Origin: Fusobacterium varium
GTDB lineage: Bacteria; Fusobacteriota; Fusobacteriia; Fusobacteriales; Fusobacteriaceae
DNA length: 64,000 nt
Assembly: GCA_002356455.1 (NCBI GenBank)
Contig: AP017968.1
Span: 1,116,001-1,180,000 of the forward strand
Reading direction: 5' to 3'
Each line of letters starts with the position of its first letter. Position 1 is the first letter of the stretch. Below are positions 1 to 64,000 of the stretch, one piece after another. The notes under the pieces are model-generated. The model made no database searches. It saw only the letters and a program-made list of their open reading frames with translations, and was not told the DNA's origin. The translations under genes were made by a program, and so were the position numbers.

Positions 1-2
1 GA

Positions 3-938
<936 letters not shown>

Positions 939-951
939 AAAAAAGAAAGAA

Positions 952-1002
952 GGATGACTAAAAACTAGAATTGTATTTCTACTTAAAAGTCATCCTTTTT
1001 TT
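952..1002 (+). terminator. Rho-independent terminator of gltA
   Basis: GGATGACT at 952-959 pairs with AGTCATCC at 988-995, with further pairing inside, and is followed by a run of T. IS copy A begins inside or right after this T-tract. Confidence 0.85.
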
Positions 1003-1111
1003 ATTTCTTAGGAAATTATAATTTGATAAATTTGTTGAAAAAATAAAAAATGTTAATTATTTTGTATTCATATTAGATATATTAATTGAATAAGATTAAA
1101 ATTGACAGCAC

Positions 1112-1135
1112 AAAAAAGCTGAGTGTTAATCAGCT
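1112..1135 (-). terminator. Terminator of the IS transposase, copy A
   Basis: Read leftward, AGCTGA and TCAGCT arms flank a short loop and are followed by TTTTTTG, just after the transposase stop codon. Copies B and C have a longer perfect 8-bp stem at the same place. Confidence 0.7.
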
Positions 1136-1137
1136 AT

Positions 1138-2346
1138 TTAGCGATATTCTTTCCAGCAAATGGAGCCTGTATGTATATTAAAATATGATATTTTTTTAAC
1201 TTTCATTCTGGCATTACATTTAAAACAATAAAAAGGATTTACTCCAAAAGCTTTCCATATTTCAAGTTGATAAAAAGTAGAATTGGAATATTTAGAGACA
1301 TATTTTCTCATGAATTTCATGATATTTTTAAGTTCTGATTTAATATTTCTAGAATAGATTCCAAAGCGCCTAATCATTTTGAAATGTTTAGGGGGAATGT
1401 GAATAATTAATTTAGAAAGAAATGTTTCTGCATCTAAAGTAAGCTCAATTCTTTGTTTATCATCAGCAAGACTTTCATAATAGAAAGTAACCTTATTATC
1501 ATAGAAATCAATAATTTTATATTCTGCGATAGGAGCTCTTGACAGGTATCTGCCAATATATTTAATTGCATAAATATTATTATTTAAATCATTTTTTGCA
1601 ACATTGAAAAAGAATCTTGTATTTTTGCGATAAAGGTAGTTAGCAGCAGCATAAGCTTTAGCTTTAATTTCAGGCTTGTCATAATTTCCAGATTTAACAA
1701 TATCAATAACCATTTTTTTCCATTGTCCAGCAATGGAATTGACATGAAAATATTTTTTTTCAAGAAATTGGTAGTTTTTATTGAATCCACCTAAAGTAAC
1801 AATAGCATGAATATGAGGATTCCATTTAAGATCGCGTCCAAAGGTATGAATAACAGTAATCAATCCATAATGAATGATATCTGAGTTAGTAAAGTATTTA
1901 GAGGAATATTTTGAAATTTTATGAATTCTTTGATTTTTTGCTTTAATGTTATGAAATTGATATTTAAAAACATCATTAACAGCATAAGCAAGCTTAGTTA
2001 AAAGGTCTCTATCATAGAAGAAAAACATTCTAAGTTCTTCAGGAATAGTAAAAAGGACACTTCTATGTTTAACATCAATAAGAGAAGTGGAAGTTTTTTC
2101 AGTTCAAACAGCAGAATAACGTTTACCGCAGGAAGGACAAAATCTAGATTTACAAGTAACTTTAATTTTATGCGCCTCATGACAATTAGGGCATTGAAGA
2201 GAGAGAAAAGATTTATCAATAGAACAAGCTAAGAATTTTTGAATAGTCTGTTTAACATCCTCAAAATGTTCATTTTTAAAATATTTCTTGATTTTACCTA
2301 AAAGATTTGTTATATTGATTTTAGAGATAATATGTTTGATTTGCAT
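1138..2346 (-). pseudogene. IS91-family transposase interrupted by an in-frame UGA (copy A)
   Basis: The frame encodes a 402-residue IS91-type rolling-circle transposase in two pieces. Positions 2346-2104 give 80 residues with a zinc-binding domain (Cys52, 55, 65, 70, 73). A UGA follows at codon 81 (2106-2104). The same frame then continues without any shift to 1138. The second part has the HUH motif HIH (residues 178 and 180) and the YIGRY pair of candidate catalytic tyrosines (263 and 267). An internal ATG at 2028 could start a 296-residue C-terminal product but has only a weak ribosome binding site. A Trp is plausible at codon 81 (family knowledge), so TGG to TGA is the simplest explanation. 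The identical UGA occurs in all three copies, so the element may still move by readthrough or by help in trans. Confidence 0.85.
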
Positions 2347-2356
2347 GAATGTCTCC

Positions 2357-2391
2357 TTTGTATAATTAGGGTGGTAACTATATTATACAAA
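2357..2391 (-). promoter_or_regulatory. Inverted repeat over the IS transposase promoter
   Basis: TTTGTATAAT (2357-2366) and ATTATACAAA (2382-2391) form a perfect 10-bp inverted repeat immediately upstream of the transposase ribosome binding site (AAGGAGAC). Each arm contains a TATAAT on one strand. It may be a promoter with a self-regulatory or terminal structure. The same repeat is present in the other two copies. Confidence 0.5.
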
Positions 2392-2395
2392 AAAG

Positions 2396-2440
2396 AGAGC
2401 TGAGTAAAACATTTTTTTTAAATGTTACTCAGCTTTTTTT
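2396..2440. terminator. Bidirectional terminator-like hairpin at the IS right end (copy A)
   Basis: GAGCTGAGTAAAACAT and ATGTTACTCAGC arms flank an A/T loop, with T-runs outside on both strands. It lies within the element in all three copies. Here it follows the zupT stop codon directly, so it now probably serves as the zupT terminator and shields the transposase from read-in. Confidence 0.75.
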
Positions 2441-3215
2441 ATATTACATGAGTTAAAGGCATTAATATAATACCTGCAAAAGTAGCTATTAGGGCTTCTT
2501 TTGTGTACCCATACTGTCTTGAACTAGGAAGAAGTTCTTCAATAGCTATATAGAGCATTACTCCTGAAATAATTCCAAAAATCATACCAAGAGTTAAATC
2601 ATTTATATAAGGCTTAAGTATAAGAAAAGCTAAGGTAGCTCCAATTGGCTCTGCTATTCCTGATAAAAAAGTATATTTGAAAGCTTTCATTTTACTTCCA
2701 GTGGCAAAATAAATAGGCATTGCTACAGAGATTCCTTCTGGAATATTGTGCATAGCTATAGCTAATGCAATAGAAATTCCCAAAGTCATATTTTCATAAC
2801 CAGCCATAAATGTTGCTATCCCTTCTGGAAAGTTATGCAGTCCAATTGCAAGAGTAGAAACAAAACCTACTCTAAAAAGATTTTCATGCTGTTTACCATC
2901 CCCATGAGGTTCATCTTCATGAGGAACAAATTTATCCAAAAGAGCTGCTAATAATACTCCAACAAGAAGAAAAACTACTCCTAATACTACTCCCATTTTT
3001 TCTCCAGCATAAGCTGCTAATAAAATATTGGCATTAGGCATAAGATCAGTAAATGATACACTTATCATTACTCCACCAGCAAATCCAAGTGATATAGTCA
3101 CCAGTTTTTCACTTTTTTTATTAGTTATGAATATTATGAAAGCCCCAAGCAGTGTTGACATTCCAGCTAAGAAAGATAAAATCAATGCTCTTATCGCTGC
3201 TACATCTTCAAACAT
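2439..3215 (-). CDS. zupT: ZIP-family divalent metal transporter
   Basis: This 258-residue integral membrane protein belongs to the ZIP (ZupT) family, which imports Zn2+, Fe2+ and related metals into the cytoplasm. About eight hydrophobic segments are visible. The paired metal-site helices HNFPEGIATF and HNIPEGISVA carry the His, Asn and Glu ligands typical of the family. A His/Asp/Glu-rich stretch (PHEDEPHGDGKQHE) forms the usual cytoplasmic loop between TM3 and TM4. The start is the ATG behind AAGGAAG. The stop codon lies at the very edge of IS copy A. The gene converges on gltA and seems to be transcribed alone. Confidence 0.88.
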   Translation of the reverse strand: MFEDVAAIRALILSFLAGMSTLLGAFIIFITNKKSEKLVTISLGFAGGVMISVSFTDLMPNANILLAAYAGEKMGVVLGVVFLLVGVLLAALLDKFVPHEDEPHGDGKQHENLFRVGFVSTLAIGLHNFPEGIATFMAGYENMTLGISIALAIAMHNIPEGISVAMPIYFATGSKMKAFKYTFLSGIAEPIGATLAFLILKPYINDLTLGMIFGIISGVMLYIAIEELLPSSRQYGYTKEALIATFAGIILMPLTHVI

Positions 3216-3288
3216 TTATTCACTTCCTTTCTTTAAATTATGAGATTTTATATATATTACAAAAAATATCTCCTAATTCCTTTATAAA

Positions 3289-4182
3289 TTATTTTTCATT
3301 TTTTAAAAGTTCATAACTGCTTGAAATAGTTGGCATCTTTAATACATCAAGCATTCTTTCAAGAAGGACTCCTTCCCTATTTGGATATTTAAATCCATAG
3401 CTTGCTAAAATACATTGAGTAATAAATTGTACACCTCTTTCTATAGCAATAGGAAGACTGTCTCCTTGAAGAAGACTTCCTATAACAACGCTTGTATAAG
3501 CATCTCCAGTCCCAGGATAAGAAGCAGGAATGTATTTACAGCTTACCTTCCAAAAAACATTATTTTCTCTGTCATAAGCTACAACATTTGTTTTTCTGTC
3601 AGTAGAGTGAGAATCTTCATCAGGAACACTTGTGGCTATTACTATTTTAGGCCCTATTGCTGCAAGTTCTATAAGCCATTCTTTTATTTCAGCCTCACTT
3701 ATTTCCTTCTTATATTCTTTATCTAAAAGAAAAGTAACTTCTGTAAAATTAGGAGTGATTATATCAGCCTTTCCAATAAGTTTTTTCATTTCTTCTACCA
3801 TTTCTTTTCCCATTGTTCCATATAGTCTGCCATTATCTCCTAATACAGGGTCTATAACAGTAAGATTATTTTTATGGCCAAAGAAATCAACAAAATCAGC
3901 AACTATTTTTATTTGCCTAGGTGAACCTAAAAATCCAGAATATATACAATCAAATTCAAGTCCAAGTTTTTTCCAATGTGCTATGTGCTGTTCCATGTAA
4001 TCTGTAAGATCAAGAAAACTGAAACCTTCAAAGCCTCCAGTATGAGTAGAGAGTACTGCTGTAGGAACAGGGCATACCTGTAATTTCATACTTGAAAGTA
4101 TAGGTATAATACTTGTTAATGAAGATCTTCCATAACCAGAAAGGTCATGAATAGCTGCTACTTTTTTTACTATATTATCCAT
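3289..4182 (-). CDS. pdxY: Pyridoxal/pyridoxamine kinase (PdxY/PdxK type)
   Basis: This 297-residue ribokinase-superfamily enzyme phosphorylates B6 vitamers to give pyridoxal 5'-phosphate precursors. Family features are the N-terminal AIHDLSGYGRSSLT, the central VIDPVLGDNGRLYGTM segment, the nucleotide-binding DIITPNFTEVTFLL and the anion-hole/catalytic region ASYPGTGDAYTSV with its GTGD aspartate. The length fits PdxY/PdxK. It lies 12 bp downstream of a radical SAM gene and may share its transcript. Whether pyridoxal or pyridoxamine is preferred cannot be read from the sequence. Confidence 0.85.
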   Translation of the reverse strand: MDNIVKKVAAIHDLSGYGRSSLTSIIPILSSMKLQVCPVPTAVLSTHTGGFEGFSFLDLTDYMEQHIAHWKKLGLEFDCIYSGFLGSPRQIKIVADFVDFFGHKNNLTVIDPVLGDNGRLYGTMGKEMVEEMKKLIGKADIITPNFTEVTFLLDKEYKKEISEAEIKEWLIELAAIGPKIVIATSVPDEDSHSTDRKTNVVAYDRENNVFWKVSCKYIPASYPGTGDAYTSVVIGSLLQGDSLPIAIERGVQFITQCILASYGFKYPNREGVLLERMLDVLKMPTISSSYELLKNEK

Positions 4183-4194
4183 TTTATTCCCCTT

Positions 4195-5121
4195 TTATTT
4201 TAGTCTGTATGTTTTTATTCCTTTATAGTCTATTACATTAATTTTAGAATCATTTTCTAGTTTTATAAATATATTTTTAATATTTTCTTCATTTCTTGAA
4301 TTCATAAAACTTTCAACTTCAAATTGATTCATAGGATGCCTTCTTATTATGCTTAGAATAGCCTCATAATTATCTGCTATTTCACTAAAAAAACTTCCAG
4401 AGCTTAACATATCAATAGATATACCTCCAAGTTCATTAACAGCATATTCCATATCTTCCTTACTTACAGTTTTTACATAATTTTCAGCAGGAGGTCTTAC
4501 TGGAGTATTGAGATATAATCTATCATATTTTATTATTTTTAATAATTCCTTAAAAGAAGCAATAGATTTTTTATTACAGTTAATTCCATCAATCAGCATT
4601 ATTTCAAGCCATAATTGTCCCTTGTATTCATGTGAAAATTTAATCAAACCATTTAATTCATCTTCAAATTGTATATATGCTAAAGGTCTGTCAATTTTTT
4701 TTGCAGTTTCCTGATCATAACCATCAAGAGAAGGAAGAACTATGTCAGCTTCATAAAGTTCTTCTCTTACTTTAGAGTCATGTAGAAGAGCACCATTAGT
4801 AATAACAGCTACAGGTTTATCAGTAAAATTTTTAATTTCTTTTATAAGATCACCAAGTTTTGAATAAAGAGTAGGTTCACCTTCACCAACAATAGTAATA
4901 ACATCAAATTTATGAGAATCTTTTAAATAGATTTTAAATTCTTTTATAATTTCTTCAAGTTTAAAAAATTCCCTTCTATCTCCAATCATTTTATCAGTTA
5001 TTCCAAGTTGACAGTAAATACATGAATAATTACAGGTTTTACGAGGGATAGGACTTATTCCTAGAGAATTTCCAAGTCTTCGTGAAGGAACAGGACCAAA
5101 AATATATTTCATAGTTTCCAT
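4195..5121 (-). CDS. Radical SAM protein, COG0731-like
   Basis: The 308-residue protein has the radical SAM cluster motif CNYSCIYC (CxxxCxxC) within the first 40 residues, preceded by the FGPVPSRRLGNSLG signature of the COG0731 group (distantly related to wybutosine-synthesis TYW1). A glycine-rich SAM-contact region (VGEGEPTLY) follows. The C-terminal part looks like a winged-helix-like extension. The substrate is unknown. The start at 5121 has a good ribosome binding site (GGAGG, 8-nt spacing). It is followed closely by the pyridoxal kinase gene. Confidence 0.8.
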   Translation of the reverse strand: METMKYIFGPVPSRRLGNSLGISPIPRKTCNYSCIYCQLGITDKMIGDRREFFKLEEIIKEFKIYLKDSHKFDVITIVGEGEPTLYSKLGDLIKEIKNFTDKPVAVITNGALLHDSKVREELYEADIVLPSLDGYDQETAKKIDRPLAYIQFEDELNGLIKFSHEYKGQLWLEIMLIDGINCNKKSIASFKELLKIIKYDRLYLNTPVRPPAENYVKTVSKEDMEYAVNELGGISIDMLSSGSFFSEIADNYEAILSIIRRHPMNQFEVESFMNSRNEENIKNIFIKLENDSKINVIDYKGIKTYRLK

Positions 5122-5257
5122 ATTCTTTTCCTCCCAAATGATTAAAACTTAAGATTATTGTATTTTAAATTAAAAAATATTTCCATAATAATTATACAAT
5201 ATTTTGCTGAAATAAGCTATAAGAGAGTAAAAAAAGCCATTTGTGATATCTTTTTAT

Positions 5258-5857
5258 TTATTTTATTTTTATTCCAATAATTAAAGCTATATCCATAGTT
5301 TGAGTTATACTAAGCTGCATGCCTCGCAATTCGCTATAGTTATCAGATACTCTTATATTTTCTATTACACAATTGGAAAAATCAATTCCCTTCAAAGGTG
5401 TTTTAAAAAAGTCAGCATTAGAAAAATTTACATTGTTTAATTTAATTTTTTTCATTTTCATTTCAGAGAGAAATCCATAATTAAAAAAACTATCTTTAAT
5501 ATTCATATTTTCCCAAAGAGAATTAGAATAATTTCCATAAAAAAAAGAACTTTTATTTATGTCGATGGATTTAAATATGCTTTGGCTGAAATCACAGCCA
5601 TCACCATTACAATCATTTATAATATTTGACTTCCAATAAGAGGAAATAAATTTACAATTTTTAAAAATGCATTTATTCATTTCTATATTATAAAAAGATG
5701 AATTACTAAAATCACAATTTTTAAATTTACATTCTTGGAATATACTCTTTTCAAAGTCTATTCTTTTTATTTGAATACCAGAAATTTCTTCTTGAAAATA
5801 TTCTCCGCAAACTGGAATTTCTTCTTCAATAGCTTTAAATATATCCTGTTCTAACAT
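5258..5857 (-). CDS. Pentapeptide-repeat protein
   Basis: The 199-residue protein is built largely of degenerate pentapeptide repeats of A(D/N)LxX type (for example FKNCDFSNSSFYNIEMNKC), predicted to fold as a right-handed quadrilateral beta helix. There is no signal peptide. Function is unknown; some relatives mimic DNA or bind gyrase, but nothing here singles out that role. It has its own extended -10 promoter just beyond the nifJ terminator. Confidence 0.75.
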   Translation of the reverse strand: MLEQDIFKAIEEEIPVCGEYFQEEISGIQIKRIDFEKSIFQECKFKNCDFSNSSFYNIEMNKCIFKNCKFISSYWKSNIINDCNGDGCDFSQSIFKSIDINKSSFFYGNYSNSLWENMNIKDSFFNYGFLSEMKMKKIKLNNVNFSNADFFKTPLKGIDFSNCVIENIRVSDNYSELRGMQLSITQTMDIALIIGIKIK

Positions 5858-5895
5858 ATAATAACTCCTTTTTTATCTAGTTATTTACTCAGTTT

Positions 5896-5904
5896 ATTAT
5901 ACCA
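5896..5904 (-). promoter_or_regulatory. Extended -10 promoter of the pentapeptide-repeat gene
   Basis: Read leftward, TGGTATAAT lies about 40 bp before the start codon at 5857, immediately after the nifJ terminator. No convincing -35 is visible. Confidence 0.5.
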
Positions 5905-5906
5905 TA

Positions 5907-5935
5907 AAAAAAGAGACTGACCATAGGTCAGTCTC
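5907..5935 (-). terminator. Terminator of nifJ
   Basis: GAGACTGACC (5913-5922) and GGTCAGTCTC (5926-5935) form a perfect 10-bp stem with a 3-nt loop. Read leftward it is followed by TTTTTTT. Confidence 0.9.
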
Positions 5936-5961
5936 AAAAATACTTAGATATTAAATCTTTA

Positions 5962-8900
5962 TTATTTTTTTTCAGAAGCAAAGTCCATAGAAGCAAGTCT
6001 ATTATATTGTCTCCATCTTCTTTGAGCTTCAAATTTATTCAATTCAAATAGTTCTTTAGCATGAGCTGGGTTAGCTTTAGAAAGAGTAGCATATCTTACT
6101 TCTCCTAATAAGTACTCTTCATATTTATCCCAGTTAGGTTCTTTAGAATCTATTTGTAATGGATTTTTACCTTCTGCTTCAAGAGCTGGGTTGTATCTAA
6201 AGATTGGCCAGTATCCGCATTCAGTAGCAAGTTTCATCTCGTTTTGAACTTTAGACATACCTTTCTTCAATCCATGGTTGATACAAGGAGCATAAGCTAT
6301 GATTAGAGATGGTCCATTGTATGCTTCAGCTTCTTTAAGAGCTTTTAGGTATTGTTGTTGGTTTGCACCCATACAAACTTGTGCAACATAAATATGTCCA
6401 TAAGACATAGCTATAGCAGCAAGATCTTTTTTCTTAACTGATTTACCAGCAGCAGCGAATTTTGCAATTGCTCCTGTAGGTGTTGATTTAGAAGCTTGTC
6501 CTCCAGTATTAGAGTAAACTTCTGTATCTAGTACTACTATGTTTATATCTTCTTTAGAAGCTAAAACGTGGTCAACTCCACCATAACCGATGTCATATGC
6601 CCAACCGTCTCCTCCAAAGATCCATTGAGATTTTTTGATTAAATATTGTTTTAAACTTAAGATTTCTTTACAGATTTCGCAGTCTTTTCCTTCAAGAGCA
6701 GCAATTATTTTAGCAGAAACTTCTTGAGTTTTAGCAGCTGATGATCTGTTTGCAATCCATTCTTTGAATAGTTCAGCAACTTCTGCTGGAACTTTATCCA
6801 TGTTTTCTTCCATTATGTTTTGAAGTCTGTCTCTCATAGTTTCAACAGCTACATGCATTCCCATTCCAAACTCAGCATTGTCTTCAAATAGAGAAGAAGC
6901 CCATGATGGTCCATGACCATTTTTATTAGTTGTATATGGAGTAGCAGGAGCAGATCCACTGTATATTGAAGAACATCCAGTAGCATTAGCTATCATCATT
7001 CTATCTCCAAATAATTGAGTGATTGCTTTAAGGTATGGAGTTTCTCCACATCCTGGACAAGCACCATGGAATTCAAATAATGGTTGAGCAAATTGAGAAC
7101 CTTTTACAGTATCTTTAGACATTAAGTCACTTCTATATTCAACATTGTTGAATAGGTATCCAGCTTTTCTGTCTTCTCCAGCTTCTAGAGAATCAGCAAT
7201 AGGCTTCATAACTAGAGCTTTTTCTTTAGCAGGACATGTATTAGCACAAGATCCACATCCAGTACAATCTAGAGCAGAAACTTGCATTCTATATTCAAAT
7301 CCTTCTAATCCTTTTCCAATTGGTTTTATAGTTTTTAACTCAAGTGGAGAAGCAGCTTTTTCTTCAGCAGTCATTAAGAATGGTCTTAAAACTGCGTGAG
7401 GACAAACATATGAACATTGGTTACATTGGATACAGTTTTCAGCAATCCATACAGGTACATGAACTGCAATTCCTCTTTTTTCGAAAGCAGAAGTACCGTT
7501 TTCAAAAGTACCATCTTCATATCCATCAAATGCAGATACTGGTAAGTCGTATCCTTTTATAGCATTAACTGGTTTAGCAATTCTTTCTACAAATTTTTCA
7601 GTTTTAGTCATTTCGCTGCTGCAAGTTCCACAACAACAATTTTCATGTTCGTGTCCTGAGCAATCACAAGTAACATCAAGATCAGCCCAAGCTGGATCTA
7701 CTGGAACTTCGATTAATCCTTCTGCTCCTTTATCAATAGCGTTATAGTTCATTTGAACGATATCGTCACCTTTTTTAGCATAAGATTTTTTAGCATAATC
7801 TTTCATATATTGTTGAGCTTCTTCAAATGGGATAATATCAGCTAGTTTGAAGAAAGCAGCCTGCATGATTGTATTAGTTCTTTGTCCTAATCCGATTTCT
7901 TCAGCTAGAGCAGTAGCATTGATTATGAATAATCTAGCACCATTTTTAGCTAAGTCTCTTTTAACTTTAGCTGGAATTTCATTTACAGCTTCTTCTGGAG
8001 TCCAGATACAGTTGATCAAGAAAGATCCACCTTTTCTGATTCCTGAAGTCATATCATAAAGATGTAAGTAAGCTGGTACTGAACAAGCAACGAAGCTAGG
8101 ATTAGAAATTAAGTAACTTGCTTTGATAGGAGTTTTTCCAAATCTTAAGTGAGATCTAGTAACTCCTCCTGATTTTTTAGAGTCATATGCAAAGTATCCT
8201 TGAGCATATAAATCAGTTTTGTCTCCAATAATTTTTATAGAGTTTTTGTTAGCTCCAACTGTACCATCAGCTCCAAGTCCAAAGAATAGGCATTCTTTAA
8301 CATCTGGACTAGTAACAGATATAGGTGCTCCAACTTCTAATGAAGTGAAAGTAACGTCATCAACGATACCAACAGTAAATTTATTTTTAGGTTGATCTAA
8401 TTTTAAGTTTTCAAATACTGCAACTACTTGAGCAGGTGTAGTATCTTTAGAAGATAGTCCATATCTTCCTCCAACAATTATTGGAGCATTTTCTTTTCCA
8501 TAGAAAATAGATTGGATGTCTTGTAGTAAAGGTTCTCCAACTGATCCAGGTTCTTTAGTTCTATCTAATACAGCTATTTTCTTAACTGTTTTAGGTAATA
8601 CATCAAAGAAATATTTTTCAGAGAATGGTCTGAATAAGTGTACAGAAACTAATCCAACTTTTTCTCCTTTAGCATTTAAATAATCAATTGTTTCTTCAGA
8701 TATAGGGCAGATAGATCCCATAGCAATAATAATTCTTTCTGCATCTGGAGCTCCATAGTAATTGAAAGGTTTATAATCTCTTCCAGTTACTTTAGAGATT
8801 TCAGCCATGTAGTGAGCAACTACATCAGGTACTGCATCATAGAATTTATTTTGAGCTTCTCTAGCTTGGAAATAAATGTCATCATTTTCAGCAGTTCCTC

Positions 8901-9546
8901 TAGTTACTGGATGCTCAGGGTTAAGAGCTCTTTCTCTGAAAGCTTGAACTTCGTTCATATCTATTAAGTTTTTGAAAACTTCATAGTCCATAACTTCTAC
9001 TTTTTGAATTTCATGAGAAGTTCTGAATCCATCAAAGAAGTGCATAAAAGGAATTCTTGTTTTAATAGCTGCTAAGTGAGCTACTCCTGCAAGGTCCATA
9101 ACTTCTTGAACTGAGTTAGTTGCTAACATAGCAAATCCAGTTTGTCTAGCAGCATATATATCTTGGTGATCTCCAAAGATAGATAATGCTTGAGCTGATA
9201 GTGCTCTTGCTGATACATGGATAACTCCTGGAAGAAGTTCTCCAGCTATTTTATACATGTTAGGTATTTTTAGTAATAATCCTTGAGAAGCAGTATAAGT
9301 TGTTGTTAATGCTCCTGCTTGTAAAGACCCGTGTACAGTTCCAGCAGCTCCTGCTTCTGATTGCATTTCCACTACTTTTACTGGTACTCCGAAAATATTT
9401 TTCATTCCTTTTGAAGCCCATTCATCTGTGTATTCTGCCATTGGAGATGATGGAGTGATTGGGTAGATTCCAGCTACTTCTGTGAACGCATATGAAGCGT
9501 ACGCAGCAGCTTGGTTACCGTCCATAGTCTGCATTTTTTTAACCAT
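5962..9546 (-). CDS. nifJ: Pyruvate:ferredoxin (flavodoxin) oxidoreductase
   Basis: This 1194-residue single-chain PFOR converts pyruvate and CoA to acetyl-CoA and CO2 while reducing ferredoxin, using thiamine pyrophosphate and iron-sulfur clusters. In order it shows the N-terminal domain (YPITPSSPMAE), the gamma-like domain, two ferredoxin [4Fe-4S] motifs (CIQCNQCSYVCPH and CTGCGSCANTCP), a proximal-cluster/TPP region (CPGCGETPY) and the TPP-binding GDGWAYDIGYGG. Full length is normal. An unusual Cys/His-rich stretch sits near residues 622-645, just before the ferredoxin domain. The gene lies downstream of pta and ackA, completing a pyruvate-to-acetate ATP route. It has its own promoter and a strong terminator. 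Confidence 0.96.
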   Translation of the reverse strand: MVKKMQTMDGNQAAAYASYAFTEVAGIYPITPSSPMAEYTDEWASKGMKNIFGVPVKVVEMQSEAGAAGTVHGSLQAGALTTTYTASQGLLLKIPNMYKIAGELLPGVIHVSARALSAQALSIFGDHQDIYAARQTGFAMLATNSVQEVMDLAGVAHLAAIKTRIPFMHFFDGFRTSHEIQKVEVMDYEVFKNLIDMNEVQAFRERALNPEHPVTRGTAENDDIYFQAREAQNKFYDAVPDVVAHYMAEISKVTGRDYKPFNYYGAPDAERIIIAMGSICPISEETIDYLNAKGEKVGLVSVHLFRPFSEKYFFDVLPKTVKKIAVLDRTKEPGSVGEPLLQDIQSIFYGKENAPIIVGGRYGLSSKDTTPAQVVAVFENLKLDQPKNKFTVGIVDDVTFTSLEVGAPISVTSPDVKECLFFGLGADGTVGANKNSIKIIGDKTDLYAQGYFAYDSKKSGGVTRSHLRFGKTPIKASYLISNPSFVACSVPAYLHLYDMTSGIRKGGSFLINCIWTPEEAVNEIPAKVKRDLAKNGARLFIINATALAEEIGLGQRTNTIMQAAFFKLADIIPFEEAQQYMKDYAKKSYAKKGDDIVQMNYNAIDKGAEGLIEVPVDPAWADLDVTCDCSGHEHENCCCGTCSSEMTKTEKFVERIAKPVNAIKGYDLPVSAFDGYEDGTFENGTSAFEKRGIAVHVPVWIAENCIQCNQCSYVCPHAVLRPFLMTAEEKAASPLELKTIKPIGKGLEGFEYRMQVSALDCTGCGSCANTCPAKEKALVMKPIADSLEAGEDRKAGYLFNNVEYRSDLMSKDTVKGSQFAQPLFEFHGACPGCGETPYLKAITQLFGDRMMIANATGCSSIYSGSAPATPYTTNKNGHGPSWASSLFEDNAEFGMGMHVAVETMRDRLQNIMEENMDKVPAEVAELFKEWIANRSSAAKTQEVSAKIIAALEGKDCEICKEILSLKQYLIKKSQWIFGGDGWAYDIGYGGVDHVLASKEDINIVVLDTEVYSNTGGQASKSTPTGAIAKFAAAGKSVKKKDLAAIAMSYGHIYVAQVCMGANQQQYLKALKEAEAYNGPSLIIAYAPCINHGLKKGMSKVQNEMKLATECGYWPIFRYNPALEAEGKNPLQIDSKEPNWDKYEEYLLGEVRYATLSKANPAHAKELFELNKFEAQRRWRQYNRLASMDFASEKK

Positions 9547-9599
9547 TACAATATCCTCCTATAATTTTAAAGTATTTTAAAAAAATTACTCTACTATAT

Positions 9600-9627
9600 A
9601 TTTTAAATCATTATTAAAATTTGTCAA
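9600..9627 (-). promoter_or_regulatory. Probable sigma-70 promoter of nifJ
   Basis: Read leftward, TTGACA (9627-9622), a 16-bp spacer and TAAAAT (9605-9600) lie between ackA and nifJ, about 55 bp from the nifJ start. Confidence 0.55.
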
Positions 9628-9663
9628 TTATAAATTCACTTTTTTTTGATATTTTTTAACAAA

Positions 9664-10866
9664 TTATTTTCCTGCAACAATTTTATAAGTATCTCTAGCT
9701 ATTACAAGCTCTTCATTTGTAGGTATTTTATAAACTAAAACTTTAGAATCTTCAGTAGAAAGTTTTACATTTCCTTTTTTTCTAACAGAGTTAACTTCTT
9801 TATCAATTTTTGCTCCCATAAATTCAAGTCCACTGATTACAGCTTCTCTTATTCCAGCAGCATTTTCTCCAATTCCTCCAGCAAAGCAGATAGCATCTAC
9901 TCCACCCATAGCAGCAGCATAAGCTCCTATGTAAGATTTGATTTTATAGATGAACATTTCTTCAGCAAGTATAGCTCTTTCATCTCCTTCAGCTACACCA
10001 TTTTCCATATCTCTGCAGTCAGAAGATTTTCCATAGATTCCCAATATTCCAGATTCTTTGTTTAATCTGTTATCCATTTCTTTATCAGTTAATCCTCTTT
10101 TATTTTTGATAAATAGAACAGCAGCAGGGTCGATATCTCCACATCTAGTTCCCATCATAAGTCCTTGTAAAGGAGTAAGTCCCATTGAAGTGTCCACACA
10201 TTTTCCATCTACTACAGCAGACATAGATGCACCATTTCCCAAATGGCAAACAATAATTTTTGAATGTTCAGGATTTCCCATGATTTCTCTCATAGTTTCA
10301 GAAACATAAAGATGAGATGTTCCATGGAATCCATATTTTCTAACTTTTAGTTCTTTATAATCTTCATATGGTAAAGCATACATATATGCTTTAGCTGGCA
10401 TTGTTTGATGGAATGCAGTATCAAAAACTCCTACATTAGGTTTACCAGGCATAAGAGCCATACATGTTCTAACCCCCATTAAGTTAGCTGGGTTATGTAA
10501 AGGTGCAAGATCATTGTTTTCTTCAACAGCTTTCATAACTTCTTCATTTAATAATACAGATGAAGCAAATGTTTCTCCACCATGAACCATTCTATGTCCA
10601 ATAGCTCCAACTTCTTCAACAGAAGCAATAACTCCATGTTCTTTATCAACTATAGCATTAATTACTAATTCTAATGCTTCTTTATGAGTAGGCATAGGTT
10701 TTTTTATTTCAATTTCAAAATCTTTAGCAGGTACTTCATACTCCATTCTAGAACCATCTATTCCAATTCTTTCACAAAGTCCTTTTGCAAATACTTCTTT
10801 AGTTTCTGGATTCATTAATTGATATTTTAATGATGAACTTCCACAGTTTATTACTAAAACTTTCAT
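9664..10866 (-). CDS. ackA: Acetate kinase
   Basis: The 400-residue enzyme makes ATP and acetate from acetyl phosphate and ADP. The N-terminus MKVLVINCGSSSLKYQ holds the phosphate-binding loop. HLGNGAS, the GTRCGDIDP region and FAGGIGENA are classic acetokinase motifs. I chose the ATG at 10866, which gives the conserved N-terminus; an in-frame TTG at 10884 would add six residues that overlap the ribosome binding site. pta lies 35 bp upstream on the same strand, so the two are likely co-transcribed. Confidence 0.95.
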   Translation of the reverse strand: MKVLVINCGSSSLKYQLMNPETKEVFAKGLCERIGIDGSRMEYEVPAKDFEIEIKKPMPTHKEALELVINAIVDKEHGVIASVEEVGAIGHRMVHGGETFASSVLLNEEVMKAVEENNDLAPLHNPANLMGVRTCMALMPGKPNVGVFDTAFHQTMPAKAYMYALPYEDYKELKVRKYGFHGTSHLYVSETMREIMGNPEHSKIIVCHLGNGASMSAVVDGKCVDTSMGLTPLQGLMMGTRCGDIDPAAVLFIKNKRGLTDKEMDNRLNKESGILGIYGKSSDCRDMENGVAEGDERAILAEEMFIYKIKSYIGAYAAAMGGVDAICFAGGIGENAAGIREAVISGLEFMGAKIDKEVNSVRKKGNVKLSTEDSKVLVYKIPTNEELVIARDTYKIVAGK

Positions 10867-10901
10867 TATACGTTTAACCTCCAAGATTATATTTTTTATT
10901 A

Positions 10902-11900
10902 TTATTCAGCTGCTTGAACTGCTGTAATTGCTACTAGGTTTACGATGTCATCTACTGAACATCCTCTTGATAAGTCATTGATAGGAGATGCAAGTCCTTG
11001 AATTAATGGACCATATGCATTGGCACCAGCCAATCTTTGAACTAATTTGTATCCAATATTTCCAGCTGCAAGGTTAGGGAACACTAATATATTAGCACTT
11101 CCTGCCACTTTAGATTCAGGACATTTTTTCATTGCTACTGATTTAACGATAGCAGCATCAGCTTGGATTTCAGCTTCATAAGGGAATGTAACTCCTCTTT
11201 CTTTTAGAATATTTCCAGCTTCTTTTACTACATCAATATCAGGATGATTTGCAGAACCTTTAGTTGAGAAAGTCATTAAAGCAACTTTTCCTTCCATACC
11301 TACTACATTTTTAGCAGTAATAACTGAAGCTTCAGCAATATCTGCCAATTGTTCAGAAGTTGGAACTGGGATAACTGAACAATCTCCAAATAGTAAAACT
11401 TCACCATAAGTTTCTTGTCTTTCTGTAAGTTCCATAACAAACATAGAAGAAACAGTTTTTATTCCAGGTTTAGTTCCAATGATTTGTAATCCAGCTCTTA
11501 ATACATCAGCTGTAGGTGAATCTGATCCAGATACCATAGCATCAGCATCTTTTAATTTTACCATCATAGCACCATAGAAGTTAGGGTCAGTAGACATAAT
11601 TTCTTTAGCTTTTTCAAAAGTCATTCCTTTTTTTGCTCTTAATTCAGCAAATTTAGTTGCATATTCGTCTAATTTTGGAGAATTAGCGATCTCAATAATA
11701 TCTACACCTTTTAGAGATATTCCTAAATCATTAGCAACTCTTTCCATATCTGCTCTAATTCCTAAAACAACAGGTTTAGCAACTCCTAATTCAACTATTT
11801 TAGCTGCAGCAGTAACTACTCTTTCATCTTCTCCTTCTGGTAATACAACTGTTTTACCAACTGTTCTTGCTTTTTCTCTTATTTTAACCAAAAAACTCAA
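10902..11900 (-). CDS. pta: Phosphate acetyltransferase
   Basis: This Pta catalyses acetyl-CoA plus phosphate to acetyl phosphate plus CoA. It is the short form (about 332 residues) without the N-terminal DRTGG regulatory region. Visible motifs include VVLPEGEDERV, MVSGSDSPTADVLRAG and VFPNLAAGNIGYKLVQRL. The start is probably the TTG at 11900 (MSFLVKIREKA), with AAGGAAG 8 nt upstream; a GTG at 11909 is too close to that site. It heads a pta-ackA operon with nifJ immediately beyond. Confidence 0.94.
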   Translation of the reverse strand: MSFLVKIREKARTVGKTVVLPEGEDERVVTAAAKIVELGVAKPVVLGIRADMERVANDLGISLKGVDIIEIANSPKLDEYATKFAELRAKKGMTFEKAKEIMSTDPNFYGAMMVKLKDADAMVSGSDSPTADVLRAGLQIIGTKPGIKTVSSMFVMELTERQETYGEVLLFGDCSVIPVPTSEQLADIAEASVITAKNVVGMEGKVALMTFSTKGSANHPDIDVVKEAGNILKERGVTFPYEAEIQADAAIVKSVAMKKCPESKVAGSANILVFPNLAAGNIGYKLVQRLAGANAYGPLIQGLASPINDLSRGCSVDDIVNLVAITAVQAAE

Positions 11901-12053
11901 AACAATCACTTCCTTAATATTATTTATTTTTTAGATTTTTATCTTTCATGTTCACAGGACATACTTATCCCTTAAGTGTTAAATATATACTAACAAATTT
12001 TAACTATAATTACAATTATTTTTGGAAAACATATACAAAATAAAAGTATAGTA

Positions 12054-13178
12054 TTAGTCAAATATAGCTTGTATATATTCTTTTGCATCAAACTTCCTTA
12101 AATCTTCAATTTTTTCGCCTACTCCTATAAACTTAATTGGTTTTTTAATTTCTTCAGATATACTGAACACAATCCCCCCTTTAGCAGTTCCGTCTAATTT
12201 AGTTATTATGAAACCAGTTAAATCAGTTACTTCATTGAAAACTTTTGCTTGTGAAAGTCCATTCTGACCAGTGGTACCATCTATTACTAGAATAGATTCA
12301 TAATGCTGATCACCTAATTTTTTCTTAATGATATTGTGGATTTTTTCTAATTCCTTCATTAAGTTGTTTTTATTATGAAGCCTTCCAGCAGTATCTATGA
12401 TAGCTATATCTGCTCCTCTTGATTCAGCAGCAGTAAGTGTATCAAAGACAACAGCTCCAGGATCAGAACCTTGAGTACTTTTTACTATTTCAGCACCAGA
12501 TCTTTTTGCCCATTCCTCTAATTGTTCAATTGCAGCAGCTCTAAATGTATCTCCAGCACCTAAAATAACTTTTTTACCATCTTTTATAAATTTAGAAGCA
12601 AGTTTACCAATGGTAGTAGTTTTTCCTACTCCATTTACACCAACCACAAGAATAACATTAAGTTTACCCTCTTCTATTACTATATCATTTCCTTCTTTAA
12701 TAAGGAATCCTTCCATAACTTCTTTTAAAACAGGATAAATATCTTTAGGATCCTTTATACCCCTTTTTTTAACTTCTTTTTCTAAAGCACCAACTATTTT
12801 GACTGTCATATCCATGCCAATATCTGACTGAATTAAAATATCTTCTAATTCTTCATACATTTCAAAGTCTATTACGCTTCTCCCTAAAATAAAAGATTTT
12901 AATTTTCCAAATAATCCTTCTCTGGATTTGAAAAGTTTATCTTTGAGGGAAGTAAAAAAACCTTTGCTTTCCTCTTCTTTTTTTATTTCTGGATCTTTTT
13001 CAGAAATAATTTCTTCTCTTTCCTCAAAAATAGTTTTAGATATTTCATCTTTTATTTCAACTTCTGTTTTCTCTTTATTATCTTCAAGAATTTCAGAGAT
13101 TTCGACACCAGCAACAGTAACATTGCTTTTATCTTCTTCATTCTTATCTTTTTTAAAAAGTTTGCTGAAAAAACTCAT
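12054..13178 (-). CDS. ftsY: Signal recognition particle receptor FtsY
   Basis: This 374-residue SRP receptor GTPase docks SRP-bound ribosomes at the inner membrane. A highly charged N-terminal A domain (about the first 90 residues, rich in Lys, Glu and Ile) precedes the N domain. The G domain has the P-loop GVNGVGKTTTIGKLA, the DTFRAAA element, DTAGRLH (G3) and TKLDGTAKGG (G4). The length and layout are standard. It is separated from the FAD oxidoreductase upstream by a bidirectional terminator and appears to be a single-gene unit. Confidence 0.95.
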   Translation of the reverse strand: MSFFSKLFKKDKNEEDKSNVTVAGVEISEILEDNKEKTEVEIKDEISKTIFEEREEIISEKDPEIKKEEESKGFFTSLKDKLFKSREGLFGKLKSFILGRSVIDFEMYEELEDILIQSDIGMDMTVKIVGALEKEVKKRGIKDPKDIYPVLKEVMEGFLIKEGNDIVIEEGKLNVILVVGVNGVGKTTTIGKLASKFIKDGKKVILGAGDTFRAAAIEQLEEWAKRSGAEIVKSTQGSDPGAVVFDTLTAAESRGADIAIIDTAGRLHNKNNLMKELEKIHNIIKKKLGDQHYESILVIDGTTGQNGLSQAKVFNEVTDLTGFIITKLDGTAKGGIVFSISEEIKKPIKFIGVGEKIEDLRKFDAKEYIQAIFD

Positions 13179-13307
13179 TTATTATGTCCTCCTAAAAATA
13201 ACTTCTTTTCATTAATTTTACCATACTTTATACAGTTTTTCAATTTAAAAGAGTGAAAATGAATCTGAATGTGAGCATTTTTCTTTCTTTGCACAATGAA
13301 ATAAAAA

Positions 13308-13352
13308 AATAACACTGGCTATAAAAAATTAATTTCATAGAACAGTGTTATT
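13308..13352. terminator. Bidirectional terminator after the FAD oxidoreductase operon
   Basis: AATAACACTG (13308-13317) pairs with CAGTGTTATT (13343-13352), with A-run and T-run on opposite sides. On the leftward strand it ends the operon whose last gene stops at 13360. Confidence 0.75.
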
Positions 13353-13359
13353 TTTAATA

Positions 13360-14754
13360 TTATAATTTAGTTAATATATCTCTTACAGCCAGTATACCCA
13401 TTACAGCAGCTATATTTAATCCACTTCCATAACCAGAGCTATCTCCAGCAGCATAGAGTCCTTTGATACTAGTTTCCATGTCCTTACTTATTTCTATTCT
13501 AGTACTTCTAAATTTTATTTCTGGAAAATAAAGCAGAAGATCCCCAGAAGCAAATCCAGGAGTAATTTTATCAAGTACTTCAATGAATTCCATTATATTA
13601 TCTAAAAGTCTTTGAGGACAAGCTAAAGCTATATCACCAGCTACATAATCTTCAGTAGTAGGGATTATATTCAATCTTGAAAGTTTTTCATCAGTTGATC
13701 TTCTTCCGGCTTTTAAATCTATATAAGATTGAACTAAAAGTTTACCACCAGTAAGCATAGATGACATTTTAGCTATTGCAGTTGCATATTCAAAAGGCTG
13801 ATTAAATGGTTCAGTAAATTTTTTAGTACACAATAAGGCAAGGTTTGTATTAGTAGATTTTCTATCTTTATAAGCATGACCGTTTGCAAGAACAAAATCA
13901 TCTTCGTATTTTTCAGCAGCAATAAATCCACTTGGATTGCTGCAGAAAGTTCTCATTTTATCTCTATAGTTTCTAGAATAATAAATCATTTTTGCTTCAT
14001 AAAAATTTTCATTGATTTCTTTCATAATAATATCAGGAATTTCAGCTCTTACTCCAATATCAATAGCACCATTTTCATATTTTATATTATGCTCTTTGCA
14101 TAAATCCATCATCTTTTGGGCACCACTTCTTCCCATTCCAATGACCACATTATCAGAATAATACTCCTCTTTTTTTCCTTTATGAGTTACAGTTACTCCT
14201 TTGATTTTTCCATTCTCAATAATAAGGCTATCTATTTCTCTTTCAGTGGCAAATTCTATACCTTTTTCAATTAAATAATCTATGAGCTGAGTGTATAACT
14301 TTCTTGAACCATCAGTTCCAAGATGCATAGTAGGTGTATCAACAAGCTGAATTCCATTTTCAATACATCCTCTTTTTATTTTTTCCATAACTGAATTATA
14401 ATTCATCCCTGCTGGTTTTTCATTAAATCCAAATTTTTTATATATGTTTACTACATACTGAATAGTATCATTAACTATTTTTTTTCCTGTTACATTATGT
14501 ACATCTCCTCCAACTCTATAATCCATGTTGAATTTTGAGTCAGAAAAAGCTCCAGCACCACTTACTCCATAAATTATTGAACAAGTAGGGCAATTTACAC
14601 ATTTCCCAAGAGTTTCTTTTGGACATACCCTTTGTTTGAGCATTCTCCCTTTATCAATAATAAGAACCTTAGCTCCATCTTTTTTTTCAACAGCTTCATA
14701 AGCACCAAATACTCCAGCTTGTCCACCACCTAAAAAGATAATGTCATATTTCAC
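13360..14754 (-). CDS. FAD-dependent dehydrogenase (COG2509-like)
   Basis: This protein of about 464 residues binds FAD through the N-terminal GGGQAGVFGAYEA Rossmann motif and the C-terminal GLYAAGDSSGYGSGLNIAAVMG motif. The Cys-containing stretch CPKETLGKCVNCPTC near residues 40-55 is typical of this uncharacterised dehydrogenase group; the cysteines might bind an iron-sulfur cluster. The physiological substrate is unknown. I chose GTG at 14754 because GGAGG lies 8 nt upstream; an in-frame GTG at 14772 would add six residues. It is the last gene of a leftward operon with the pseudopilin-like gene and yqeH. Confidence 0.8.
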   Translation of the reverse strand: MKYDIIFLGGGQAGVFGAYEAVEKKDGAKVLIIDKGRMLKQRVCPKETLGKCVNCPTCSIIYGVSGAGAFSDSKFNMDYRVGGDVHNVTGKKIVNDTIQYVVNIYKKFGFNEKPAGMNYNSVMEKIKRGCIENGIQLVDTPTMHLGTDGSRKLYTQLIDYLIEKGIEFATEREIDSLIIENGKIKGVTVTHKGKKEEYYSDNVVIGMGRSGAQKMMDLCKEHNIKYENGAIDIGVRAEIPDIIMKEINENFYEAKMIYYSRNYRDKMRTFCSNPSGFIAAEKYEDDFVLANGHAYKDRKSTNTNLALLCTKKFTEPFNQPFEYATAIAKMSSMLTGGKLLVQSYIDLKAGRRSTDEKLSRLNIIPTTEDYVAGDIALACPQRLLDNIMEFIEVLDKITPGFASGDLLLYFPEIKFRSTRIEISKDMETSIKGLYAAGDSSGYGSGLNIAAVMGILAVRDILTKL

Positions 14755-14781
14755 TATTTTAACCTCCAGCACAATTCTTTT

Positions 14782-15261
14782 TTAATGTTCACACCAGTTC
14801 ATGTTTTGTGAAAAAACATTGAATGGCAGGTTGGCATGAATTTCTCCAGTACGACCTGAGTAATCATAATTCCATCCACCTATATTTGTTCCATTCCTAA
14901 AATCATCAGTATTATAAATTTCATTGCTGCTGTTTACTCTTTCATTTTCTGGTGTTTTAGGAATACTGTTTCTTCCGTATATTTCTGCAAATGAAATAAC
15001 TTCTCCAGTAGGAGCTTTAAAATCTAAAAGCTTAAGATTATCCTTTACTCCCTCTTTGGTTAAATCAGGATAATCTTTAGTTAAAGTATAATATTTTTCA
15101 AGAGCTATTCTAAGTTCTCTTAAATTTTTTAGAGTAGCTTCTGCCCTTCTTGCTTCTTTTAAATCATTAATATTATAGATACCTATTAGTATTATAACTG
15201 CTATTCCCAGTATAATAGTACCAGTTCCTAGCATTACTTTCCAATCAATATTTTTCTTCAT
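14782..15261 (-). CDS. Membrane-anchored pseudopilin-like protein, function unknown
   Basis: The 159-residue protein has one N-terminal transmembrane segment (about residues 9-28), then a helix with LKNLRELRIALEKYYTLTKDYP and a globular tail with GGWNYDYSGRTGEIHANL. That layout resembles type II secretion pseudopilins of the GspG kind, which have a long N-terminal helix and a small beta domain. The usual prepilin-peptidase site (G/FTLIE) is absent. It lies between yqeH and the FAD dehydrogenase with short gaps. The role is unknown. Confidence 0.6.
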   Translation of the reverse strand: MKKNIDWKVMLGTGTIILGIAVIILIGIYNINDLKEARRAEATLKNLRELRIALEKYYTLTKDYPDLTKEGVKDNLKLLDFKAPTGEVISFAEIYGRNSIPKTPENERVNSSNEIYNTDDFRNGTNIGGWNYDYSGRTGEIHANLPFNVFSQNMNWCEH

Positions 15262-15270
15262 TGCTGTTCC

Positions 15271-16383
15271 TTATCTTTTGGGTTTAATAAAAGCATTTCT
15301 TACAATTATTCCAGCTTCTTTAGGAAGAGTCACTTCAATCTCCAATGGCCCTCTTTTTACAGATATCCATCCTAGTCCCTTAAATACTAATTCTTCTCCA
15401 GCTTGTACTTTTACTTTTTTCTTTATCATTTCTAACTTTTTATATTGAGGTCTGCAATTATCACATGGCGGATAAAGCAGATCTTTTCTGTCAGAAGATA
15501 AAAGTTCTTTTAATTTTTCTGTATTTGTTTCATGGAAAGTTACATCTTTCGCAGCATAAAGAGAGAAAATAGGCATAGTATCATCTTCATTTAAAACCTT
15601 AAACCACAATAATTCTCCAATTAAAAGAGCTCTGCCTTTTTTTACTTTAAAAGTTTTTCTGGATATTTCACCTGAAGGAACCATTTTTAAGTTGCATTCT
15701 TCACATACTAGATCTGAAATACGTCCTTCTGGAATAAGTCCAGGAGTATCAACTAATACAATATTTGTATGAGGGATCTGGTTTTTTACACTTTTAAGTG
15801 TAGTACCTGGATATTTGGAAACAGTTACTTTTTTAGCTCCTAAGAGTCTATTGACAATACTTGATTTTCCAACATTAGTGACACCAAGAACTATTGCTTC
15901 TACTCCATCAGGAAAGAAATGCTTTATTTTTTTAAATATACCGTTTATTCCATAACCATTTTTACTGCTCACAATTGCGATGTCAAGAGGAGCTATTCCT
16001 TCTTCTGCTAGTCTGTCTTTTACCCAGTCAGATACTTCAGAGGGATGTTTATCATCAGGAATAAGATCCAATTTATTAATAACTACAATAGAATCCATTT
16101 CTCTTAGAACATCAAGTATTTCATCATCAAAAGAACCTTCAAAATCTATTATATCAAATACTGCTATAGCTAATTTAGAGTATTGCATAGCTTCCTGTAC
16201 TTCTTTTCTATAGTCATCTTTGTTCAATCTTACAGGCATATATTTACCATAATTCTTTATTTTGAAACATCTTTGACAGTAATGTTCACCATTTTCTTGA
16301 AGTTTTCCTTCAGGTAAATATCCATTTTTATTAGCATCTTCACTTTGTAATTCGATTCCACATCCAATACATTTTTTGCCCAT
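15271..16383 (-). CDS. yqeH: Ribosome biogenesis GTPase YqeH
   Basis: YqeH is a circularly permuted GTPase needed for 30S subunit assembly. The protein starts with a Zn finger (CIGCGIEL ... CQRC). The permuted motif order is visible: NKLD (G4) precedes the P-loop GVTNVGKSSIVNRLL (G1) and DTPGL (G3). A C-terminal Cys motif (PPCDNCRP) and a TRAP-like beta domain follow. I favour the second ATG (16383, MGKKCIGCG) because the AGGAGAG site is too close to an ATG at 16389. It lies 6-12 bp downstream of hslV. Confidence 0.92.
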   Translation of the reverse strand: MGKKCIGCGIELQSEDANKNGYLPEGKLQENGEHYCQRCFKIKNYGKYMPVRLNKDDYRKEVQEAMQYSKLAIAVFDIIDFEGSFDDEILDVLREMDSIVVINKLDLIPDDKHPSEVSDWVKDRLAEEGIAPLDIAIVSSKNGYGINGIFKKIKHFFPDGVEAIVLGVTNVGKSSIVNRLLGAKKVTVSKYPGTTLKSVKNQIPHTNIVLVDTPGLIPEGRISDLVCEECNLKMVPSGEISRKTFKVKKGRALLIGELLWFKVLNEDDTMPIFSLYAAKDVTFHETNTEKLKELLSSDRKDLLYPPCDNCRPQYKKLEMIKKKVKVQAGEELVFKGLGWISVKRGPLEIEVTLPKEAGIIVRNAFIKPKR

Positions 16384-16395
16384 ACACATCTCTCC

Positions 16396-16929
16396 TTAAC
16401 TTAGTACATCATAAACTATATTTAAATTGGTATAAATACACATTTCACCAGCTATTTCCATAGCTTCAACTGCTATTTCTTCAGCAGACATTTCTTTATT
16501 ATTCCTTATAAGAGCTCTAGCCGCAGCATAAGCATAATTCCCTCCACTGCCAATAGCTGCTACATCTCCATCTGGTTCTATAACATCTCCATTACCTGAA
16601 AGAATTAAAATCATATTTTTATCAGCTACAATAAGCATAGCATCCAAAACTCTTAAAGCTTTGTCAGTTCTCCAATCTTTTGCAAGCTCAACAGAGGCTT
16701 TTTTTAAGTTACCTCCAAATTCATCCAATTTGTTTTCAAATTTATCCATCAATGCAAAAGCATCAGCAGCAGCTCCAGCAAATCCAGCTAAAACTTCATA
16801 ATCGCCAATTTTACGTATTTTTTTTGCGTTACCTTTAAATACTACTTCTCCAAAAGTGACTTGTCCATCACCAGCAACAGCAACTTTTCCATCTTTTTTT
16901 ACTGCTATAATTGTAGTAGCTCTTATCAT
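16396..16929 (-). CDS. hslV: ATP-dependent protease subunit HslV (ClpQ)
   Basis: HslV is the proteasome-like peptidase of the HslUV complex. The 177-residue protein has the N-terminal [24 protein letters not shown] with candidate nucleophile threonines after processing, the [17 protein letters not shown] segment and the Na+-site region near the C-terminus. Normally the next gene is the ATPase hslU. Here the downstream neighbour is yqeH, so HslU must be encoded elsewhere or HslV acts with another unfoldase. Confidence 0.94.
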
Positions 16930-16943
16930 AATGTTTCACTCCT

Positions 16944-17828
16944 CTAACTCTGATTTATAAAGTCAAATGGTATTTTATATAAAATTTCTTGATATATTTT
17001 TGTACTCTCTATTGTAACATGTCCCATAAGTTCTTGCAAAAAATTAAGACTCATTCCTTTGGCTAAAAGATGTACAGCAAAAGTATGTCTAAAGGTATAA
17101 GGACTTATTTCTCTTGTAATACCAGCCTTTGCAGCATATCTATCAACAATTCTTCTCAGAGATCTGTCACTTAATCTATTTCCTGAACCATTTACAAAAA
17201 GAATGCTGGAGTTATACTTATCATTGTATTTTTCTTTTTTAGCTTCAACATATCTTTTAAAGTATTCTCGAGTTCTTTGACTGAAAAAAACAGTCCTGTT
17301 TGTTTTCCCATTAGAAACTAAAAGAGTTCTGTTATCAAGATCAAAAACCTGTTCTCCTATTCCAAGCATTTCAGTAGAAGTTATTCCACTTGAATAAAGC
17401 AGTTCAAATATAAGTCTGTCTCTTAAACCATTAGTATTATCTATATTGACTACATCTCTAAGTCTATTTATTTCCTCTAAGGTAAGTATATCTGGTTTTT
17501 CTGCCTCAAATGAAGGAGAATTGATTATTTCAATAGGATTATTTTTAATAAGGTTATTTTTTATCAAATATTTAAAAAAAGATCTTAAAGATGAAAGTTT
17601 TCTATTAATTGATCTTTTTCCTACCTCATTTTTTTGAAGTTCTATAATAAACCCTCTAAGCATAACAGGGGTTATTTTTGAAGCATTTTCAGTTTTTTCT
17701 ACATTCTTTAAATATTCACTAAGCTGGGAAAGATCTTTTTTTAGAGATTTAATAGTATTAAGACTTTTATTTTCACCAAATTCAGCAAAATACAAAAAAT
17801 CTTTTATATTTTTTTCTATATTTTCCAT
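16944..17828 (-). CDS. XerC/CodV-like tyrosine recombinase with altered active site
   Basis: The 294-residue protein has the N-terminal SAM-like DNA-binding domain (about 1-95) and the C-terminal phage-integrase catalytic domain. By position it is the codV/xerC homologue of the topA-trmFO-xerC-hslV run. Aligned by motif to XerD, the first catalytic Arg is Thr150 (SSGITSTEM instead of the usual GLR) and the His of HxxR is Tyr244 (YTFRH). Lys175, Arg247, His270 and Tyr279 are kept. Loss of Arg I makes normal strand exchange doubtful; it may be a structural partner or have another role. The start at 17828 follows GGAGGAAAG; an ATG at 17852 would precede that site. Confidence 0.82.
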   Translation of the reverse strand: MENIEKNIKDFLYFAEFGENKSLNTIKSLKKDLSQLSEYLKNVEKTENASKITPVMLRGFIIELQKNEVGKRSINRKLSSLRSFFKYLIKNNLIKNNPIEIINSPSFEAEKPDILTLEEINRLRDVVNIDNTNGLRDRLIFELLYSSGITSTEMLGIGEQVFDLDNRTLLVSNGKTNRTVFFSQRTREYFKRYVEAKKEKYNDKYNSSILFVNGSGNRLSDRSLRRIVDRYAAKAGITREISPYTFRHTFAVHLLAKGMSLNFLQELMGHVTIESTKIYQEILYKIPFDFINQS

Positions 17829-17886
17829 CTTTCCTCCCTGTATATCTGACATCTTTATATATTATAGCCTATATTAGAAAATATTT

Positions 17887-19200
17887 CTATGCCAGTTCAT
17901 TTATTTTATTTTCTAAATATTCTAAAGCTACTTTTGAAATGGTATTATACCTTTCTTTTTTATCTTTTATTCTTATTCCATCAAGAGATTTTATGATTCC
18001 AAAATTAGGCCCCATAGGTTGAAAATTTTTCTTTTCTTCAGTAATATATTTTATTATTGCTCCAATAGCACTTCTATCATCTAAAATAAAAGGAGCCTTT
18101 TCCAATAATTTATGAGCTATGTTGATGGCAGCTATAGCTCCAGTAGATATAGAAGAAACATAACCTTCACTTCCTGTTATCTGCCCAGCAAAATATATAT
18201 TGTCATTTGTTTTTAATTTTAATGTTTCATCTAATAATTTTGATGAGTCTATGAATGTATTTCTGTGCATAACACCATATCTTATGAATTCGGCATTTTC
18301 AAGTCCAGGAATCATAGAAAAAACTCTTTTTTGTTCTCCCCATTTTAAGTTAGTCTGGAATCCTACTATATTATATAATTTTCCATCTTTGTCATCCTGT
18401 CTAAGTTGTACAACAGCATAATCCATTTTATCAGTTTTAGGATTAATAAGTCCTTTAGGTTTTAAAGGTCCAAATACAAGGGTTCTTTCTCCAGTCAAAG
18501 CTATCCTTTCAACAGGCATACATGCTTCAAAAAGTTTTTCTTCCTCAAATTTTTTTAAAGGAGCTCTTTCAGCTGTGATTAAAGCATTATAAAAAGCATA
18601 GTATTCTTCTTTATTCATTGGGCAGTTTATATATTCTCCCTCTCCTTTGCCATAACGAGATTGACGATAAGCTTTTTCCATATTAATAGATTCTAAAGTT
18701 ACAATAGGAGCAGCAGCATCATAAAAATAAAGATGTTCACTATGAGTGAGTTCAGCTATTTTTTTTGATAATACTTCAGATGTAAGAGGGCCAGAAGCAA
18801 TGAGCATTATTTTATTTTCAGGTATTTCAGTAAATTCTTCATCAATTATTTCTATATTTTCCATATTTTTTAGATATTCAGTAACTTCTATTGAAAAACC
18901 ATCTCTGTCTACAGCTAGAGCCTGTCCAGCAGGGACTCTGTTTTTATCAGCTATTTTTATAAGAAGGGAATCGAGTTTTCTTAGCTCTTCTTTCATAAGA
19001 CCAGAAGCATTGGCAAGATTATCTCCACCTAAAGAATTGCTGCAGACAAGTTCAGCAAAATACTCTTTTTTATGTGCTTCTGTCATTTTTTTGGATTTCA
19101 TTTCATAAAGCTTTACTTTTATTCCTCTTTTAGCAAGTTGATATGCAGCTTCACATCCAGCTAACCCAGCTCCAACTATAATAACTTCTTTATTGTTCAT
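17887..19200 (-). CDS. trmFO: tRNA m5U54 methyltransferase TrmFO (Gid)
   Basis: TrmFO uses methylenetetrahydrofolate and FADH2 to methylate U54 in the tRNA T-loop. The N-terminal FAD motif VGAGLAGCEAAYQ is followed by CSNSLGGDNLANASGLMKEE, a segment diagnostic for the family, and FAGQITGSEGYVSS near the C-terminus. The ATG at 19200 has AGAGGAG upstream and gives the conserved MNNKEVIIVGAG start. The length (437 residues) is normal. It lies downstream of topA in an operon-like run, as in Firmicutes. Confidence 0.95.
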   Translation of the reverse strand: MNNKEVIIVGAGLAGCEAAYQLAKRGIKVKLYEMKSKKMTEAHKKEYFAELVCSNSLGGDNLANASGLMKEELRKLDSLLIKIADKNRVPAGQALAVDRDGFSIEVTEYLKNMENIEIIDEEFTEIPENKIMLIASGPLTSEVLSKKIAELTHSEHLYFYDAAAPIVTLESINMEKAYRQSRYGKGEGEYINCPMNKEEYYAFYNALITAERAPLKKFEEEKLFEACMPVERIALTGERTLVFGPLKPKGLINPKTDKMDYAVVQLRQDDKDGKLYNIVGFQTNLKWGEQKRVFSMIPGLENAEFIRYGVMHRNTFIDSSKLLDETLKLKTNDNIYFAGQITGSEGYVSSISTGAIAAINIAHKLLEKAPFILDDRSAIGAIIKYITEEKKNFQPMGPNFGIIKSLDGIRIKDKKERYNTISKVALEYLENKINELA

Positions 19201-19231
19201 TGTTTCTCCTCTAAAATTTATTTCCAAACTC

Positions 19232-19261
19232 AAAGAGCTCACCCCTAAGGGTGAGTTCTTT
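19232..19261 (-). terminator. Hairpin between topA and trmFO, possible attenuator
   Basis: AAAGAGCTCACCC and GGGTGAGTTCTTT form a 13-bp stem with one wobble pair around a 4-nt loop. Read leftward it is followed by only three T, so it may be a partial terminator or an mRNA-stabilising structure between the two genes. Confidence 0.5.
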
Positions 19262-21516
19262 TATTTTTTATTATCTATTTTTTTTATATTTTTACATTCA
19301 GGGTATCCTGTACAGGCAAGAAATTTTCCCCATCTACCTCTGCTGATTTTAAATGGTCTTCCACATTTTTCACATTTGCCAGCTGCTTTTAATATTTTTT
19401 CTTCTTCATCAGTAATCTTTTTTAATTCTGCTTTAAGTTGTACTACTCCATCTTTTTCTATTATTTGATTGTTAGCCAGCATTTTTCTAATTTCAGTAGG
19501 CAGAGGAGTTCTTATGTTATCTTCAGCAAATTTTTCACTTTCCAGATAACTTCCAAATCTACCAAACTTTAAAAGATACATTGAACCATTATCAGTATAT
19601 ACATCAGTAGGTCTTCCTTTTTTAGCTTTTACTATTTCTTCTACTTTTTCTTTTACAAATATTTTACCATTTTTTATATCTTCAGCAGGTATTTCCACAC
19701 CTTTAAGGGATATTTTTTCTTTGCAGTCATCAGATTCATTAGGACAGGCAAGATATCTTCCAAATCTGCCTGTTTTCAGAATCATGTTACCCTTTCCACA
19801 AGGACATGGAACATCAGATTCAATTGTTCTTGACATTTCTTCTTCAACTGTTATTTTAAATTTATCTATATAATGTTTAAGCTCTTTGTAGAATACTGAA
19901 AGAAGATTTACCCAATCTTTTTCTCCTTCAGCAACTTCATCAAGCTGATTTTCAAGTTCAGCAGTAAATTTAACATTCATTATATTAGGGAAATTTTCAT
20001 CAAGTTTATCTTTTATTTCGTAGCCTAGCGCAGTAGGACTGAAACTTTTCCCTTCAACTACAACATATTCTCTTTTTTTCAAAGTTTCTATAATAGTAGC
20101 ATATGTAGAAGGTCTTCCAATTCCTTCAGCTTCTAACTTTTTAACCAAAGAAGATTCAGTAAATCTTGAAGGTGGTTTAGTGAAGTCTTCTTTAATAAGA
20201 AGTTTTTCTAATTTAAGAATATCCCCTTCTTTTATAGTTGGAAATTCTCCAAGAGGAAGATCTTCTTCTTCTTTAAATATCTTATAATATCCATCAAATA
20301 TTATTTTATTGATAGTTCCTCTAAAATCGAACTTTTCATAATTGCATATTATTTCAAATTGCTCATATTTCATTGGAGCAAGCTGTGATATAAGAAATCT
20401 ATCCCAGATAAGCTTATATAGTTTATGCTGGTCTTTATCTAAAGTGTTTTTTAGATTGTCTGGAGTTAAGGCAATATCAGTAGGTCTGATAGCTTCATGG
20501 GCATCTTGTATTTTCTGTTTACTTTTAACAGTTTTTTGTACTCCCAGATATTCTTTTCCAAAATTTTCAAGAATATATTTTTTTGCCATTTCTACAGCAT
20601 CTTCAGATATTCTTGTAGAGTCAGTTCTCATATATGTTATAAGTCCTTTATGATTTCCATCTATATCAATACCTTCATATAAACCTTGAGCTACTCTCAT
20701 AGTTTTAGAAGCTGAAAAACCTAAATAAGATGAAGCTAGCTGTTGAAGAGTACTAGTTTTTAAAGGTAATGGAGAATTTTTACTTTTTTTAGTAACTTTA
20801 GCTTCTGTTACAGTAAAATCTTTTTTTTCTATTTTTTTTATTTCTTTAACAATTTTTTCATCAGTAAGTTTATCAAATTTTTTGTTATCTACCCTATATA
20901 AAGAAAGCTTTAATTTATTTAAAAACTCTCCCTTTACTTCCCAAAATTTAACTGGAATGAATTTTTTTATTTCATCTTCTAAATCGCAGATAAGCTTTAG
21001 AGCAACTGACTGAACTCTTCCAGCAGAAGTATTTGAAGAAATACTTTTCCATAGCAAAGAACTTATGCCATATCCCACCAATCTATCAAGTATTCTTCTA
21101 GCCTGCTGAGCATTTACCTTATCCATATCAATTTTTCTAGCATGAGATATAGAATCTTTGATAGCTGTTTCAGTTATTTCATTAAATTCTATTCTATTAC
21201 TGTCTTTTTCATCAAGTTTTAAAGCATGAGCTATATGCCATGCAATAGCTTCCCCTTCTCTATCAGGGTCGGAAGCAAGATATATTTTATCAGATTTTTT
21301 TGCAAGATCCTTTAAATTTTTTATTACATCTCCTTTTCCTTTTATAGTAGAATAAGAAGGTTGGAAATTATTATCCACATCTACACCAAGTTTACTTTTA
21401 GGAAGATCTCTTACATGACCAAAAGAAGCAACTACATGGAATTTTTTTCCTAAGATTTTCTCTATTGTTTTAGCCTTAGCTGGGGATTCAACTATAACTA
21501 AATTCTTTTTAACCAA
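19261..21516 (-). CDS. topA: DNA topoisomerase I
   Basis: This type IA topoisomerase of about 751 residues relaxes negative supercoils. The Toprim domain starts VIVESPAKAKTIEKIL and has the DPDREGEAIAWH metal motif. The active-site tyrosine lies in GLITYMRTDSTRIS. The C-terminus carries zinc-ribbon repeats (CPCGKGNMILKTGRFGRYLACP and CEKCGRPFKISRGRWGKFLAC). I prefer the TTG at 21516 because an upstream AGGGGTG then has normal spacing; a GTG at 21525 is possible. It is flanked by dprA and trmFO on the same strand. Confidence 0.95.
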   Translation of the reverse strand: MVKKNLVIVESPAKAKTIEKILGKKFHVVASFGHVRDLPKSKLGVDVDNNFQPSYSTIKGKGDVIKNLKDLAKKSDKIYLASDPDREGEAIAWHIAHALKLDEKDSNRIEFNEITETAIKDSISHARKIDMDKVNAQQARRILDRLVGYGISSLLWKSISSNTSAGRVQSVALKLICDLEDEIKKFIPVKFWEVKGEFLNKLKLSLYRVDNKKFDKLTDEKIVKEIKKIEKKDFTVTEAKVTKKSKNSPLPLKTSTLQQLASSYLGFSASKTMRVAQGLYEGIDIDGNHKGLITYMRTDSTRISEDAVEMAKKYILENFGKEYLGVQKTVKSKQKIQDAHEAIRPTDIALTPDNLKNTLDKDQHKLYKLIWDRFLISQLAPMKYEQFEIICNYEKFDFRGTINKIIFDGYYKIFKEEEDLPLGEFPTIKEGDILKLEKLLIKEDFTKPPSRFTESSLVKKLEAEGIGRPSTYATIIETLKKREYVVVEGKSFSPTALGYEIKDKLDENFPNIMNVKFTAELENQLDEVAEGEKDWVNLLSVFYKELKHYIDKFKITVEEEMSRTIESDVPCPCGKGNMILKTGRFGRYLACPNESDDCKEKISLKGVEIPAEDIKNGKIFVKEKVEEIVKAKKGRPTDVYTDNGSMYLLKFGRFGSYLESEKFAEDNIRTPLPTEIRKMLANNQIIEKDGVVQLKAELKKITDEEEKILKAAGKCEKCGRPFKISRGRWGKFLACTGYPECKNIKKIDNKK

Positions 21517-21610
21517 ATTTTTCACCCCTATTCAAATTCAAATTTTTGTTTACTATATTTCCGTTTCATTTTACTAAAAAATAATAAAAAAAGCAACAAA
21601 CAATTATATT

Positions 21611-22669
21611 TTAGTTTTTTCTTCTGTATTTTCCACCTGGAATACTTACTATGGCATGCTTTATTTCAAGGTCCATAAGTATGGATAAAATCTCACTTGC
21701 TTTAAGTGAAGAACCTAAAATAAGCTCATCTAAATTTTTTTCTTTTTCAAGTAAAGAAAATATTTTTTCTTCATAAGAAGTAAGATTTAAGTTATTATTT
21801 TTATTATTTTTTATTTCCCATCCATATTCTGTAATTATGTCTTTTATATCTGTTGTAAGTTTTGCCTGACTATTTTTTATAAGATTATTGCATCCTTCTG
21901 ATGAAGGAGAAAAGATATCTCCTGGAACAGCAAATACCTCCCTTCCTTCTTCTAAAGCTAATTCAGCAGTGATTAAACTGCCACCTTTTTTTTGACTTTC
22001 TATTACAAGAATTCCTCTGGATAGACCAACTATTATTCTGTTTCTCATAGGGAAATTATATCCAATAGGTTCTGTTCCTAAGGGATACTCACTAATTATT
22101 AATCCAGATTTTTCTATATTTTCCCAAAGTATTCTATTTTCTTTTGGATAAATAATATCAAGACCACTGCCAACTACTGCAATAGTTTTACCAGATTTAT
22201 CTAAAGTTTTTTTATGACAGATGCTGTCTATTCCAAGAGCCAGTCCACTAACAGTAGTTATTTCATTATTTACAAGATCTTCAGTCATTTTTTCACAGGT
22301 TATTTTTCCATAAATAGTAGCTTTTCTTGTACCAACTACTCCTATTCTTCTAGTTTCAATAAGAGAAATATTACCTTTATAATATAAGAAAACAGGAGGT
22401 TGGCTTATATTTTTTAACTCTTCTGGATAATTGCTGCTTTTTAAACTTAGTACTTTTACTTTGTTTTTCTTTAAATTTTCTATTTCTTTATCAAGAGATA
22501 AAGTCTTGGAGTTAATAATTTTTTTATACTCTCCATCATCAATATTAAAATATTTTTTTAGCTGAAATTCATCTAATTTAAATATATCCAAGTATTCCTT
22601 AAAAGCTGACATTAAATTACGGATAACACTGTCTTTGACACCTGCTGCCCTTAATTTATACCATTCCAA
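21611..22669 (-). CDS. dprA: DNA processing protein DprA (Smf)
   Basis: DprA loads RecA on incoming single-stranded DNA during natural transformation. The 352-residue protein has the Rossmann-like core with RRIGVVGTRKATIYG, the SGLALGIDSICHK motif, GSGLDIIYPKEN, MRNRIIVGLS and GGSLITAELALEEGREVFAVPG. A C-terminal winged-helix domain follows. The N-terminal 70 residues form the usual helix-hairpin region. It starts just upstream of topA with its own gap of about 90 bp. Confidence 0.93.
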   Translation of the reverse strand: MEWYKLRAAGVKDSVIRNLMSAFKEYLDIFKLDEFQLKKYFNIDDGEYKKIINSKTLSLDKEIENLKKNKVKVLSLKSSNYPEELKNISQPPVFLYYKGNISLIETRRIGVVGTRKATIYGKITCEKMTEDLVNNEITTVSGLALGIDSICHKKTLDKSGKTIAVVGSGLDIIYPKENRILWENIEKSGLIISEYPLGTEPIGYNFPMRNRIIVGLSRGILVIESQKKGGSLITAELALEEGREVFAVPGDIFSPSSEGCNNLIKNSQAKLTTDIKDIITEYGWEIKNNKNNNLNLTSYEEKIFSLLEKEKNLDELILGSSLKASEILSILMDLEIKHAIVSIPGGKYRRKN

Positions 22670-22681
22670 ATAAGCTCACCT

Positions 22682-23332
22682 CTATTTTATTTTTGCATAA
22701 ACTTTTACCAGAAGTTCTCTTATTATTTTAGAACCAGGGTATAGACTTCTTCCTTTTTCAAGAATATTTCTTGCATCTGTATAATTTTCAGTTGCCATAT
22801 ATATATCCCCCATACCAGCATATACATATTCGTCCTGTCTGTAATTCAAATATTGTTTAAAATCACTTAAAGCGTTGTCATAATTCTGAAGATTTCTATT
22901 AGCTATTCCCCTTCCAAGATAAGCCTCATAAAATGAAGAATCTATATTTAAAGCTTCATTATACAATGAAATGGCTTCTTCATTTCTGCCAAGAAATCTT
23001 GCTGCAGTTGCTGCTCCAAAAACATTTCTTATATCAGTTTTATCTAAAGAAAATACTTTTCTTGCACGATCATACTGATTCATTCTGAAATATTGATTTG
23101 CTAATTGAAAAATTACTTCTGTATTTCCATTTACAGATTCTATATAATTTCTTAGTTCTTCCTCAAATTGATTATTTAATCTTTTTAACCTTCCTCTATC
23201 TCTTTCAGCATCCATTTTAGCATCTATACTTCTCAAAGCCTCATTTCTATATTCATATATAGGTGTAATTTCTTCTGAAAAAGCTAAAGCTGCAGATAAG
23301 AGTATAAATATACTAATAAGTATCTTTTTCAT
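22682..23332 (-). CDS. Exported TPR-repeat protein
   Basis: The 216-residue protein starts with a signal peptide (KKILISIFILLSAALAFS) and then has about four tetratricopeptide repeats, clearest in AYLGRGIANRNLQNYDNALSDFKQYL. It is probably periplasmic and acts as a protein-binding scaffold; the partner is unknown. The start codon overlaps the 3' end of xseA by about 20 bp, so translation is likely coupled. Confidence 0.78.
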   Translation of the reverse strand: MKKILISIFILLSAALAFSEEITPIYEYRNEALRSIDAKMDAERDRGRLKRLNNQFEEELRNYIESVNGNTEVIFQLANQYFRMNQYDRARKVFSLDKTDIRNVFGAATAARFLGRNEEAISLYNEALNIDSSFYEAYLGRGIANRNLQNYDNALSDFKQYLNYRQDEYVYAGMGDIYMATENYTDARNILEKGRSLYPGSKIIRELLVKVYAKIK

Positions 23333-24533
23333 TTTTTATCTCCTTTACTAATCCTTTTATTAAACCATCAGCCATTTTAATATCAATTTCATCATCTATT
23401 GATAAATCACTAGTTTTTTTTATTGAAGTTCCATTTTTACTTACAACACTATATCCTCTTTTTAATGTTTCAAGAGGATTTAAATTAACTATTTTATTTA
23501 TTCTATTGTTTAAATTATTTTGAAGATTTTGTATATGACGTTCAAATGCTTTCTTTAAAAGATTTTCTTTTTCAATTATTTCTTGATTCTTTTCTTCGAT
23601 ATTTCTATTGAAATTTTTTATATAGTAATTATTTTCTCTTTTTTCTAATTCTCTTTTTAAAATTTCTATATAATTTCTCATGAGAGATTTTAAATATCTG
23701 TTTCTGTCCTCTATAGATTCTAAAGTTTTTATTCGTTCAGGAACAGATAACTCTACAGCTTGAGTAGGAGTAGCTGCTCTTGCATCTGCTGTGAGATCAC
23801 TAAGCAGGTAATCTATTTCATGTCCTACAGCAGATATAATAGGCTTTTCAGAATTATAAAAAGCAAGAGCTACTTCTTTCTCATTAAAGGACCACAAGTC
23901 TTCTATACTTCCTCCGCCTCTTCCAGCTATTATTAAATCAATATCTTTTATTTTATTTAAGGTTTTTATCCCTTTTATAATTTCTTCTTTTGCCCCAATT
24001 CCTTGTACTTTGGCAGGATAAACATAAATATTTATTGTATTATCTCTTTTCTTAATAGTTTTTATTATATCTTGTATAGCTGCTCCAGTATAAGCAGTAA
24101 CTACTCCAATATTTTTGGGAAATTTTGGGAGAGGTTTTTTATGAGAAGGATCAAAATACCCTTGATCAGCCATCTCTTTTTTTAATTTTTCAAGTTTAGC
24201 AAAAAGTTCCCCTAATTCATTTTTTTTCTCAATATGCCTTACAAGTATTTGAAAATCTCCTCTATTTTCATAGAAACCAACATCTCCAAATATCTTTACA
24301 GAATCTCCATCTTTTAAATCTTCTGCAATTCTTTTGAATTTATATTTGAAAGCAGCACACTTGACTTGAGCTTCTTTGTCTTTTAGATTGAAATACAAAT
24401 GACCACTTTTATAATAAGTTACACCTGACATTTCTCCTTCAAGAAAAAATTCCCTTAAATCGCTGTTTTCCTCTAAATAATTTTTTACTTTTTTGTTAAA
24501 TTCGCTTACACTATAAGTTCTTTCTTCAAACAT
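23313..24533 (-). CDS. xseA: Exodeoxyribonuclease VII large subunit
   Basis: XseA is the catalytic subunit of exonuclease VII, which degrades single-stranded DNA. The 406-residue protein has the N-terminal OB fold (FFLEGEMSGVTYYKSGHLYFNLKD), the catalytic region with GRGGGSIEDLWSFNE and SAVGHEIDYLLSDLTADARAATPT, and a coiled-coil-rich C-terminal part. It follows uvrB by 14 bp and overlaps the TPR gene. No xseB is visible nearby. Confidence 0.94.
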   Translation of the reverse strand: MFEERTYSVSEFNKKVKNYLEENSDLREFFLEGEMSGVTYYKSGHLYFNLKDKEAQVKCAAFKYKFKRIAEDLKDGDSVKIFGDVGFYENRGDFQILVRHIEKKNELGELFAKLEKLKKEMADQGYFDPSHKKPLPKFPKNIGVVTAYTGAAIQDIIKTIKKRDNTINIYVYPAKVQGIGAKEEIIKGIKTLNKIKDIDLIIAGRGGGSIEDLWSFNEKEVALAFYNSEKPIISAVGHEIDYLLSDLTADARAATPTQAVELSVPERIKTLESIEDRNRYLKSLMRNYIEILKRELEKRENNYYIKNFNRNIEEKNQEIIEKENLLKKAFERHIQNLQNNLNNRINKIVNLNPLETLKRGYSVVSKNGTSIKKTSDLSIDDEIDIKMADGLIKGLVKEIKNEKDTY

Positions 24534-24547
24534 TAAAAACTCCTTGG

Positions 24548-26530
24548 TTAAAAATCTAATAACAGTTTTTTAAGTTTAGTCATTTCATCTCTTTTTATAA
24601 TAGCATTTTCAAAATCTAATTCTTTAGAAAGTTTTGCTATTTGTTTCTGAAGTTTTATTATTTCTTTTTCAATATCTTTTCTAGATGTAAATGTTTTCTT
24701 AGACTTATCTTCAGTTTCATTGATATCTAATCCATAATCAAGATTGATTAAATCCTCACTGATTTCTTTAACAATAGTTTTAGGATCTATATTATTAAAT
24801 ACATTATATTCGTTTTGTATTTTTCTTCTTCTATTAGTTTCATCAATAGCCTGTTTCATAGAATCAGTCATGATATCTCCATAGAGGATAACCCGTCCTT
24901 CTATATTTCTAGCAGCTCTACCTATTGTCTGCACTAAAGATCTTCTGCTTCTTAAAAAACCTTCTTTATCTGCCTCTAATATAGCAACTAGAGAAACCTC
25001 AGGTATATCCAATCCCTCTCTTAATAAGTTAATTCCAACTAGAGCATCAAATTCGCCTTTTCTCAATCCTTTAATTATATCTATTCTCTCTAATGTATCT
25101 ATATCAGAGTGCATATATTTCACTCTTACACCAAATCCAAGATAATATTCAGTAAGCTCTTCAGCCATTTTTTTAGTAAGAGTAGTAACTAAAACTCTTT
25201 CTTTTCTATCAGCTCTTATTCTTATTTCTTCTAATAGATCGTCCACCTGATTTTTAGTTGGTCTTACTTCTATTACAGGATCAAGTATTCCAGTGGGTCT
25301 TATAAGCTGTTCTGCAATATGTCCATGTGAAGCTTCCATTTCAAAATCTCCAGGAGTTGCTGAGACAAATACTGACTGATCAGAGATTTTTCTAAATTCT
25401 TCAAATTTTAAAGGCCTGTTGTCAAGAGCAGCTTTTAATCTGAATCCATTTTCAACAAGAGCTGTTTTTCTTGCTCTATCTCCATTATACATTCCTCTTA
25501 TTTGTGGAATAGATATATGAGATTCATCTATAAATATAAGGAAGTCTTTTGGAAAATATTCAAGAAGGGTATCAGGAGTTTCCCCCTCTTTTTTTCCAGA
25601 AAGATATCTTGAATAATTTTCGATACCTTTGCAGTACCCAATTTCTCTTATCATTTCCATATCATATTCTGTTCTTTGTTTCAATCTTTGAGCCTCAAGA
25701 AGTTTTCCTCTTTTTTCAAAAGCTTCTACCTCTATTTTTAAATCTTTTTGTATTTCAGCAAGAATTCTTTCATTATCGCCATCTGCAGTAAGGTATTGAG
25801 TGGCAGGGTAAAGTACTATTCTTTCTAGATTTTTTCTTATTTTTTGTCCAGTAAGAGTATTTATTTCAGATATTTCTTCCAGATCATCTCCCCAGTATTC
25901 AAGTCTGTACCCAGTTTCCATATAAGATGGATAGATATCTATAACATCACCTTTTATTCTAAATTTTCCTCTTTCAAAAGCTATGTCATTTCTTTCATAT
26001 CTTATACTTATAAGTCTTTCAATAAGTTCTTTTCTATCTATTCCTGTCTGTCTGTCAATTGGTATAGTCATTTTTCTATATGTTTCAGCAGATCCCAATC
26101 CATATATGGCGGAAACGGAAGCTACTATTATTACATCTCTTCTATTCATAAGAGCAGCAGTTGCAGCATGTCTTAATTTTTCTATTTCATCATTAATAGA
26201 AGAGTCTTTCTCTATATATGTATCAGTAGTGACTATATAAGCTTCTGGCTGGTAATAATCATAATATGATACGAAATACTCCACAGCATTATCAGGAAAA
26301 AAACTTTTATATTCTGAATAAAGTTGAGCTGCTAATGTTTTATTGGGAGCAAGTATCAAAGCAGGCCTTTGTGTTTTTTCAATGATATTGGCCACAGTAA
26401 AAGTTTTCCCTGAACCAGTAACCCCAAGAAGTACTTGATCTTTTACTCCATTATTTATATTATCAGTTATTTTTTTTATTGCCTCTGGCTGATCTCCAGT
26501 AGGGCTATATTTTGAATGTATTTTAAACAT
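24548..26530 (-). CDS. uvrB: Excinuclease ABC subunit B
   Basis: UvrB is the damage-verifying helicase-like subunit of nucleotide excision repair. The 660-residue protein has Walker A GVTGSGKTFTVANI, the beta-hairpin segment YYDYYQPEAYI, DESH (motif II), helicase motifs V and VI (GINLLREGLDIPEVSLV, QTIGRAARN) and the C-terminal UvrC-binding UVR coiled coil (KLSKELDFENAIIKRDEM). Full length is normal. It is the first gene of the leftward uvrB-xseA-TPR run. Confidence 0.96.
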   Translation of the reverse strand: MFKIHSKYSPTGDQPEAIKKITDNINNGVKDQVLLGVTGSGKTFTVANIIEKTQRPALILAPNKTLAAQLYSEYKSFFPDNAVEYFVSYYDYYQPEAYIVTTDTYIEKDSSINDEIEKLRHAATAALMNRRDVIIVASVSAIYGLGSAETYRKMTIPIDRQTGIDRKELIERLISIRYERNDIAFERGKFRIKGDVIDIYPSYMETGYRLEYWGDDLEEISEINTLTGQKIRKNLERIVLYPATQYLTADGDNERILAEIQKDLKIEVEAFEKRGKLLEAQRLKQRTEYDMEMIREIGYCKGIENYSRYLSGKKEGETPDTLLEYFPKDFLIFIDESHISIPQIRGMYNGDRARKTALVENGFRLKAALDNRPLKFEEFRKISDQSVFVSATPGDFEMEASHGHIAEQLIRPTGILDPVIEVRPTKNQVDDLLEEIRIRADRKERVLVTTLTKKMAEELTEYYLGFGVRVKYMHSDIDTLERIDIIKGLRKGEFDALVGINLLREGLDIPEVSLVAILEADKEGFLRSRRSLVQTIGRAARNIEGRVILYGDIMTDSMKQAIDETNRRRKIQNEYNVFNNIDPKTIVKEISEDLINLDYGLDINETEDKSKKTFTSRKDIEKEIIKLQKQIAKLSKELDFENAIIKRDEMTKLKKLLLDF

Positions 26531-26655
26531 ATCATACCTACCTTTATTAATTCCTATTTTTAATTATACCATAAACTTTTTCTATATCTATCTTTTTTTA
26601 TTAATATACCTTTTATTTTTATTTTGTATTTCAAATAATTTTATTTTAAAATATA

Positions 26656-26684
26656 TTGAAAATATTTTTAATAAGTGATATAAT
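26656..26684 (+). promoter_or_regulatory. Sigma-70 promoter of the DUF2023-type gene
   Basis: TTGAAA (26656-26661), a 17-bp spacer and TATAAT (26679-26684) lie 28 bp before the start codon. Confidence 0.65.
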
Positions 26685-26711
26685 CAATTATAAATTTTTA
26701 GGAGGTAGAGT

Positions 26712-27041
26712 ATGGAAGTTTTTATACATCATATATATGAATATCAAAAAGGAATTAGGAACCTTATATTACACACTACAGATAAAAAAAATATTGAAAT
26801 TATAAAAGAAAAATTAAATTCTGAAAATATAGACTATATAATATATCCTTTAGGAAAACAGAGAATAAATGTATTTTTTGGAGCAAAGGAATGTGTAGAA
26901 GTAATAAAGAATATAAATAAACTTTCTTTAACAGCCTATACTCCTGAAGAAGATTTTATATTGGGAATAATGCTTGGATATGACAGAAAAAAACAATGTG
27001 AAAGATTTTTAAAATTTAAAGAGAAAGTAATAAGTGCATAA
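26712..27041 (+). CDS. Small DUF2023-like protein
   Basis: The 109-residue cytosolic protein starts MEVFIHHIYEYQKGIRNLIL, which I recognise as DUF2023-like. It contains FGAKECVEVIKNINK and ends in a charged helix. Function is unknown. It has a good promoter, a GGAGG ribosome binding site and its own terminator, so it is a stand-alone gene divergent from uvrB. Confidence 0.7.
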   Translation: MEVFIHHIYEYQKGIRNLILHTTDKKNIEIIKEKLNSENIDYIIYPLGKQRINVFFGAKECVEVIKNINKLSLTAYTPEEDFILGIMLGYDRKKQCERFLKFKEKVISA

Positions 27042-27045
27042 AAAA

Positions 27046-27073
27046 GGAAACTACTAAAGCAGTTTCCTTTTTT
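27046..27073 (+). terminator. Terminator of the DUF2023-type gene
   Basis: GGAAACT and AGTTTCC form a 7-bp stem with an 8-nt loop, followed by TTTTTT. Confidence 0.85.
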
Positions 27074-27175
27074 ATATAATTTATCTATACATATTTTAAA
27101 TTTTCTTATTTTATATAATGATATTTTTGTTTTGGTATATTTTATAATACTTATTAAATTTTTACATATTCTGTT

Positions 27176-28642
27176 CTACTTTTTCTTTTTTAAAGCTGAT
27201 ACTATAGAGAGAACAGTTAAAATTAAAAATACTATAGTTATTGGTCTAGTGTATAAGAAACTATATGATCCCTCATACATTAAAACAGCTTTTCTTAAAT
27301 TAGTTTCAAGCATTGGTCCTAAAATTACAGCTAAAACTATTGGAGAACTAGGCATTTTTATTTTTGACATTATATATCCAATTATTCCAAAAATAAAAGT
27401 AACTCCTACATCAAATAAGCTATTATTCATAGAATATGATCCAATAGTTGAAAGAATTAATATAGCTGGAATCATTAAAGTTTTAGGAATTTCAACAATT
27501 CTGCTATAGAATTTTATACCTGCTAATCCTATAAATAATAAAAGAATATTTCCAATTATCATAGAACTAAATAATCCATAAACAATTTCAGGATTTTGTT
27601 CAAAAAGTAGTGGACCTGGAGTTAATCCTTGAATTATAAGTGCTCCTAAAAGAACAGCAGCAACAGCATCTCCAGGCACTCCAAGAGTAAGCAGAGGAAC
27701 CAATGCTCCTCCAGTTACTCCATTATTACCAGATTCAGGAGCAGAGATACCAATAAGACTTCCTTCTCCAAATTTCTCATTTTTATTACTTCTTTTAGCT
27801 TCATTGTAACATACAAAGGCAGCAATATCAGCGCCAGCACCAGGAATAGACCCTATAAAAGTTCCAATAGCTCCACATTTAAGTATAGTTGGAAGACAAT
27901 GTTTTATTTCTTTCCAGTTCATATAGTTTTTATCCATAACAATATCTGTTTTTATTTCTTTTTCTCCTACTAAAGTTTCTATTTGATTAAAAACTTCTGA
28001 TACAGCAAATAATCCTATAAGAACAGGGATAACTGAAAATCCATTAAGAAGATCTACTACACCAAAGGTAAATCTGGGATAGCTTGTTATAGCGTCCATA
28101 CCAAAACAAGATATTAATAATCCTATCATACCTGCAATTATTCCTTTTAAAAAGTTTTCAGCAGATATACTTGCAATGATAGTGAGCCCAAACAAAGCTA
28201 AAGCAAAGTATTCAGGAGCAGAAAATCTCAAAGCAAATTTTGCTAGTACAGGTGATATAGTAATAAGAGCCAGACAACTGATAAGACCACCTAAAGCTGA
28301 GGCAATAGTAGATGCACTGAGAGCTTTTGCAGGATATCCTTTTTTTACTAGAGCATAACCATCAAAACAGGTAGCAGCAGATGCTGGTGTTCCAGGAGTA
28401 TTTAAAAGGATAGCTGAAATAGATCCACCATAAATAGCTCCTATATATATTCCTACAAGCATGATAAGACCAGTAACTGCATCCATACCAAATGTAAAAG
28501 GAAGAAGAATAGCAACTCCCATTGTTGCAGTAAGCCCTGGAAGAGCTCCAATAACAATTCCACCAGTTACTCCCAGAATTAGATAAAATAGATTACCTAA
28601 CAACAGAGCTGTAGATAAACCTTGTATTAAATGACTAAACAT
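27176..28642 (-). CDS. tctA: Tripartite tricarboxylate-type transporter, large membrane subunit (TctA)
   Basis: The 488-residue protein has about 11-12 hydrophobic segments and the TctA signature GSISAILLNTPGTPASAATCFDGYALVKKG. A second family repeat follows at GSIPGAGADIAAFVCYNEAKR. It forms the membrane channel that takes substrate from the TctC binding protein, powered by an ion gradient. It is the last gene of tctC-tctB-tctA. The substrate cannot be read from TctA; the shared operator with KDPG/KDG genes suggests a sugar acid rather than citrate. Confidence 0.92.
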   Translation of the reverse strand: MFSHLIQGLSTALLLGNLFYLILGVTGGIVIGALPGLTATMGVAILLPFTFGMDAVTGLIMLVGIYIGAIYGGSISAILLNTPGTPASAATCFDGYALVKKGYPAKALSASTIASALGGLISCLALITISPVLAKFALRFSAPEYFALALFGLTIIASISAENFLKGIIAGMIGLLISCFGMDAITSYPRFTFGVVDLLNGFSVIPVLIGLFAVSEVFNQIETLVGEKEIKTDIVMDKNYMNWKEIKHCLPTILKCGAIGTFIGSIPGAGADIAAFVCYNEAKRSNKNEKFGEGSLIGISAPESGNNGVTGGALVPLLTLGVPGDAVAAVLLGALIIQGLTPGPLLFEQNPEIVYGLFSSMIIGNILLLFIGLAGIKFYSRIVEIPKTLMIPAILILSTIGSYSMNNSLFDVGVTFIFGIIGYIMSKIKMPSSPIVLAVILGPMLETNLRKAVLMYEGSYSFLYTRPITIVFLILTVLSIVSALKKKK

Positions 28643-28667
28643 TTTATGTTTCCCCCTCTATTTTAAA

Positions 28668-29108
28668 TTAGATGAATAATCCTGTAGGTAAAGATACTTT
28701 AAAAGCATAAGTAAATAATAAGTACAAAGCTACAGGAAATATTACTGCAAATATTATGTTTAATATCTTAGATTTGCTCTTTAAAATAGTTATTACAACA
28801 AAAGCAAAGATTATAGTAGATATTAAATAACCAATTCTATCTATAAGAAATACATATACTGCAAAAGTAAAAATTACCATGAAAGTATATTTCATATTTG
28901 GATTATAAATACTTTTTTTATCTTTATTTCTTATACTTCCTATAAAAAGCATAGCAGATAGTATAAATAAAATAATTGCAATAATTTTAGGAAAGAAATC
29001 AGGACCTAGTCCAGAATCTCCTATAAAAGCCATATTAAATTGAGTAGATGAATAAAAAATAAAAGCACTAACTATACATAAAAATGCAGAAAAAATAGTT
29101 TCTAACAA
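28668..29108 (-). CDS. tctB: Tripartite tricarboxylate-type transporter, small membrane subunit (TctB)
   Basis: The protein of about 146 residues has four hydrophobic segments and is the poorly conserved small subunit of TTT transporters. I chose the TTG at 29108 (LETIFSAFLCIVSAF) because GGGGG lies about 8 nt upstream. A longer frame from an ATG at 29162 would have to start inside a terminator hairpin. It lies between tctC and tctA. Confidence 0.82.
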   Translation of the reverse strand: MLETIFSAFLCIVSAFIFYSSTQFNMAFIGDSGLGPDFFPKIIAIILFILSAMLFIGSIRNKDKKSIYNPNMKYTFMVIFTFAVYVFLIDRIGYLISTIIFAFVVITILKSKSKILNIIFAVIFPVALYLLFTYAFKVSLPTGLFI

Positions 29109-29126
29109 AATTAATCCCCCTTTTAT

Positions 29127-29155
29127 AAAAAAGGTTACTAATAAACATAGTAACC
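29127..29155 (-). terminator. Terminator/attenuator between tctC and tctB
   Basis: GGTTACTA (29133-29140) and TAGTAACC (29148-29155) form a perfect 8-bp stem with a 7-nt loop. Read leftward it is followed by TTTTTT. It separates the binding-protein gene from the membrane-subunit genes and should keep tctC transcripts in excess. Confidence 0.8.
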
Positions 29156-29187
29156 TTTTCATACATTAATTTAAGAATTTTATATGA

Positions 29188-30114
29188 CTATTTTAAAGAT
29201 TTTACTATTGAGTCTATTGTGGCAGTATCATCTATTATAAATGTTTCAAAGTCTTTTCCATTTAGATATTTGATTCCAAATGTAGAATTGTTCATAAAAT
29301 CTTTAAAGTCATCTGATTCAACAGATTTTTTAATAGCAGCATCAAGAGCAGCAACTATTTCAGGTGATGTTCCTTTAGGTACTGCAATACCTCTCCAAGT
29401 ACCAGAAACAACATCATGTCCTAATTCTTTTAATGTAGCAACATCTGGAAGGCTTTCAATTCTAGCATCAGCCATGATTCCTAAAGCTCTCAATTGACCA
29501 GCTTTTAATTGCCCAATAGCTTCTCCTGGTCCCATTAAAGAGAAATCAGCATGTTTTCCTAATAATGCTGGGATAACTTCTCCAGCTCCATTATATGGAA
29601 TATGATTAAATTTTACGCCAGCTTCATTTTCTATAGCTAAAGCATAAAAATTAGGTTTAGCTGTACTTGCAAATTTTATTTTTTCAGGATTTGCTTTCGC
29701 ATCTGCCAAAAGTTCATCTAAAGTTTGGTATTTAGAATCTTTTTCAACTAAAACAACAGCAGGATCCATGTTTACTAAAGATACTAATTCAAAATCTTTA
29801 TAGCTAATAGGAGAAAGGTTCATTAAAGGTAATGAAACAATTTCTCTAGTTATCATTGTAATTGTATAACCATCTTTCTTTTGAGTAGCTCCAAAAGTCA
29901 TTCCTACAGCTCCAGCACCTCCAGTTTTATTAACTATAACTACTGAAGTTCCAAGTTCTTTTTCCATAAGACTACCTAATTTTCTAGCAACTGCATCTGT
30001 TCCGCCACCAGCACTGAATGGTACAATCATATTGATATTTTTACTAGGATAAGCTTTAGCAAAGGCACAAGCAGCCATTAAAGTGAAAATAATCATCATA
30101 AGTTTTTTTCTCAT
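29188..30114 (-). CDS. tctC: Tripartite tricarboxylate-type transporter, substrate-binding protein (TctC)
   Basis: The 308-residue periplasmic binding protein starts with a signal peptide (RKKLMMIIFTLMAACAFAKA). The family sequence YPSKNINMIVPFSAGGGTDAVARKL follows, and NHIPYNGAGEVIPALLGKHADF forms a second ligand-site region. TctC-type proteins bind carboxylated substrates and pass them to TctAB. It is the first gene of the operon, divergent from the IclR regulator, and its leader carries a long inverted repeat. Confidence 0.92.
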   Translation of the reverse strand: MRKKLMMIIFTLMAACAFAKAYPSKNINMIVPFSAGGGTDAVARKLGSLMEKELGTSVVIVNKTGGAGAVGMTFGATQKKDGYTITMITREIVSLPLMNLSPISYKDFELVSLVNMDPAVVLVEKDSKYQTLDELLADAKANPEKIKFASTAKPNFYALAIENEAGVKFNHIPYNGAGEVIPALLGKHADFSLMGPGEAIGQLKAGQLRALGIMADARIESLPDVATLKELGHDVVSGTWRGIAVPKGTSPEIVAALDAAIKKSVESDDFKDFMNNSTFGIKYLNGKDFETFIIDDTATIDSIVKSLK

Positions 30115-30137
30115 AAATCTGTCCTCCTCAGTTTTAC

Positions 30138-30206
30138 TAATATGACAAAATTTTTATTATTCATAATTGTGTACACTGTATTGAAATAGAAAATTTTGTT
30201 ATATTA
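30138..30206 (-). repeat. 17-bp inverted repeat in the tctC leader
   Basis: TAATATGACAAAATTTT (30138-30154) and AAAATTTTGTTATATTA (30190-30206) match as an inverted repeat with one mismatch around a 35-bp loop, ending shortly before the tctC ribosome binding site. The loop contains the palindrome GTGTACAC. It could be an mRNA-stabilising stem or a second operator. Confidence 0.55.
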
Positions 30207-30298
30207 GATTTCTTTTTATATTATTTTTTATTAAATATCTTATAATCTATTTATAACTCAATATTACTAAAAAGTACAATAAAAAAATAAAGAAAAAA

Positions 30299-30312
30299 TT
30301 TCATATATGAAA
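30299..30312. promoter_or_regulatory. Operator O1 (probable IclR-family site)
   Basis: TTTCATATATGAAA is a perfect palindrome between tctC and the IclR gene. It shares its CATATATG core and length with three other sites (30386, 32800, 32895). Confidence 0.65.
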
Positions 30313-30385
30313 CAAAAATTAATAAACCTATATAAAACTTTATCAAAATAACAGAATAACTATTAAAAAAGCATAAAAAAGTTAG

Positions 30386-30399
30386 TTCCATATATGGAA
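30386..30399. promoter_or_regulatory. Operator O2 overlapping the iclR -35 region
   Basis: TTCCATATATGGAA is a perfect palindrome. A TATAAT at 30408-30413 lies where a -10 would be, so this site covers the -35 and suits autoregulation of the regulator. Confidence 0.68.
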
Positions 30400-30490
30400 A
30401 AATATAGTATAATATATTATAGATTTTTGAATAAATAACTCATTTTAATGAATTAATTATAGAGAATTATAATATAAATAGGGGGGAGAT

Positions 30491-31249
30491 ATGGAAAGTG
30501 AAAAAAAAGTTCCTGCAATAGAAAAAGCAGATAAGATATTTAAATATCTTTATTATAAAGAATCAGCTACACAAGCAGATATTTCAAAAGATTTAGAAAT
30601 ACCTAAGGCAACAACAAACAGACTTTTATCAGTTCTAACAGAACTTAAATATTTAAATTTAGAAGGAAGAGAATACAAAATAGGAGAAAAATTTTATTTT
30701 TTTTCAAATAAGCATGAAAGATATACTCTTATAAAAAATATTGCATATCCATATTTGGAAGAATTATCTTTAAAGTTTAAGGAAACCTTTAAAATAAGCG
30801 TTTTGGATGAAGATAAAATAAGAAGCATAGGAAAAGTGGAGAGCAGTGATTTTATCAAAATATCAGTTTCTGAAAATGCAATATTTCCATTACATGCAGG
30901 AGCAGCAAGTAAACTTTTAATATGTCAGCTAAGTGAGAACAAATTAAATAAACTTTTAGAAAGAACTCTCCCTAAATATACTGAAAATACTATAACTGAT
31001 AGGGAAGAATTAAAAAGAGAACTTCTTAAAATAAACATAAATAAACTTTCTTTTGATAATATGGAGCATTCAGTAAATATAAGAGCTGTAGCAGTTCCTA
31101 TACTGGATAGTAAAAATAGAATAGTAGCTGCTGTGAGCTGTCCATGTTTTCCAGATTCTTTGACAGATGAGAGAGCATTGAAGATAGCTGAGTCTATGAG
31201 AAAATCATGTGAAGAAATTTCTAAAAGATTAGAGTATTTTAATAAATAG
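30491..31249 (+). CDS. IclR-family transcriptional regulator
   Basis: The 252-residue protein has an N-terminal winged helix (KADKIFKYLYYKESATQADISKDLEIPKATTNRLLSVL) and a C-terminal IclR effector domain with FPLHAGAASKLLICQ and SVNIRAVAVPILDS. IclR proteins such as KdgR sense small organic acids, including KDG. It is divergent from tctCBA and upstream of eda-kdgK. Four matching palindromes around these genes suggest it controls both operons and itself. The start follows GGGGGGA with good spacing. Confidence 0.9.
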   Translation: MESEKKVPAIEKADKIFKYLYYKESATQADISKDLEIPKATTNRLLSVLTELKYLNLEGREYKIGEKFYFFSNKHERYTLIKNIAYPYLEELSLKFKETFKISVLDEDKIRSIGKVESSDFIKISVSENAIFPLHAGAASKLLICQLSENKLNKLLERTLPKYTENTITDREELKRELLKININKLSFDNMEHSVNIRAVAVPILDSKNRIVAAVSCPCFPDSLTDERALKIAESMRKSCEEISKRLEYFNK

Positions 31250-31270
31250 ATTTTAATATATTGAGTTAAA

Positions 31271-31310
31271 GATGGTTTAAAATTTTATTAAATTTAAATC
31301 GTCTTTTTTT
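31271..31310 (+). terminator. Terminator of the IclR gene
   Basis: GATGGTTTAAA (31271-31281) and TTTAAATCGTC (31293-31303) form an 11-bp stem with two wobble pairs, followed by TTTTTTT. IS copy B begins within this T-run. Confidence 0.75.
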
Positions 31311-32749
31311 ATTTCTTAGGAAATTATAATTTGATAAATTTGTTAAAAAAATAAAAAATGTTAATTATTTTGTATTCATATTAGATATATTAATTGAATA
31401 AGATTAAAATTGACAGCACAAAAAAGCTGATTGTTAATCAGCTTTTTAGCGATATTCTTTCCAGCAAATGGAGCCTGTATGTATATTAAAATATGATATT
31501 TTTTTAACTTTCATTCTGGTATTACATTTAAAACAATAAAAAGGATTTACTCCAAAAGTTTTCCATATTTCAAGTTGATAAAAAGTAAAATTGGAATATT
31601 TAGAGACATATTTTCTCATGAATTTCATGATGTTTTTAAGTTCTGATTTAATATTTCTAGAATAGATTCCAAAGCGCCTAATCATTTTGAAATGTTTAGG
31701 GGGAATGTGAATAATTAATTTGGAAAGAAATGTTTCCGCATCTAAAGTAAGTTCAATTCTTTGTTTATCATCAGCAAGACTTTCATAATAGAAAGTAACC
31801 TTATTATCATAGAAATCAATAATTTTATATTCTGCGATAGGAGCTCTTGATAGATATCTGCCAATATATTTAATTGCATGAATATTATTATTTAAATCAT
31901 TTTTTGCAACATTGAAAAAGAATCTTGTATTTTTGCGATAAAGGTAGTTAGCAGCAGCATAAGCTTTAGCTTTAATTTCAGGCTTGTCATAATTTCCAGA
32001 TTTAACAATATCAATAACCATTTTTTTCCATTGTCCAGCAATGGAATTGACATGAAAATATTTTTTTTCAAGAAATTGGTAGTTTTTATTGAATCCACCT
32101 AAAGTAACAATAGCATGAATATGAGGATTCCATTTAAGATCGCGTCCAAAGGTATGAATAACAGTAATCAATCCATAATGAATGATATCTGAGTTAGTAA
32201 AGTATTTAGAGGAATATTTTGAAATTTTATGAATTCTTTGATTTTTTGCTTTAATGTTATGAAATTGATATTTAAAAACATCATTAACAGCATAAGCAAG
32301 CTTAGTTAAAAGGTCTCTATCATAGAAGAAAAACATTCTAAGTTCTTCAGGAATAGTAAAAAGGACACTTCTATGTTTAACATCAATAAGAGAAGTGGAA
32401 GTTTTTTCAGTTCAAACAGCAGAATAACGTTTACCGCAGGAAGGACAAAATCTAGATTTACAAGTAACTTTAATTTTATGCGCCTCATGACAATTAGGGC
32501 ATTGAAGAGAGAGAAAAGATTTATCAATAGAACAAGCTAAGAATTTTTGAATAGTCTGTTTAACATCCTCAAAATGTTCATTTTTAAAATATTTCTTGAT
32601 TTTACCTAAAAGATTTGTTATATTGATTTTAGAGATAATATGTTTGATTTGCATGAATGTCTCCTTTGTATAATTAGGGTGGTAACTATATTATACAAAA
32701 AAGAGAGCTGAGTAAAACATTTTTTTAAATGTTACTCAGCTTTTTTTAT
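31309..32749 (-). mobile_element. IS91-family insertion sequence, copy B
   Basis: It is nearly identical to copies A and C over its full length (1441 bp; one T fewer in the right hairpin loop than copy A). It is inserted at the T-tract of the iclR terminator and separates iclR from the eda-kdgK operon that carries the same operator palindromes. It has the same internal layout and end hairpins. Confidence 0.9.
31446..32654 (-). pseudogene. IS91-family transposase interrupted by an in-frame UGA (copy B)
   Basis: It has the same structure as copy A: a zinc-binding N-terminal piece (32654-32412), UGA at codon 81 (32414-32412), and continued frame with HUH and YIGRY motifs to 31446. Four residues in the C-terminal part differ from copy A (Tyr to His in NNNIYAIKY, Ser to Phe, and two Ala to Thr). 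The N-terminal piece is identical. No other stop or frameshift has arisen despite this drift. Confidence 0.85.
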
Positions 32750-32799
32750 TAAATTTATAAATAGAATATAGTTATAGAAGTAGGAAAATATATAAAAAA

Positions 32800-32813
32800 T
32801 TCCATATATGAAA
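32800..32813. promoter_or_regulatory. Operator O3 upstream of eda
   Basis: TTCCATATATGAAA combines the half-sites of O1 and O2. It lies about 50 bp from the right end of IS copy B. Confidence 0.6.
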
Positions 32814-32894
32814 CCGATATTTGAAAAAATATTTTTAAATTTTCTTATTTTTAGCATTTTTATTCTCTTTAAACTTTTTATATTTCATTTTTGA

Positions 32895-32908
32895 TTCCAT
32901 ATATGGAA
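32895..32908. promoter_or_regulatory. Operator O4 upstream of eda
   Basis: TTCCATATATGGAA is identical to O2 and lies about 20 bp upstream of the probable eda -35 element. O3 and O4 are 95 bp apart centre to centre, similar to the 87 bp between O1 and O2. Confidence 0.66.
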
Positions 32909-32928
32909 TTTATTCTGAGATATTGAGA

Positions 32929-32957
32929 TTGAATTTTTAATTTTTTTAAAGTATAAA
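32929..32957 (+). promoter_or_regulatory. Probable eda-kdgK promoter
   Basis: TTGAAT (32929-32934), a 17-bp spacer and TATAAA (32952-32957) lie 70 bp before the eda start and just downstream of O4. Confidence 0.5.
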
Positions 32958-33026
32958 TAAAATATAGACAAAGTATAACAAAATATTTCATTATAAATCA
33001 AAATAAAATATTTCAGGAGGAAAGTT

Positions 33027-33662
33027 ATGTTAAAAAAAAGCAAAATTTTAAAAAAAATAACTGATATAGGAATAGTAGCAGTGGTAAGAAGTGAAACTAT
33101 AGAAGAAGGAATCAGAATTTCTAAAGCTTGTGTAGAGGGTGGAATTCCTGCAATAGAAGTTACATATACTGTACCAGGAGCAACTGAAGTAATAAAAGCT
33201 CTTAAAGAACAATTTACTTCAGAGGAATTAGTTATAGGTGCAGGGACTGTATTAGATGCAGCTACTGCCAGAATCGCTATTTTAGCTGGATCAGAATTTA
33301 TAGTTTCTCCTGCTTTTGATGAAGAGACAGCAAAATTGTGTAATCTATATCAAGTACCATATATGCCAGGGTGCATGACAATTACTGAAATAACTAAAGC
33401 TATGCAGTATGGAGCAGATATTGTAAAACTTTTTCCTGGAAGTGCTTTTGGACCATCATTTGTAAAAGCTGTAAAAGCTCCGCTTCCTCAAGCAAATATT
33501 ATGCCTACAGGTGGAGTGAGCCTAGAAAATATAGATGAATGGTTTAAAAATGGTGTAGTTGCTGTAGGAGCAGGAGGAAAATTAGCTTCAGGATCTAGTG
33601 AAGATATTATAGCCACAGCTAAAGCATTTGTGGAAAAAATAAAAGAAATAAGAAATAAATAA
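33027..33662 (+). CDS. eda: KHG/KDPG aldolase
   Basis: The 211-residue class I aldolase splits 2-keto-3-deoxy-6-phosphogluconate into pyruvate and glyceraldehyde 3-phosphate. Motifs are VRSETIEEGIRISKACVEGG, the GAGTVLDAATA segment, the MPGCMTITEITKAMQYGADIVKLFPGS block with the Schiff-base lysine, and the PTGGV phosphate loop. It has an AGGAGG site. It is followed by kdgK, whose start codon is 28 bp after the eda stop. Confidence 0.94.
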   Translation: MLKKSKILKKITDIGIVAVVRSETIEEGIRISKACVEGGIPAIEVTYTVPGATEVIKALKEQFTSEELVIGAGTVLDAATARIAILAGSEFIVSPAFDEETAKLCNLYQVPYMPGCMTITEITKAMQYGADIVKLFPGSAFGPSFVKAVKAPLPQANIMPTGGVSLENIDEWFKNGVVAVGAGGKLASGSSEDIIATAKAFVEKIKEIRNK

Positions 33663-33690
33663 TATGGCATATTTGGAGGAAAGAACTGTA

Positions 33691-34728
33691 ATGGGTAAAA
33701 TATTTGATTTTAAAAATAAGGAATTTGGATTAATATGCAGTGGAGAGATGATAATGAGACTTTCTCCCCTAAATAATGAAATGCTGATTCAAGGACATTT
33801 ACTTGAAAAACAAATGGGAGGAGCAGAATTTAATGTTGCCAGTGGAGTATCAATATTGGGAGAAAAGACTGCCATAATAACAAAACTTCCAGAGAATGAA
33901 CTAGGAAAATTCGCAAAAAGGATAATAAGTTCTAATGGTGTAAGTGATGAATTTGTAGTATATGATGAATCTAAAAATAAAAGATTAGCCATTTACTATT
34001 ATGAATATGGTTCATCACCAAGAAAACCTAATGTAACATATGACAGACAAAATTCATCTTTTCAATCTTTTAAAATAGATGAAATTGATGATTCTATATA
34101 CAATAGAGCAGAGATTTTTCATACAAGTGGAATAACATTAGGATTATGTGAAAATTCGAATAAATTGACTCATAATCTTATTAAGAATTTTAAAAATGGA
34201 GGAGCATTAGTATCTTTTGATGTAAATTTCAGAAGAAATCTTTGGACTGAAGAAGAGGCAAGAATAGAGATTGAAAAATTACTGCCATCTGTAGATATAC
34301 TTTTTGCTTCAGAGGAAACTTTTAGAAAAATGTTCAAAAAGACAGGAAATTTAGAAGATATAATAAGAGCTTTTGCAAAAGAATATAATATCTCGTTTAT
34401 TGCCTCTACTCAAAGAACAGTAAATTCCCCAAAATCTCATAATTTTACTTCCTTAGTGTATAGTAAAAAAAGTGATGCTTTCTGCTTTGAAACTCCATAT
34501 GAAAATATTGAAATAGTAGATAGAATAGGAAGTGGAGATGCCTATGTAGCAGGAGTTCTTTATGGAATACTAAAACATAATAATCTGGAAAAAGCAATGA
34601 AATATGGGAATGCTAATTCAGTATTGAAAAATACAATAGTAGGAGATATATCGTGTGCAGATGTTGCCCTTGTAGAGAATATAATAGCTGATCATGAGAA
34701 TGGAAATACAAGTGAGATGAATAGATAA
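33691..34728 (+). CDS. kdgK: 2-keto-3-deoxygluconate kinase (PfkB family)
   Basis: This PfkB-family sugar kinase of about 345 residues probably phosphorylates KDG to KDPG, the substrate of the adjacent aldolase. Visible are the N-terminal ICSGEMIMRLSPLNNE, the substrate-side GGAEFNVASGVSILG, FDVNFRRNLW and the catalytic DRIGSGDAYVAGVLYG. The ATG at 33691 follows GGAGG; an upstream in-frame ATG at 33664 lies before that site. KDG specificity comes mainly from context with eda. Confidence 0.88.
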   Translation: MGKIFDFKNKEFGLICSGEMIMRLSPLNNEMLIQGHLLEKQMGGAEFNVASGVSILGEKTAIITKLPENELGKFAKRIISSNGVSDEFVVYDESKNKRLAIYYYEYGSSPRKPNVTYDRQNSSFQSFKIDEIDDSIYNRAEIFHTSGITLGLCENSNKLTHNLIKNFKNGGALVSFDVNFRRNLWTEEEARIEIEKLLPSVDILFASEETFRKMFKKTGNLEDIIRAFAKEYNISFIASTQRTVNSPKSHNFTSLVYSKKSDAFCFETPYENIEIVDRIGSGDAYVAGVLYGILKHNNLEKAMKYGNANSVLKNTIVGDISCADVALVENIIADHENGNTSEMNR

Positions 34729-34757
34729 TTAAGTTACCTGACTTTAAGTTAATTTAT

Positions 34758-34804
34758 AAAAAAAGAGAGAACTGAAATTTATATGATTTTAGCTCTCTTT
34801 TTCT
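34758..34804 (+). terminator. Terminator of eda-kdgK
   Basis: AAAAGAGAG and CTCTCTTTT arms with additional inner pairing (TGAAA/TTTTA) are followed by a T-rich stretch. Confidence 0.75.
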
Positions 34805-35166
34805 ATTTTGTTGATTAAAATTTACAATTAGACAAAATATTTTATGAAAATGTGCTGTTGAAAAACAGTTTTTTTTATTTTTTGAGCCAATATAAACCTT
34901 TAAATTTAAACAATTTTGTGATTAATTTGTGTTTTTTATGTGAAATTATTGATTGACAAAGAGAAATAATAATACTATAATCAATTCATAGTTTTCTATA
35001 AAACTAAAAATATCTACTAATTGTTTATTTTAATAAAAAATAAAAAAATATTTATTTTAATTGAAAAATAAAATTAAATAAATAAATATTTTTCTTTTAT
35101 GTTAAAAATATTTTAAATTTATTTTAAATTAACAATTTATAGCTAAAAATAAGGAGCAAGGGGAAA
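34805..35166 (+). other. Long A/T-rich leader region upstream of the polysaccharide locus
   Basis: No gene is visible. The stretch holds the promoter at 34953-34981 and then about 180 nt of untranslated leader. It contains the small inverted repeat TAGTTTT/AAAACTA at 34989-35006 close to the expected transcript start. I see no JUMPstart or ops element. Confidence 0.55.
34953..34981 (+). promoter_or_regulatory. Consensus sigma-70 promoter of the polysaccharide operon
   Basis: TTGACA (34953-34958), a 17-bp spacer and TATAAT (34976-34981) match the consensus at all 12 positions. Confidence 0.85.
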
Positions 35167-36528
35167 GTGAAAAGACAAAGTTCAAAAATTTTAATGATAG
35201 TATTACAGTTTTTATTCTACTTTTTAATAAATAAAATATTTAAAGTTCCAGACAGAATTATGTATAACACTTTCTTTATCTATCTTGCATTAAATCTTAC
35301 TAAAAATATGTATTCCTTTAAAACTATACTCATATGGGAAGAACTAAAAAAACAACTTTTTGTACATACAGAGTATCTCATAATTATGCTGATAAATGAT
35401 GCAGCATTCTGGGGAAGTAAGTATATACCAGTTCATTTGATAGTAGGAATAACATTTACCTTCTTTAACTTAATTATAATAAAAATCATAAGAAATATAT
35501 TTAGAAAATCATTAGAAAAAAGGCTTCTTATCATAGGAGTTGGAAATACAGCCAGAGAACTAACTCATGTAATAAAAGAAAATAATTTTACAATGTACAA
35601 CTTGTTAGGGTATATATCAGCTAATTCTTTAGAAGGAATTAATCAAAGTATAAGAGTAGAAGAAGAAAAGATACTTGGAAACTGCTGTGATATAGAAAGA
35701 GTAATAGAAGAAAATCAAATAAATGAAGTAATAATAGCTCTCCCACTAGCAGATAATAAACAGATGTCAGAGATAATAAATAGATTGGATGGAAAAGTGA
35801 ATAAGATAAAATTTACACCAGAATTAAATGGGACATATACATTTAACTCAACTATAGAAGATTATGATGGAATAATGCTTGTGTCTTCATACAATGGAAT
35901 GAATAGAAGAACTAATAAGTTTTTAAAAAGAAGCTTTGATATAGTTACAGGAATAGCTGGATGTATAGTACTAGGAATACTTTATCTGATATATGCCCCA
36001 AAGATAAAAAAGGATGGTGGAAAAGCAATGTTTCTCCATACAAGGATAGGACAGTATCTAAAAACTTTTAAGATGTATAAGTTCAGAACCATGTATGCTG
36101 ATGCAGAGAAAAGGCTGGAAGAGATGTTGTCTAAAGATGAAAAACTTAAAGAAGAATATTATAAGAACTTTAAACTTAAAAATGATCCAAGAATAACAGA
36201 AGTAGGAAAATTTTTAAGAAAAACATCATTAGATGAGTTTCCACAATTTATAAATGTGATAAAAGGAGAAATGTCATTTGTTGGACCAAGACCTGTAGTG
36301 CAAAAAGAAGTGGATATGTACTATGGAGAAGAAAATAGTAGAAAGATATTTATGGTAAAGCCAGGAATAACAGGAATGTGGCAGGCAAATGGAAGGTCAG
36401 ATGTTGAGAACTATGATGAAAGAATAGCGCTGGATCTTTACTATATAAGGAATTGGTCATTATGGCTAGATGTAATAATAACTGTGAAAACAATAAAGAA
36501 TGTTGTTGGGAAAAAGGGAGCATATTAA
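35167..36528 (+). CDS. Undecaprenyl-phosphate sugar-1-phosphate transferase (WbaP type)
   Basis: The 453-residue enzyme starts O-unit assembly by moving a hexose-1-phosphate onto undecaprenyl phosphate at the inner membrane. It has N-terminal membrane helices (about residues 1-110), a Rossmann-like CoA_binding_3 domain (RLLIIGVGNTARELTHV), another membrane segment near 260-280 and the C-terminal sugar transferase domain (KFRTMYADAEK, SLDEFPQFINVIKGEMSFVGPRP). It starts with GTG behind AAGGAG. The stop overlaps the next start (TAATG). The sugar, glucose or galactose, is not decided by sequence. Confidence 0.9.
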   Translation: MKRQSSKILMIVLQFLFYFLINKIFKVPDRIMYNTFFIYLALNLTKNMYSFKTILIWEELKKQLFVHTEYLIIMLINDAAFWGSKYIPVHLIVGITFTFFNLIIIKIIRNIFRKSLEKRLLIIGVGNTARELTHVIKENNFTMYNLLGYISANSLEGINQSIRVEEEKILGNCCDIERVIEENQINEVIIALPLADNKQMSEIINRLDGKVNKIKFTPELNGTYTFNSTIEDYDGIMLVSSYNGMNRRTNKFLKRSFDIVTGIAGCIVLGILYLIYAPKIKKDGGKAMFLHTRIGQYLKTFKMYKFRTMYADAEKRLEEMLSKDEKLKEEYYKNFKLKNDPRITEVGKFLRKTSLDEFPQFINVIKGEMSFVGPRPVVQKEVDMYYGEENSRKIFMVKPGITGMWQANGRSDVENYDERIALDLYYIRNWSLWLDVIITVKTIKNVVGKKGAY

Positions 36529-37784
36529 TGAAAGATAAAGTTGTTTACATGATTTCATCTTTATTTTATCCAAGTATAGGTGGAGTAGAAAATCATATTT
36601 ATAATTTATCCAAAACGATTATTTTAAGAAATAAAACTATAAAGGTTAAAGTAATAAAACCAGTAATTAATTTAGAGGAAAATAATATTTATATATTAGA
36701 TGGCATTGAAATTCATGAGATTCCAGTTGGAAATAAAAGAGATGAAGAAAAATATAATAAGTATAAAAATAAATCTAAAGGAAACTTAATAGGATTTTTA
36801 TATGGATATAAAAGAAAATATTTTTTTAATAAATATAATAAAATTTTACTAAATTATATAGAAAATGATCTAATTCAAGAGAAAAAAGATTTTATTATTC
36901 ATCAGCATGATTTTATCTCTAATATAATCTTATCTAAAAAACTTTCTAAGAAATATAAAATAATTTTTACAAATCATACTGGAGAGTTTTTGTTTTTAAA
37001 AAAAATTCCACTATTTAATAATATGATAATAAAATTACTGACTAGACATTTTTCATTTATTATTGGACCAAGTGATGAACTAAGTTCTTTTAAAACTATT
37101 CGCAAGAAAGATACATATTGTTATTTACCCAATGGTGTAGATACAGAAAGATTCTGTGAAATTTCTGAAAAAGAAAAAGAAAAATTAAAAGTTAAATTTG
37201 GAATAGAAAGTAATAAAATAATTGTATTTTCTCCTAGAAGGTGGGCACCAACAAAAGGAATCATATATTTAGTAAAAGCAATAAAGTTAATATTGGATTC
37301 AGGAAATAATAATTTAATATTTTATTTTGCAGGTAATGACTATTTAGACTATATAGAATATAAAAAAGAAATAATGAATTATATTGAAAAGAATAACTTA
37401 TCAAAATATATAAAATTGCTTGGAGATATAGATTATCAAAAAATTGATCAATATTATAAAGTAGCAGATATTGTTGTTTTACCTTCTTTAATGGAGGCAG
37501 TTAGTTTAGGAGCCTTAGAAGCAATGTCTTGTGAAAAAATAATGATAGGAACTAATGTAGGAGGATTTCCACAAATAATAACAAATGAAGAAAATGGTAT
37601 TTTAGTAAAAAGTAAAAATGAAAAAGAGTTATTTAAAGTTATAAATGATTTATCAAAAAATATAAAAAAATATAGATATTTAGGAATAAATGCTAGAAAG
37701 TTTATAGAAAAAACTTATGACTGGAATAATATTTCTGATAAAACGATAGAAATTTATAATAAATTTTGGAATAAATGTGAATAG
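36528..37784 (+). CDS. GT4-family glycosyltransferase
   Basis: This GT-B glycosyltransferase of 418 residues has the N-terminal GGVENHIYNLSKT loop and the C-terminal donor-binding stretch VLPSLMEAVSLGALEAMSCEK, with the EX7E-type glutamates of family GT4. I chose ATG 36528, which overlaps the previous stop by one base, rather than an in-frame ATG at 36453 inside the preceding gene. It probably adds one sugar of the O-unit. A/T content is higher than in the nucleotide-sugar genes. Confidence 0.85.
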   Translation: MKDKVVYMISSLFYPSIGGVENHIYNLSKTIILRNKTIKVKVIKPVINLEENNIYILDGIEIHEIPVGNKRDEEKYNKYKNKSKGNLIGFLYGYKRKYFFNKYNKILLNYIENDLIQEKKDFIIHQHDFISNIILSKKLSKKYKIIFTNHTGEFLFLKKIPLFNNMIIKLLTRHFSFIIGPSDELSSFKTIRKKDTYCYLPNGVDTERFCEISEKEKEKLKVKFGIESNKIIVFSPRRWAPTKGIIYLVKAIKLILDSGNNNLIFYFAGNDYLDYIEYKKEIMNYIEKNNLSKYIKLLGDIDYQKIDQYYKVADIVVLPSLMEAVSLGALEAMSCEKIMIGTNVGGFPQIITNEENGILVKSKNEKELFKVINDLSKNIKKYRYLGINARKFIEKTYDWNNISDKTIEIYNKFWNKCE

Positions 37785-37794
37785 GAGAAATGTA

Positions 37795-38892
37795 ATGAAA
37801 GTAGGATTAATATTTGGCACAAGACCTGAAGCGATAAAAATGTCTCCAGTATATCACGAACTTAAAAAAAATGGAATAGATGTAAGAGTTATAGTTACAG
37901 GTCAGCATAAAGAAATGCTTTATCAGGTATTAGACCTATTTGAAATAAAACCTGATTATGACTTAGAGATAATGAAACAGGGACAAGGGCTTTCAGAACT
38001 TACAGGAAGATTGATGTTAGAACTGGATAAAATAGTAAAAAAAGAAAAATTTGACTATATCTTAGTTCAGGGAGATACAACATCAGTTCTCACAGGAGCA
38101 TTAACAGCTTTCTATAATCAAATACCAGTAGGACATATAGAAGCTGGACTCAGAACAGGAGATATATACTCTCCATTTCCAGAGGAAGCAAATAGAAAAC
38201 TGGTTGGAAGTATAGCTGATATACATTTTGCGCCTACAGATGTAAATGTAAATAATTTACTGAAAGAAAATTATCCTAAAGAGAAGATAATAAAATGTGG
38301 AAATACAGTTATAGATGCTCTTTACTGGGTAAAGAAAAATAAGAATAAAGATATAAAAGAAATAAAGAAAAAATATGGAGTAGATAATAAAAAATATATT
38401 CTCATAACAATGCATAGAAGAGAAAACTGGGGAAAACCAATGGAAGAAACTCTAAGAGCAGTCAGAGATTATCTGGAGAAACATGAAGATATTTACTTAG
38501 TCTTTCCAATGCATTTAAATCCTCTAGTTAGAGATACAGCCCATAGAGTGTTAGATGGATTTGAAAGAAAAATCTTAATAGAACCTTTAGAGTATCTTGA
38601 ATTTATAGCAATAATGGATGGAGCTCATTATATAATGACAGATTCCGGAGGAGTACAGGAAGAGGCACCAAGTTTAGGAAAGCCAACACTTGTACTAAGA
38701 GATACAACAGAGAGGCCAGAAGCAATAGAAGCAGGAACAGCAAAACTTACAGGAACAAAATATGAAGAGGTAATAAAAGATATGGAACTATTAGAGGGAG
38801 AAACTTATGAAAAAATGTCTAAGGCTAATAATCCATATGGAGATGGAAAAACATCAGAAAAAATAAGAGAGTATATAGAAGGTAGAATTTAG
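37795..38892 (+). CDS. wecB: UDP-N-acetylglucosamine 2-epimerase (non-hydrolysing)
   Basis: The 365-residue enzyme converts UDP-GlcNAc to UDP-ManNAc. It shows FGTRPEAIKMSPV, GQHKEML, the HIEAGLRTGDIYSPFPEEANR block, MHRRENWG and DSGGVQEEAPSLGKPTLVLRDTTERPEA, all diagnostic. ATG 37795 follows AGGAGA and gives the conserved MKVGLIFGTRPEA start; an in-frame ATG at 37777 overlaps the previous gene. Together with wecC it supplies UDP-ManNAcA. A decayed partial duplicate lies at 44522-44836. Confidence 0.95.
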   Translation: MKVGLIFGTRPEAIKMSPVYHELKKNGIDVRVIVTGQHKEMLYQVLDLFEIKPDYDLEIMKQGQGLSELTGRLMLELDKIVKKEKFDYILVQGDTTSVLTGALTAFYNQIPVGHIEAGLRTGDIYSPFPEEANRKLVGSIADIHFAPTDVNVNNLLKENYPKEKIIKCGNTVIDALYWVKKNKNKDIKEIKKKYGVDNKKYILITMHRRENWGKPMEETLRAVRDYLEKHEDIYLVFPMHLNPLVRDTAHRVLDGFERKILIEPLEYLEFIAIMDGAHYIMTDSGGVQEEAPSLGKPTLVLRDTTERPEAIEAGTAKLTGTKYEEVIKDMELLEGETYEKMSKANNPYGDGKTSEKIREYIEGRI

Positions 38893-38965
38893 ATAGAATA
38901 TATTTATATTAAATATAAGAAAATTAAAAATACTAAAATTAGGATATAAAACTATTGGAGAAAGA

Positions 38966-40015
38966 ATGAAAATAATAATTAATGGAAGATTTTTGACTCA
39001 AAATATTACAGGAGTTCAAAGATTTGCTCATGAGATAGTAAATAAATTAGATGAATTTATGAAAAAGGATGAAGTAGTAATTTTAGTACCTAAAAATATA
39101 TTATTTAAAGATTTAAAATATGAAAATATTGAAATAAAAAAAATAGGATTTTTAAGAGGTCATTTATGGGAACAGCTAGAATTACCTTATTATGTTTGGA
39201 AGAATCAAGGAAGATTATTAAATTTATGCAACACAGCACCAGTAATAAATACAGGGATAGTGATCATTCATGATGTTTCAACTAAAGTTAATTCTGAATT
39301 TTATTCAAGAAAATTTTCTGTATTCTATAATATTTTAAATAAAGTGATTACTAAAACGTCTATAAAAATTTTAACTGTGTCAGAATTTTCAAAAAAAGAA
39401 ATAATGAAATATTATAATATTAATTCCTCAAAAATAGATATAGTAAATAATGCATGGCAGCATATGAATAAAATAAATGAAAGTGAAAAAGTATTAGAAA
39501 AATTAAGATTAAAAAATAAAGAATTTTATTTAGGTGTTTCAAGTATTAATCCTAATAAGAACTTTAAATATATTGTAGAACTAGCTAAAATATATCCAGA
39601 AAAAATATTTGTAATAGCAGGAAAACTAAATCAAAAAGTTTTTGGCAATATGAATTTGGATAAAATAAAAAATTTAGTTTGGGTTGGATATATCAGTGAT
39701 GAAGAATTAAAAACCTTGTATAAAACTACTTTAGGATTTATATATCCATCATTTTATGAGGGATTTGGAATACCACCATTAGAGGCATTAGCATGTGGCT
39801 GTAAAAAAGTATATGTATCAAATACAAGCTGTTTACCAGAAATATTTGAAGATAGTGTAATTTATTTAAATCCATATAAAGTAGAAAAAATATTAAATGA
39901 GATAGAAATTATAAAAGAAGAAAATATAAAAAAAATATTAAATAAATATTCTTGGGAAAAAAGTATCAAAAAAATCATTAATATTATTAATGATTCTATA
40001 TTTAATGATAAATAA
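38966..40015 (+). CDS. GT4-family glycosyltransferase
   Basis: The 349-residue GT-B enzyme begins MKIIINGRFLTQNITGVQRFAHEIV, typical of mannosyltransferase-like GT4 proteins in O-antigen clusters. The donor site FIYPSFYEGFGIPPLEALACG is clear. Mannose from GDP-mannose is a reasonable donor given manC in the locus, but this is inference. It has GGAGA before the start and a 73-bp gap after wecB. Confidence 0.85.
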   Translation: MKIIINGRFLTQNITGVQRFAHEIVNKLDEFMKKDEVVILVPKNILFKDLKYENIEIKKIGFLRGHLWEQLELPYYVWKNQGRLLNLCNTAPVINTGIVIIHDVSTKVNSEFYSRKFSVFYNILNKVITKTSIKILTVSEFSKKEIMKYYNINSSKIDIVNNAWQHMNKINESEKVLEKLRLKNKEFYLGVSSINPNKNFKYIVELAKIYPEKIFVIAGKLNQKVFGNMNLDKIKNLVWVGYISDEELKTLYKTTLGFIYPSFYEGFGIPPLEALACGCKKVYVSNTSCLPEIFEDSVIYLNPYKVEKILNEIEIIKEENIKKILNKYSWEKSIKKIINIINDSIFNDK

Positions 40016-40039
40016 AAGATAGTTTAAGGAGTTAAAAAA

Positions 40040-41230
40040 GTGATAAAAAAATTTTTAAGTCCATATATTACATTCTATATTTTTAGTATTCAATTTTTTA
40101 TCTGGATATTTTTTATGCCAAATTCTTTAAATTTAGAATTAAAAAAATATGGAATATCATATAAGTATATAAGTAATGTATCTATTTTTAGATTTATATT
40201 TTTTTATTTAATATTTATATTTTTTATATTTATAGGAACAAAAATAAAATTTAAATCTTCTAAAATAAATTTTAAATATTTAAATAAATATAATAATCTT
40301 TTAATGACAATTTGGATTTTAGTAGAGTTAATAAGTATAAAAGTTATACTATTTAATCCTATAAAATGTCTAAGAATATTTTTAGATGGGAAGTTTTATA
40401 TAGTTTTGAATTTAATAAAAAGTCAAATATTTTTTACTGAAACGCTTGTGAACATATTTCCATTAATATTGTCAATAAGTTTATTTTTTTATTTTAGTGA
40501 TTATAAGAAAAGAAGTAATTTTTTTAAAATAATTATAATATTTTTAGGAACTTTAATAAATGGAATATTTTTATTTAAAAGAATGCATTTTGTTTATTTT
40601 TTTTTGATAGTTATTTATTTTCTTATAAAAAATAAAAAAATTAAATTTTTTAAAACTATAAAATACTTAATATTGATGTTAATTTTATTAATATTAGGAG
40701 AAATGTTAAGATTTGGAGCTTTATATGCTGCAAATAAAGGAGAAAATTTATTATCAGTTAATATTTTTATTATGGTTATTTATTTTTTATTAATAGCTTA
40801 TATTTCTAGTGACTTTAATAATGCGATGGTTATATTTGATGCAGAATCTTCTTATCAGTTAATAAGTACTGCTTCGCCATTTTTTCGAAAATTATTATTA
40901 GAAGTTACAGGTAAATATATAGGTTATAATACAATAAAAAATTGGGAGTCTGGACACGGAACAGTTAATTCTTTAGCACTCTGGTGGTATGATTTTGGTA
41001 TTTTTACTCCTATAGTATGTTTAATTATAGGTATGATTATAGGAGTAGTTTATTCAAATTCTAAAAGATTTAAAAATAAGTATTCAAATATCCAAATAAT
41101 AGCTCCAATAATATTTATAGGAAATTTTATGTTGTTTAGATTTAATAGTTTTTTATTAACTATAATATTAATTCCAATATTTTTTTTGACAATGTACATT
41201 TTATTTTTAAATATTTTAATAAAAAAATAA
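40040..41230 (+). CDS. wzy: O-antigen polymerase (Wzy-like)
   Basis: The 396-residue protein has roughly ten hydrophobic segments, very high A/T, and a periplasmic-loop motif GHGTVNSLALWWYDFGIFTPIV like that of oligosaccharide repeat-unit polymerases. It would join lipid-linked O-units in the periplasm. It starts with GTG behind AAGGAG. Sequence is poorly conserved in this family, so the call rests on topology, the loop motif and context. An O-antigen ligase is less likely but possible. Confidence 0.78.
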   Translation: MIKKFLSPYITFYIFSIQFFIWIFFMPNSLNLELKKYGISYKYISNVSIFRFIFFYLIFIFFIFIGTKIKFKSSKINFKYLNKYNNLLMTIWILVELISIKVILFNPIKCLRIFLDGKFYIVLNLIKSQIFFTETLVNIFPLILSISLFFYFSDYKKRSNFFKIIIIFLGTLINGIFLFKRMHFVYFFLIVIYFLIKNKKIKFFKTIKYLILMLILLILGEMLRFGALYAANKGENLLSVNIFIMVIYFLLIAYISSDFNNAMVIFDAESSYQLISTASPFFRKLLLEVTGKYIGYNTIKNWESGHGTVNSLALWWYDFGIFTPIVCLIIGMIIGVVYSNSKRFKNKYSNIQIIAPIIFIGNFMLFRFNSFLLTIILIPIFFLTMYILFLNILIKK

Positions 41231-41719
41231 GAATTGCTTAATTTAAAATAAAATTAATTCAAAAAAGATTAGAGAGTTATAAAGTAACTTAAAAAAATAG
41301 TATTATAAAAAATAAGTTGTATCTTTGTAACTCTAGATATTCTAAACTTACAATTTTTACTCAAGTTATGCTATTAGTTGATGATGTAATGAACGCAGTT
41401 ATGAAGTGAAAAATATTAAAATACAGCAATTGAGGTTCATAGAAAAATAGAGCTTTTAAAAACAATATAGACTATGACAACATATTTTAAAATCAAATTT
41501 GAATCAAAAAAATATATTAGTACAAAATTTTTATTTGTCTAAGTTGTTTTTTAATTTATATAAATTTTTAGAAAAATAAATAAAAGAGTTTTTATAAATA
41601 GTCTGTAATTATTTTTTTGAAAGAAAATGTAATAATTATTATTAAAATATTATGTCTTAAATTTAGGAATAATTAATATTTTAACCTAATAGAAACATAA
41701 AAATTTAATGGAGAAAAAG
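41231..41719 (+). other. Non-coding 0.49-kb gap in the polysaccharide locus
   Basis: No intact gene is visible between wzy and the phosphohexomutase gene. It holds an imperfect inverted repeat (AGAGTTATAAAG at 41273-41284, CTTTGTAACTCT at 41323-41334) and short broken frames. A weak promoter candidate is TTGAAA (41617-41622) with TATTAA (41640-41645). It may be the scar of a lost gene; I could not identify one. Confidence 0.4.
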
Positions 41720-43420
41720 ATGAAAAAAATTAATTTTTTGAAATGGAATAAATTAAGTAGGATTAACTTTGAAAAAAATTTAATATTAGGAACTCAAAAG
41801 AATTTCTATAAATACCTTGAATTTGGAACAGGTGGAATGAGGGGAATAATGGGTATGGGAACTAATCGTATGAATATATATATGATTAGAAAAGCTACTC
41901 AGGGACTTTCAAACTATTTAATTAATTCGAAAGGAAATATAGGAAAGAATAAAGGTGTTGTGGTTGCATATGATTGTCGTATTAATTCATATGAATTTGC
42001 TTTGAATTCAGCATTAGTTTTATGCGCTAATGGAATAAAAACATATCTGTTTTCTTCTTTAAGGAGCACTCCAGAACTTTCATTTGCTGTAAGAGAACTA
42101 GGATGTCAAGCTGGAATAATGATAACAGCTTCACATAATCCTAAAGAATATAATGGATATAAGGTATATTGGGAAGAAGGAGGACAATTAGTAGAACCTC
42201 AAGCCTCTGGAATAATAGAGGAAGTAAATAAAACAGATGAATTTGAAGATGTAAAGCTTATAACTCAAGAAGAAGCTACAAATTTAGGTCTATTAAATAT
42301 TCTAAATGATGAATTAGATAGTAAATATTTAGAAAATGTAAAGAAAGAATCTATTCTAAAAGATTTATTTAGTAAAGAAAATTTTAAATTAGTATATTCA
42401 CCTCTTCATGGAACAGGTGGAAGACCAGTAAAGAGATTACTTAATGAATTGGGATATAAAAATGTATATATAGTTAAAGCGCAGGAGAAACCAGATGGAG
42501 AATTTCCAACTTGTTCATATGCCAATCCAGAAGAAAAAAATGTATTTGATTTTTCATTAAAGTTAGCTGATGAAATAGGAGCTAAAGTATGTTTAGCAAA
42601 TGATCCAGATGCAGATAGAACTGGAATGATGGTAAAAGAAAATAATGAATGGATATATTTAAATGGAAATCAGATAGGAATGCTTCTTTTAAAATATATT
42701 TTAGATAATAAAAAAGAAATACCTGAGAATGGGGCTGTAGTTACAACAATAGTTTCTACCCCAATACTAGATAAAATAGCTGAAGAAAGAAATTTAAAAG
42801 TATTTAGAACTCTTACAGGATTTAAATATATAGGAGAAAAGATAAGAGAATTTGAAGAAGGAAAATATGATAATTCTTTTGTATTTGGAATGGAAGAATC
42901 TATTGGATATCTAAAAGGAACTTATGTAAGAGATAAAGATGGAATACTTGGAGTAATGCTTTTAACTGAAATGACAGCATATTTTGAAAATATGGGAACT
43001 TCTTCAATAAGGGAACTAGAAAAGCTTTATGATAAATATGGTTGGTATAGTGAAATAACATATCCTGTAACAAGAGAAGGAATGCAAGGAACAGAAGAGA
43101 TAAAAAAAATGATGGAAGAACTTAGAAAAAGAGATTTAAAAGCTCTTTTAAATAAGAAGATAAATATTGTAAAAGACTATAAATTAAAAAAAGAAAGGAA
43201 TTATTTAAATAATTCTGAATCAACTTTATTTCTTCCTAAGTCAGATGTTATTCAGTATATTTTAGAAGATGAAACACACATAACAGTAAGACCATCAGGA
43301 ACAGAACCAAAGATAAAATATTACATCTATACTAAAGGAAAGAGCAAGAAAGAAGCAGGTGAAAAACTGGAGAACATATTAAATGATTTTAAAGAGTATA
43401 TGGAATTACTTTTGAACTAG
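41720..43420 (+). CDS. Phosphoglucomutase/phosphomannomutase (PgcA-like)
   Basis: This alpha-D-phosphohexomutase of about 566 residues interconverts hexose 6- and 1-phosphates. It has FGTGGMRGIMG, the phosphoserine loop ITASHNPKEYNGYKVYW, the metal-binding NDPDADRTGMM, the sugar-specificity loop FGMEESIGYL and the phosphate-binding RPSGTEPKIKYY. It could supply Man-1-P for the adjacent ManC and Glc-1-P for RfbF. ATG 41720 follows GGAGAA; an ATG at 41708 overlaps that site. Confidence 0.9.
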   Translation: MKKINFLKWNKLSRINFEKNLILGTQKNFYKYLEFGTGGMRGIMGMGTNRMNIYMIRKATQGLSNYLINSKGNIGKNKGVVVAYDCRINSYEFALNSALVLCANGIKTYLFSSLRSTPELSFAVRELGCQAGIMITASHNPKEYNGYKVYWEEGGQLVEPQASGIIEEVNKTDEFEDVKLITQEEATNLGLLNILNDELDSKYLENVKKESILKDLFSKENFKLVYSPLHGTGGRPVKRLLNELGYKNVYIVKAQEKPDGEFPTCSYANPEEKNVFDFSLKLADEIGAKVCLANDPDADRTGMMVKENNEWIYLNGNQIGMLLLKYILDNKKEIPENGAVVTTIVSTPILDKIAEERNLKVFRTLTGFKYIGEKIREFEEGKYDNSFVFGMEESIGYLKGTYVRDKDGILGVMLLTEMTAYFENMGTSSIRELEKLYDKYGWYSEITYPVTREGMQGTEEIKKMMEELRKRDLKALLNKKINIVKDYKLKKERNYLNNSESTLFLPKSDVIQYILEDETHITVRPSGTEPKIKYYIYTKGKSKKEAGEKLENILNDFKEYMELLLN

Positions 43421-43433
43421 GAGGAAAAGAAAA

Positions 43434-44519
43434 ATGTTAACAGCAATTATTATGGCAGGAGGAAGTGGAGAGAGATTTTGGCCATTATCAACACCAGAAA
43501 GACCAAAACAGCTTCTAAAAATATTTTCAGACAAAACTATGATAAGAGAAACTGTTGACAGGATACTCCCTATAATAGAAGCAGAAAATATATTTATAGC
43601 GACAAATATCATACAAGCAAAAGAGATAGAAAAAGAATTAAGCGATATTCCTAGAGAAAATATAATAATAGAACCAGCTTTTAAAGATACAGCAGCAGCA
43701 ATAGGATATTCTTCTTTGATAATAGAAAACAGATTTAAAAACAAATTAAAAGATGGAGAAAAACTGGAAGTAGTAGTACTAGCTTCAGATCATTTAATTA
43801 AAGAAGAAGAGAAATTTAGAAAAGTCATACTAATTGCAGCAAAGGAAGCAAAAGAAAATGGAATGATAGTTACTTTAGGAATAAGGCCAGATAAACCAGA
43901 AACAGGATATGGGTATATAGAAGTAAAAGATGATGAGATAGAACTTAATTCTATATGTAAAGTAAAAAGATTTAGAGAAAAGCCAAGTCAGGAATTAGTT
44001 GAAAGTTATTTAGCAAGTGGGAAATATCTTTGGAACAGTGGAATGTTTATATTTACAACAGATACTATATTTAAAAATTTTGAAGTATTGATGGAAGAAC
44101 ATTCAACAATATTTAAAGAAATAGAAAAAGAATTTAAAGAGAATTTAGCAGGAGAAGAGCTTAGCAAGAAAGTAGAGAAATACTTTGATAAGTTTGAAAA
44201 AATATCAATAGATTTTGGAATAATGGAATATTCGAAGAATATACGAGTAATACCAGTAGATATTGGGTGGAATGATATAGGAAGCTTTAATGCATTTGAT
44301 GAGATATTTGAAAAAGATGAAAATGGAAATGTAGTAAGAGGAAAAGAGATAAGAGAATTAGACTCAAAAAATAATATAGTGATATCAGATGACTTAAACA
44401 TATCATTATTGGGAATAGAAAATTTGGTAATAGTAAAAAATAGCAATAATTTATTAATAACAAAACGCAAAAAGATACAGGATATTAAAAAATTATTAAA
44501 AATACAAAAGGAAAAATAA
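43434..44519 (+). CDS. manC: Mannose-1-phosphate guanylyltransferase
   Basis: The 361-residue enzyme makes GDP-mannose from Man-1-P and GTP. It starts with the nucleotide-binding GGSGERFWPLSTPERPKQLLKIF and has GIRPDKPETGYGYIE, REKPSQELVESYL, WNSGMFIF and DIGWNDIGSFNAF. It lacks the C-terminal phosphomannose isomerase domain of long bifunctional ManC forms. It follows the phosphohexomutase by 13 bp with an AGGAGG site. Confidence 0.94.
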   Translation: MLTAIIMAGGSGERFWPLSTPERPKQLLKIFSDKTMIRETVDRILPIIEAENIFIATNIIQAKEIEKELSDIPRENIIIEPAFKDTAAAIGYSSLIIENRFKNKLKDGEKLEVVVLASDHLIKEEEKFRKVILIAAKEAKENGMIVTLGIRPDKPETGYGYIEVKDDEIELNSICKVKRFREKPSQELVESYLASGKYLWNSGMFIFTTDTIFKNFEVLMEEHSTIFKEIEKEFKENLAGEELSKKVEKYFDKFEKISIDFGIMEYSKNIRVIPVDIGWNDIGSFNAFDEIFEKDENGNVVRGKEIRELDSKNNIVISDDLNISLLGIENLVIVKNSNNLLITKRKKIQDIKKLLKIQKEK

Positions 44520-44521
44520 AA

Positions 44522-44836
44522 ATGAAAGTAAGATTAATATTTGTAACAATACCAAAAACTACAAGAATGTCTCTAGTATATTATGAACTTAAGAAAAGTA
44601 TAGTTACAGCTCAGCGTAAAGAAATATTGTATCAAGTATTAAAGTTTTGAAATAAAGTCTGATTATGACTTATAGATAATGAAACAAGGGCTTTCATAAA
44701 CTTCTAGGAAGAAAGTTTAGGATATAATAAAAGATATAAGACTATTGGAGGAAGAGGCTTATAAAAAAATGTTCAAATCTAATAATTCATATAAAGATGA
44801 CAAAACATCACATCAGAAAGTATTTAGAAAGGTGAA
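44522..44836 (+). pseudogene. Decayed, internally deleted copy of wecB
   Basis: The sequence from ATG 44522 matches the first roughly 70 codons of wecB (MKVRLIFVTIPKTTRMSLVY against MKVGLIFGTRPEAIKMSPVY). It then jumps to a match to the last roughly 35 codons (compare 44728-44836 with 38768-38885). Several stops and small indels break the frame. The middle two thirds are gone. It lies between manC and a glycosyltransferase and probably marks an old duplication or recombination event. Confidence 0.85.
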
Positions 44837-44889
44837 AATAAAAAATATTTAGATATAAGGAGGAGGCATGGATAAATATTTAGATATTT

Positions 44890-45987
44890 ATGATGCAAAA
44901 GAAAATGGAAAAGATATTAATAGTATCAATAGTGCCTTATTCCCATACTAATAGAGGAATAGATACCATAACTTCATATTTTATAGAAAATGGTTGTAAG
45001 GTATCACATTTAGTATTTGGAGTAAACAGTTTAAAAAAATCAATGAAAACAGAAAAAATAAAAATAGATAAATTTCAACAATTATTTTCAAAACCTTCAT
45101 ATTTTTCTTATTTAGGAATAATGGGAAAGTATTTTCCAGATTTTCTTTTAAAATATATAATAAAAAAAACTAATGAAACAGCTAAATATATAGATTTTAA
45201 CGAATTTAATTTGATAATTTTAGAAACAGGAAAACCATTATTTTTATTAAATATTATTCCTAAAAATATTCCTTTAGTAATAAGAATGTCAGATCCAATA
45301 GAGTACTCATTTGGGAGTAGAAAAAAACTATTTGAAAAACTAGAAAAAGAAGCTATTGAAAGAGCTAGTTTAACACTGATAGCTCATGAAAAATTAGAAA
45401 AATTTTACAAAAGAGAATTTACTAATACTATATTATGGAAAACTGGATTTGATGAAACAAGGATAATAAAACAAGATATAGAAAATGATGATTCTATTGT
45501 ATATATGGGAAATACAGGAGTAGATTATGAATTGCTAAAATATTTAGCTGTTAAAAATAAAGAAATAAAATTTTATATAATAGGAAATCACAAAAAGAAA
45601 AAATTAGAAAAAAATATTATTTTTTTAGGATATTTAGATAGTACAAAATATGTAGAGCTGATTAATAAATCAAAATGTTTTTTTATGCCTTTTAATGATT
45701 ATGAAATAGAAAGACTAAAAATGTTAGGAATGACATCAAAGTTTTATACAGCAATGACATTAGGAAAAGCAATTTTAACTAGAAAATATGGAAATATTCA
45801 AAAAGATAATAAAGATTTAAATATATTTACATATGATAATTTTGATGAAGCAAATTTTAAACTGAAATTTATATTAAGTAATAATTTTACAAAAACTAAA
45901 AAAATCGATGAATTTTTAGAAAGTTTAAAAAATAAAAATAGAAAACTTGAATTAAATAAAATATTAATTCAAAAGAAGATAATTTAA
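44890..45987 (+). CDS. Glycosyltransferase (GT-B type, divergent)
   Basis: The 365-residue protein has a GT-B layout: an N-terminal Rossmann part (KILIVSIVPYSHTNRGIDTI), an acceptor-side VIRMSDPIEYSFGS region and a C-terminal half with VYMGNTGVDYELLKYLA and FMPFNDYEIERLKMLGMTSKFYTAMTLGKAIL. It resembles glycosyltransferases of capsule and O-antigen loci, but the family is uncertain. The start is unclear: ATG at 44890, 44893 and 44905 are all possible, and the best upstream AGGAGG serves an out-of-frame ATG at 44868. Confidence 0.65.
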   Translation: MMQKKMEKILIVSIVPYSHTNRGIDTITSYFIENGCKVSHLVFGVNSLKKSMKTEKIKIDKFQQLFSKPSYFSYLGIMGKYFPDFLLKYIIKKTNETAKYIDFNEFNLIILETGKPLFLLNIIPKNIPLVIRMSDPIEYSFGSRKKLFEKLEKEAIERASLTLIAHEKLEKFYKREFTNTILWKTGFDETRIIKQDIENDDSIVYMGNTGVDYELLKYLAVKNKEIKFYIIGNHKKKKLEKNIIFLGYLDSTKYVELINKSKCFFMPFNDYEIERLKMLGMTSKFYTAMTLGKAILTRKYGNIQKDNKDLNIFTYDNFDEANFKLKFILSNNFTKTKKIDEFLESLKNKNRKLELNKILIQKKII

Positions 45988-46076
45988 AAGTTTTATTAAA
46001 AAAATAAAATATATGAAAATAAAAAAATATTGGAAAATATAAGAAATTGTTTAATTAATTTGGAGGAAGAGAAAGA

Positions 46077-47315
46077 ATGGAATTACTCTTAAAGAAAGCA
46101 GAAGAAAAAGATTTGAAGATTACAATAATAGGAATGGGATATATTGGTCTTCCAACAGCAATAGCATTTGCAAGAGCTGGATTTACAGTAAATGGCTTTG
46201 ATGTAAGTAAGAAAGTTATAGAAACTTTAAAAAATGGACATATCCATATAGTAGAACCAGATCTTCAGGGAGCTTTTGAAGAAGCTTTGAGAAGTGGAAG
46301 ATTGCTTCCTACAGATAAACTTGAAAAGTCAGATGTATTTATAATAGCAGTACCAACACCATTTAAAAAAGAACATGAAGAAAAAATAGCAGATTTATCA
46401 TATGTAGAAAGTGGAGCAAAAGAAGTGGCTGGGGTATTGGAAGAGAATAATCTGGTTATACTGGAATCAACAGTTCCTCCAATGACAACAAAACTAATGA
46501 CAGATATATTAGAAAGAGAATCAGGAATATCAAGAGATAAATTTATGACAGTTCATTGTCCAGAGAGAGTATTACCAGGAAAGATATTATATGAACTTGA
46601 ACATAATGACAGGATAATAGGAGCTGAAAGAAAAGAAGCAGCTGAATATACTAAAGTAATATATGAAGCAATGGTAAAAGAAGGAACATGTTATATAACA
46701 GATGATATAACAGCTGAAATGTGTAAATTAGTAGAGAATACATTCAGAGATGTAAATATAGCTTTTGCAAATGAGCTTTCAGTAATATGCGACAAGCTTG
46801 ATATAAATGTATTTGAACTTATAAAACTGGCAAATAAACATCCAAGGGTAAATATATTAACGCCAGGAGCTGGAGTAGGAGGACATTGTCTTGCTGTAGA
46901 TCCATGGTTTATAGTAGAGAAATTTCCAAATGAAGCAAATGTAATAAGAGAAGCGAGATTAATTAATGATTTTAAACCAAGATTTATAGTAAATAAAGTA
47001 GATGAAATACTTAAAGGGAATAAAGAATTAACAGTTGGAGTATTAGGACTGGCATATAAACAAGATATAGATGATTTAAGAGAATCACCAGCAATGGAGA
47101 TAGCAGAAATATTAAAAGATAAAGGATATGAAGTAATAGCTTGTGAACCAAATGTAGATAAAAAAGAAGTAGATGGATTTGAACTTTATTCTTTAGAAGA
47201 AATTCTAAAAAAAGCTGATTATTTAGTATTAGCACAAGGTCATAGAGAGTTTAAAGAAAATATGCAACTATTAAAAACTAAAAAAATATACGATTGTTTG
47301 GGGATAATAAAATAA
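46077..47315 (+). CDS. wecC: UDP-N-acetyl-D-mannosamine dehydrogenase
   Basis: The 412-residue enzyme oxidises UDP-ManNAc to UDP-ManNAcA with two NAD+. It has the NAD-binding IIGMGYIGLPTAIAFARAG, AVPTPFKKEHE, ESTVPPMTTKLM, HCPERVLPGKILYEL and the catalytic Cys region PGAGVGGHCLAVDPWF. The WecC-type features (GYIGLPTA, PERVLPG) favour UDP-ManNAc over UDP-glucose. It pairs with wecB. It has GGAGGAAG before its start and a gap of about 90 bp upstream. Confidence 0.93.
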   Translation: MELLLKKAEEKDLKITIIGMGYIGLPTAIAFARAGFTVNGFDVSKKVIETLKNGHIHIVEPDLQGAFEEALRSGRLLPTDKLEKSDVFIIAVPTPFKKEHEEKIADLSYVESGAKEVAGVLEENNLVILESTVPPMTTKLMTDILERESGISRDKFMTVHCPERVLPGKILYELEHNDRIIGAERKEAAEYTKVIYEAMVKEGTCYITDDITAEMCKLVENTFRDVNIAFANELSVICDKLDINVFELIKLANKHPRVNILTPGAGVGGHCLAVDPWFIVEKFPNEANVIREARLINDFKPRFIVNKVDEILKGNKELTVGVLGLAYKQDIDDLRESPAMEIAEILKDKGYEVIACEPNVDKKEVDGFELYSLEEILKKADYLVLAQGHREFKENMQLLKTKKIYDCLGIIK

Positions 47316-47331
47316 AAATATGAGGAAAAAT

Positions 47332-48672
47332 ATGAATAAATTAGAAAATTTAAAACAAGAAATACTAGAAAAAGTAAAAGAATATCATAATATAAAATTT
47401 GGAGATAAAAAAGACTTTACTGAAGGAGAAACATACATCAACTATGGAGGAAGATTCTTTGATGAGCAGGAAATGGTTAATCTTGTTGATTCTTCTCTTG
47501 ATTTTTGGCTTACTTCAGGACCTTGGGTTAAGAAATTTGAAACTAAAATGGCTGAATATTTTGATATAAAATATTGTTCTCTAACTAATTCAGGTTCATC
47601 AGCTAATCTTCTTGCATTTATGGCTTTAACTGCTCAAGAATTAGGTGATAGAAGGATAAAAAGAGGAGATGAGGTAATAACTGTATCAGCCGGGTTCCCT
47701 ACTACAGTTACTCCAATTATTCAATATGGAGCAGTTCCTGTATTTGTAGATGTAACAGTTCCAGCATATAACATAGATGTTAATATGCTAGAAGAAGCAT
47801 TAAGTGAAAAAACAAAAGCTGTAATGATAGCACATACATTAGGAAATCCTTTTAATCTTCAGGGAGTAAAAGATTTTTGTAAAAAACATAATCTATGGCT
47901 TGTAGAAGATAACTGTGATGCTTTAGGTTCTGAATACTGTATAGATGGAAAATGGAAAAAAACAGGAACAATAGGTGATATAGGAACATCAAGTTTTTAT
48001 CCACCTCATCATATGACTATGGGAGAGGGAGGAGCTGTATATACAGATAATCCTCTGCTTCATAAATTAATAAAATCTTTCAGAGACTGGGGAAGAGACT
48101 GCTGGTGTGAAAGTGGTGTAGATGATACATGCCATATGAGATTTACTAAACAGTATGGAGAGCTTCCATTAGGATATGATCATAAATATGTATATTCACA
48201 TTTTGGATATAATCTAAAAGTAACAGATATGCAGGCAGCTATTGGAGTTGCGCAATTAGATAAACTTCCACATATAGTAGAGGCTAGAAGAAGAAACTGG
48301 AATAGATTGTATGAAGGATTAAAAGATATTCAAGATAAAATAATACTTCCAGAACCAGAAAAGAACTCAAAACCAAGCTGGTTTGGATTTTTAATATCTG
48401 TAAAAGAAGGAACAGGAAAATCAAGAGTGGAACTTGCAAAGCATCTTGAAGCTAATAAAATACAAACAAGAAATCTATTTGCAGGAAATCTTTTAAAACA
48501 TCCAGCTTTTGATGAAATGAGAAAGAATGGAGAAGGATTCAGAGTAATAGGAGATTTAAAAAATACAGACTTCATTATGAATAATACTCTATGGGTAGGA
48601 GTATATCCTGGAATGACAGATGAAATGTTAGATTTTATGATAAAGAAAATAAAAGAATATATACTTAGGTAA
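47332..48672 (+). CDS. rfbH: CDP-4-dehydro-6-deoxyglucose 3-dehydrase (RfbH/E1)
   Basis: This enzyme of about 446 residues is a DegT-fold, pyridoxamine-phosphate and [2Fe-2S] dependent dehydrase that removes the 3-hydroxyl in CDP-3,6-dideoxyhexose synthesis. The usual PLP lysine is replaced by His in SFYPPHHMTMGEGGA (His226/227), the hallmark of RfbH. Cys residues of the cluster lie in DWGRDCWCESGVDDTCHMRF. The second ATG (47332) has GAGG at correct spacing; one at 47320 does not. rfbF and rfbG follow. Confidence 0.95.
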   Translation: MNKLENLKQEILEKVKEYHNIKFGDKKDFTEGETYINYGGRFFDEQEMVNLVDSSLDFWLTSGPWVKKFETKMAEYFDIKYCSLTNSGSSANLLAFMALTAQELGDRRIKRGDEVITVSAGFPTTVTPIIQYGAVPVFVDVTVPAYNIDVNMLEEALSEKTKAVMIAHTLGNPFNLQGVKDFCKKHNLWLVEDNCDALGSEYCIDGKWKKTGTIGDIGTSSFYPPHHMTMGEGGAVYTDNPLLHKLIKSFRDWGRDCWCESGVDDTCHMRFTKQYGELPLGYDHKYVYSHFGYNLKVTDMQAAIGVAQLDKLPHIVEARRRNWNRLYEGLKDIQDKIILPEPEKNSKPSWFGFLISVKEGTGKSRVELAKHLEANKIQTRNLFAGNLLKHPAFDEMRKNGEGFRVIGDLKNTDFIMNNTLWVGVYPGMTDEMLDFMIKKIKEYILR

Positions 48673-48684
48673 GGAGGATAAGAG

Positions 48685-49458
48685 ATGAAAGCAGTAATAT
48701 TAGCAGGTGGATATGGAACAAGACTTAGTGAAGCGACAAACCTTATCCCAAAACCAATGGTAGAAATAGGAGGAAAACCAATTCTATGGCATATTATGAA
48801 AACATATTCTCACTATGGGATAAATGAATTTATTATCTGTTGTGGATATAAAGGATATGTAATAAAAGAATGGTTCTCAAATTATTTTCTTCATACAAGT
48901 GATGTAACATTTGATCTGCAAAATAATGAAATGACAGTACACGACTGCCATTCAGAAAACTGGAAAGTAACTCTTGTAGATACAGGACTTGAAACTATGA
49001 CAGGTGGAAGAATTAAAAGAATAGAAAAATATATAGGAAATGAAACTTTTCTTTTAACATATGGTGATGGGGTAACAGATTTAAATATAGGTGAAAGTAT
49101 AAAATTTCATAAAGAAAGTGGGAAAACTTTAACTGTTACAGCATATAAGCCACAAGGAAAATTTGGATCATTGGATATAGATGAGCAAGGAAATGTAAAG
49201 GCTTTTACAGAGAAGCCAGCAGGAGATGGAAGCTGGATAAATGCAGGATATTTCATATGTGAGCCAGAAGTATTTAATTATATAACTGAAGGAGATTCAA
49301 CTATATTTGAAAGAGCTCCTCTAGAAAATATAGCTAAAGATGGAAAAATGAATTCATTTAAGCATACAGGTTTCTGGAAGCCTATGGATATATTAAGAGA
49401 TAATAAAGAATTGAATGATATGTGGGATAGTGGAAAAGCTCCATGGAAAGTGTGGTAA
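48685..49458 (+). CDS. rfbF: Glucose-1-phosphate cytidylyltransferase
   Basis: The 257-residue enzyme makes CDP-glucose from Glc-1-P and CTP, the first step towards CDP-3,6-dideoxyhexoses. It has the signature AGGYGTRLSEATNLIPKPMVEIGGKPILWHIMK and the later TYGDGVTDLNI and FTEKPAGDGSWINAGYF. Length is typical. It lies between rfbH and rfbG with gaps of about 12 bp. Confidence 0.96.
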   Translation: MKAVILAGGYGTRLSEATNLIPKPMVEIGGKPILWHIMKTYSHYGINEFIICCGYKGYVIKEWFSNYFLHTSDVTFDLQNNEMTVHDCHSENWKVTLVDTGLETMTGGRIKRIEKYIGNETFLLTYGDGVTDLNIGESIKFHKESGKTLTVTAYKPQGKFGSLDIDEQGNVKAFTEKPAGDGSWINAGYFICEPEVFNYITEGDSTIFERAPLENIAKDGKMNSFKHTGFWKPMDILRDNKELNDMWDSGKAPWKVW

Positions 49459-49469
49459 TTGGAGGAAGA

Positions 49470-50546
49470 ATGAAAAATTTTAATAATGTGTATAAAGGAA
49501 AAAGAGTTCTGGTAACAGGTCATACTGGACTTAAAGGTTCATGGTTATCAATATGGCTCAGGGAACTAGGCGCTGAAGTAATAGGTTATTCATTAGAACC
49601 ATATACAGAAAAGGACAATTTTGTTTTATCTCATTTATCAGAAAAGATAGTTGATATTAGAGGAGATATAAGAGACAGAAAACATTTAAGAGAAATATTT
49701 GATAAATATCAGCCAGAGATAGTATTTCATTTAGCAGCTCAGCCATTAGTAAGACTATCATATGATATTCCAGTGGAAACATATGAAACTAACCTTATGG
49801 GAACTATAAATATATTAGAAGAAATAAGAAACTGTGAAAATACTAAAATAGGAATAATGATAACAACAGATAAGTGTTATGAAAATAAAGAACAGATATG
49901 GGGATATAGAGAAAATGAAGCCTTTGGAGGATATGATCCATATTCCTCATCTAAAGGAGCTTGCGAAATAGCTATACAATCATGGAGAAATTCATTTTTT
50001 AATCCTAAAGATTATGAAAAACATGGAAAAAGTATAGCAAGTGTAAGAGCTGGAAATGTAATTGGTGGAGGAGACTGGGCAAAAGACAGAATAGTTCCAG
50101 ATTGTATAAGAGCATTAGAAGAAGGGAAAGATATAGAAATAAGAAGTCCAAAATCAATAAGACCATGGGAACATGTACTTGAGCCATTAAGTGGTTATCT
50201 TTTATTAGGGCAAAAGATGATGGAAGATCCAATAAAATATTGTGAAGGATGGAACTTTGGACCAACTCTAGATGCAATAGTAAATGTATGGGAAGTAGCA
50301 GAAAAAATAGTAAAGAATTATGGAAAAGGAGATCTAAAAGATATTTCTGATCCAAATGCTTTGCATGAGGCTAAATTACTATTACTAGATATAACAAAGT
50401 CAAGATTTGAACTAGGATGGAAACCTACATTAACAATAGATAAAAGTATAGAATTAACTGCTGAATGGTATAAGAGGTATATAATTGAAGATGTATATCA
50501 ACTTTGTGTAGAGCAAATAAAGAAATTCTCTGAGTTGGGAGAATAA
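49470..50546 (+). CDS. rfbG: CDP-glucose 4,6-dehydratase
   Basis: The 358-residue extended SDR enzyme converts CDP-glucose to CDP-4-dehydro-6-deoxyglucose. It has the NAD motif VTGHTGLKGSWLSIWL, HLAAQPLVRLSYD, the catalytic YDPYSSSKGACE (YxxxK) and RPWEHVLEPLSGYL. ATG 49470 follows GGAGGAAG. An earlier in-frame ATG at 49443 overlaps rfbF and lacks a site. The stop is one base from the next start. Confidence 0.95.
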   Translation: MKNFNNVYKGKRVLVTGHTGLKGSWLSIWLRELGAEVIGYSLEPYTEKDNFVLSHLSEKIVDIRGDIRDRKHLREIFDKYQPEIVFHLAAQPLVRLSYDIPVETYETNLMGTINILEEIRNCENTKIGIMITTDKCYENKEQIWGYRENEAFGGYDPYSSSKGACEIAIQSWRNSFFNPKDYEKHGKSIASVRAGNVIGGGDWAKDRIVPDCIRALEEGKDIEIRSPKSIRPWEHVLEPLSGYLLLGQKMMEDPIKYCEGWNFGPTLDAIVNVWEVAEKIVKNYGKGDLKDISDPNALHEAKLLLLDITKSRFELGWKPTLTIDKSIELTAEWYKRYIIEDVYQLCVEQIKKFSELGE

Positions 50547-50547
50547 T

Positions 50548-51090
50548 ATGGAAATCATAAAAACAGAGTTAGAAGGAGTGTTTATTATAAAAAATAAAAT
50601 ATTCCAAGATGAAAGAGGAATATTTATTAAAACATATAATAAAGATGAATTTAAAAAAAATAATCTTTGTACAGAATTTAGAGAAAGTTATTTTTCTATT
50701 TCAAATAAAAATGTAATAAGAGGGATGCATTTTCAACTTCCTCCTTTTGAACATGAAAAACTAGTTTATGTAGCAAAGGGAAAAGTATTAGATGTTATTG
50801 TAGATTTAAGAAAAAATTCTAAAACTTTAGGAAAATATATAAGTTTAGAATTATCAGAAGAAAATGGATATTCTGTATATATTCCCAAAGGATTAGCGCA
50901 TGGATTTAAGTCTCTAGAAGATGGAAGTATCATGATTTACAATGTAGCGACAGTATATAATTCTGAAAGTGATTATGGAATTAGATGGAATAGTATTGGA
51001 TTTGATTGGAAAATAGAAAACCCTATAATGTCAGCCAGAGATAAGAAGTTTGAGAGTATGAATGATTTTTTGAAAAAAGAGGTATTTTAA
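50548..51090 (+). CDS. RfbC-like sugar-nucleotide epimerase (AscE-type candidate)
   Basis: The 180-residue cupin belongs to the dTDP-4-dehydrorhamnose 3,5-epimerase family. It shows DERGIFIKTYNKDEF, RESYFSISNKNVIRGMHFQLPPFEHEKLVYVAKGKVLDVIVDLRKNS and IPKGLAHGFKSLEDG, with the catalytic His in RGMHFQ. No rfbA, rfbB or rfbD for rhamnose is present. Next to rfbFGH it may instead be the C5 epimerase of CDP-ascarylose synthesis. That assignment is inference. Confidence 0.82.
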   Translation: MEIIKTELEGVFIIKNKIFQDERGIFIKTYNKDEFKKNNLCTEFRESYFSISNKNVIRGMHFQLPPFEHEKLVYVAKGKVLDVIVDLRKNSKTLGKYISLELSEENGYSVYIPKGLAHGFKSLEDGSIMIYNVATVYNSESDYGIRWNSIGFDWKIENPIMSARDKKFESMNDFLKKEVF

Positions 51091-51092
51091 AT

Positions 51093-52118
51093 ATGAAAAT
51101 ATTAATAACTGGAGCAACTGGGTTTATAGGAAGAAATTTAATTCCTATATTAGAAAAAGAAGCAGAAATAGAAAGAATATTAATTCTGATAAGGGATAGA
51201 AAAAAAGTTGAAGGTCTTTATTCGGAAAAAGTAGATGTTTGTACTATAGAAGAGGGATATGAAGAAGTTATTCGAAAATTTTTACCTGATAAAGTTATTC
51301 ATTTAGCTTCTTTTTTAACAAGTAGAAATGATAGTGAAGTTATAGACAAAATACTGGATGCAAATATAAAATTTGGAACTTTATTATTAAATGCTTTAAG
51401 AGGATGTCAAATTAAAGAGTTTATAAATTTTGGATCTTTTGCTGAGTACAGATTAGGAAATGGATTAGATAGTGCTTATTTATATACAGCTACTAAAACA
51501 GCTTTTCGAAGTATATTAAAATATTATTCTCAAATAGAAAATTTTAAATATTATAATGTAATTCCATATACAATTTATGGTAAAAAAGATACACAAAAAA
51601 AGGTAATTGACTATATAAAAGAAAGTTTTGAAAAAGAAGTGAATATGTCTTATGGAGAGCAAATATTAGATTTTATTCATATAGATGATGTATGTGATTT
51701 TATAAAAACATTATTATTTCATGAAAAAGAAATACCAAATGAACAGGAATTTTATTTAGGAACAGGAATGGGGACAAGTATAAGAGAATTAAGTAAAATA
51801 TTAGAAAAAATATATACTAAAAAAGCAAATATTAAATGGGGAAAAATTCCATATAGAGAAAGAGATATAATGTATGCAGTTGCTCCCTTGGGAAATAATA
51901 TTGAGTATTTAAATTGGAAGGCTAAATTGAAATTAGAAGATCAATTGGTAGAGCAGAGCAGAGCAGAGCAGAGCAGAGCAGAGCAGAGCAGAGCAGAGCA
52001 GAGCAGAGCAGAGCAGAGCAGAGCAGTAAATCCTAGCATATTTAAGTCAATTAATAAAGATAAAATTAATTTTTTAATCAAAGAAATACCTTTAAATAGT
52101 TTAGAGGTGTTTATATGA
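51093..52118 (+). CDS. SDR-family sugar-nucleotide reductase/epimerase with a GAGCA repeat tract
   Basis: The 341-residue extended SDR protein has the NAD motif ITGATGFIGRNLIPIL and the catalytic YTATK (YxxxK) with an upstream FGSFAEY serine region. By context it may be the 4-ketoreductase of the CDP-3,6-dideoxyhexose route (RfbJ/AscF-like). After residue 286 it runs into five tandem EQSRA units encoded by 15 GAGCA repeats, then a 30-residue tail. The core ends before the repeat. The stop overlaps the next start (ATGA). Confidence 0.82.
   Translation: MKILITGATGFIGRNLIPILEKEAEIERILILIRDRKKVEGLYSEKVDVCTIEEGYEEVIRKFLPDKVIHLASFLTSRNDSEVIDKILDANIKFGTLLLNALRGCQIKEFINFGSFAEYRLGNGLDSAYLYTATKTAFRSILKYYSQIENFKYYNVIPYTIYGKKDTQKKVIDYIKESFEKEVNMSYGEQILDFIHIDDVCDFIKTLLFHEKEIPNEQEFYLGTGMGTSIRELSKILEKIYTKKANIKWGKIPYRERDIMYAVAPLGNNIEYLNWKAKLKLEDQLVEQSRAEQSRAEQSRAEQSRAEQSRAVNPSIFKSINKDKINFLIKEIPLNSLEVFI
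51951..52026 (+). repeat. Tandem GAGCA repeat, 15 units, inside the SDR gene
   Basis: Fifteen perfect 5-bp units (51951-52025) plus one extra G are present. Five is not a multiple of three, so gain or loss of one unit shifts the frame. Adding one unit gives a TAA immediately after the tract; losing one gives a TAG three codons later. Only the present frame reads on to the overlap with the next gene. Confidence 0.95.
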
Positions 52119-53005
52119 AAATTTTAATCTTTGGTGGATTTGGATTTATTGGAAAAAATTTGATAGAAGAATTAACTAATGAATATGAGATTATAGCAAT
52201 TGATAAAAATATAGATGGGGATTTTGCGCGAAGGATACCAACTATAAAGTCATATAAATTTGATTTTTCATCACAAAAAGAATTAGGAAAAATAATATCT
52301 AAAGAAAAACCTGAATATATTATAAATTTGATATCTTATGTTACATCTGAAAGAGAATTAAATCTATTCCCTAAAATGATAGAGGATAATTTGAATATTT
52401 TTCTGAAAATATATGAAGCTTCCAAAAAATTAGAATCTTTAAAAATAATGCTGCAATTCGGTTCAGGAGAAGAGTATGGAAATATTTCAGCACCTTTTAA
52501 AGAAGAAAATAAAGAAGAACCTTCATCACCATATGCTGTAGCAAAACAGATAACAACTAATACAGCTTTAATGTTAAATAGAAATTTTAATTATCCTGTA
52601 TGCGTAATTAGACCTTCTAATCTTTTTGGAAAATATCAAAATACAAGTAAATTTATACCGTATATTTTAGAAAAATTAAGGAAAAATGAAGAAATATTGA
52701 CAACATTTGGTGAACAGAAAAGAGATTTTATATATGCAGAAGATTTTTCAAAAATTATAAAAGATTTACTAAAAAATAGTGAAAAAATAAGAGGCGAAGT
52801 AGTTAATGTAGGAAGTGGAATAAGTATTTCTCTAAAGGAAATAATTCTTTATTTAAAAGAAAAATTAAATTCTAGTTCAGAAATAAAATTCGGAGCAATT
52901 CCGTATAGAAAAAATGAAATGATGAATTTTTCTCTAGATATATCAAAATTGGAAAATATATTAAATAAAAAGTTAAATTTAGAATGGAAAGATAAAATTA
53001 ATTAG
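52115..53005 (+). CDS. SDR-family sugar-nucleotide epimerase/reductase
   Basis: The 296-residue SDR enzyme has the FGGFGFIGKNLIEEL NAD motif, LQFGSGEEYG, the catalytic SPYAVAKQ (YxxxK) and VIRPSNLFGKYQ. Near the C-terminus it shares a G.IPYR motif with the preceding SDR, so the two may be related. It probably acts on the CDP-dideoxyhexose, for example as a C2 epimerase or reductase; the exact step is unknown. Its ATG overlaps the stop of the repeat-bearing gene, so translation should depend on that frame. Confidence 0.8.
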   Translation: MKILIFGGFGFIGKNLIEELTNEYEIIAIDKNIDGDFARRIPTIKSYKFDFSSQKELGKIISKEKPEYIINLISYVTSERELNLFPKMIEDNLNIFLKIYEASKKLESLKIMLQFGSGEEYGNISAPFKEENKEEPSSPYAVAKQITTNTALMLNRNFNYPVCVIRPSNLFGKYQNTSKFIPYILEKLRKNEEILTTFGEQKRDFIYAEDFSKIIKDLLKNSEKIRGEVVNVGSGISISLKEIILYLKEKLNSSSEIKFGAIPYRKNEMMNFSLDISKLENILNKKLNLEWKDKIN

Positions 53006-53014
53006 GAGTTAAAT

Positions 53015-54319
53015 ATGAAAGAAGTAGTGATACTTGGAGCTGGAATCTCTGGGATAGCAGCAGGGTACTTTTTAGAAGATAAAAATAATAAAAAGTATAA
53101 TATAACGATTTATGAAAAAAATTTTTCATGGGGAGGATTGTGTGATAACTTTGAAATAGATGATTTTAGATTTGATAAGTTTGTACATTTTTCTTTTACA
53201 GAGAATAGAGAAGTTAAAGAAATATTTAGAAAAAGTTCAGAAAGTATTGAACATCTTCCAAATCCAAGTAATTACTACAAAGGATACTGGTTAAAACATC
53301 CAGCCCAAAATAATTTGTTCTCACTTTCAAAAGAAGAAAAAGATAAAATCCTTTTAGATTTTGAAAATAGAAAAGAAAAATCTATTGAAGAAATTAAAAA
53401 CTATGAAGAATGGTTAAGAATACAATATGGAGATTATTTTGCTGAAAACTTTCCTATGAAATACACAAAAAAATATTGGGGAGTAGAAGCTAAAGAACTT
53501 GAAACAAAGTGGGTAGGAGAAAGAATGTATAAACCTACTATAGAAGAGATAAAAAAAGGGATGGAAACAGAAGATACTCCTATAACTTATTATGCTAAAA
53601 AGATGTATTATCCTAAAAAAGGAGGATATAAAAGCTATTTATCTTATATGACAAAAGGATTAAATATAGAATTAAATTCCGAAGTGATAAAAATAGATTT
53701 AGATAAAAAAATTATACATTTTTCTAATGGAAATATAAAAAAATATGATGAGCTCATATCAAGTATTCCGTTACCAGAACTTATAAAAGTAACAGAAAAT
53801 ATTTCAAGAGAAATAAAAGAAATATCAGAACTATTGAGATGGACCTCTGGATATATAGTATCTTTAGGAATAAATACTAAAAATATTCCACCTTATCTGT
53901 GGTTTTATATTTATGATGAAGATATTTTACCAGCAAGGATATATTCTCCTAGTCATAAGTCTTTAGATAATTGTCCAGAAGGATGTTCTTCACTTCAATT
54001 GGAAATATATCATGAAAACAATAAACCTTTAAACTTATTGGAAGAAGACATTTTAAAAGATTGTATAGAAAAACTTATAAAAATGAAAGTTATAAAAGAA
54101 GAAGATATTATTGTAAGAGATATAAGACACGAAAAGTATGTTAATGTGCTATTTGACTTTAATATATACAACTCTAGAAAAAAAATAAGAGAATATTTTG
54201 AAGAAAGAGGAATAAAAACAATTGGAAGATTTGGAGAATGGGATTATTTTTGGAGTGATCAAAGTTTAATGAGTGGAAAAAATATTATAAAGGAGATACA
54301 AAAATGTTGTTTACAATAG
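53015..54319 (+). CDS. FAD-dependent amine-oxidase-fold oxidoreductase
   Basis: The 434-residue protein has the FAD motif VVILGAGISGIAAGYFLE and the GGLCDNFEIDDFRFDKFVHF stretch typical of NAD_binding_8/protoporphyrinogen-oxidase-like proteins found in O-antigen loci. Some relatives act as sugar mutases or desaturases, but nothing here fixes the reaction. It is not a standard UDP-galactopyranose mutase. It ends 16 bp inside the next gene, consistent with coupled translation. Confidence 0.72.
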   Translation: MKEVVILGAGISGIAAGYFLEDKNNKKYNITIYEKNFSWGGLCDNFEIDDFRFDKFVHFSFTENREVKEIFRKSSESIEHLPNPSNYYKGYWLKHPAQNNLFSLSKEEKDKILLDFENRKEKSIEEIKNYEEWLRIQYGDYFAENFPMKYTKKYWGVEAKELETKWVGERMYKPTIEEIKKGMETEDTPITYYAKKMYYPKKGGYKSYLSYMTKGLNIELNSEVIKIDLDKKIIHFSNGNIKKYDELISSIPLPELIKVTENISREIKEISELLRWTSGYIVSLGINTKNIPPYLWFYIYDEDILPARIYSPSHKSLDNCPEGCSSLQLEIYHENNKPLNLLEEDILKDCIEKLIKMKVIKEEDIIVRDIRHEKYVNVLFDFNIYNSRKKIREYFEERGIKTIGRFGEWDYFWSDQSLMSGKNIIKEIQKCCLQ

Positions 54320-55221
54320 CTATACCAACTTACAATAATGAAAAAAGTATTTTGCAAACAATAGAAAGTTGTTTAAATCAAGTATATAAAAATGAATATG
54401 AAATTTTAATAGTAAATAATGCATCTACAGACAAGACTTTAGAGGTAATAACTAATGTAGCACTTTATAATTTAAAAATAAAAATAATAAATAATAAAAA
54501 AACAGTATCATTATTTGAAAATCACAATATATGTTTAAAAAATTCAAATGGAGATTATATTTTATTTTGTCATGCAGATGATGAATTAAGTGAAAATGCC
54601 CTTGAAATTTTAGAAGAAAAAATAAAATATAGAAAGTATCCTCCAAAATATATTTTATGGGGACAAAGCTTATTTAGAGATTATTTTTTTTCAATAGATA
54701 AAGAAAAAATTGGATATAATACTATTTTTGCAGGAGAAAGAGCAAAAAAACTATTTTCTAGCCCTTCTGGATTAACTCCTTCAGGAACTTGTTATAGTCG
54801 AAAAAGCATTATAGAATTAGGAGGATTTAATAAAATGAAGACACGTATAACCCCTTCAGATTGGACTATAATGTTAAAAGCAGCAATAAATTCATTTGAA
54901 TTTGAAATGTTAGATAGAATTATTTTTTATAGAAAATTTGCAAGTACAAATAACGAAAATATAAAGTTTAGAGAAGCAATTTTCGCAATTGTAGACGCTT
55001 TTAATATTTTGAAAAGTGATTTAAATGAAACTGAAGTAAAAGAAATAAAAAAAAATCTGTACGAAAATAGTAATTTAAATAACTATTTTCTTTTGAAATA
55101 TTGTTTTAGTGAAAAAGTTAATATTTTTAAATATATAGGGTTTTTAATAAAAAAAGATGGCTTTTTAAAAATAGGGATGTTTATAGTAAATTTAATGAGA
55201 TTTTATAGTGAAAATAAATAG
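54304..55221 (+). CDS. GT2-family glycosyltransferase
   Basis: The 305-residue GT-A enzyme begins FTIAIPTYNNEKSILQTIESCLNQVYKNEYEILIVNNASTDKT and has the metal-binding acidic motif CHADDEL (DxD-like). It transfers one sugar of the O-unit, possibly the dideoxyhexose given its place beside those genes. That is inference. The start has AAGGAG and overlaps the preceding gene. Confidence 0.86.
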   Translation: MLFTIAIPTYNNEKSILQTIESCLNQVYKNEYEILIVNNASTDKTLEVITNVALYNLKIKIINNKKTVSLFENHNICLKNSNGDYILFCHADDELSENALEILEEKIKYRKYPPKYILWGQSLFRDYFFSIDKEKIGYNTIFAGERAKKLFSSPSGLTPSGTCYSRKSIIELGGFNKMKTRITPSDWTIMLKAAINSFEFEMLDRIIFYRKFASTNNENIKFREAIFAIVDAFNILKSDLNETEVKEIKKNLYENSNLNNYFLLKYCFSEKVNIFKYIGFLIKKDGFLKIGMFIVNLMRFYSENK

Positions 55222-55255
55222 ATATAAATAATAAAAAATAAATGGTGAAGAAAAA

Positions 55256-56971
55256 ATGTTAAAAAAAATAAAAAAACTTTTTTCAAAAGAAGAAATAAAA
55301 AAACTATTAGGAATAACAGTTTTTTCAATAATAATTTCTTTAAGTGAGGTAGTAGGACTCTCAACAATAGTTCCATTCATGGCAATGGTAACTAATCAGA
55401 ATATAATATTTGAGAATAAATATTTAAAATTAATATATAATTTTTTTGGCTTTGAAAGTACTAAGAATTTTATACTTTATTTTGGAATAACAATAGTAAT
55501 AATATTTCTGATAAAAAATGTTTTAAATATATTTTTCAATTATATATTAGTATCTTTTACAAGAAATAATTACTTTACATTTACAAATAGATTAATGAAT
55601 AATTACCTGAAATATCCATATCAAAACTTTGTAAAAAAGAACTCAAATGATCTTATGAAAAATATTACAACAGAAGCTAATTTTTTAGTGATATTAATTC
55701 AATACTTTTTAATGATGTTAAGTGAAATATGTGTAGTACTTTTTATATATCTGCTAATGTTGTATGTTGATTTAAAAATAACTTTATTTGTTTCAATATT
55801 TATGGGAATAAATATACTTCTTATAAAGCACTTAATATTAAATAAAACAAAAAAATGGGGAATGGAAAGAAGTAAAGCTATAGAAGAGTATTATCAAATA
55901 ATTGGATCAACATTTGGAAATTATAAATTTATAAAATTACAATCTAATGATGAAAAAATAATGGGTAATTTTCAAAATTCCTGTAATAAATATATAGAAG
56001 TTGATAAAAAACATATGACTTCTCAACCAGTACCAAGATTAATCTTAGAGTTTTTAGGTTTTTCAGTAGTAGTAACCTTAATAATATTTTCTGTAATAGT
56101 GTATGATGAAAATGGATTAGCTAAAATAATGCCAGTAATATCAATATTTTTTATAGGCTTATATAGAATACTTCCATCAGTAAATAGGATTATTATATAT
56201 TATCAAACAATTCTTTTTTATAAAAAATCACTTGATATTATAGTTGATGAATTAGAAAGTGAAACTGAAAATATTGAAAATAACTTTATAGAATTTAATA
56301 AAAATATAGAACTGAAAAATATATGCTTTAAATTTGAGGAAGAAAAAGAAGTTTTAAAAAATATAAATTTAAATATTTTCAAAGGAGAAAAGGTAGCATT
56401 TGTAGGAGAATCAGGCTCTGGAAAAACAACCCTTGTAGATTTAATAACAGGGTTATATAAACCTAAAAATGGAGATGTATATTTAGATGATATTAAATTA
56501 GAAGATAAAAACATTAGCTATTGGAGACAAAGTATAGGATATATTCCACAAGAAGTCTATCTTTTTGATGGAACAATAGCAGATAATGTTGTATTTAATA
56601 GAGAATACAATGAAGAGAAATTAATAGAATCGTTAAAAAAAGCAAGAATATGGGAATTCTTAAAAAGAAAAGAAGGTATAAAAACAATAGTAGGAGATAG
56701 AGGAATAATGTTATCTGGAGGACAGAAACAGAGAATAGCAATAGCTAGGGCTCTTTATGATAATCCAGAAGTATTAGTACTAGATGAAGCTACTTCAGCA
56801 TTAGATAGTGAAACAGAGGAAGAAATAATGAAAGAAATATATGATGTATCAGAGGATAGAACCTTAATCATAGTAGCTCATAGACTTACAACATTAAAAG
56901 ATTGTGACAGAATCTTTGTTATAAATAATGGAGAAGTAGAAAGAATAGTAAAATCGGTAGAAGAATTATAA
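55256..56971 (+). CDS. PglK-like ABC transporter, probable lipid-linked oligosaccharide flippase
   Basis: The 571-residue ABC exporter half-transporter has about six N-terminal membrane helices and a C-terminal ATPase with Walker A GESGSGKTTL, signature LSGGQKQRIAIARAL, Walker B VLVLDEATSALD and the H-loop VAHRL. The N-terminal sequence resembles Campylobacter PglK, which flips undecaprenyl-linked oligosaccharide. No Wzx is visible, so this is the best flippase candidate for the locus. It is the last gene and ends at a terminator. Confidence 0.85.
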   Translation: MLKKIKKLFSKEEIKKLLGITVFSIIISLSEVVGLSTIVPFMAMVTNQNIIFENKYLKLIYNFFGFESTKNFILYFGITIVIIFLIKNVLNIFFNYILVSFTRNNYFTFTNRLMNNYLKYPYQNFVKKNSNDLMKNITTEANFLVILIQYFLMMLSEICVVLFIYLLMLYVDLKITLFVSIFMGINILLIKHLILNKTKKWGMERSKAIEEYYQIIGSTFGNYKFIKLQSNDEKIMGNFQNSCNKYIEVDKKHMTSQPVPRLILEFLGFSVVVTLIIFSVIVYDENGLAKIMPVISIFFIGLYRILPSVNRIIIYYQTILFYKKSLDIIVDELESETENIENNFIEFNKNIELKNICFKFEEEKEVLKNINLNIFKGEKVAFVGESGSGKTTLVDLITGLYKPKNGDVYLDDIKLEDKNISYWRQSIGYIPQEVYLFDGTIADNVVFNREYNEEKLIESLKKARIWEFLKRKEGIKTIVGDRGIMLSGGQKQRIAIARALYDNPEVLVLDEATSALDSETEEEIMKEIYDVSEDRTLIIVAHRLTTLKDCDRIFVINNGEVERIVKSVEEL

Positions 56972-56984
56972 AAAATAAAATTTT

Positions 56985-57019
56985 AATCCAGAAAGATATA
57001 AAAGTCTTCTGGATTTTTT
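56985..57019 (+). terminator. Terminator of the polysaccharide operon
   Basis: AATCCAGAA and TTCTGGATT form a 9-bp stem followed by TTTT. Confidence 0.85.
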
Positions 57020-57025
57020 ATATTG

Positions 57026-57038
57026 CAACCATCAGTTG
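57026..57038. promoter_or_regulatory. Upstream operator half of the XRE regulator
   Basis: CAACCATCAGTTG is an inverted copy of the site at 57068 (CAACTGATAGTTG), with one mismatch. Centres are 42 bp apart, about four helix turns. Confidence 0.5.
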
Positions 57039-57060
57039 ACAGAAAATAAAATACACTTGG

Positions 57061-57089
57061 TTGAGTGCAACTGATAGTTGTGATAGAAT
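57061..57089 (+). promoter_or_regulatory. Promoter of the XRE regulator with embedded operator
   Basis: TTGAGT (57061-57066), a 17-bp spacer and TAGAAT (57084-57089) form a promoter. The palindrome-like CAACTGATAGTTG (57068-57080) fills the spacer, suiting autorepression. Confidence 0.6.
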
Positions 57090-57127
57090 ATGGATATATA
57101 AAACACATATGCAAGGGGGACAAAATT

Positions 57128-57634
57128 ATGAAACTGTTTGTAAAAATACAACAATTGAGGAAGCAGAATGGAATGTCACAGGAAAAATTAGCTCAGTTAC
57201 TGGGAGTTTCAAGACAGTCAGTTTCTAAATGGGAATCAGGACAGTCACTTCCAGAGATAGATAAAATAATACAGTTAAGCAATATTTTTGAAGTGACTAC
57301 TGATTATTTATTAAAGGATGTGCCTGAAGAAAAATGTATAGACATATTAAGAAAAGAAAAAGAGAAAGATGTATTATCTCATCATACTAGTTTGATGTTT
57401 AAAATTGGATTTACAATGTTTTCAGTTGGAGTGATAGCTATAGCAGTATTTTGGATACTGTCTATAGTATATCCTACATATAGAGTCATGTGGGATGGAA
57501 CACTTCTAACTGGATTTTCAGGTTTTTTGATATTACATGAAGTAACTCCTGTTTTTATATTTTTCTGTATAGTTGGAACAATTGGATTAGGGACAATAAT
57601 ACTTGAAAAAAAGAATAAAAAAATTAAAGTATAA
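57128..57634 (+). CDS. XRE-family regulator with C-terminal membrane segments
   Basis: The 168-residue protein has an N-terminal helix-turn-helix (IQQLRKQNGMSQEKLAQLLGVSRQSVSKWESGQSLP) followed by two hydrophobic segments (about residues 95-120 and 138-160). It is therefore a membrane-anchored transcription regulator. The ATG at 57128 follows AAGGGGG; an in-frame GTG at 57065 lies inside the promoter. A likely operator pair lies upstream. It heads a short run with a DUF4241 gene. Confidence 0.85.
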   Translation: MKLFVKIQQLRKQNGMSQEKLAQLLGVSRQSVSKWESGQSLPEIDKIIQLSNIFEVTTDYLLKDVPEEKCIDILRKEKEKDVLSHHTSLMFKIGFTMFSVGVIAIAVFWILSIVYPTYRVMWDGTLLTGFSGFLILHEVTPVFIFFCIVGTIGLGTIILEKKNKKIKV

Positions 57635-57648
57635 TTTAAGGAGGGAAA

Positions 57649-58356
57649 ATGAAAGAAATATTGAAACCATATTATGATTTAGATGAAGTTTTTGAAAGTG
57701 AAAAGTTTAAAATCATAAATATTGGGGAATTAAATGTAACATCTGATCAAATAATTTGTTGTGATCCTTTAGTAAGTCTAGTGAATGGAGAAGGGGAACC
57801 ATTCATAGAAAAAGTACCTTCTGGAAAATATCCTGTAACTTTAGCAGTATTAAAAGATGAAAACTGGGGAATCAGATATATGGGAGCAAGGCTTAATATA
57901 TCTAATGAAAAAGCTGAGTATTATCAATTGGCTCTTCAGAAAAATGATGACATCTCTGAATTGGATAGGAAAAACAGAGAATTTTTTGGTTTTTTTGTAG
58001 ATGCTGGAATGGGATGTTTTGCTGATATAGAAGGAGCAAAACTGACAGCAGAATTTGTAAATAAATTAGAAAAAGAAAATCCAGATTTTGGGAATATGTA
58101 TGATGATTATTTTGATGCTTTATTACAAGAGAACTATAAAAAATATCCAGAATATCAAAGAAGTTATGGAGATTTTTTGAATTGGAACATTCCTGGAACA
58201 AATAAAAATGTAATTATATTTGCCAGTGGCTGGGGAGATGGAGTATATCCTTGTTACTGGGGATATAATAAATATGGGAAAATATGTTCTTTGACAATAA
58301 GTTTTATAGAACCAAGTGAATTAGAGGAAGATGATAATGATGAGGATGAAGAATAA
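57649..58356 (+). CDS. DUF4241-type protein
   Basis: The 235-residue cytosolic protein has the pattern ICCDPLVSL ... VPSGKYPVTLAVL ... GFFVDAGMGCFADIE that I recognise as DUF4241. A later Trp-rich ASGWGDGVYPCYWGYNKYG segment and an acidic tail follow. Function is unknown. It has AAGGAGGG and lies 14 bp after the XRE gene. Confidence 0.72.
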   Translation: MKEILKPYYDLDEVFESEKFKIINIGELNVTSDQIICCDPLVSLVNGEGEPFIEKVPSGKYPVTLAVLKDENWGIRYMGARLNISNEKAEYYQLALQKNDDISELDRKNREFFGFFVDAGMGCFADIEGAKLTAEFVNKLEKENPDFGNMYDDYFDALLQENYKKYPEYQRSYGDFLNWNIPGTNKNVIIFASGWGDGVYPCYWGYNKYGKICSLTISFIEPSELEEDDNDEDEE

Positions 58357-58390
58357 AAATTTTTAAAATTTGTTTTAAGTATTATAAAAA

Positions 58391-58399
58391 TGGTATAAT
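58391..58399 (+). promoter_or_regulatory. Extended -10 promoter of the DUF4026 gene
   Basis: TGGTATAAT fits an extended -10; no good -35 is visible. It lies about 55 bp before the start. Confidence 0.5.
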
Positions 58400-58455
58400 A
58401 CCTCATTAGAGTTAAAATTTAAAAGAGTAATTTTAATATTACAGGAGGGATGTTG

Positions 58456-59706
58456 ATGGCTGCTAAAGGAATTATTGAAAAAGAATTATCATATATAATG
58501 GGAATACCAGAATCACCAAATGAAATAGAAACATATGATGATTTGATTAAGAGATTGGAAAAAAACAGTGAATTTAATGTAAAAGTTTTAAAAAATGATA
58601 CAGAAAAATTTTTGAGAGTAGATTATAAAGATGAGCAATATATAGTTCAGATTCTAATAGAAGAATTTGAAGTACCAGAACTCTTTACAGTAGCACATCA
58701 GATCAATGAAACAGACTATAATAAAATAATGGAAAGTAAACTTGGAGTAACGACTATTGTGGAATTTGGAGGGTCAAATATTGATTCATATCATCTTCAG
58801 TTGAAATTAATATCAACTATGATACCAAATCTTCTAGGAATAATGGACTTTTCTTCACAAAAACTGTTATCTGGAAGATGGGCAAAGATGGCAGCAGAAA
58901 GCTATATACAGCCAGCACCTGAATATATTTATACTATACAGGCTATAAATGATGAAGATGGAAGTGTGTGGCTCCATACTCATGGACTTAGAAGATGTGG
59001 TTCATTAGAATTAGAAATTATAGGCTCAAATACTGAAAGCTATCAGGATCATGGAACTGTAATACAGATGATTGCTAAAAATATAGTTACCAACAGGTAT
59101 CTTGAAGAAGAAAAAGAACCCTTCTATATAGGAGAAGGTATAGTTGGAACTTGGGTACCTTTAGAGGAAGTATTAGACAGTTATCCATCTGAATGTTTAG
59201 GTGGAAGTGATGGAAGAAATGATGAACATGCAGAAACTGCAGTAATATATGTTTACTTAACAGAAGAAGATTATAAAAATGGAAAGTATTCACATATATC
59301 ATCAGTAAATGAAGTTATGCAAAATAATCCATTGTATTTTATATCGGATGAGGAAACAATGAGAATGAAGGGACTTGCATTAGAAAGATGGGAATATTTT
59401 ACAGAAGCAATTACTAATCCAGAAAATAATGGACTGATAAAATTTGGAATACTTGTAGATGAAAAATATAGAACTGAAGGAGATGCCAACTTAGAGCATT
59501 TATGGTTTCACATAGAAGGAGTAGATGGAGATAAAGTAAGAGGAACTCTTATTAATCAGCCATATTATATAGAAAATCTTAATGAAGAAGATAAAATGAC
59601 AATTGATAAATCAGAGCTTACAGATTGGATAATATACACACCATTTGCTGAGATAACTCCTGATAAAGTATACCTTTTAGATGAAAGAAAAAAATATTTT
59701 AATTAA
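58456..59706 (+). CDS. DUF4026-type protein
   Basis: This protein of 416 residues is a soluble acidic protein that I recognise as DUF4026-like. Conserved-looking stretches include WLHTHGLRRCGSLELEIIG and YIGEGIVGTWVPLEEVL. There is no signal peptide or membrane segment. Function is unknown. I chose ATG 58456 because AGGAGG then has 7-nt spacing; an ATG at 58450 is too close. A terminator follows, where IS copy C begins. Confidence 0.7.
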   Translation: MAAKGIIEKELSYIMGIPESPNEIETYDDLIKRLEKNSEFNVKVLKNDTEKFLRVDYKDEQYIVQILIEEFEVPELFTVAHQINETDYNKIMESKLGVTTIVEFGGSNIDSYHLQLKLISTMIPNLLGIMDFSSQKLLSGRWAKMAAESYIQPAPEYIYTIQAINDEDGSVWLHTHGLRRCGSLELEIIGSNTESYQDHGTVIQMIAKNIVTNRYLEEEKEPFYIGEGIVGTWVPLEEVLDSYPSECLGGSDGRNDEHAETAVIYVYLTEEDYKNGKYSHISSVNEVMQNNPLYFISDEETMRMKGLALERWEYFTEAITNPENNGLIKFGILVDEKYRTEGDANLEHLWFHIEGVDGDKVRGTLINQPYYIENLNEEDKMTIDKSELTDWIIYTPFAEITPDKVYLLDERKKYFN

Positions 59707-59722
59707 ATTATTTATAAATAAA

Positions 59723-59750
59723 AAGGGAGAAGCAATTAAGCTTCTTCTTT
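59723..59750 (+). terminator. Terminator of the DUF4026 gene
   Basis: GGGAGAAGC (59725-59733) and GCTTCTTCT (59740-59748) form a 9-bp stem with wobble pairs, followed by a T-rich stretch into which IS copy C is inserted. Confidence 0.75.
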
Positions 59751-59752
59751 AT

Positions 59753-61194
59753 TTATTTCTTAGGAAATTATAATTTGATAAATTTGTTGAAAAAATAAAA
59801 AATGTTAATTATTTTGTATTCATATTAGATATATTAATTGAATAAGATTAAAATTGACAGCACAAAAAAGCTGATTGTTAATCAGCTGTTTAGCGATATT
59901 CTTTCCAGCAAATGGAGCCTGTATGTATATTAAAATATGATATTTTTTTAACTTTCATTCTGGCATTACATTTAAAACAATAAAAAGGATTTACTCCAAA
60001 AGCGTTCCATATTTCAAGTTGATAAAAAGTAGAATTGGAATATTTAGAGACATATTTTCTCATGAATTTCATGATGTTTTTAAGTTCTGATTTAATATTT
60101 CTAGAATAGATTCCAAAGCGCCTAATCATTTTGAAATGTTTAGGGGGAATGTGAATAATTAATTTGGAAAGAAATGTTTCCACATCTAAAGTAAGCTCAA
60201 TTCTTTGTTTATCATCAGCAAGACTTTCATAATAGAAAGTAACCTTATTATCATAGAAATCAACAATTTTATATTCTGCGATAGGAGCTCTTGACAGATA
60301 TCTGCCAATATATTTAATTGCATAAATATTATTATTTAAATCATTTTTTGCAACATTGAAAAAGAATCTTGTATTTTTGCGATAAAGGTAGTTAGCAGCA
60401 GCATAAGCTTTAGCTTTAATTTCAGGCTTGTCATAATTTCCAGATTTAACAATATCAATAACCATTTTTTTCCATTGTCCAGCAATGGAATTGACATGAA
60501 AATATTTTTTTTCAAGAAATTGGAAGTTTTTATTGAATCCACCTAAAGTAACAATAGCATGAATATGAGGGTTCCATTTAAGATCGCGCCCAAAGGTATG
60601 AATAACAGTAATCAATCCATAATGAATGATATCTGAGTTAGTAAAGTATTTAGAGGAATATTTTGAAATTTTATGAATTCTTTGATTTTTTGCTTTAATG
60701 TTATGAAATTGATATTTAAAAACATCATTAACAGCATAAGCAAGCTTAGTTAAAAGGTCTCTATCATAGAAGAAAAACATTCTAAGTTCTTCAGGAATAG
60801 TAAAAAGGACACTTCTATGTTTAACATCAATAAGAGAAGTGGAAGTTTTTTCAGTTCAAACAGCAGAATAACGTTTACCACAGGAAGGACAAAATCTAGA
60901 TTTACAAGTAACTTTAATTTTATGCGCCTCATGACACTTAGGGCATTGAAGAGAGAGAAAAGATTTATCAATAGAACAAGCTAAGAATTTTTGAATAGTC
61001 TGTTTAACATCCTCAAAATGTTCATTTTTAAAATATTTCTTGATTTTACCTAAAAGATTTGTTATATTGACTTTAGAGATAATATGTTTGATTTGCATGA
61101 ATGTCTCCTTTGTATAATTAGGGTGGTAACTATATTATACAAAAAAGAGAGCTGAGTAAAACATTTTTTTTAAATGTTACTCAGCTTTTTTTAT
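59753..61194 (-). mobile_element. IS91-family insertion sequence, copy C
   Basis: This is the third nearly identical copy (1442 bp). Its left end lies at the T-tract of the DUF4026 terminator. Its right end runs into the 3' end of the leftward DUF1971-type gene and supplies that gene's last codons and stop. Confidence 0.9.
59890..61098 (-). pseudogene. IS91-family transposase interrupted by an in-frame UGA (copy C)
   Basis: The layout is as in copies A and B: zinc-binding part 61098-60856, UGA at codon 81 (60858-60856), then the HUH/YIGRY part to 59890. It differs from copy A by two residues in the first part (Ile to Val, Asn to Lys in CPNC) and four in the second. The UGA is unchanged. Confidence 0.85.
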
Positions 61195-61552
61195 TTCTTC
61201 TCCTATTTCTTCAGCAGTTATTTCACTGGCAGAAGCTTCTATGTCTGGATTTAAAAATTTAAGGTTATCTGAATAGAATTCTACCTTTAATTTTACAGGA
61301 CCAGTGATAATCACATGGTGCTCCCTTTCAGGAAAAATAACTATAGGATGACATCTGTCTGCTGTATAGATTTTATCAGGTTCATCTTCCCAGACAAAAT
61401 CTGCTGTTCCTTCAACGATAACAAGATAACCATACTTTTCTTTTGGAGATGTATGAGATTGGAGTATTTCCCTGAATATATTTTTTTCGTTCATAATAGG
61501 AGTTTCTCCTATTTTTTTTTAAATTTACTGGTAATTGCTCAAATTGAAACAT
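61177..61552 (-). pseudogene. DUF1971/TehB-N-like cupin, frameshifted at a poly-A tract
   Basis: The intact part (from 61494) encodes a small beta-barrel protein with YGYLVIVEGTADFVWED and IVIFPEREHHVIITGPVKLKVEFY, like the DUF1971 family linked to tellurite-resistance proteins. A better start lies at 61552 behind GGAGG. It reads MFQFEQLPVNLKK but is out of frame because of nine A in a row (61520-61512). With eight A the frame would continue KIGETPIMNEKN into the rest. The 3' end (KAE and stop) comes from IS copy C. A product starting at ATG 61494 is possible but truncated. Confidence 0.75.
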
Positions 61553-61710
61553 TTTTAATTCCTCCTTTAAGTATATTACAAAGTTATGTGATATAATATG
61601 TTACTTAGATAAAAATAAAAATTTCCTGTTTTTTAAAAGAATATTAAAAAAAGTCAGAAGTATTAAAGAGAATAAAATGTAAAAAAATTATAACAAGATT
61701 TCAAAATTTT

Positions 61711-61719
61711 TGATATAAT
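61711..61719 (+). promoter_or_regulatory. Extended -10 promoter of the penicillin-binding protein gene
   Basis: TGATATAAT lies 32 bp before the start codon. A -35 is weak. Confidence 0.5.
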
Positions 61720-61751
61720 TATAAGGTAAAGATAATATGCAGGAGGAAAAG

Positions 61752-63863
61752 GTGCTTAGAAGATTAAAAGCTTTTATCTTATTTCTAAATCTTATTGGGA
61801 TAGGGGTTACTATTTACTATAAAATGTATATGCTTACTTGCTTCACAGTTCTTTTATTTTTTTATTTTTTGTATATTTTTTTAAAGAGAGAAGAAATGGA
61901 AACAACTAATCTTTTTAACAGGAGAGCTTTAATTTCATCAAATATAATATTATTTTGCTTTATGCTTATACTTTTTAGATTAATACAAGTACAGATATTT
62001 GATAATGCCATGTATGTGGAAAAAGTGAATAATCAAACAATGACTGTAAATAAAAACTCAGGAAACAGAGGAAGTATTTATGACAGTAATGGGAAAAGTT
62101 TGGCTTTTAACAAAAGTATTTATGATTTGATAATAGATCCAAGTAGAATATATGAAAAACCAGAAATATTAAAAGCATTTGATGAAATATCTCAAAAATC
62201 ATATATAAGATTAAATAATAAAAAATTTTTAAATGAATTAGATGAGGGATATAAAACAAAAAAGAAGTATAAAATTATAGCTAAAAATCTCGATGAAGTG
62301 GAAAAAGCTGAAATTGATGAAATATTAAAAAAATATAAATTGAATACTAATGAAATGTTTTATAGAAAAAATATAGAAAGAACTTATTATAAAAAAGATA
62401 TATATAATGACTTGGTAGGGCTTATTGGGTATACTGCAACTTCGAAAGATGTAAAAACTGGAGTATTTGGAATAGAAAAACAATATGAAAAGTATCTTAA
62501 GGAAAAAACTGTTGAAAGAAAAAATCCATATACTAGAAATAGAGGAATAAGGATACCTACATCAAAAGATGAAATAAGAACAAGTTTAAATGGAAGAAAT
62601 GTTTATATGACTATTGATAATGATCTCCAATTTATTCTTAATGATGAAGTAAAGAAAAAATTTGAATCTTCAAATTCAGATGAAGCATATGGAATAATTA
62701 TGGATCCTAATACTGGAAAAATTTTGGCAACAGCAGCATATACTAGAAAAAAAAGAGCACTTAGAAATCCAATTTTTCAAGATCAATTTGAACCAGGGTC
62801 AACTTTTAAACCTATTATAGTGGCTTCTGCTCTTAATGAGGGACTTATAAAAAGAAGTACTAAATTTGATGTAATGGATGGAACAATAAGAAAATATAAT
62901 CATACAATAAAAGAAAGCAGTAGAAGTACAAAAGGGATATTAACAACTGAAGAAGTATTAAAAAAGTCTAGTAATGTTGGAATGGTATTAATAGGAGATA
63001 CATTTACTGAAAAAACTTATGAGGAATATCTAAGAAGTTTTGGTTTATATGACAGAACAGGTATTGATTTTCCAGCTGAAATAAAACCATATACAACACC
63101 ATATAAAAGATGGGATAAACTTAAAAAGAGTACAATGTCTTTTGGTCAAGGAATAGTAGTGAGTCCAATACAGTTAGCAACAGCTTTCTCTGCTGTTATT
63201 AATGGCGGAATTTTGTATAAACCATATTTAGTAGAGAAAATAACTGATGACAACAATGTTGTAATAAGAAGAAATCTTCCTACACCAGTAAGACAGGTAA
63301 TATCACCAGAAGTTTCGAGAGAAATGAGAGATATACTGGAAAATGTAGTAAGAGATGGAACTGCTAGAAGAGGAGATGTAGAAGGTTATAGGGTAGGAGG
63401 AAAAACTGGAACTGCTCAATTGAGTACAAAAGGTGGATATCTAAAAAGTGATTATCTTGCTTCTTTCATAGGTTTTTTTCCAGCAGATAAGCCTAAGTAT
63501 GTAGTACTTGTAATGTTTATGAAACCTAAGGGAGAAACTGTATTTGAAAAATATGGAGGAGCTACAGCTGCTCCAGTGTTTGGAGAAATAGTTAGAAGAG
63601 TAACAAAAAATAAAAATATTTTGTCACAGGATATTGCTAAGATTTCTGAAATTAAGAATTTTGAAAATATGAAACGTAATAATGAAGAAGTAAAAGTAGA
63701 AATGCCTGATCTTACAGGATTAAGCCCTAAAGATGTAATTTATATATTTAAAAATGCAGATATAGATGTAAGAATTGTAGGAAAAGGTTTGGTGGAAAGT
63801 CAGAAACCAAAGGCAGGAACTTCTTTAGAAGGAGTAACTAGTATAGAGGTGCAGTTAAAATAG
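61752..63863 (+). CDS. Class B penicillin-binding protein with PASTA domain (FtsI/PBP2 type)
   Basis: This transpeptidase of about 703 residues cross-links peptidoglycan. It has an N-terminal membrane region (two or three hydrophobic segments in the first 80 residues), a dimerisation domain with NRGSIYDSNGKSLAFN, and the penicillin-binding motifs STFK (SxxK), SSN (SxN) and KTGT. A PASTA domain ends the protein (MPDLTGLSPKDVIYIFKNAD ... SQKPKAG). GTG 61752 has AGGAGG at good spacing; an in-frame ATG at 61737 overlaps it. priA follows. Confidence 0.92.
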   Translation: MLRRLKAFILFLNLIGIGVTIYYKMYMLTCFTVLLFFYFLYIFLKREEMETTNLFNRRALISSNIILFCFMLILFRLIQVQIFDNAMYVEKVNNQTMTVNKNSGNRGSIYDSNGKSLAFNKSIYDLIIDPSRIYEKPEILKAFDEISQKSYIRLNNKKFLNELDEGYKTKKKYKIIAKNLDEVEKAEIDEILKKYKLNTNEMFYRKNIERTYYKKDIYNDLVGLIGYTATSKDVKTGVFGIEKQYEKYLKEKTVERKNPYTRNRGIRIPTSKDEIRTSLNGRNVYMTIDNDLQFILNDEVKKKFESSNSDEAYGIIMDPNTGKILATAAYTRKKRALRNPIFQDQFEPGSTFKPIIVASALNEGLIKRSTKFDVMDGTIRKYNHTIKESSRSTKGILTTEEVLKKSSNVGMVLIGDTFTEKTYEEYLRSFGLYDRTGIDFPAEIKPYTTPYKRWDKLKKSTMSFGQGIVVSPIQLATAFSAVINGGILYKPYLVEKITDDNNVVIRRNLPTPVRQVISPEVSREMRDILENVVRDGTARRGDVEGYRVGGKTGTAQLSTKGGYLKSDYLASFIGFFPADKPKYVVLVMFMKPKGETVFEKYGGATAAPVFGEIVRRVTKNKNILSQDIAKISEIKNFENMKRNNEEVKVEMPDLTGLSPKDVIYIFKNADIDVRIVGKGLVESQKPKAGTSLEGVTSIEVQLK

Positions 63864-63872
63864 GAGTGAGTT

Positions 63873-64000
63873 ATGAGATATTTTAAAATATATGTAGACA
63901 ACACCCAATCCCTTTATACTTATTCAGATGAAAATGAAGAATATGGAATAGGAGATAGGGTAGTTGTTTCTTTTAGAAACAGGGATAAATCAGGCTTGAT
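63873..64000 (+). CDS. priA: Primosomal protein PriA, N-terminal fragment
   Basis: The first 42 codons are in the window (MRYFKIYVDNTQSLYTYSDE, then GIGDRVVVSFRNRDKSGL). They match the 3'-DNA-binding domain at the start of PriA helicase, which restarts stalled forks. It has TAGGAG upstream and lies 9 bp after the penicillin-binding protein gene. The rest is outside the window. Confidence 0.75.
   Translation, partial: MRYFKIYVDNTQSLYTYSDENEEYGIGDRVVVSFRNRDKSGL

Follow-up and report, generated by a model that had tools for sequence, protein, structure and literature searches.

The tripartite transporter encoded by tctC-tctB-tctA in the Fusobacterium varium DNA analysed here (the window, 64,000 nucleotides in all) probably takes up a 3-deoxy-2-keto hexonate-type sugar acid in monomeric form, with free 2-keto-3-deoxy-D-gluconate (KDG) as the likeliest cargo, judging from gene content and predicted regulation. 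We consider a KDG-pathway sugar acid a much likelier cargo than citrate, and slightly favour KDG itself over a precursor, though both judgements overlap with import of DKI or DEH and are not exclusive of it. Annotation commonly presents TctABC genes as citrate or tricarboxylate transporters. The earlier note on this DNA had proposed KDG, a hexuronate or an aldonate in place of a tricarboxylate, and from that list the preference for a sugar acid stood, with KDG as the best candidate, while the hexuronates and aldonates became less likely. DKI/DEH-type 4-deoxy-5-keto-uronates were added because one relative has a KduD gene next after tctA and two others have kdu loci adjacent to the transporter genes. 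The sugar-acid direction is supported by conserved operators common to the transporter and the KDG genes, by a single operon in Cetobacterium, and by the reported failure of the nearest solved protein, 25HK, to bind citrate.

The three genes lie on the minus strand at 27176-30114, divergent from an IclR-family gene and separated from one another by gaps of 25 bp. They encode the periplasmic substrate-binding protein TctC (29188-30114, 308 aa), the small membrane subunit TctB (28668-29162, 164 aa) and the large membrane subunit TctA (27176-28642, 488 aa). In a profile search, these matched PF03401 (173.7 bits), PF07331 (83.3 bits) and PF01970 (533.5 bits), respectively, all above the curated cut-offs, and with all three domains encoded side by side the system is by domain content a member of the tripartite tricarboxylate transporter (TTT) family. 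Crude hydropathy gave 12 hydrophobic stretches in TctA and six in TctB, and the N-terminus of TctC reads as a signal-peptide-like stretch. The predicted structure of TctC (pLDDT 91.6, pTM 0.83) matched eleven TctC-type entries of a fold library with Z scores of 31.7–37.8, the next entry scoring 15.4; BugD, MatC and TphC are among the fold matches. TctC is thereby predicted to have the Bug/TctC fold of periplasmic binding proteins, with two domains. Among the library entries, which run to 2026-04-08, 25HK is not listed. Orthologues of tctA are found at 97–98 % in relatives G008, G009 and G010, and at 86–87 % in G029 and G031.

The link to KDG comes from eda and kdgK, which lie beyond the regulator gene on the plus strand. 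The product of eda (33027-33662, 211 aa) is a KDPG/KHG aldolase (NF005119, 295 bits, cut-off 238; TIGR01182, 185.4 bits, cut-off 156.05). That of kdgK (33664-34728, 354 aa) is a PfkB-family, KDG-kinase-like protein (PF00294) for which the top NCBIfam models are of KDG-kinase or aldolase/kinase-fusion types, all scoring below cut-off; it has no other homologue in the genome at E <= 1e-15. The palindrome TTYCATATATGRAA is present in four copies, two in the tctC/iclR intergenic region (TTTCATATATGAAA at 30299-30312 and TTCCATATATGGAA at 30386-30399) and two upstream of eda (TTCCATATATGAAA at 32800-32813 and TTCCATATATGGAA at 32895-32908). The earlier claim that the transporter shares operators with the KDPG aldolase and KDG kinase genes is borne out by these sites, which are four of the five exact copies in the 4.12-Mb genome. 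A reversed control word has no copy in the whole genome, and in the window four palindrome words were observed where a third-order Markov model of its sequence predicts 0.04. The fifth exact copy (L003) falls within a frame of 531 aa that shows no link, and a search for a longer palindrome pattern gave nothing.

An exact palindrome, at least one per locus, precedes eda in 10 of 11 loci and tctC in 6 of the 8 loci examined, conservation that extends to Cetobacterium. When the eda regions of ten of the 11 loci were aligned (G006, which has no exact site, was left out), 20 of the 43 invariant columns fell within the two 14-bp sites, with 12/14 positions invariant in the first and 8/14 in the second; the corresponding tctC/iclR alignment leaves out both G006 and Cetobacterium. 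With up to two mismatches from TTCCATATATGGAA permitted, the genome contains 111 matches, compared with 33 when the control word is used; hence, weaker sites cannot be separated singly from noise, and the attempt to read a wider regulon from degenerate sites was abandoned. Promoter-like matches close to the operators deviated from shuffles by no more than one standard deviation, so position does not distinguish a repressor from an activator.

The presumed reader of the palindromes is the divergently encoded protein (iclR, 30491-31249, plus strand, 252 aa), which matches PF01614 and PF09339, as expected from its earlier assignment to the IclR type, and has orthologues in the relatives. Enterobacterial KdgR regulons place KDG genes under IclR-family control via a palindrome, and conserved sites likewise precede eda-kdgK here, where such control may operate; the likeness is one of arrangement. 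The hint that the regulator is of the KdgR kind proved weak, as it scores 78.9 bits on the KdgR equivalog model NF011671 (cut-off 275) and higher on the PcaR/PcaU/PobR, BhcR, IclR and AllR models, in every case below the cut-off of the model.

An IS91-family element on the minus strand, absent from the earlier note, lies between iclR and the eda operators (NF033538, 154.5 bits, model positions 133-355 of 356). The interval given for it, 31406-32750, is a 1,345-bp query stretch, and the true ends may differ. Two further copies in the window are 98.7–99.0 % identical, none was found in the fetched stretches of G008, G009 and G010, and similarity to G008 stops at 31324 and restarts at 32784. The element is not part of the transporter/KDG system. 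Beyond the system, the statement that no citrate genes are near held for the ten larger flanking proteins scanned between 17887 and 40015 (E <= 1e-60; smaller frames, e.g. 26712-27038, fall outside the scan). Seven are encoded by DNA/tRNA-maintenance or polysaccharide genes and three had no match.

Gene order in other genomes joins the same functions. In Cetobacterium, iclR faces away from an eda-kdgK-tctC-tctB-tctA operon whose first gene is preceded by the operator, and a synergistete (L038) has the order kdgK-tctCBA. In a ten-row Fusobacteriota clade of TctC, eda, kdgK or kdu genes are nearby in eight of nine distinct loci. The exception, which counts against the KDG reading, is G006, where the TTT, lacking an exact operator, adjoins the end of a contig and genes read as galKTE, apart from the iclR-kdgK-eda genes of that genome. 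G029 and G031 also count against it, as an RraA-like protein is encoded after tctA and neither eda nor kdgK was seen in the 20-kb stretch from either. Five relatives within the genus that are without this TTT have an AEC-like permease and eda-kdgK under the same operator, as if one KDG permease had been swapped for another.

The protein of known structure closest to TctC is 25HK (52 % identity, E 2.8e-99), the alginate TTT-C of Vibrio sp. C42, for which binding of unsaturated uronate oligosaccharides is reported, but none of citrate, malate or glucuronate; KDG is not among the compounds listed as tested in the available text (PMC13390454). All seven residues essential in 25HK (F19, G24, T25, D26, P104, G183 and T225) are identical in TctC, and they are kept in 55/55 rows of the wider clade and 0/10 outgroup rows; therefore, they do not discriminate KDG from oligosaccharides. 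The two proteins differ at positions 20 and 164 of 25HK, equivalent to 34 and 178 of TctC (S and G in TctC, G and S in 25HK), and fall in separate clades of a tree from which only the within-clade grouping was used, because the outgroup branches are very long. As far as the Vibrio locus is described, it too leads to KDG, KdgK and Eda, but its regulators are of GntR type rather than IclR-family (PMC13390454). The clade to which TctC belongs occurs in Fusobacteriota, Spirochaetota, Synergistota and marine gammaproteobacteria. Among 66 loci of wider TctC relatives, eda was found in 7, kdgK in 11 (an upper bound, the match in L029 resembling a ribokinase on reading) and at least one out of seven marker families in 30, so that a link to KDG genes across the whole wider clade was rejected as a feature of a minority of loci. 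In this count, L033 and L035, of identical length and coordinates, look like one contig binned twice, and L025, L026 and L029 correspond to G013, G048 and G038 by position or zero tree distance.

The nearest alternatives to KDG are its next-upstream relatives from unsaturated uronates, DKI, DEH and DKII. Were DKI, DEH or a different monomer of the 4-deoxy-5-keto or unsaturated uronate type imported, KduI and KduD, both encoded in this genome, would convert it to KDG inside the cell. KduD is encoded directly after tctA in G008 (above the NF005390 cut-off, just under that of TIGR01832), kduI-kduD-cupin-TRAP genes adjoin the TTT in G029 and G031, and the ligands reported for 25HK are lyase products (PMC13390454). 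However, the kdu loci come with a TRAP of their own and a different IclR gene, as do kduI and kduD in this genome, where the exact palindrome is absent from the kdu locus. Next to the TTT itself, the window, G010 and Cetobacterium showed no recognisable kdu gene. We regard this alternative as unlikely, while giving it more weight than those that follow. Import of oligosaccharides of unsaturated uronates, fragments of alginate or glycosaminoglycan, is the role proposed for 25HK; for TctC it draws on the identity and shared residues described above and on the growth and ITC data obtained with the Vibrio strain and its protein, as reported (PMC13390454). In contrast to the Vibrio system, this genome has no match to PF05426, PF07940 or PF07470 (GH88) (PF08787 and other lyases were outside the search), hence nothing known from those families that would cut such oligosaccharides. 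With this weakening and the clade separation, oligosaccharide import appears improbable. UxaC (PF02614) had no match in a search that found it in 7 of 14 control genomes. Together with the single kdgK homologue, the lack of matches to UxaC, GH88, PF07940 and PF05426 makes both hexuronates and oligosaccharides unlikely cargo.

For a hexuronate or aldonate, precedent exists in TTTs predicted elsewhere to carry galactonate, encoded next to dgoK and an IclR-family regulator, or galactarate/glucarate (PMC5507952). As described there, these resemble the present case in that the TTT adjoins sugar-acid enzymes, but they are genomic predictions, likened by description only, with another kinase and another sugar. 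A second TTT of the same genome (L106) also has a sugar-acid enzyme, glucarate-dehydratase-like at 646.7 bits (below the cut-off of 828.7), and differs in gene order and neighbours, its TctC being 25–28 % identical. In the metagenome-assembled genome L026 (G048), uxaC and uxuA adjoin the TTT; against this, the uxa/uxu loci of G009 and G048 have their own TRAP, glucuronate is reported not to bind 25HK (PMC13390454), and the missing UxaC disfavours hexuronates in a genome-wide enzyme survey that excluded UxuA and the gluconate and galactonate dehydratases. No local enzyme supports an aldonate, DgoK being encoded at another locus, also with its own TRAP, and we give this pair of substrates little credence. 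The remaining possibility is an ordinary citrate or di/tricarboxylate TTT whose regulator is common with eda-kdgK by chance. In the table of a review, the TTTs characterised first have citrate as their ligand, and the fold matches to BugD, MatC and TphC would fit this. The shared conserved operators, the Cetobacterium operon, the ten scanned flanking proteins, with no citrate gene found among them, and the negative results reported for 25HK with citrate and malate (PMC13390454) all weaken it, and we consider citrate transport unlikely, about as improbable as that of oligosaccharides.

If KDG is the cargo, TctC would capture the sugar acid in the periplasm and TctAB, as in the family generally, would carry it inward on an ion gradient. 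KdgK would then phosphorylate KDG to KDPG, and Eda would split this into pyruvate and glyceraldehyde-3-phosphate, as expected of their enzyme families. The IclR-type regulator may control importer and pathway jointly via the paired palindromes, with binding, sign and effector conjectural. A full-text literature search covering titles, abstract openings and passages, with most subscription journals outside its coverage, found no proposal of a TTT for KDG. Our more specific suggestion, that one IclR regulon can employ either a TTT dedicated to free monomeric KDG or, in its place, an AEC-family permease, is a tentative one that may well not hold.

With a TTT dedicated to it, KDG itself would be a scavenged compound that other uronate degraders release. 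The real ligand of the whole 25HK clade may then be a monomeric 3-deoxy-2-keto acid, since the ligand mixture used with 25HK included a small share of monomer, the ligand pose was docked, and certain ITC errors exceed the values themselves, as far as the report describes them (PMC13390454). KDG is a candidate ligand for this TctC clade, and the AEC-like protein a second candidate KDG permease of the same regulon. Because predicted regulation, the gene neighbourhood in other genera and the closest relative of known structure all indicate the KDG pathway, a citrate label on these genes would mislead metabolic models of fusobacteria.

The genes for a tripartite tricarboxylate transporter (TTT), tctA (27176–28642), tctB (28668–29162) and tctC (29188–30114), all on the minus strand, the divergent iclR (30491–31249) and the eda-kdgK pair (33027–33662 and 33664–34728), encoding a KDPG/KHG aldolase and a protein resembling the kinase of 2-keto-3-deoxy-D-gluconate (KDG), lie where an earlier note had placed them, and all exceed the Pfam cut-offs. 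The same note held that the TTT and eda-kdgK share operators, and this is borne out by the 14 bp palindrome TTYCATATATGRAA, with exact matches in the tctC-iclR gap (30299 and 30386) and upstream of eda (32800 and 32895), four in all versus 0.04 expected from a model of the window sequence. The 4.12 Mb genome contains five exact copies and none of the reversed control word; the fifth is inside a 531 aa frame and has no visible link to the system. In degenerate-site searches of the genome, single sites were uninformative. Copies of an IS91 family element (98.7–100 % identical) are at 1098–2442, 31406–32750 and 59850–61195, the middle one separating iclR from the eda operators. The IS91 frame spans only positions 133–355 of the 356-position model, and no copy was found in the stretches examined from three relatives.

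Of 11 eda loci compared, 10 have at least one exact operator upstream of that gene, as do six of eight tctC loci; the two exceptions for tctC are G006 and Cetobacterium, in the latter of which tctC is an internal gene of the eda operon. When ten eda upstream regions were aligned (nine from the genus, plus Cetobacterium; G006 omitted), mean column identity was 61 % and 20 of the 43 invariant columns fell within the two 14 bp sites, though some rows are close kin. The second eda site is degenerate in G001, G003 and G004, and the first in G007 and G011. The tctC-proximal site could be aligned in all six tctC upstream regions, from two genera, with one or two letters altered in G009 and G031. G011 also has an exact operator upstream of an EamA-family transporter gene just past kdgK (L130, 10939).

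Genes for eda, kdgK or kdu lie near the TTT in eight of the nine distinct loci of the window's TctC clade. The gene order of the window, lacking the IS91 element, recurs in G010 and G008, and Cetobacterium sp. 2A has eda-kdgK-tctC-tctB-tctA with iclR divergent. The G010 iclR frame (L021, 6281–6823) is 180 aa rather than 252 aa, and is probably frameshifted or truncated. In G008, tctA is followed by a gene for a KduD protein (NF005390, 412 bits, cut-off 369; TIGR01832, 335.7, cut-off 338.85), and in G009 a block read as uxaC-uxuA-uxuB, then TRAP, lies between eda-kdgK and iclR-tctCBA. The TTT of G029 and G031, from another genus, adjoins iclR-TRAP-kduI-kduD (and a cupin gene in G029), with an operator upstream of tctC and an RraA-like protein encoded downstream of tctA, and in an uncultured Fusobacteriaceae MAG it is adjoined by two kdgK, UxuA, UxaC and TRAP. 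The exception is G006, in which the TTT genes sit next to a group read as galKTE at the end of a contig, and iclR-kdgK-eda is at a different locus. Several lineages have a gene for an RraA-like protein next to those for a TTT and an IclR protein (L142, 12448–13107; L143, 7119–7778; L031, 1228–1905; L034, 968–1645).

Orthologs of kdgK (≥70 %) were found in 10 of 12 genomes of the genus and of tctC (≥72 %) in five. The other five kdgK genomes (G001, G003, G004, G007 and G011; loci L125, L126, L127, L129 and L130) have a permease gene divergent from eda-kdgK, called AEC-like from a PF03547 match for the G003 copy and sequence likeness for the other four, and all five have an exact operator in the intervening gap. 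Hence, the permease position of the regulon appears to be exchangeable, and the AEC-like protein is possibly a second type of KDG permease.

The predicted structure of TctC is a confident TctC fold, and the nearest solved chain by sequence is 25HK (E 2.8e-99, 52 % identical), deposited as the TTT-C of Vibrio sp. C42. According to PMC13390454, 25HK binds alginate-lyase products with Kd of 18 nM to 40 µM, some errors exceeding the value (e.g. 61±145 nM), and does not bind citrate, D-glucuronate or malate. Of eleven docking-chosen residues mutated in that study, seven abolished binding (PMC13390454). All seven are identical in the window TctC; among the remaining four, E165 and R227 are unchanged, and G20 is replaced by S and S164 by G. 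The seven residues are kept in 55 of 55 wider-clade rows and none of 10 outgroup rows, so they are diagnostic of the clade rather than of the ligand. The tree places the window TctC in a 10-row Fusobacteriota clade (100/100) separate from the 29-row 25HK clade (100/99), and position 164 is G in 10/10 rows of the former and S in 27/29 of the latter. In three further Fusobacteriaceae loci (L145–L147), a TctC 52–53 % identical to that of the window adjoins a sodium:solute symporter, two of the three with a weak PL17-like match (24–25 % over 233 aa); these represent an alginate-type locus within the same family.

In the flanks of 66 wider-clade loci, eda was present in seven, kdgK in at most 11 and any of seven marker families in 30; the 13 outgroup loci had no marker family apart from one RraA. 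As so few include eda or kdgK, the argument from context is strong in Fusobacteriota but weak elsewhere. Nine of ten marine loci inspected closely have a small gene, c3, immediately upstream of tctC, one of the nine also with a sodium:solute symporter nearby. A family of approximately 157 aa proteins is encoded near tctC in marine gammaproteobacteria (L030, 9415–9969, and 39 other loci), immediately upstream in inspected copies; one scanned copy had no Pfam match.

The F. varium genome has one kdgK homolog (E≤1e-15) and two eda-type aldolases, the second adjoining DgoK and TRAP, and its KduI and KduD are grouped with TRAP and another IclR. UxaC, GH88, PF07940 and PF05426 had no match in the genome. 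From this inventory, the organism should be able to convert KDG to pyruvate and glyceraldehyde-3-phosphate, and the 4-deoxy-5-keto-uronate DKI to KDG, and it lacks the enzymes examined for hexuronates and uronate oligosaccharides. Its second TTT (L106, G000:C1:2003001–2021000) adjoins a glucarate-dehydratase-like protein and is likely an aldarate transporter.

We consider it probable that the window TTT imports a sugar acid of the KDG pathway, and the most likely cargo would be KDG itself. KDG would be bound by TctC and taken up by ion-coupled transport, then pass through KdgK and Eda, with the IclR-family protein presumably binding the palindromes and governing induction. Sugar-acid TTTs have been predicted before, one adjoining dgoK and an IclR-family regulator (PMC5507952). 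Thus, the kind of transporter is already known, and KDG as a TTT substrate would be new within the literature searched. For the TTT label, re-annotation toward a KDG-pathway sugar acid is sound.
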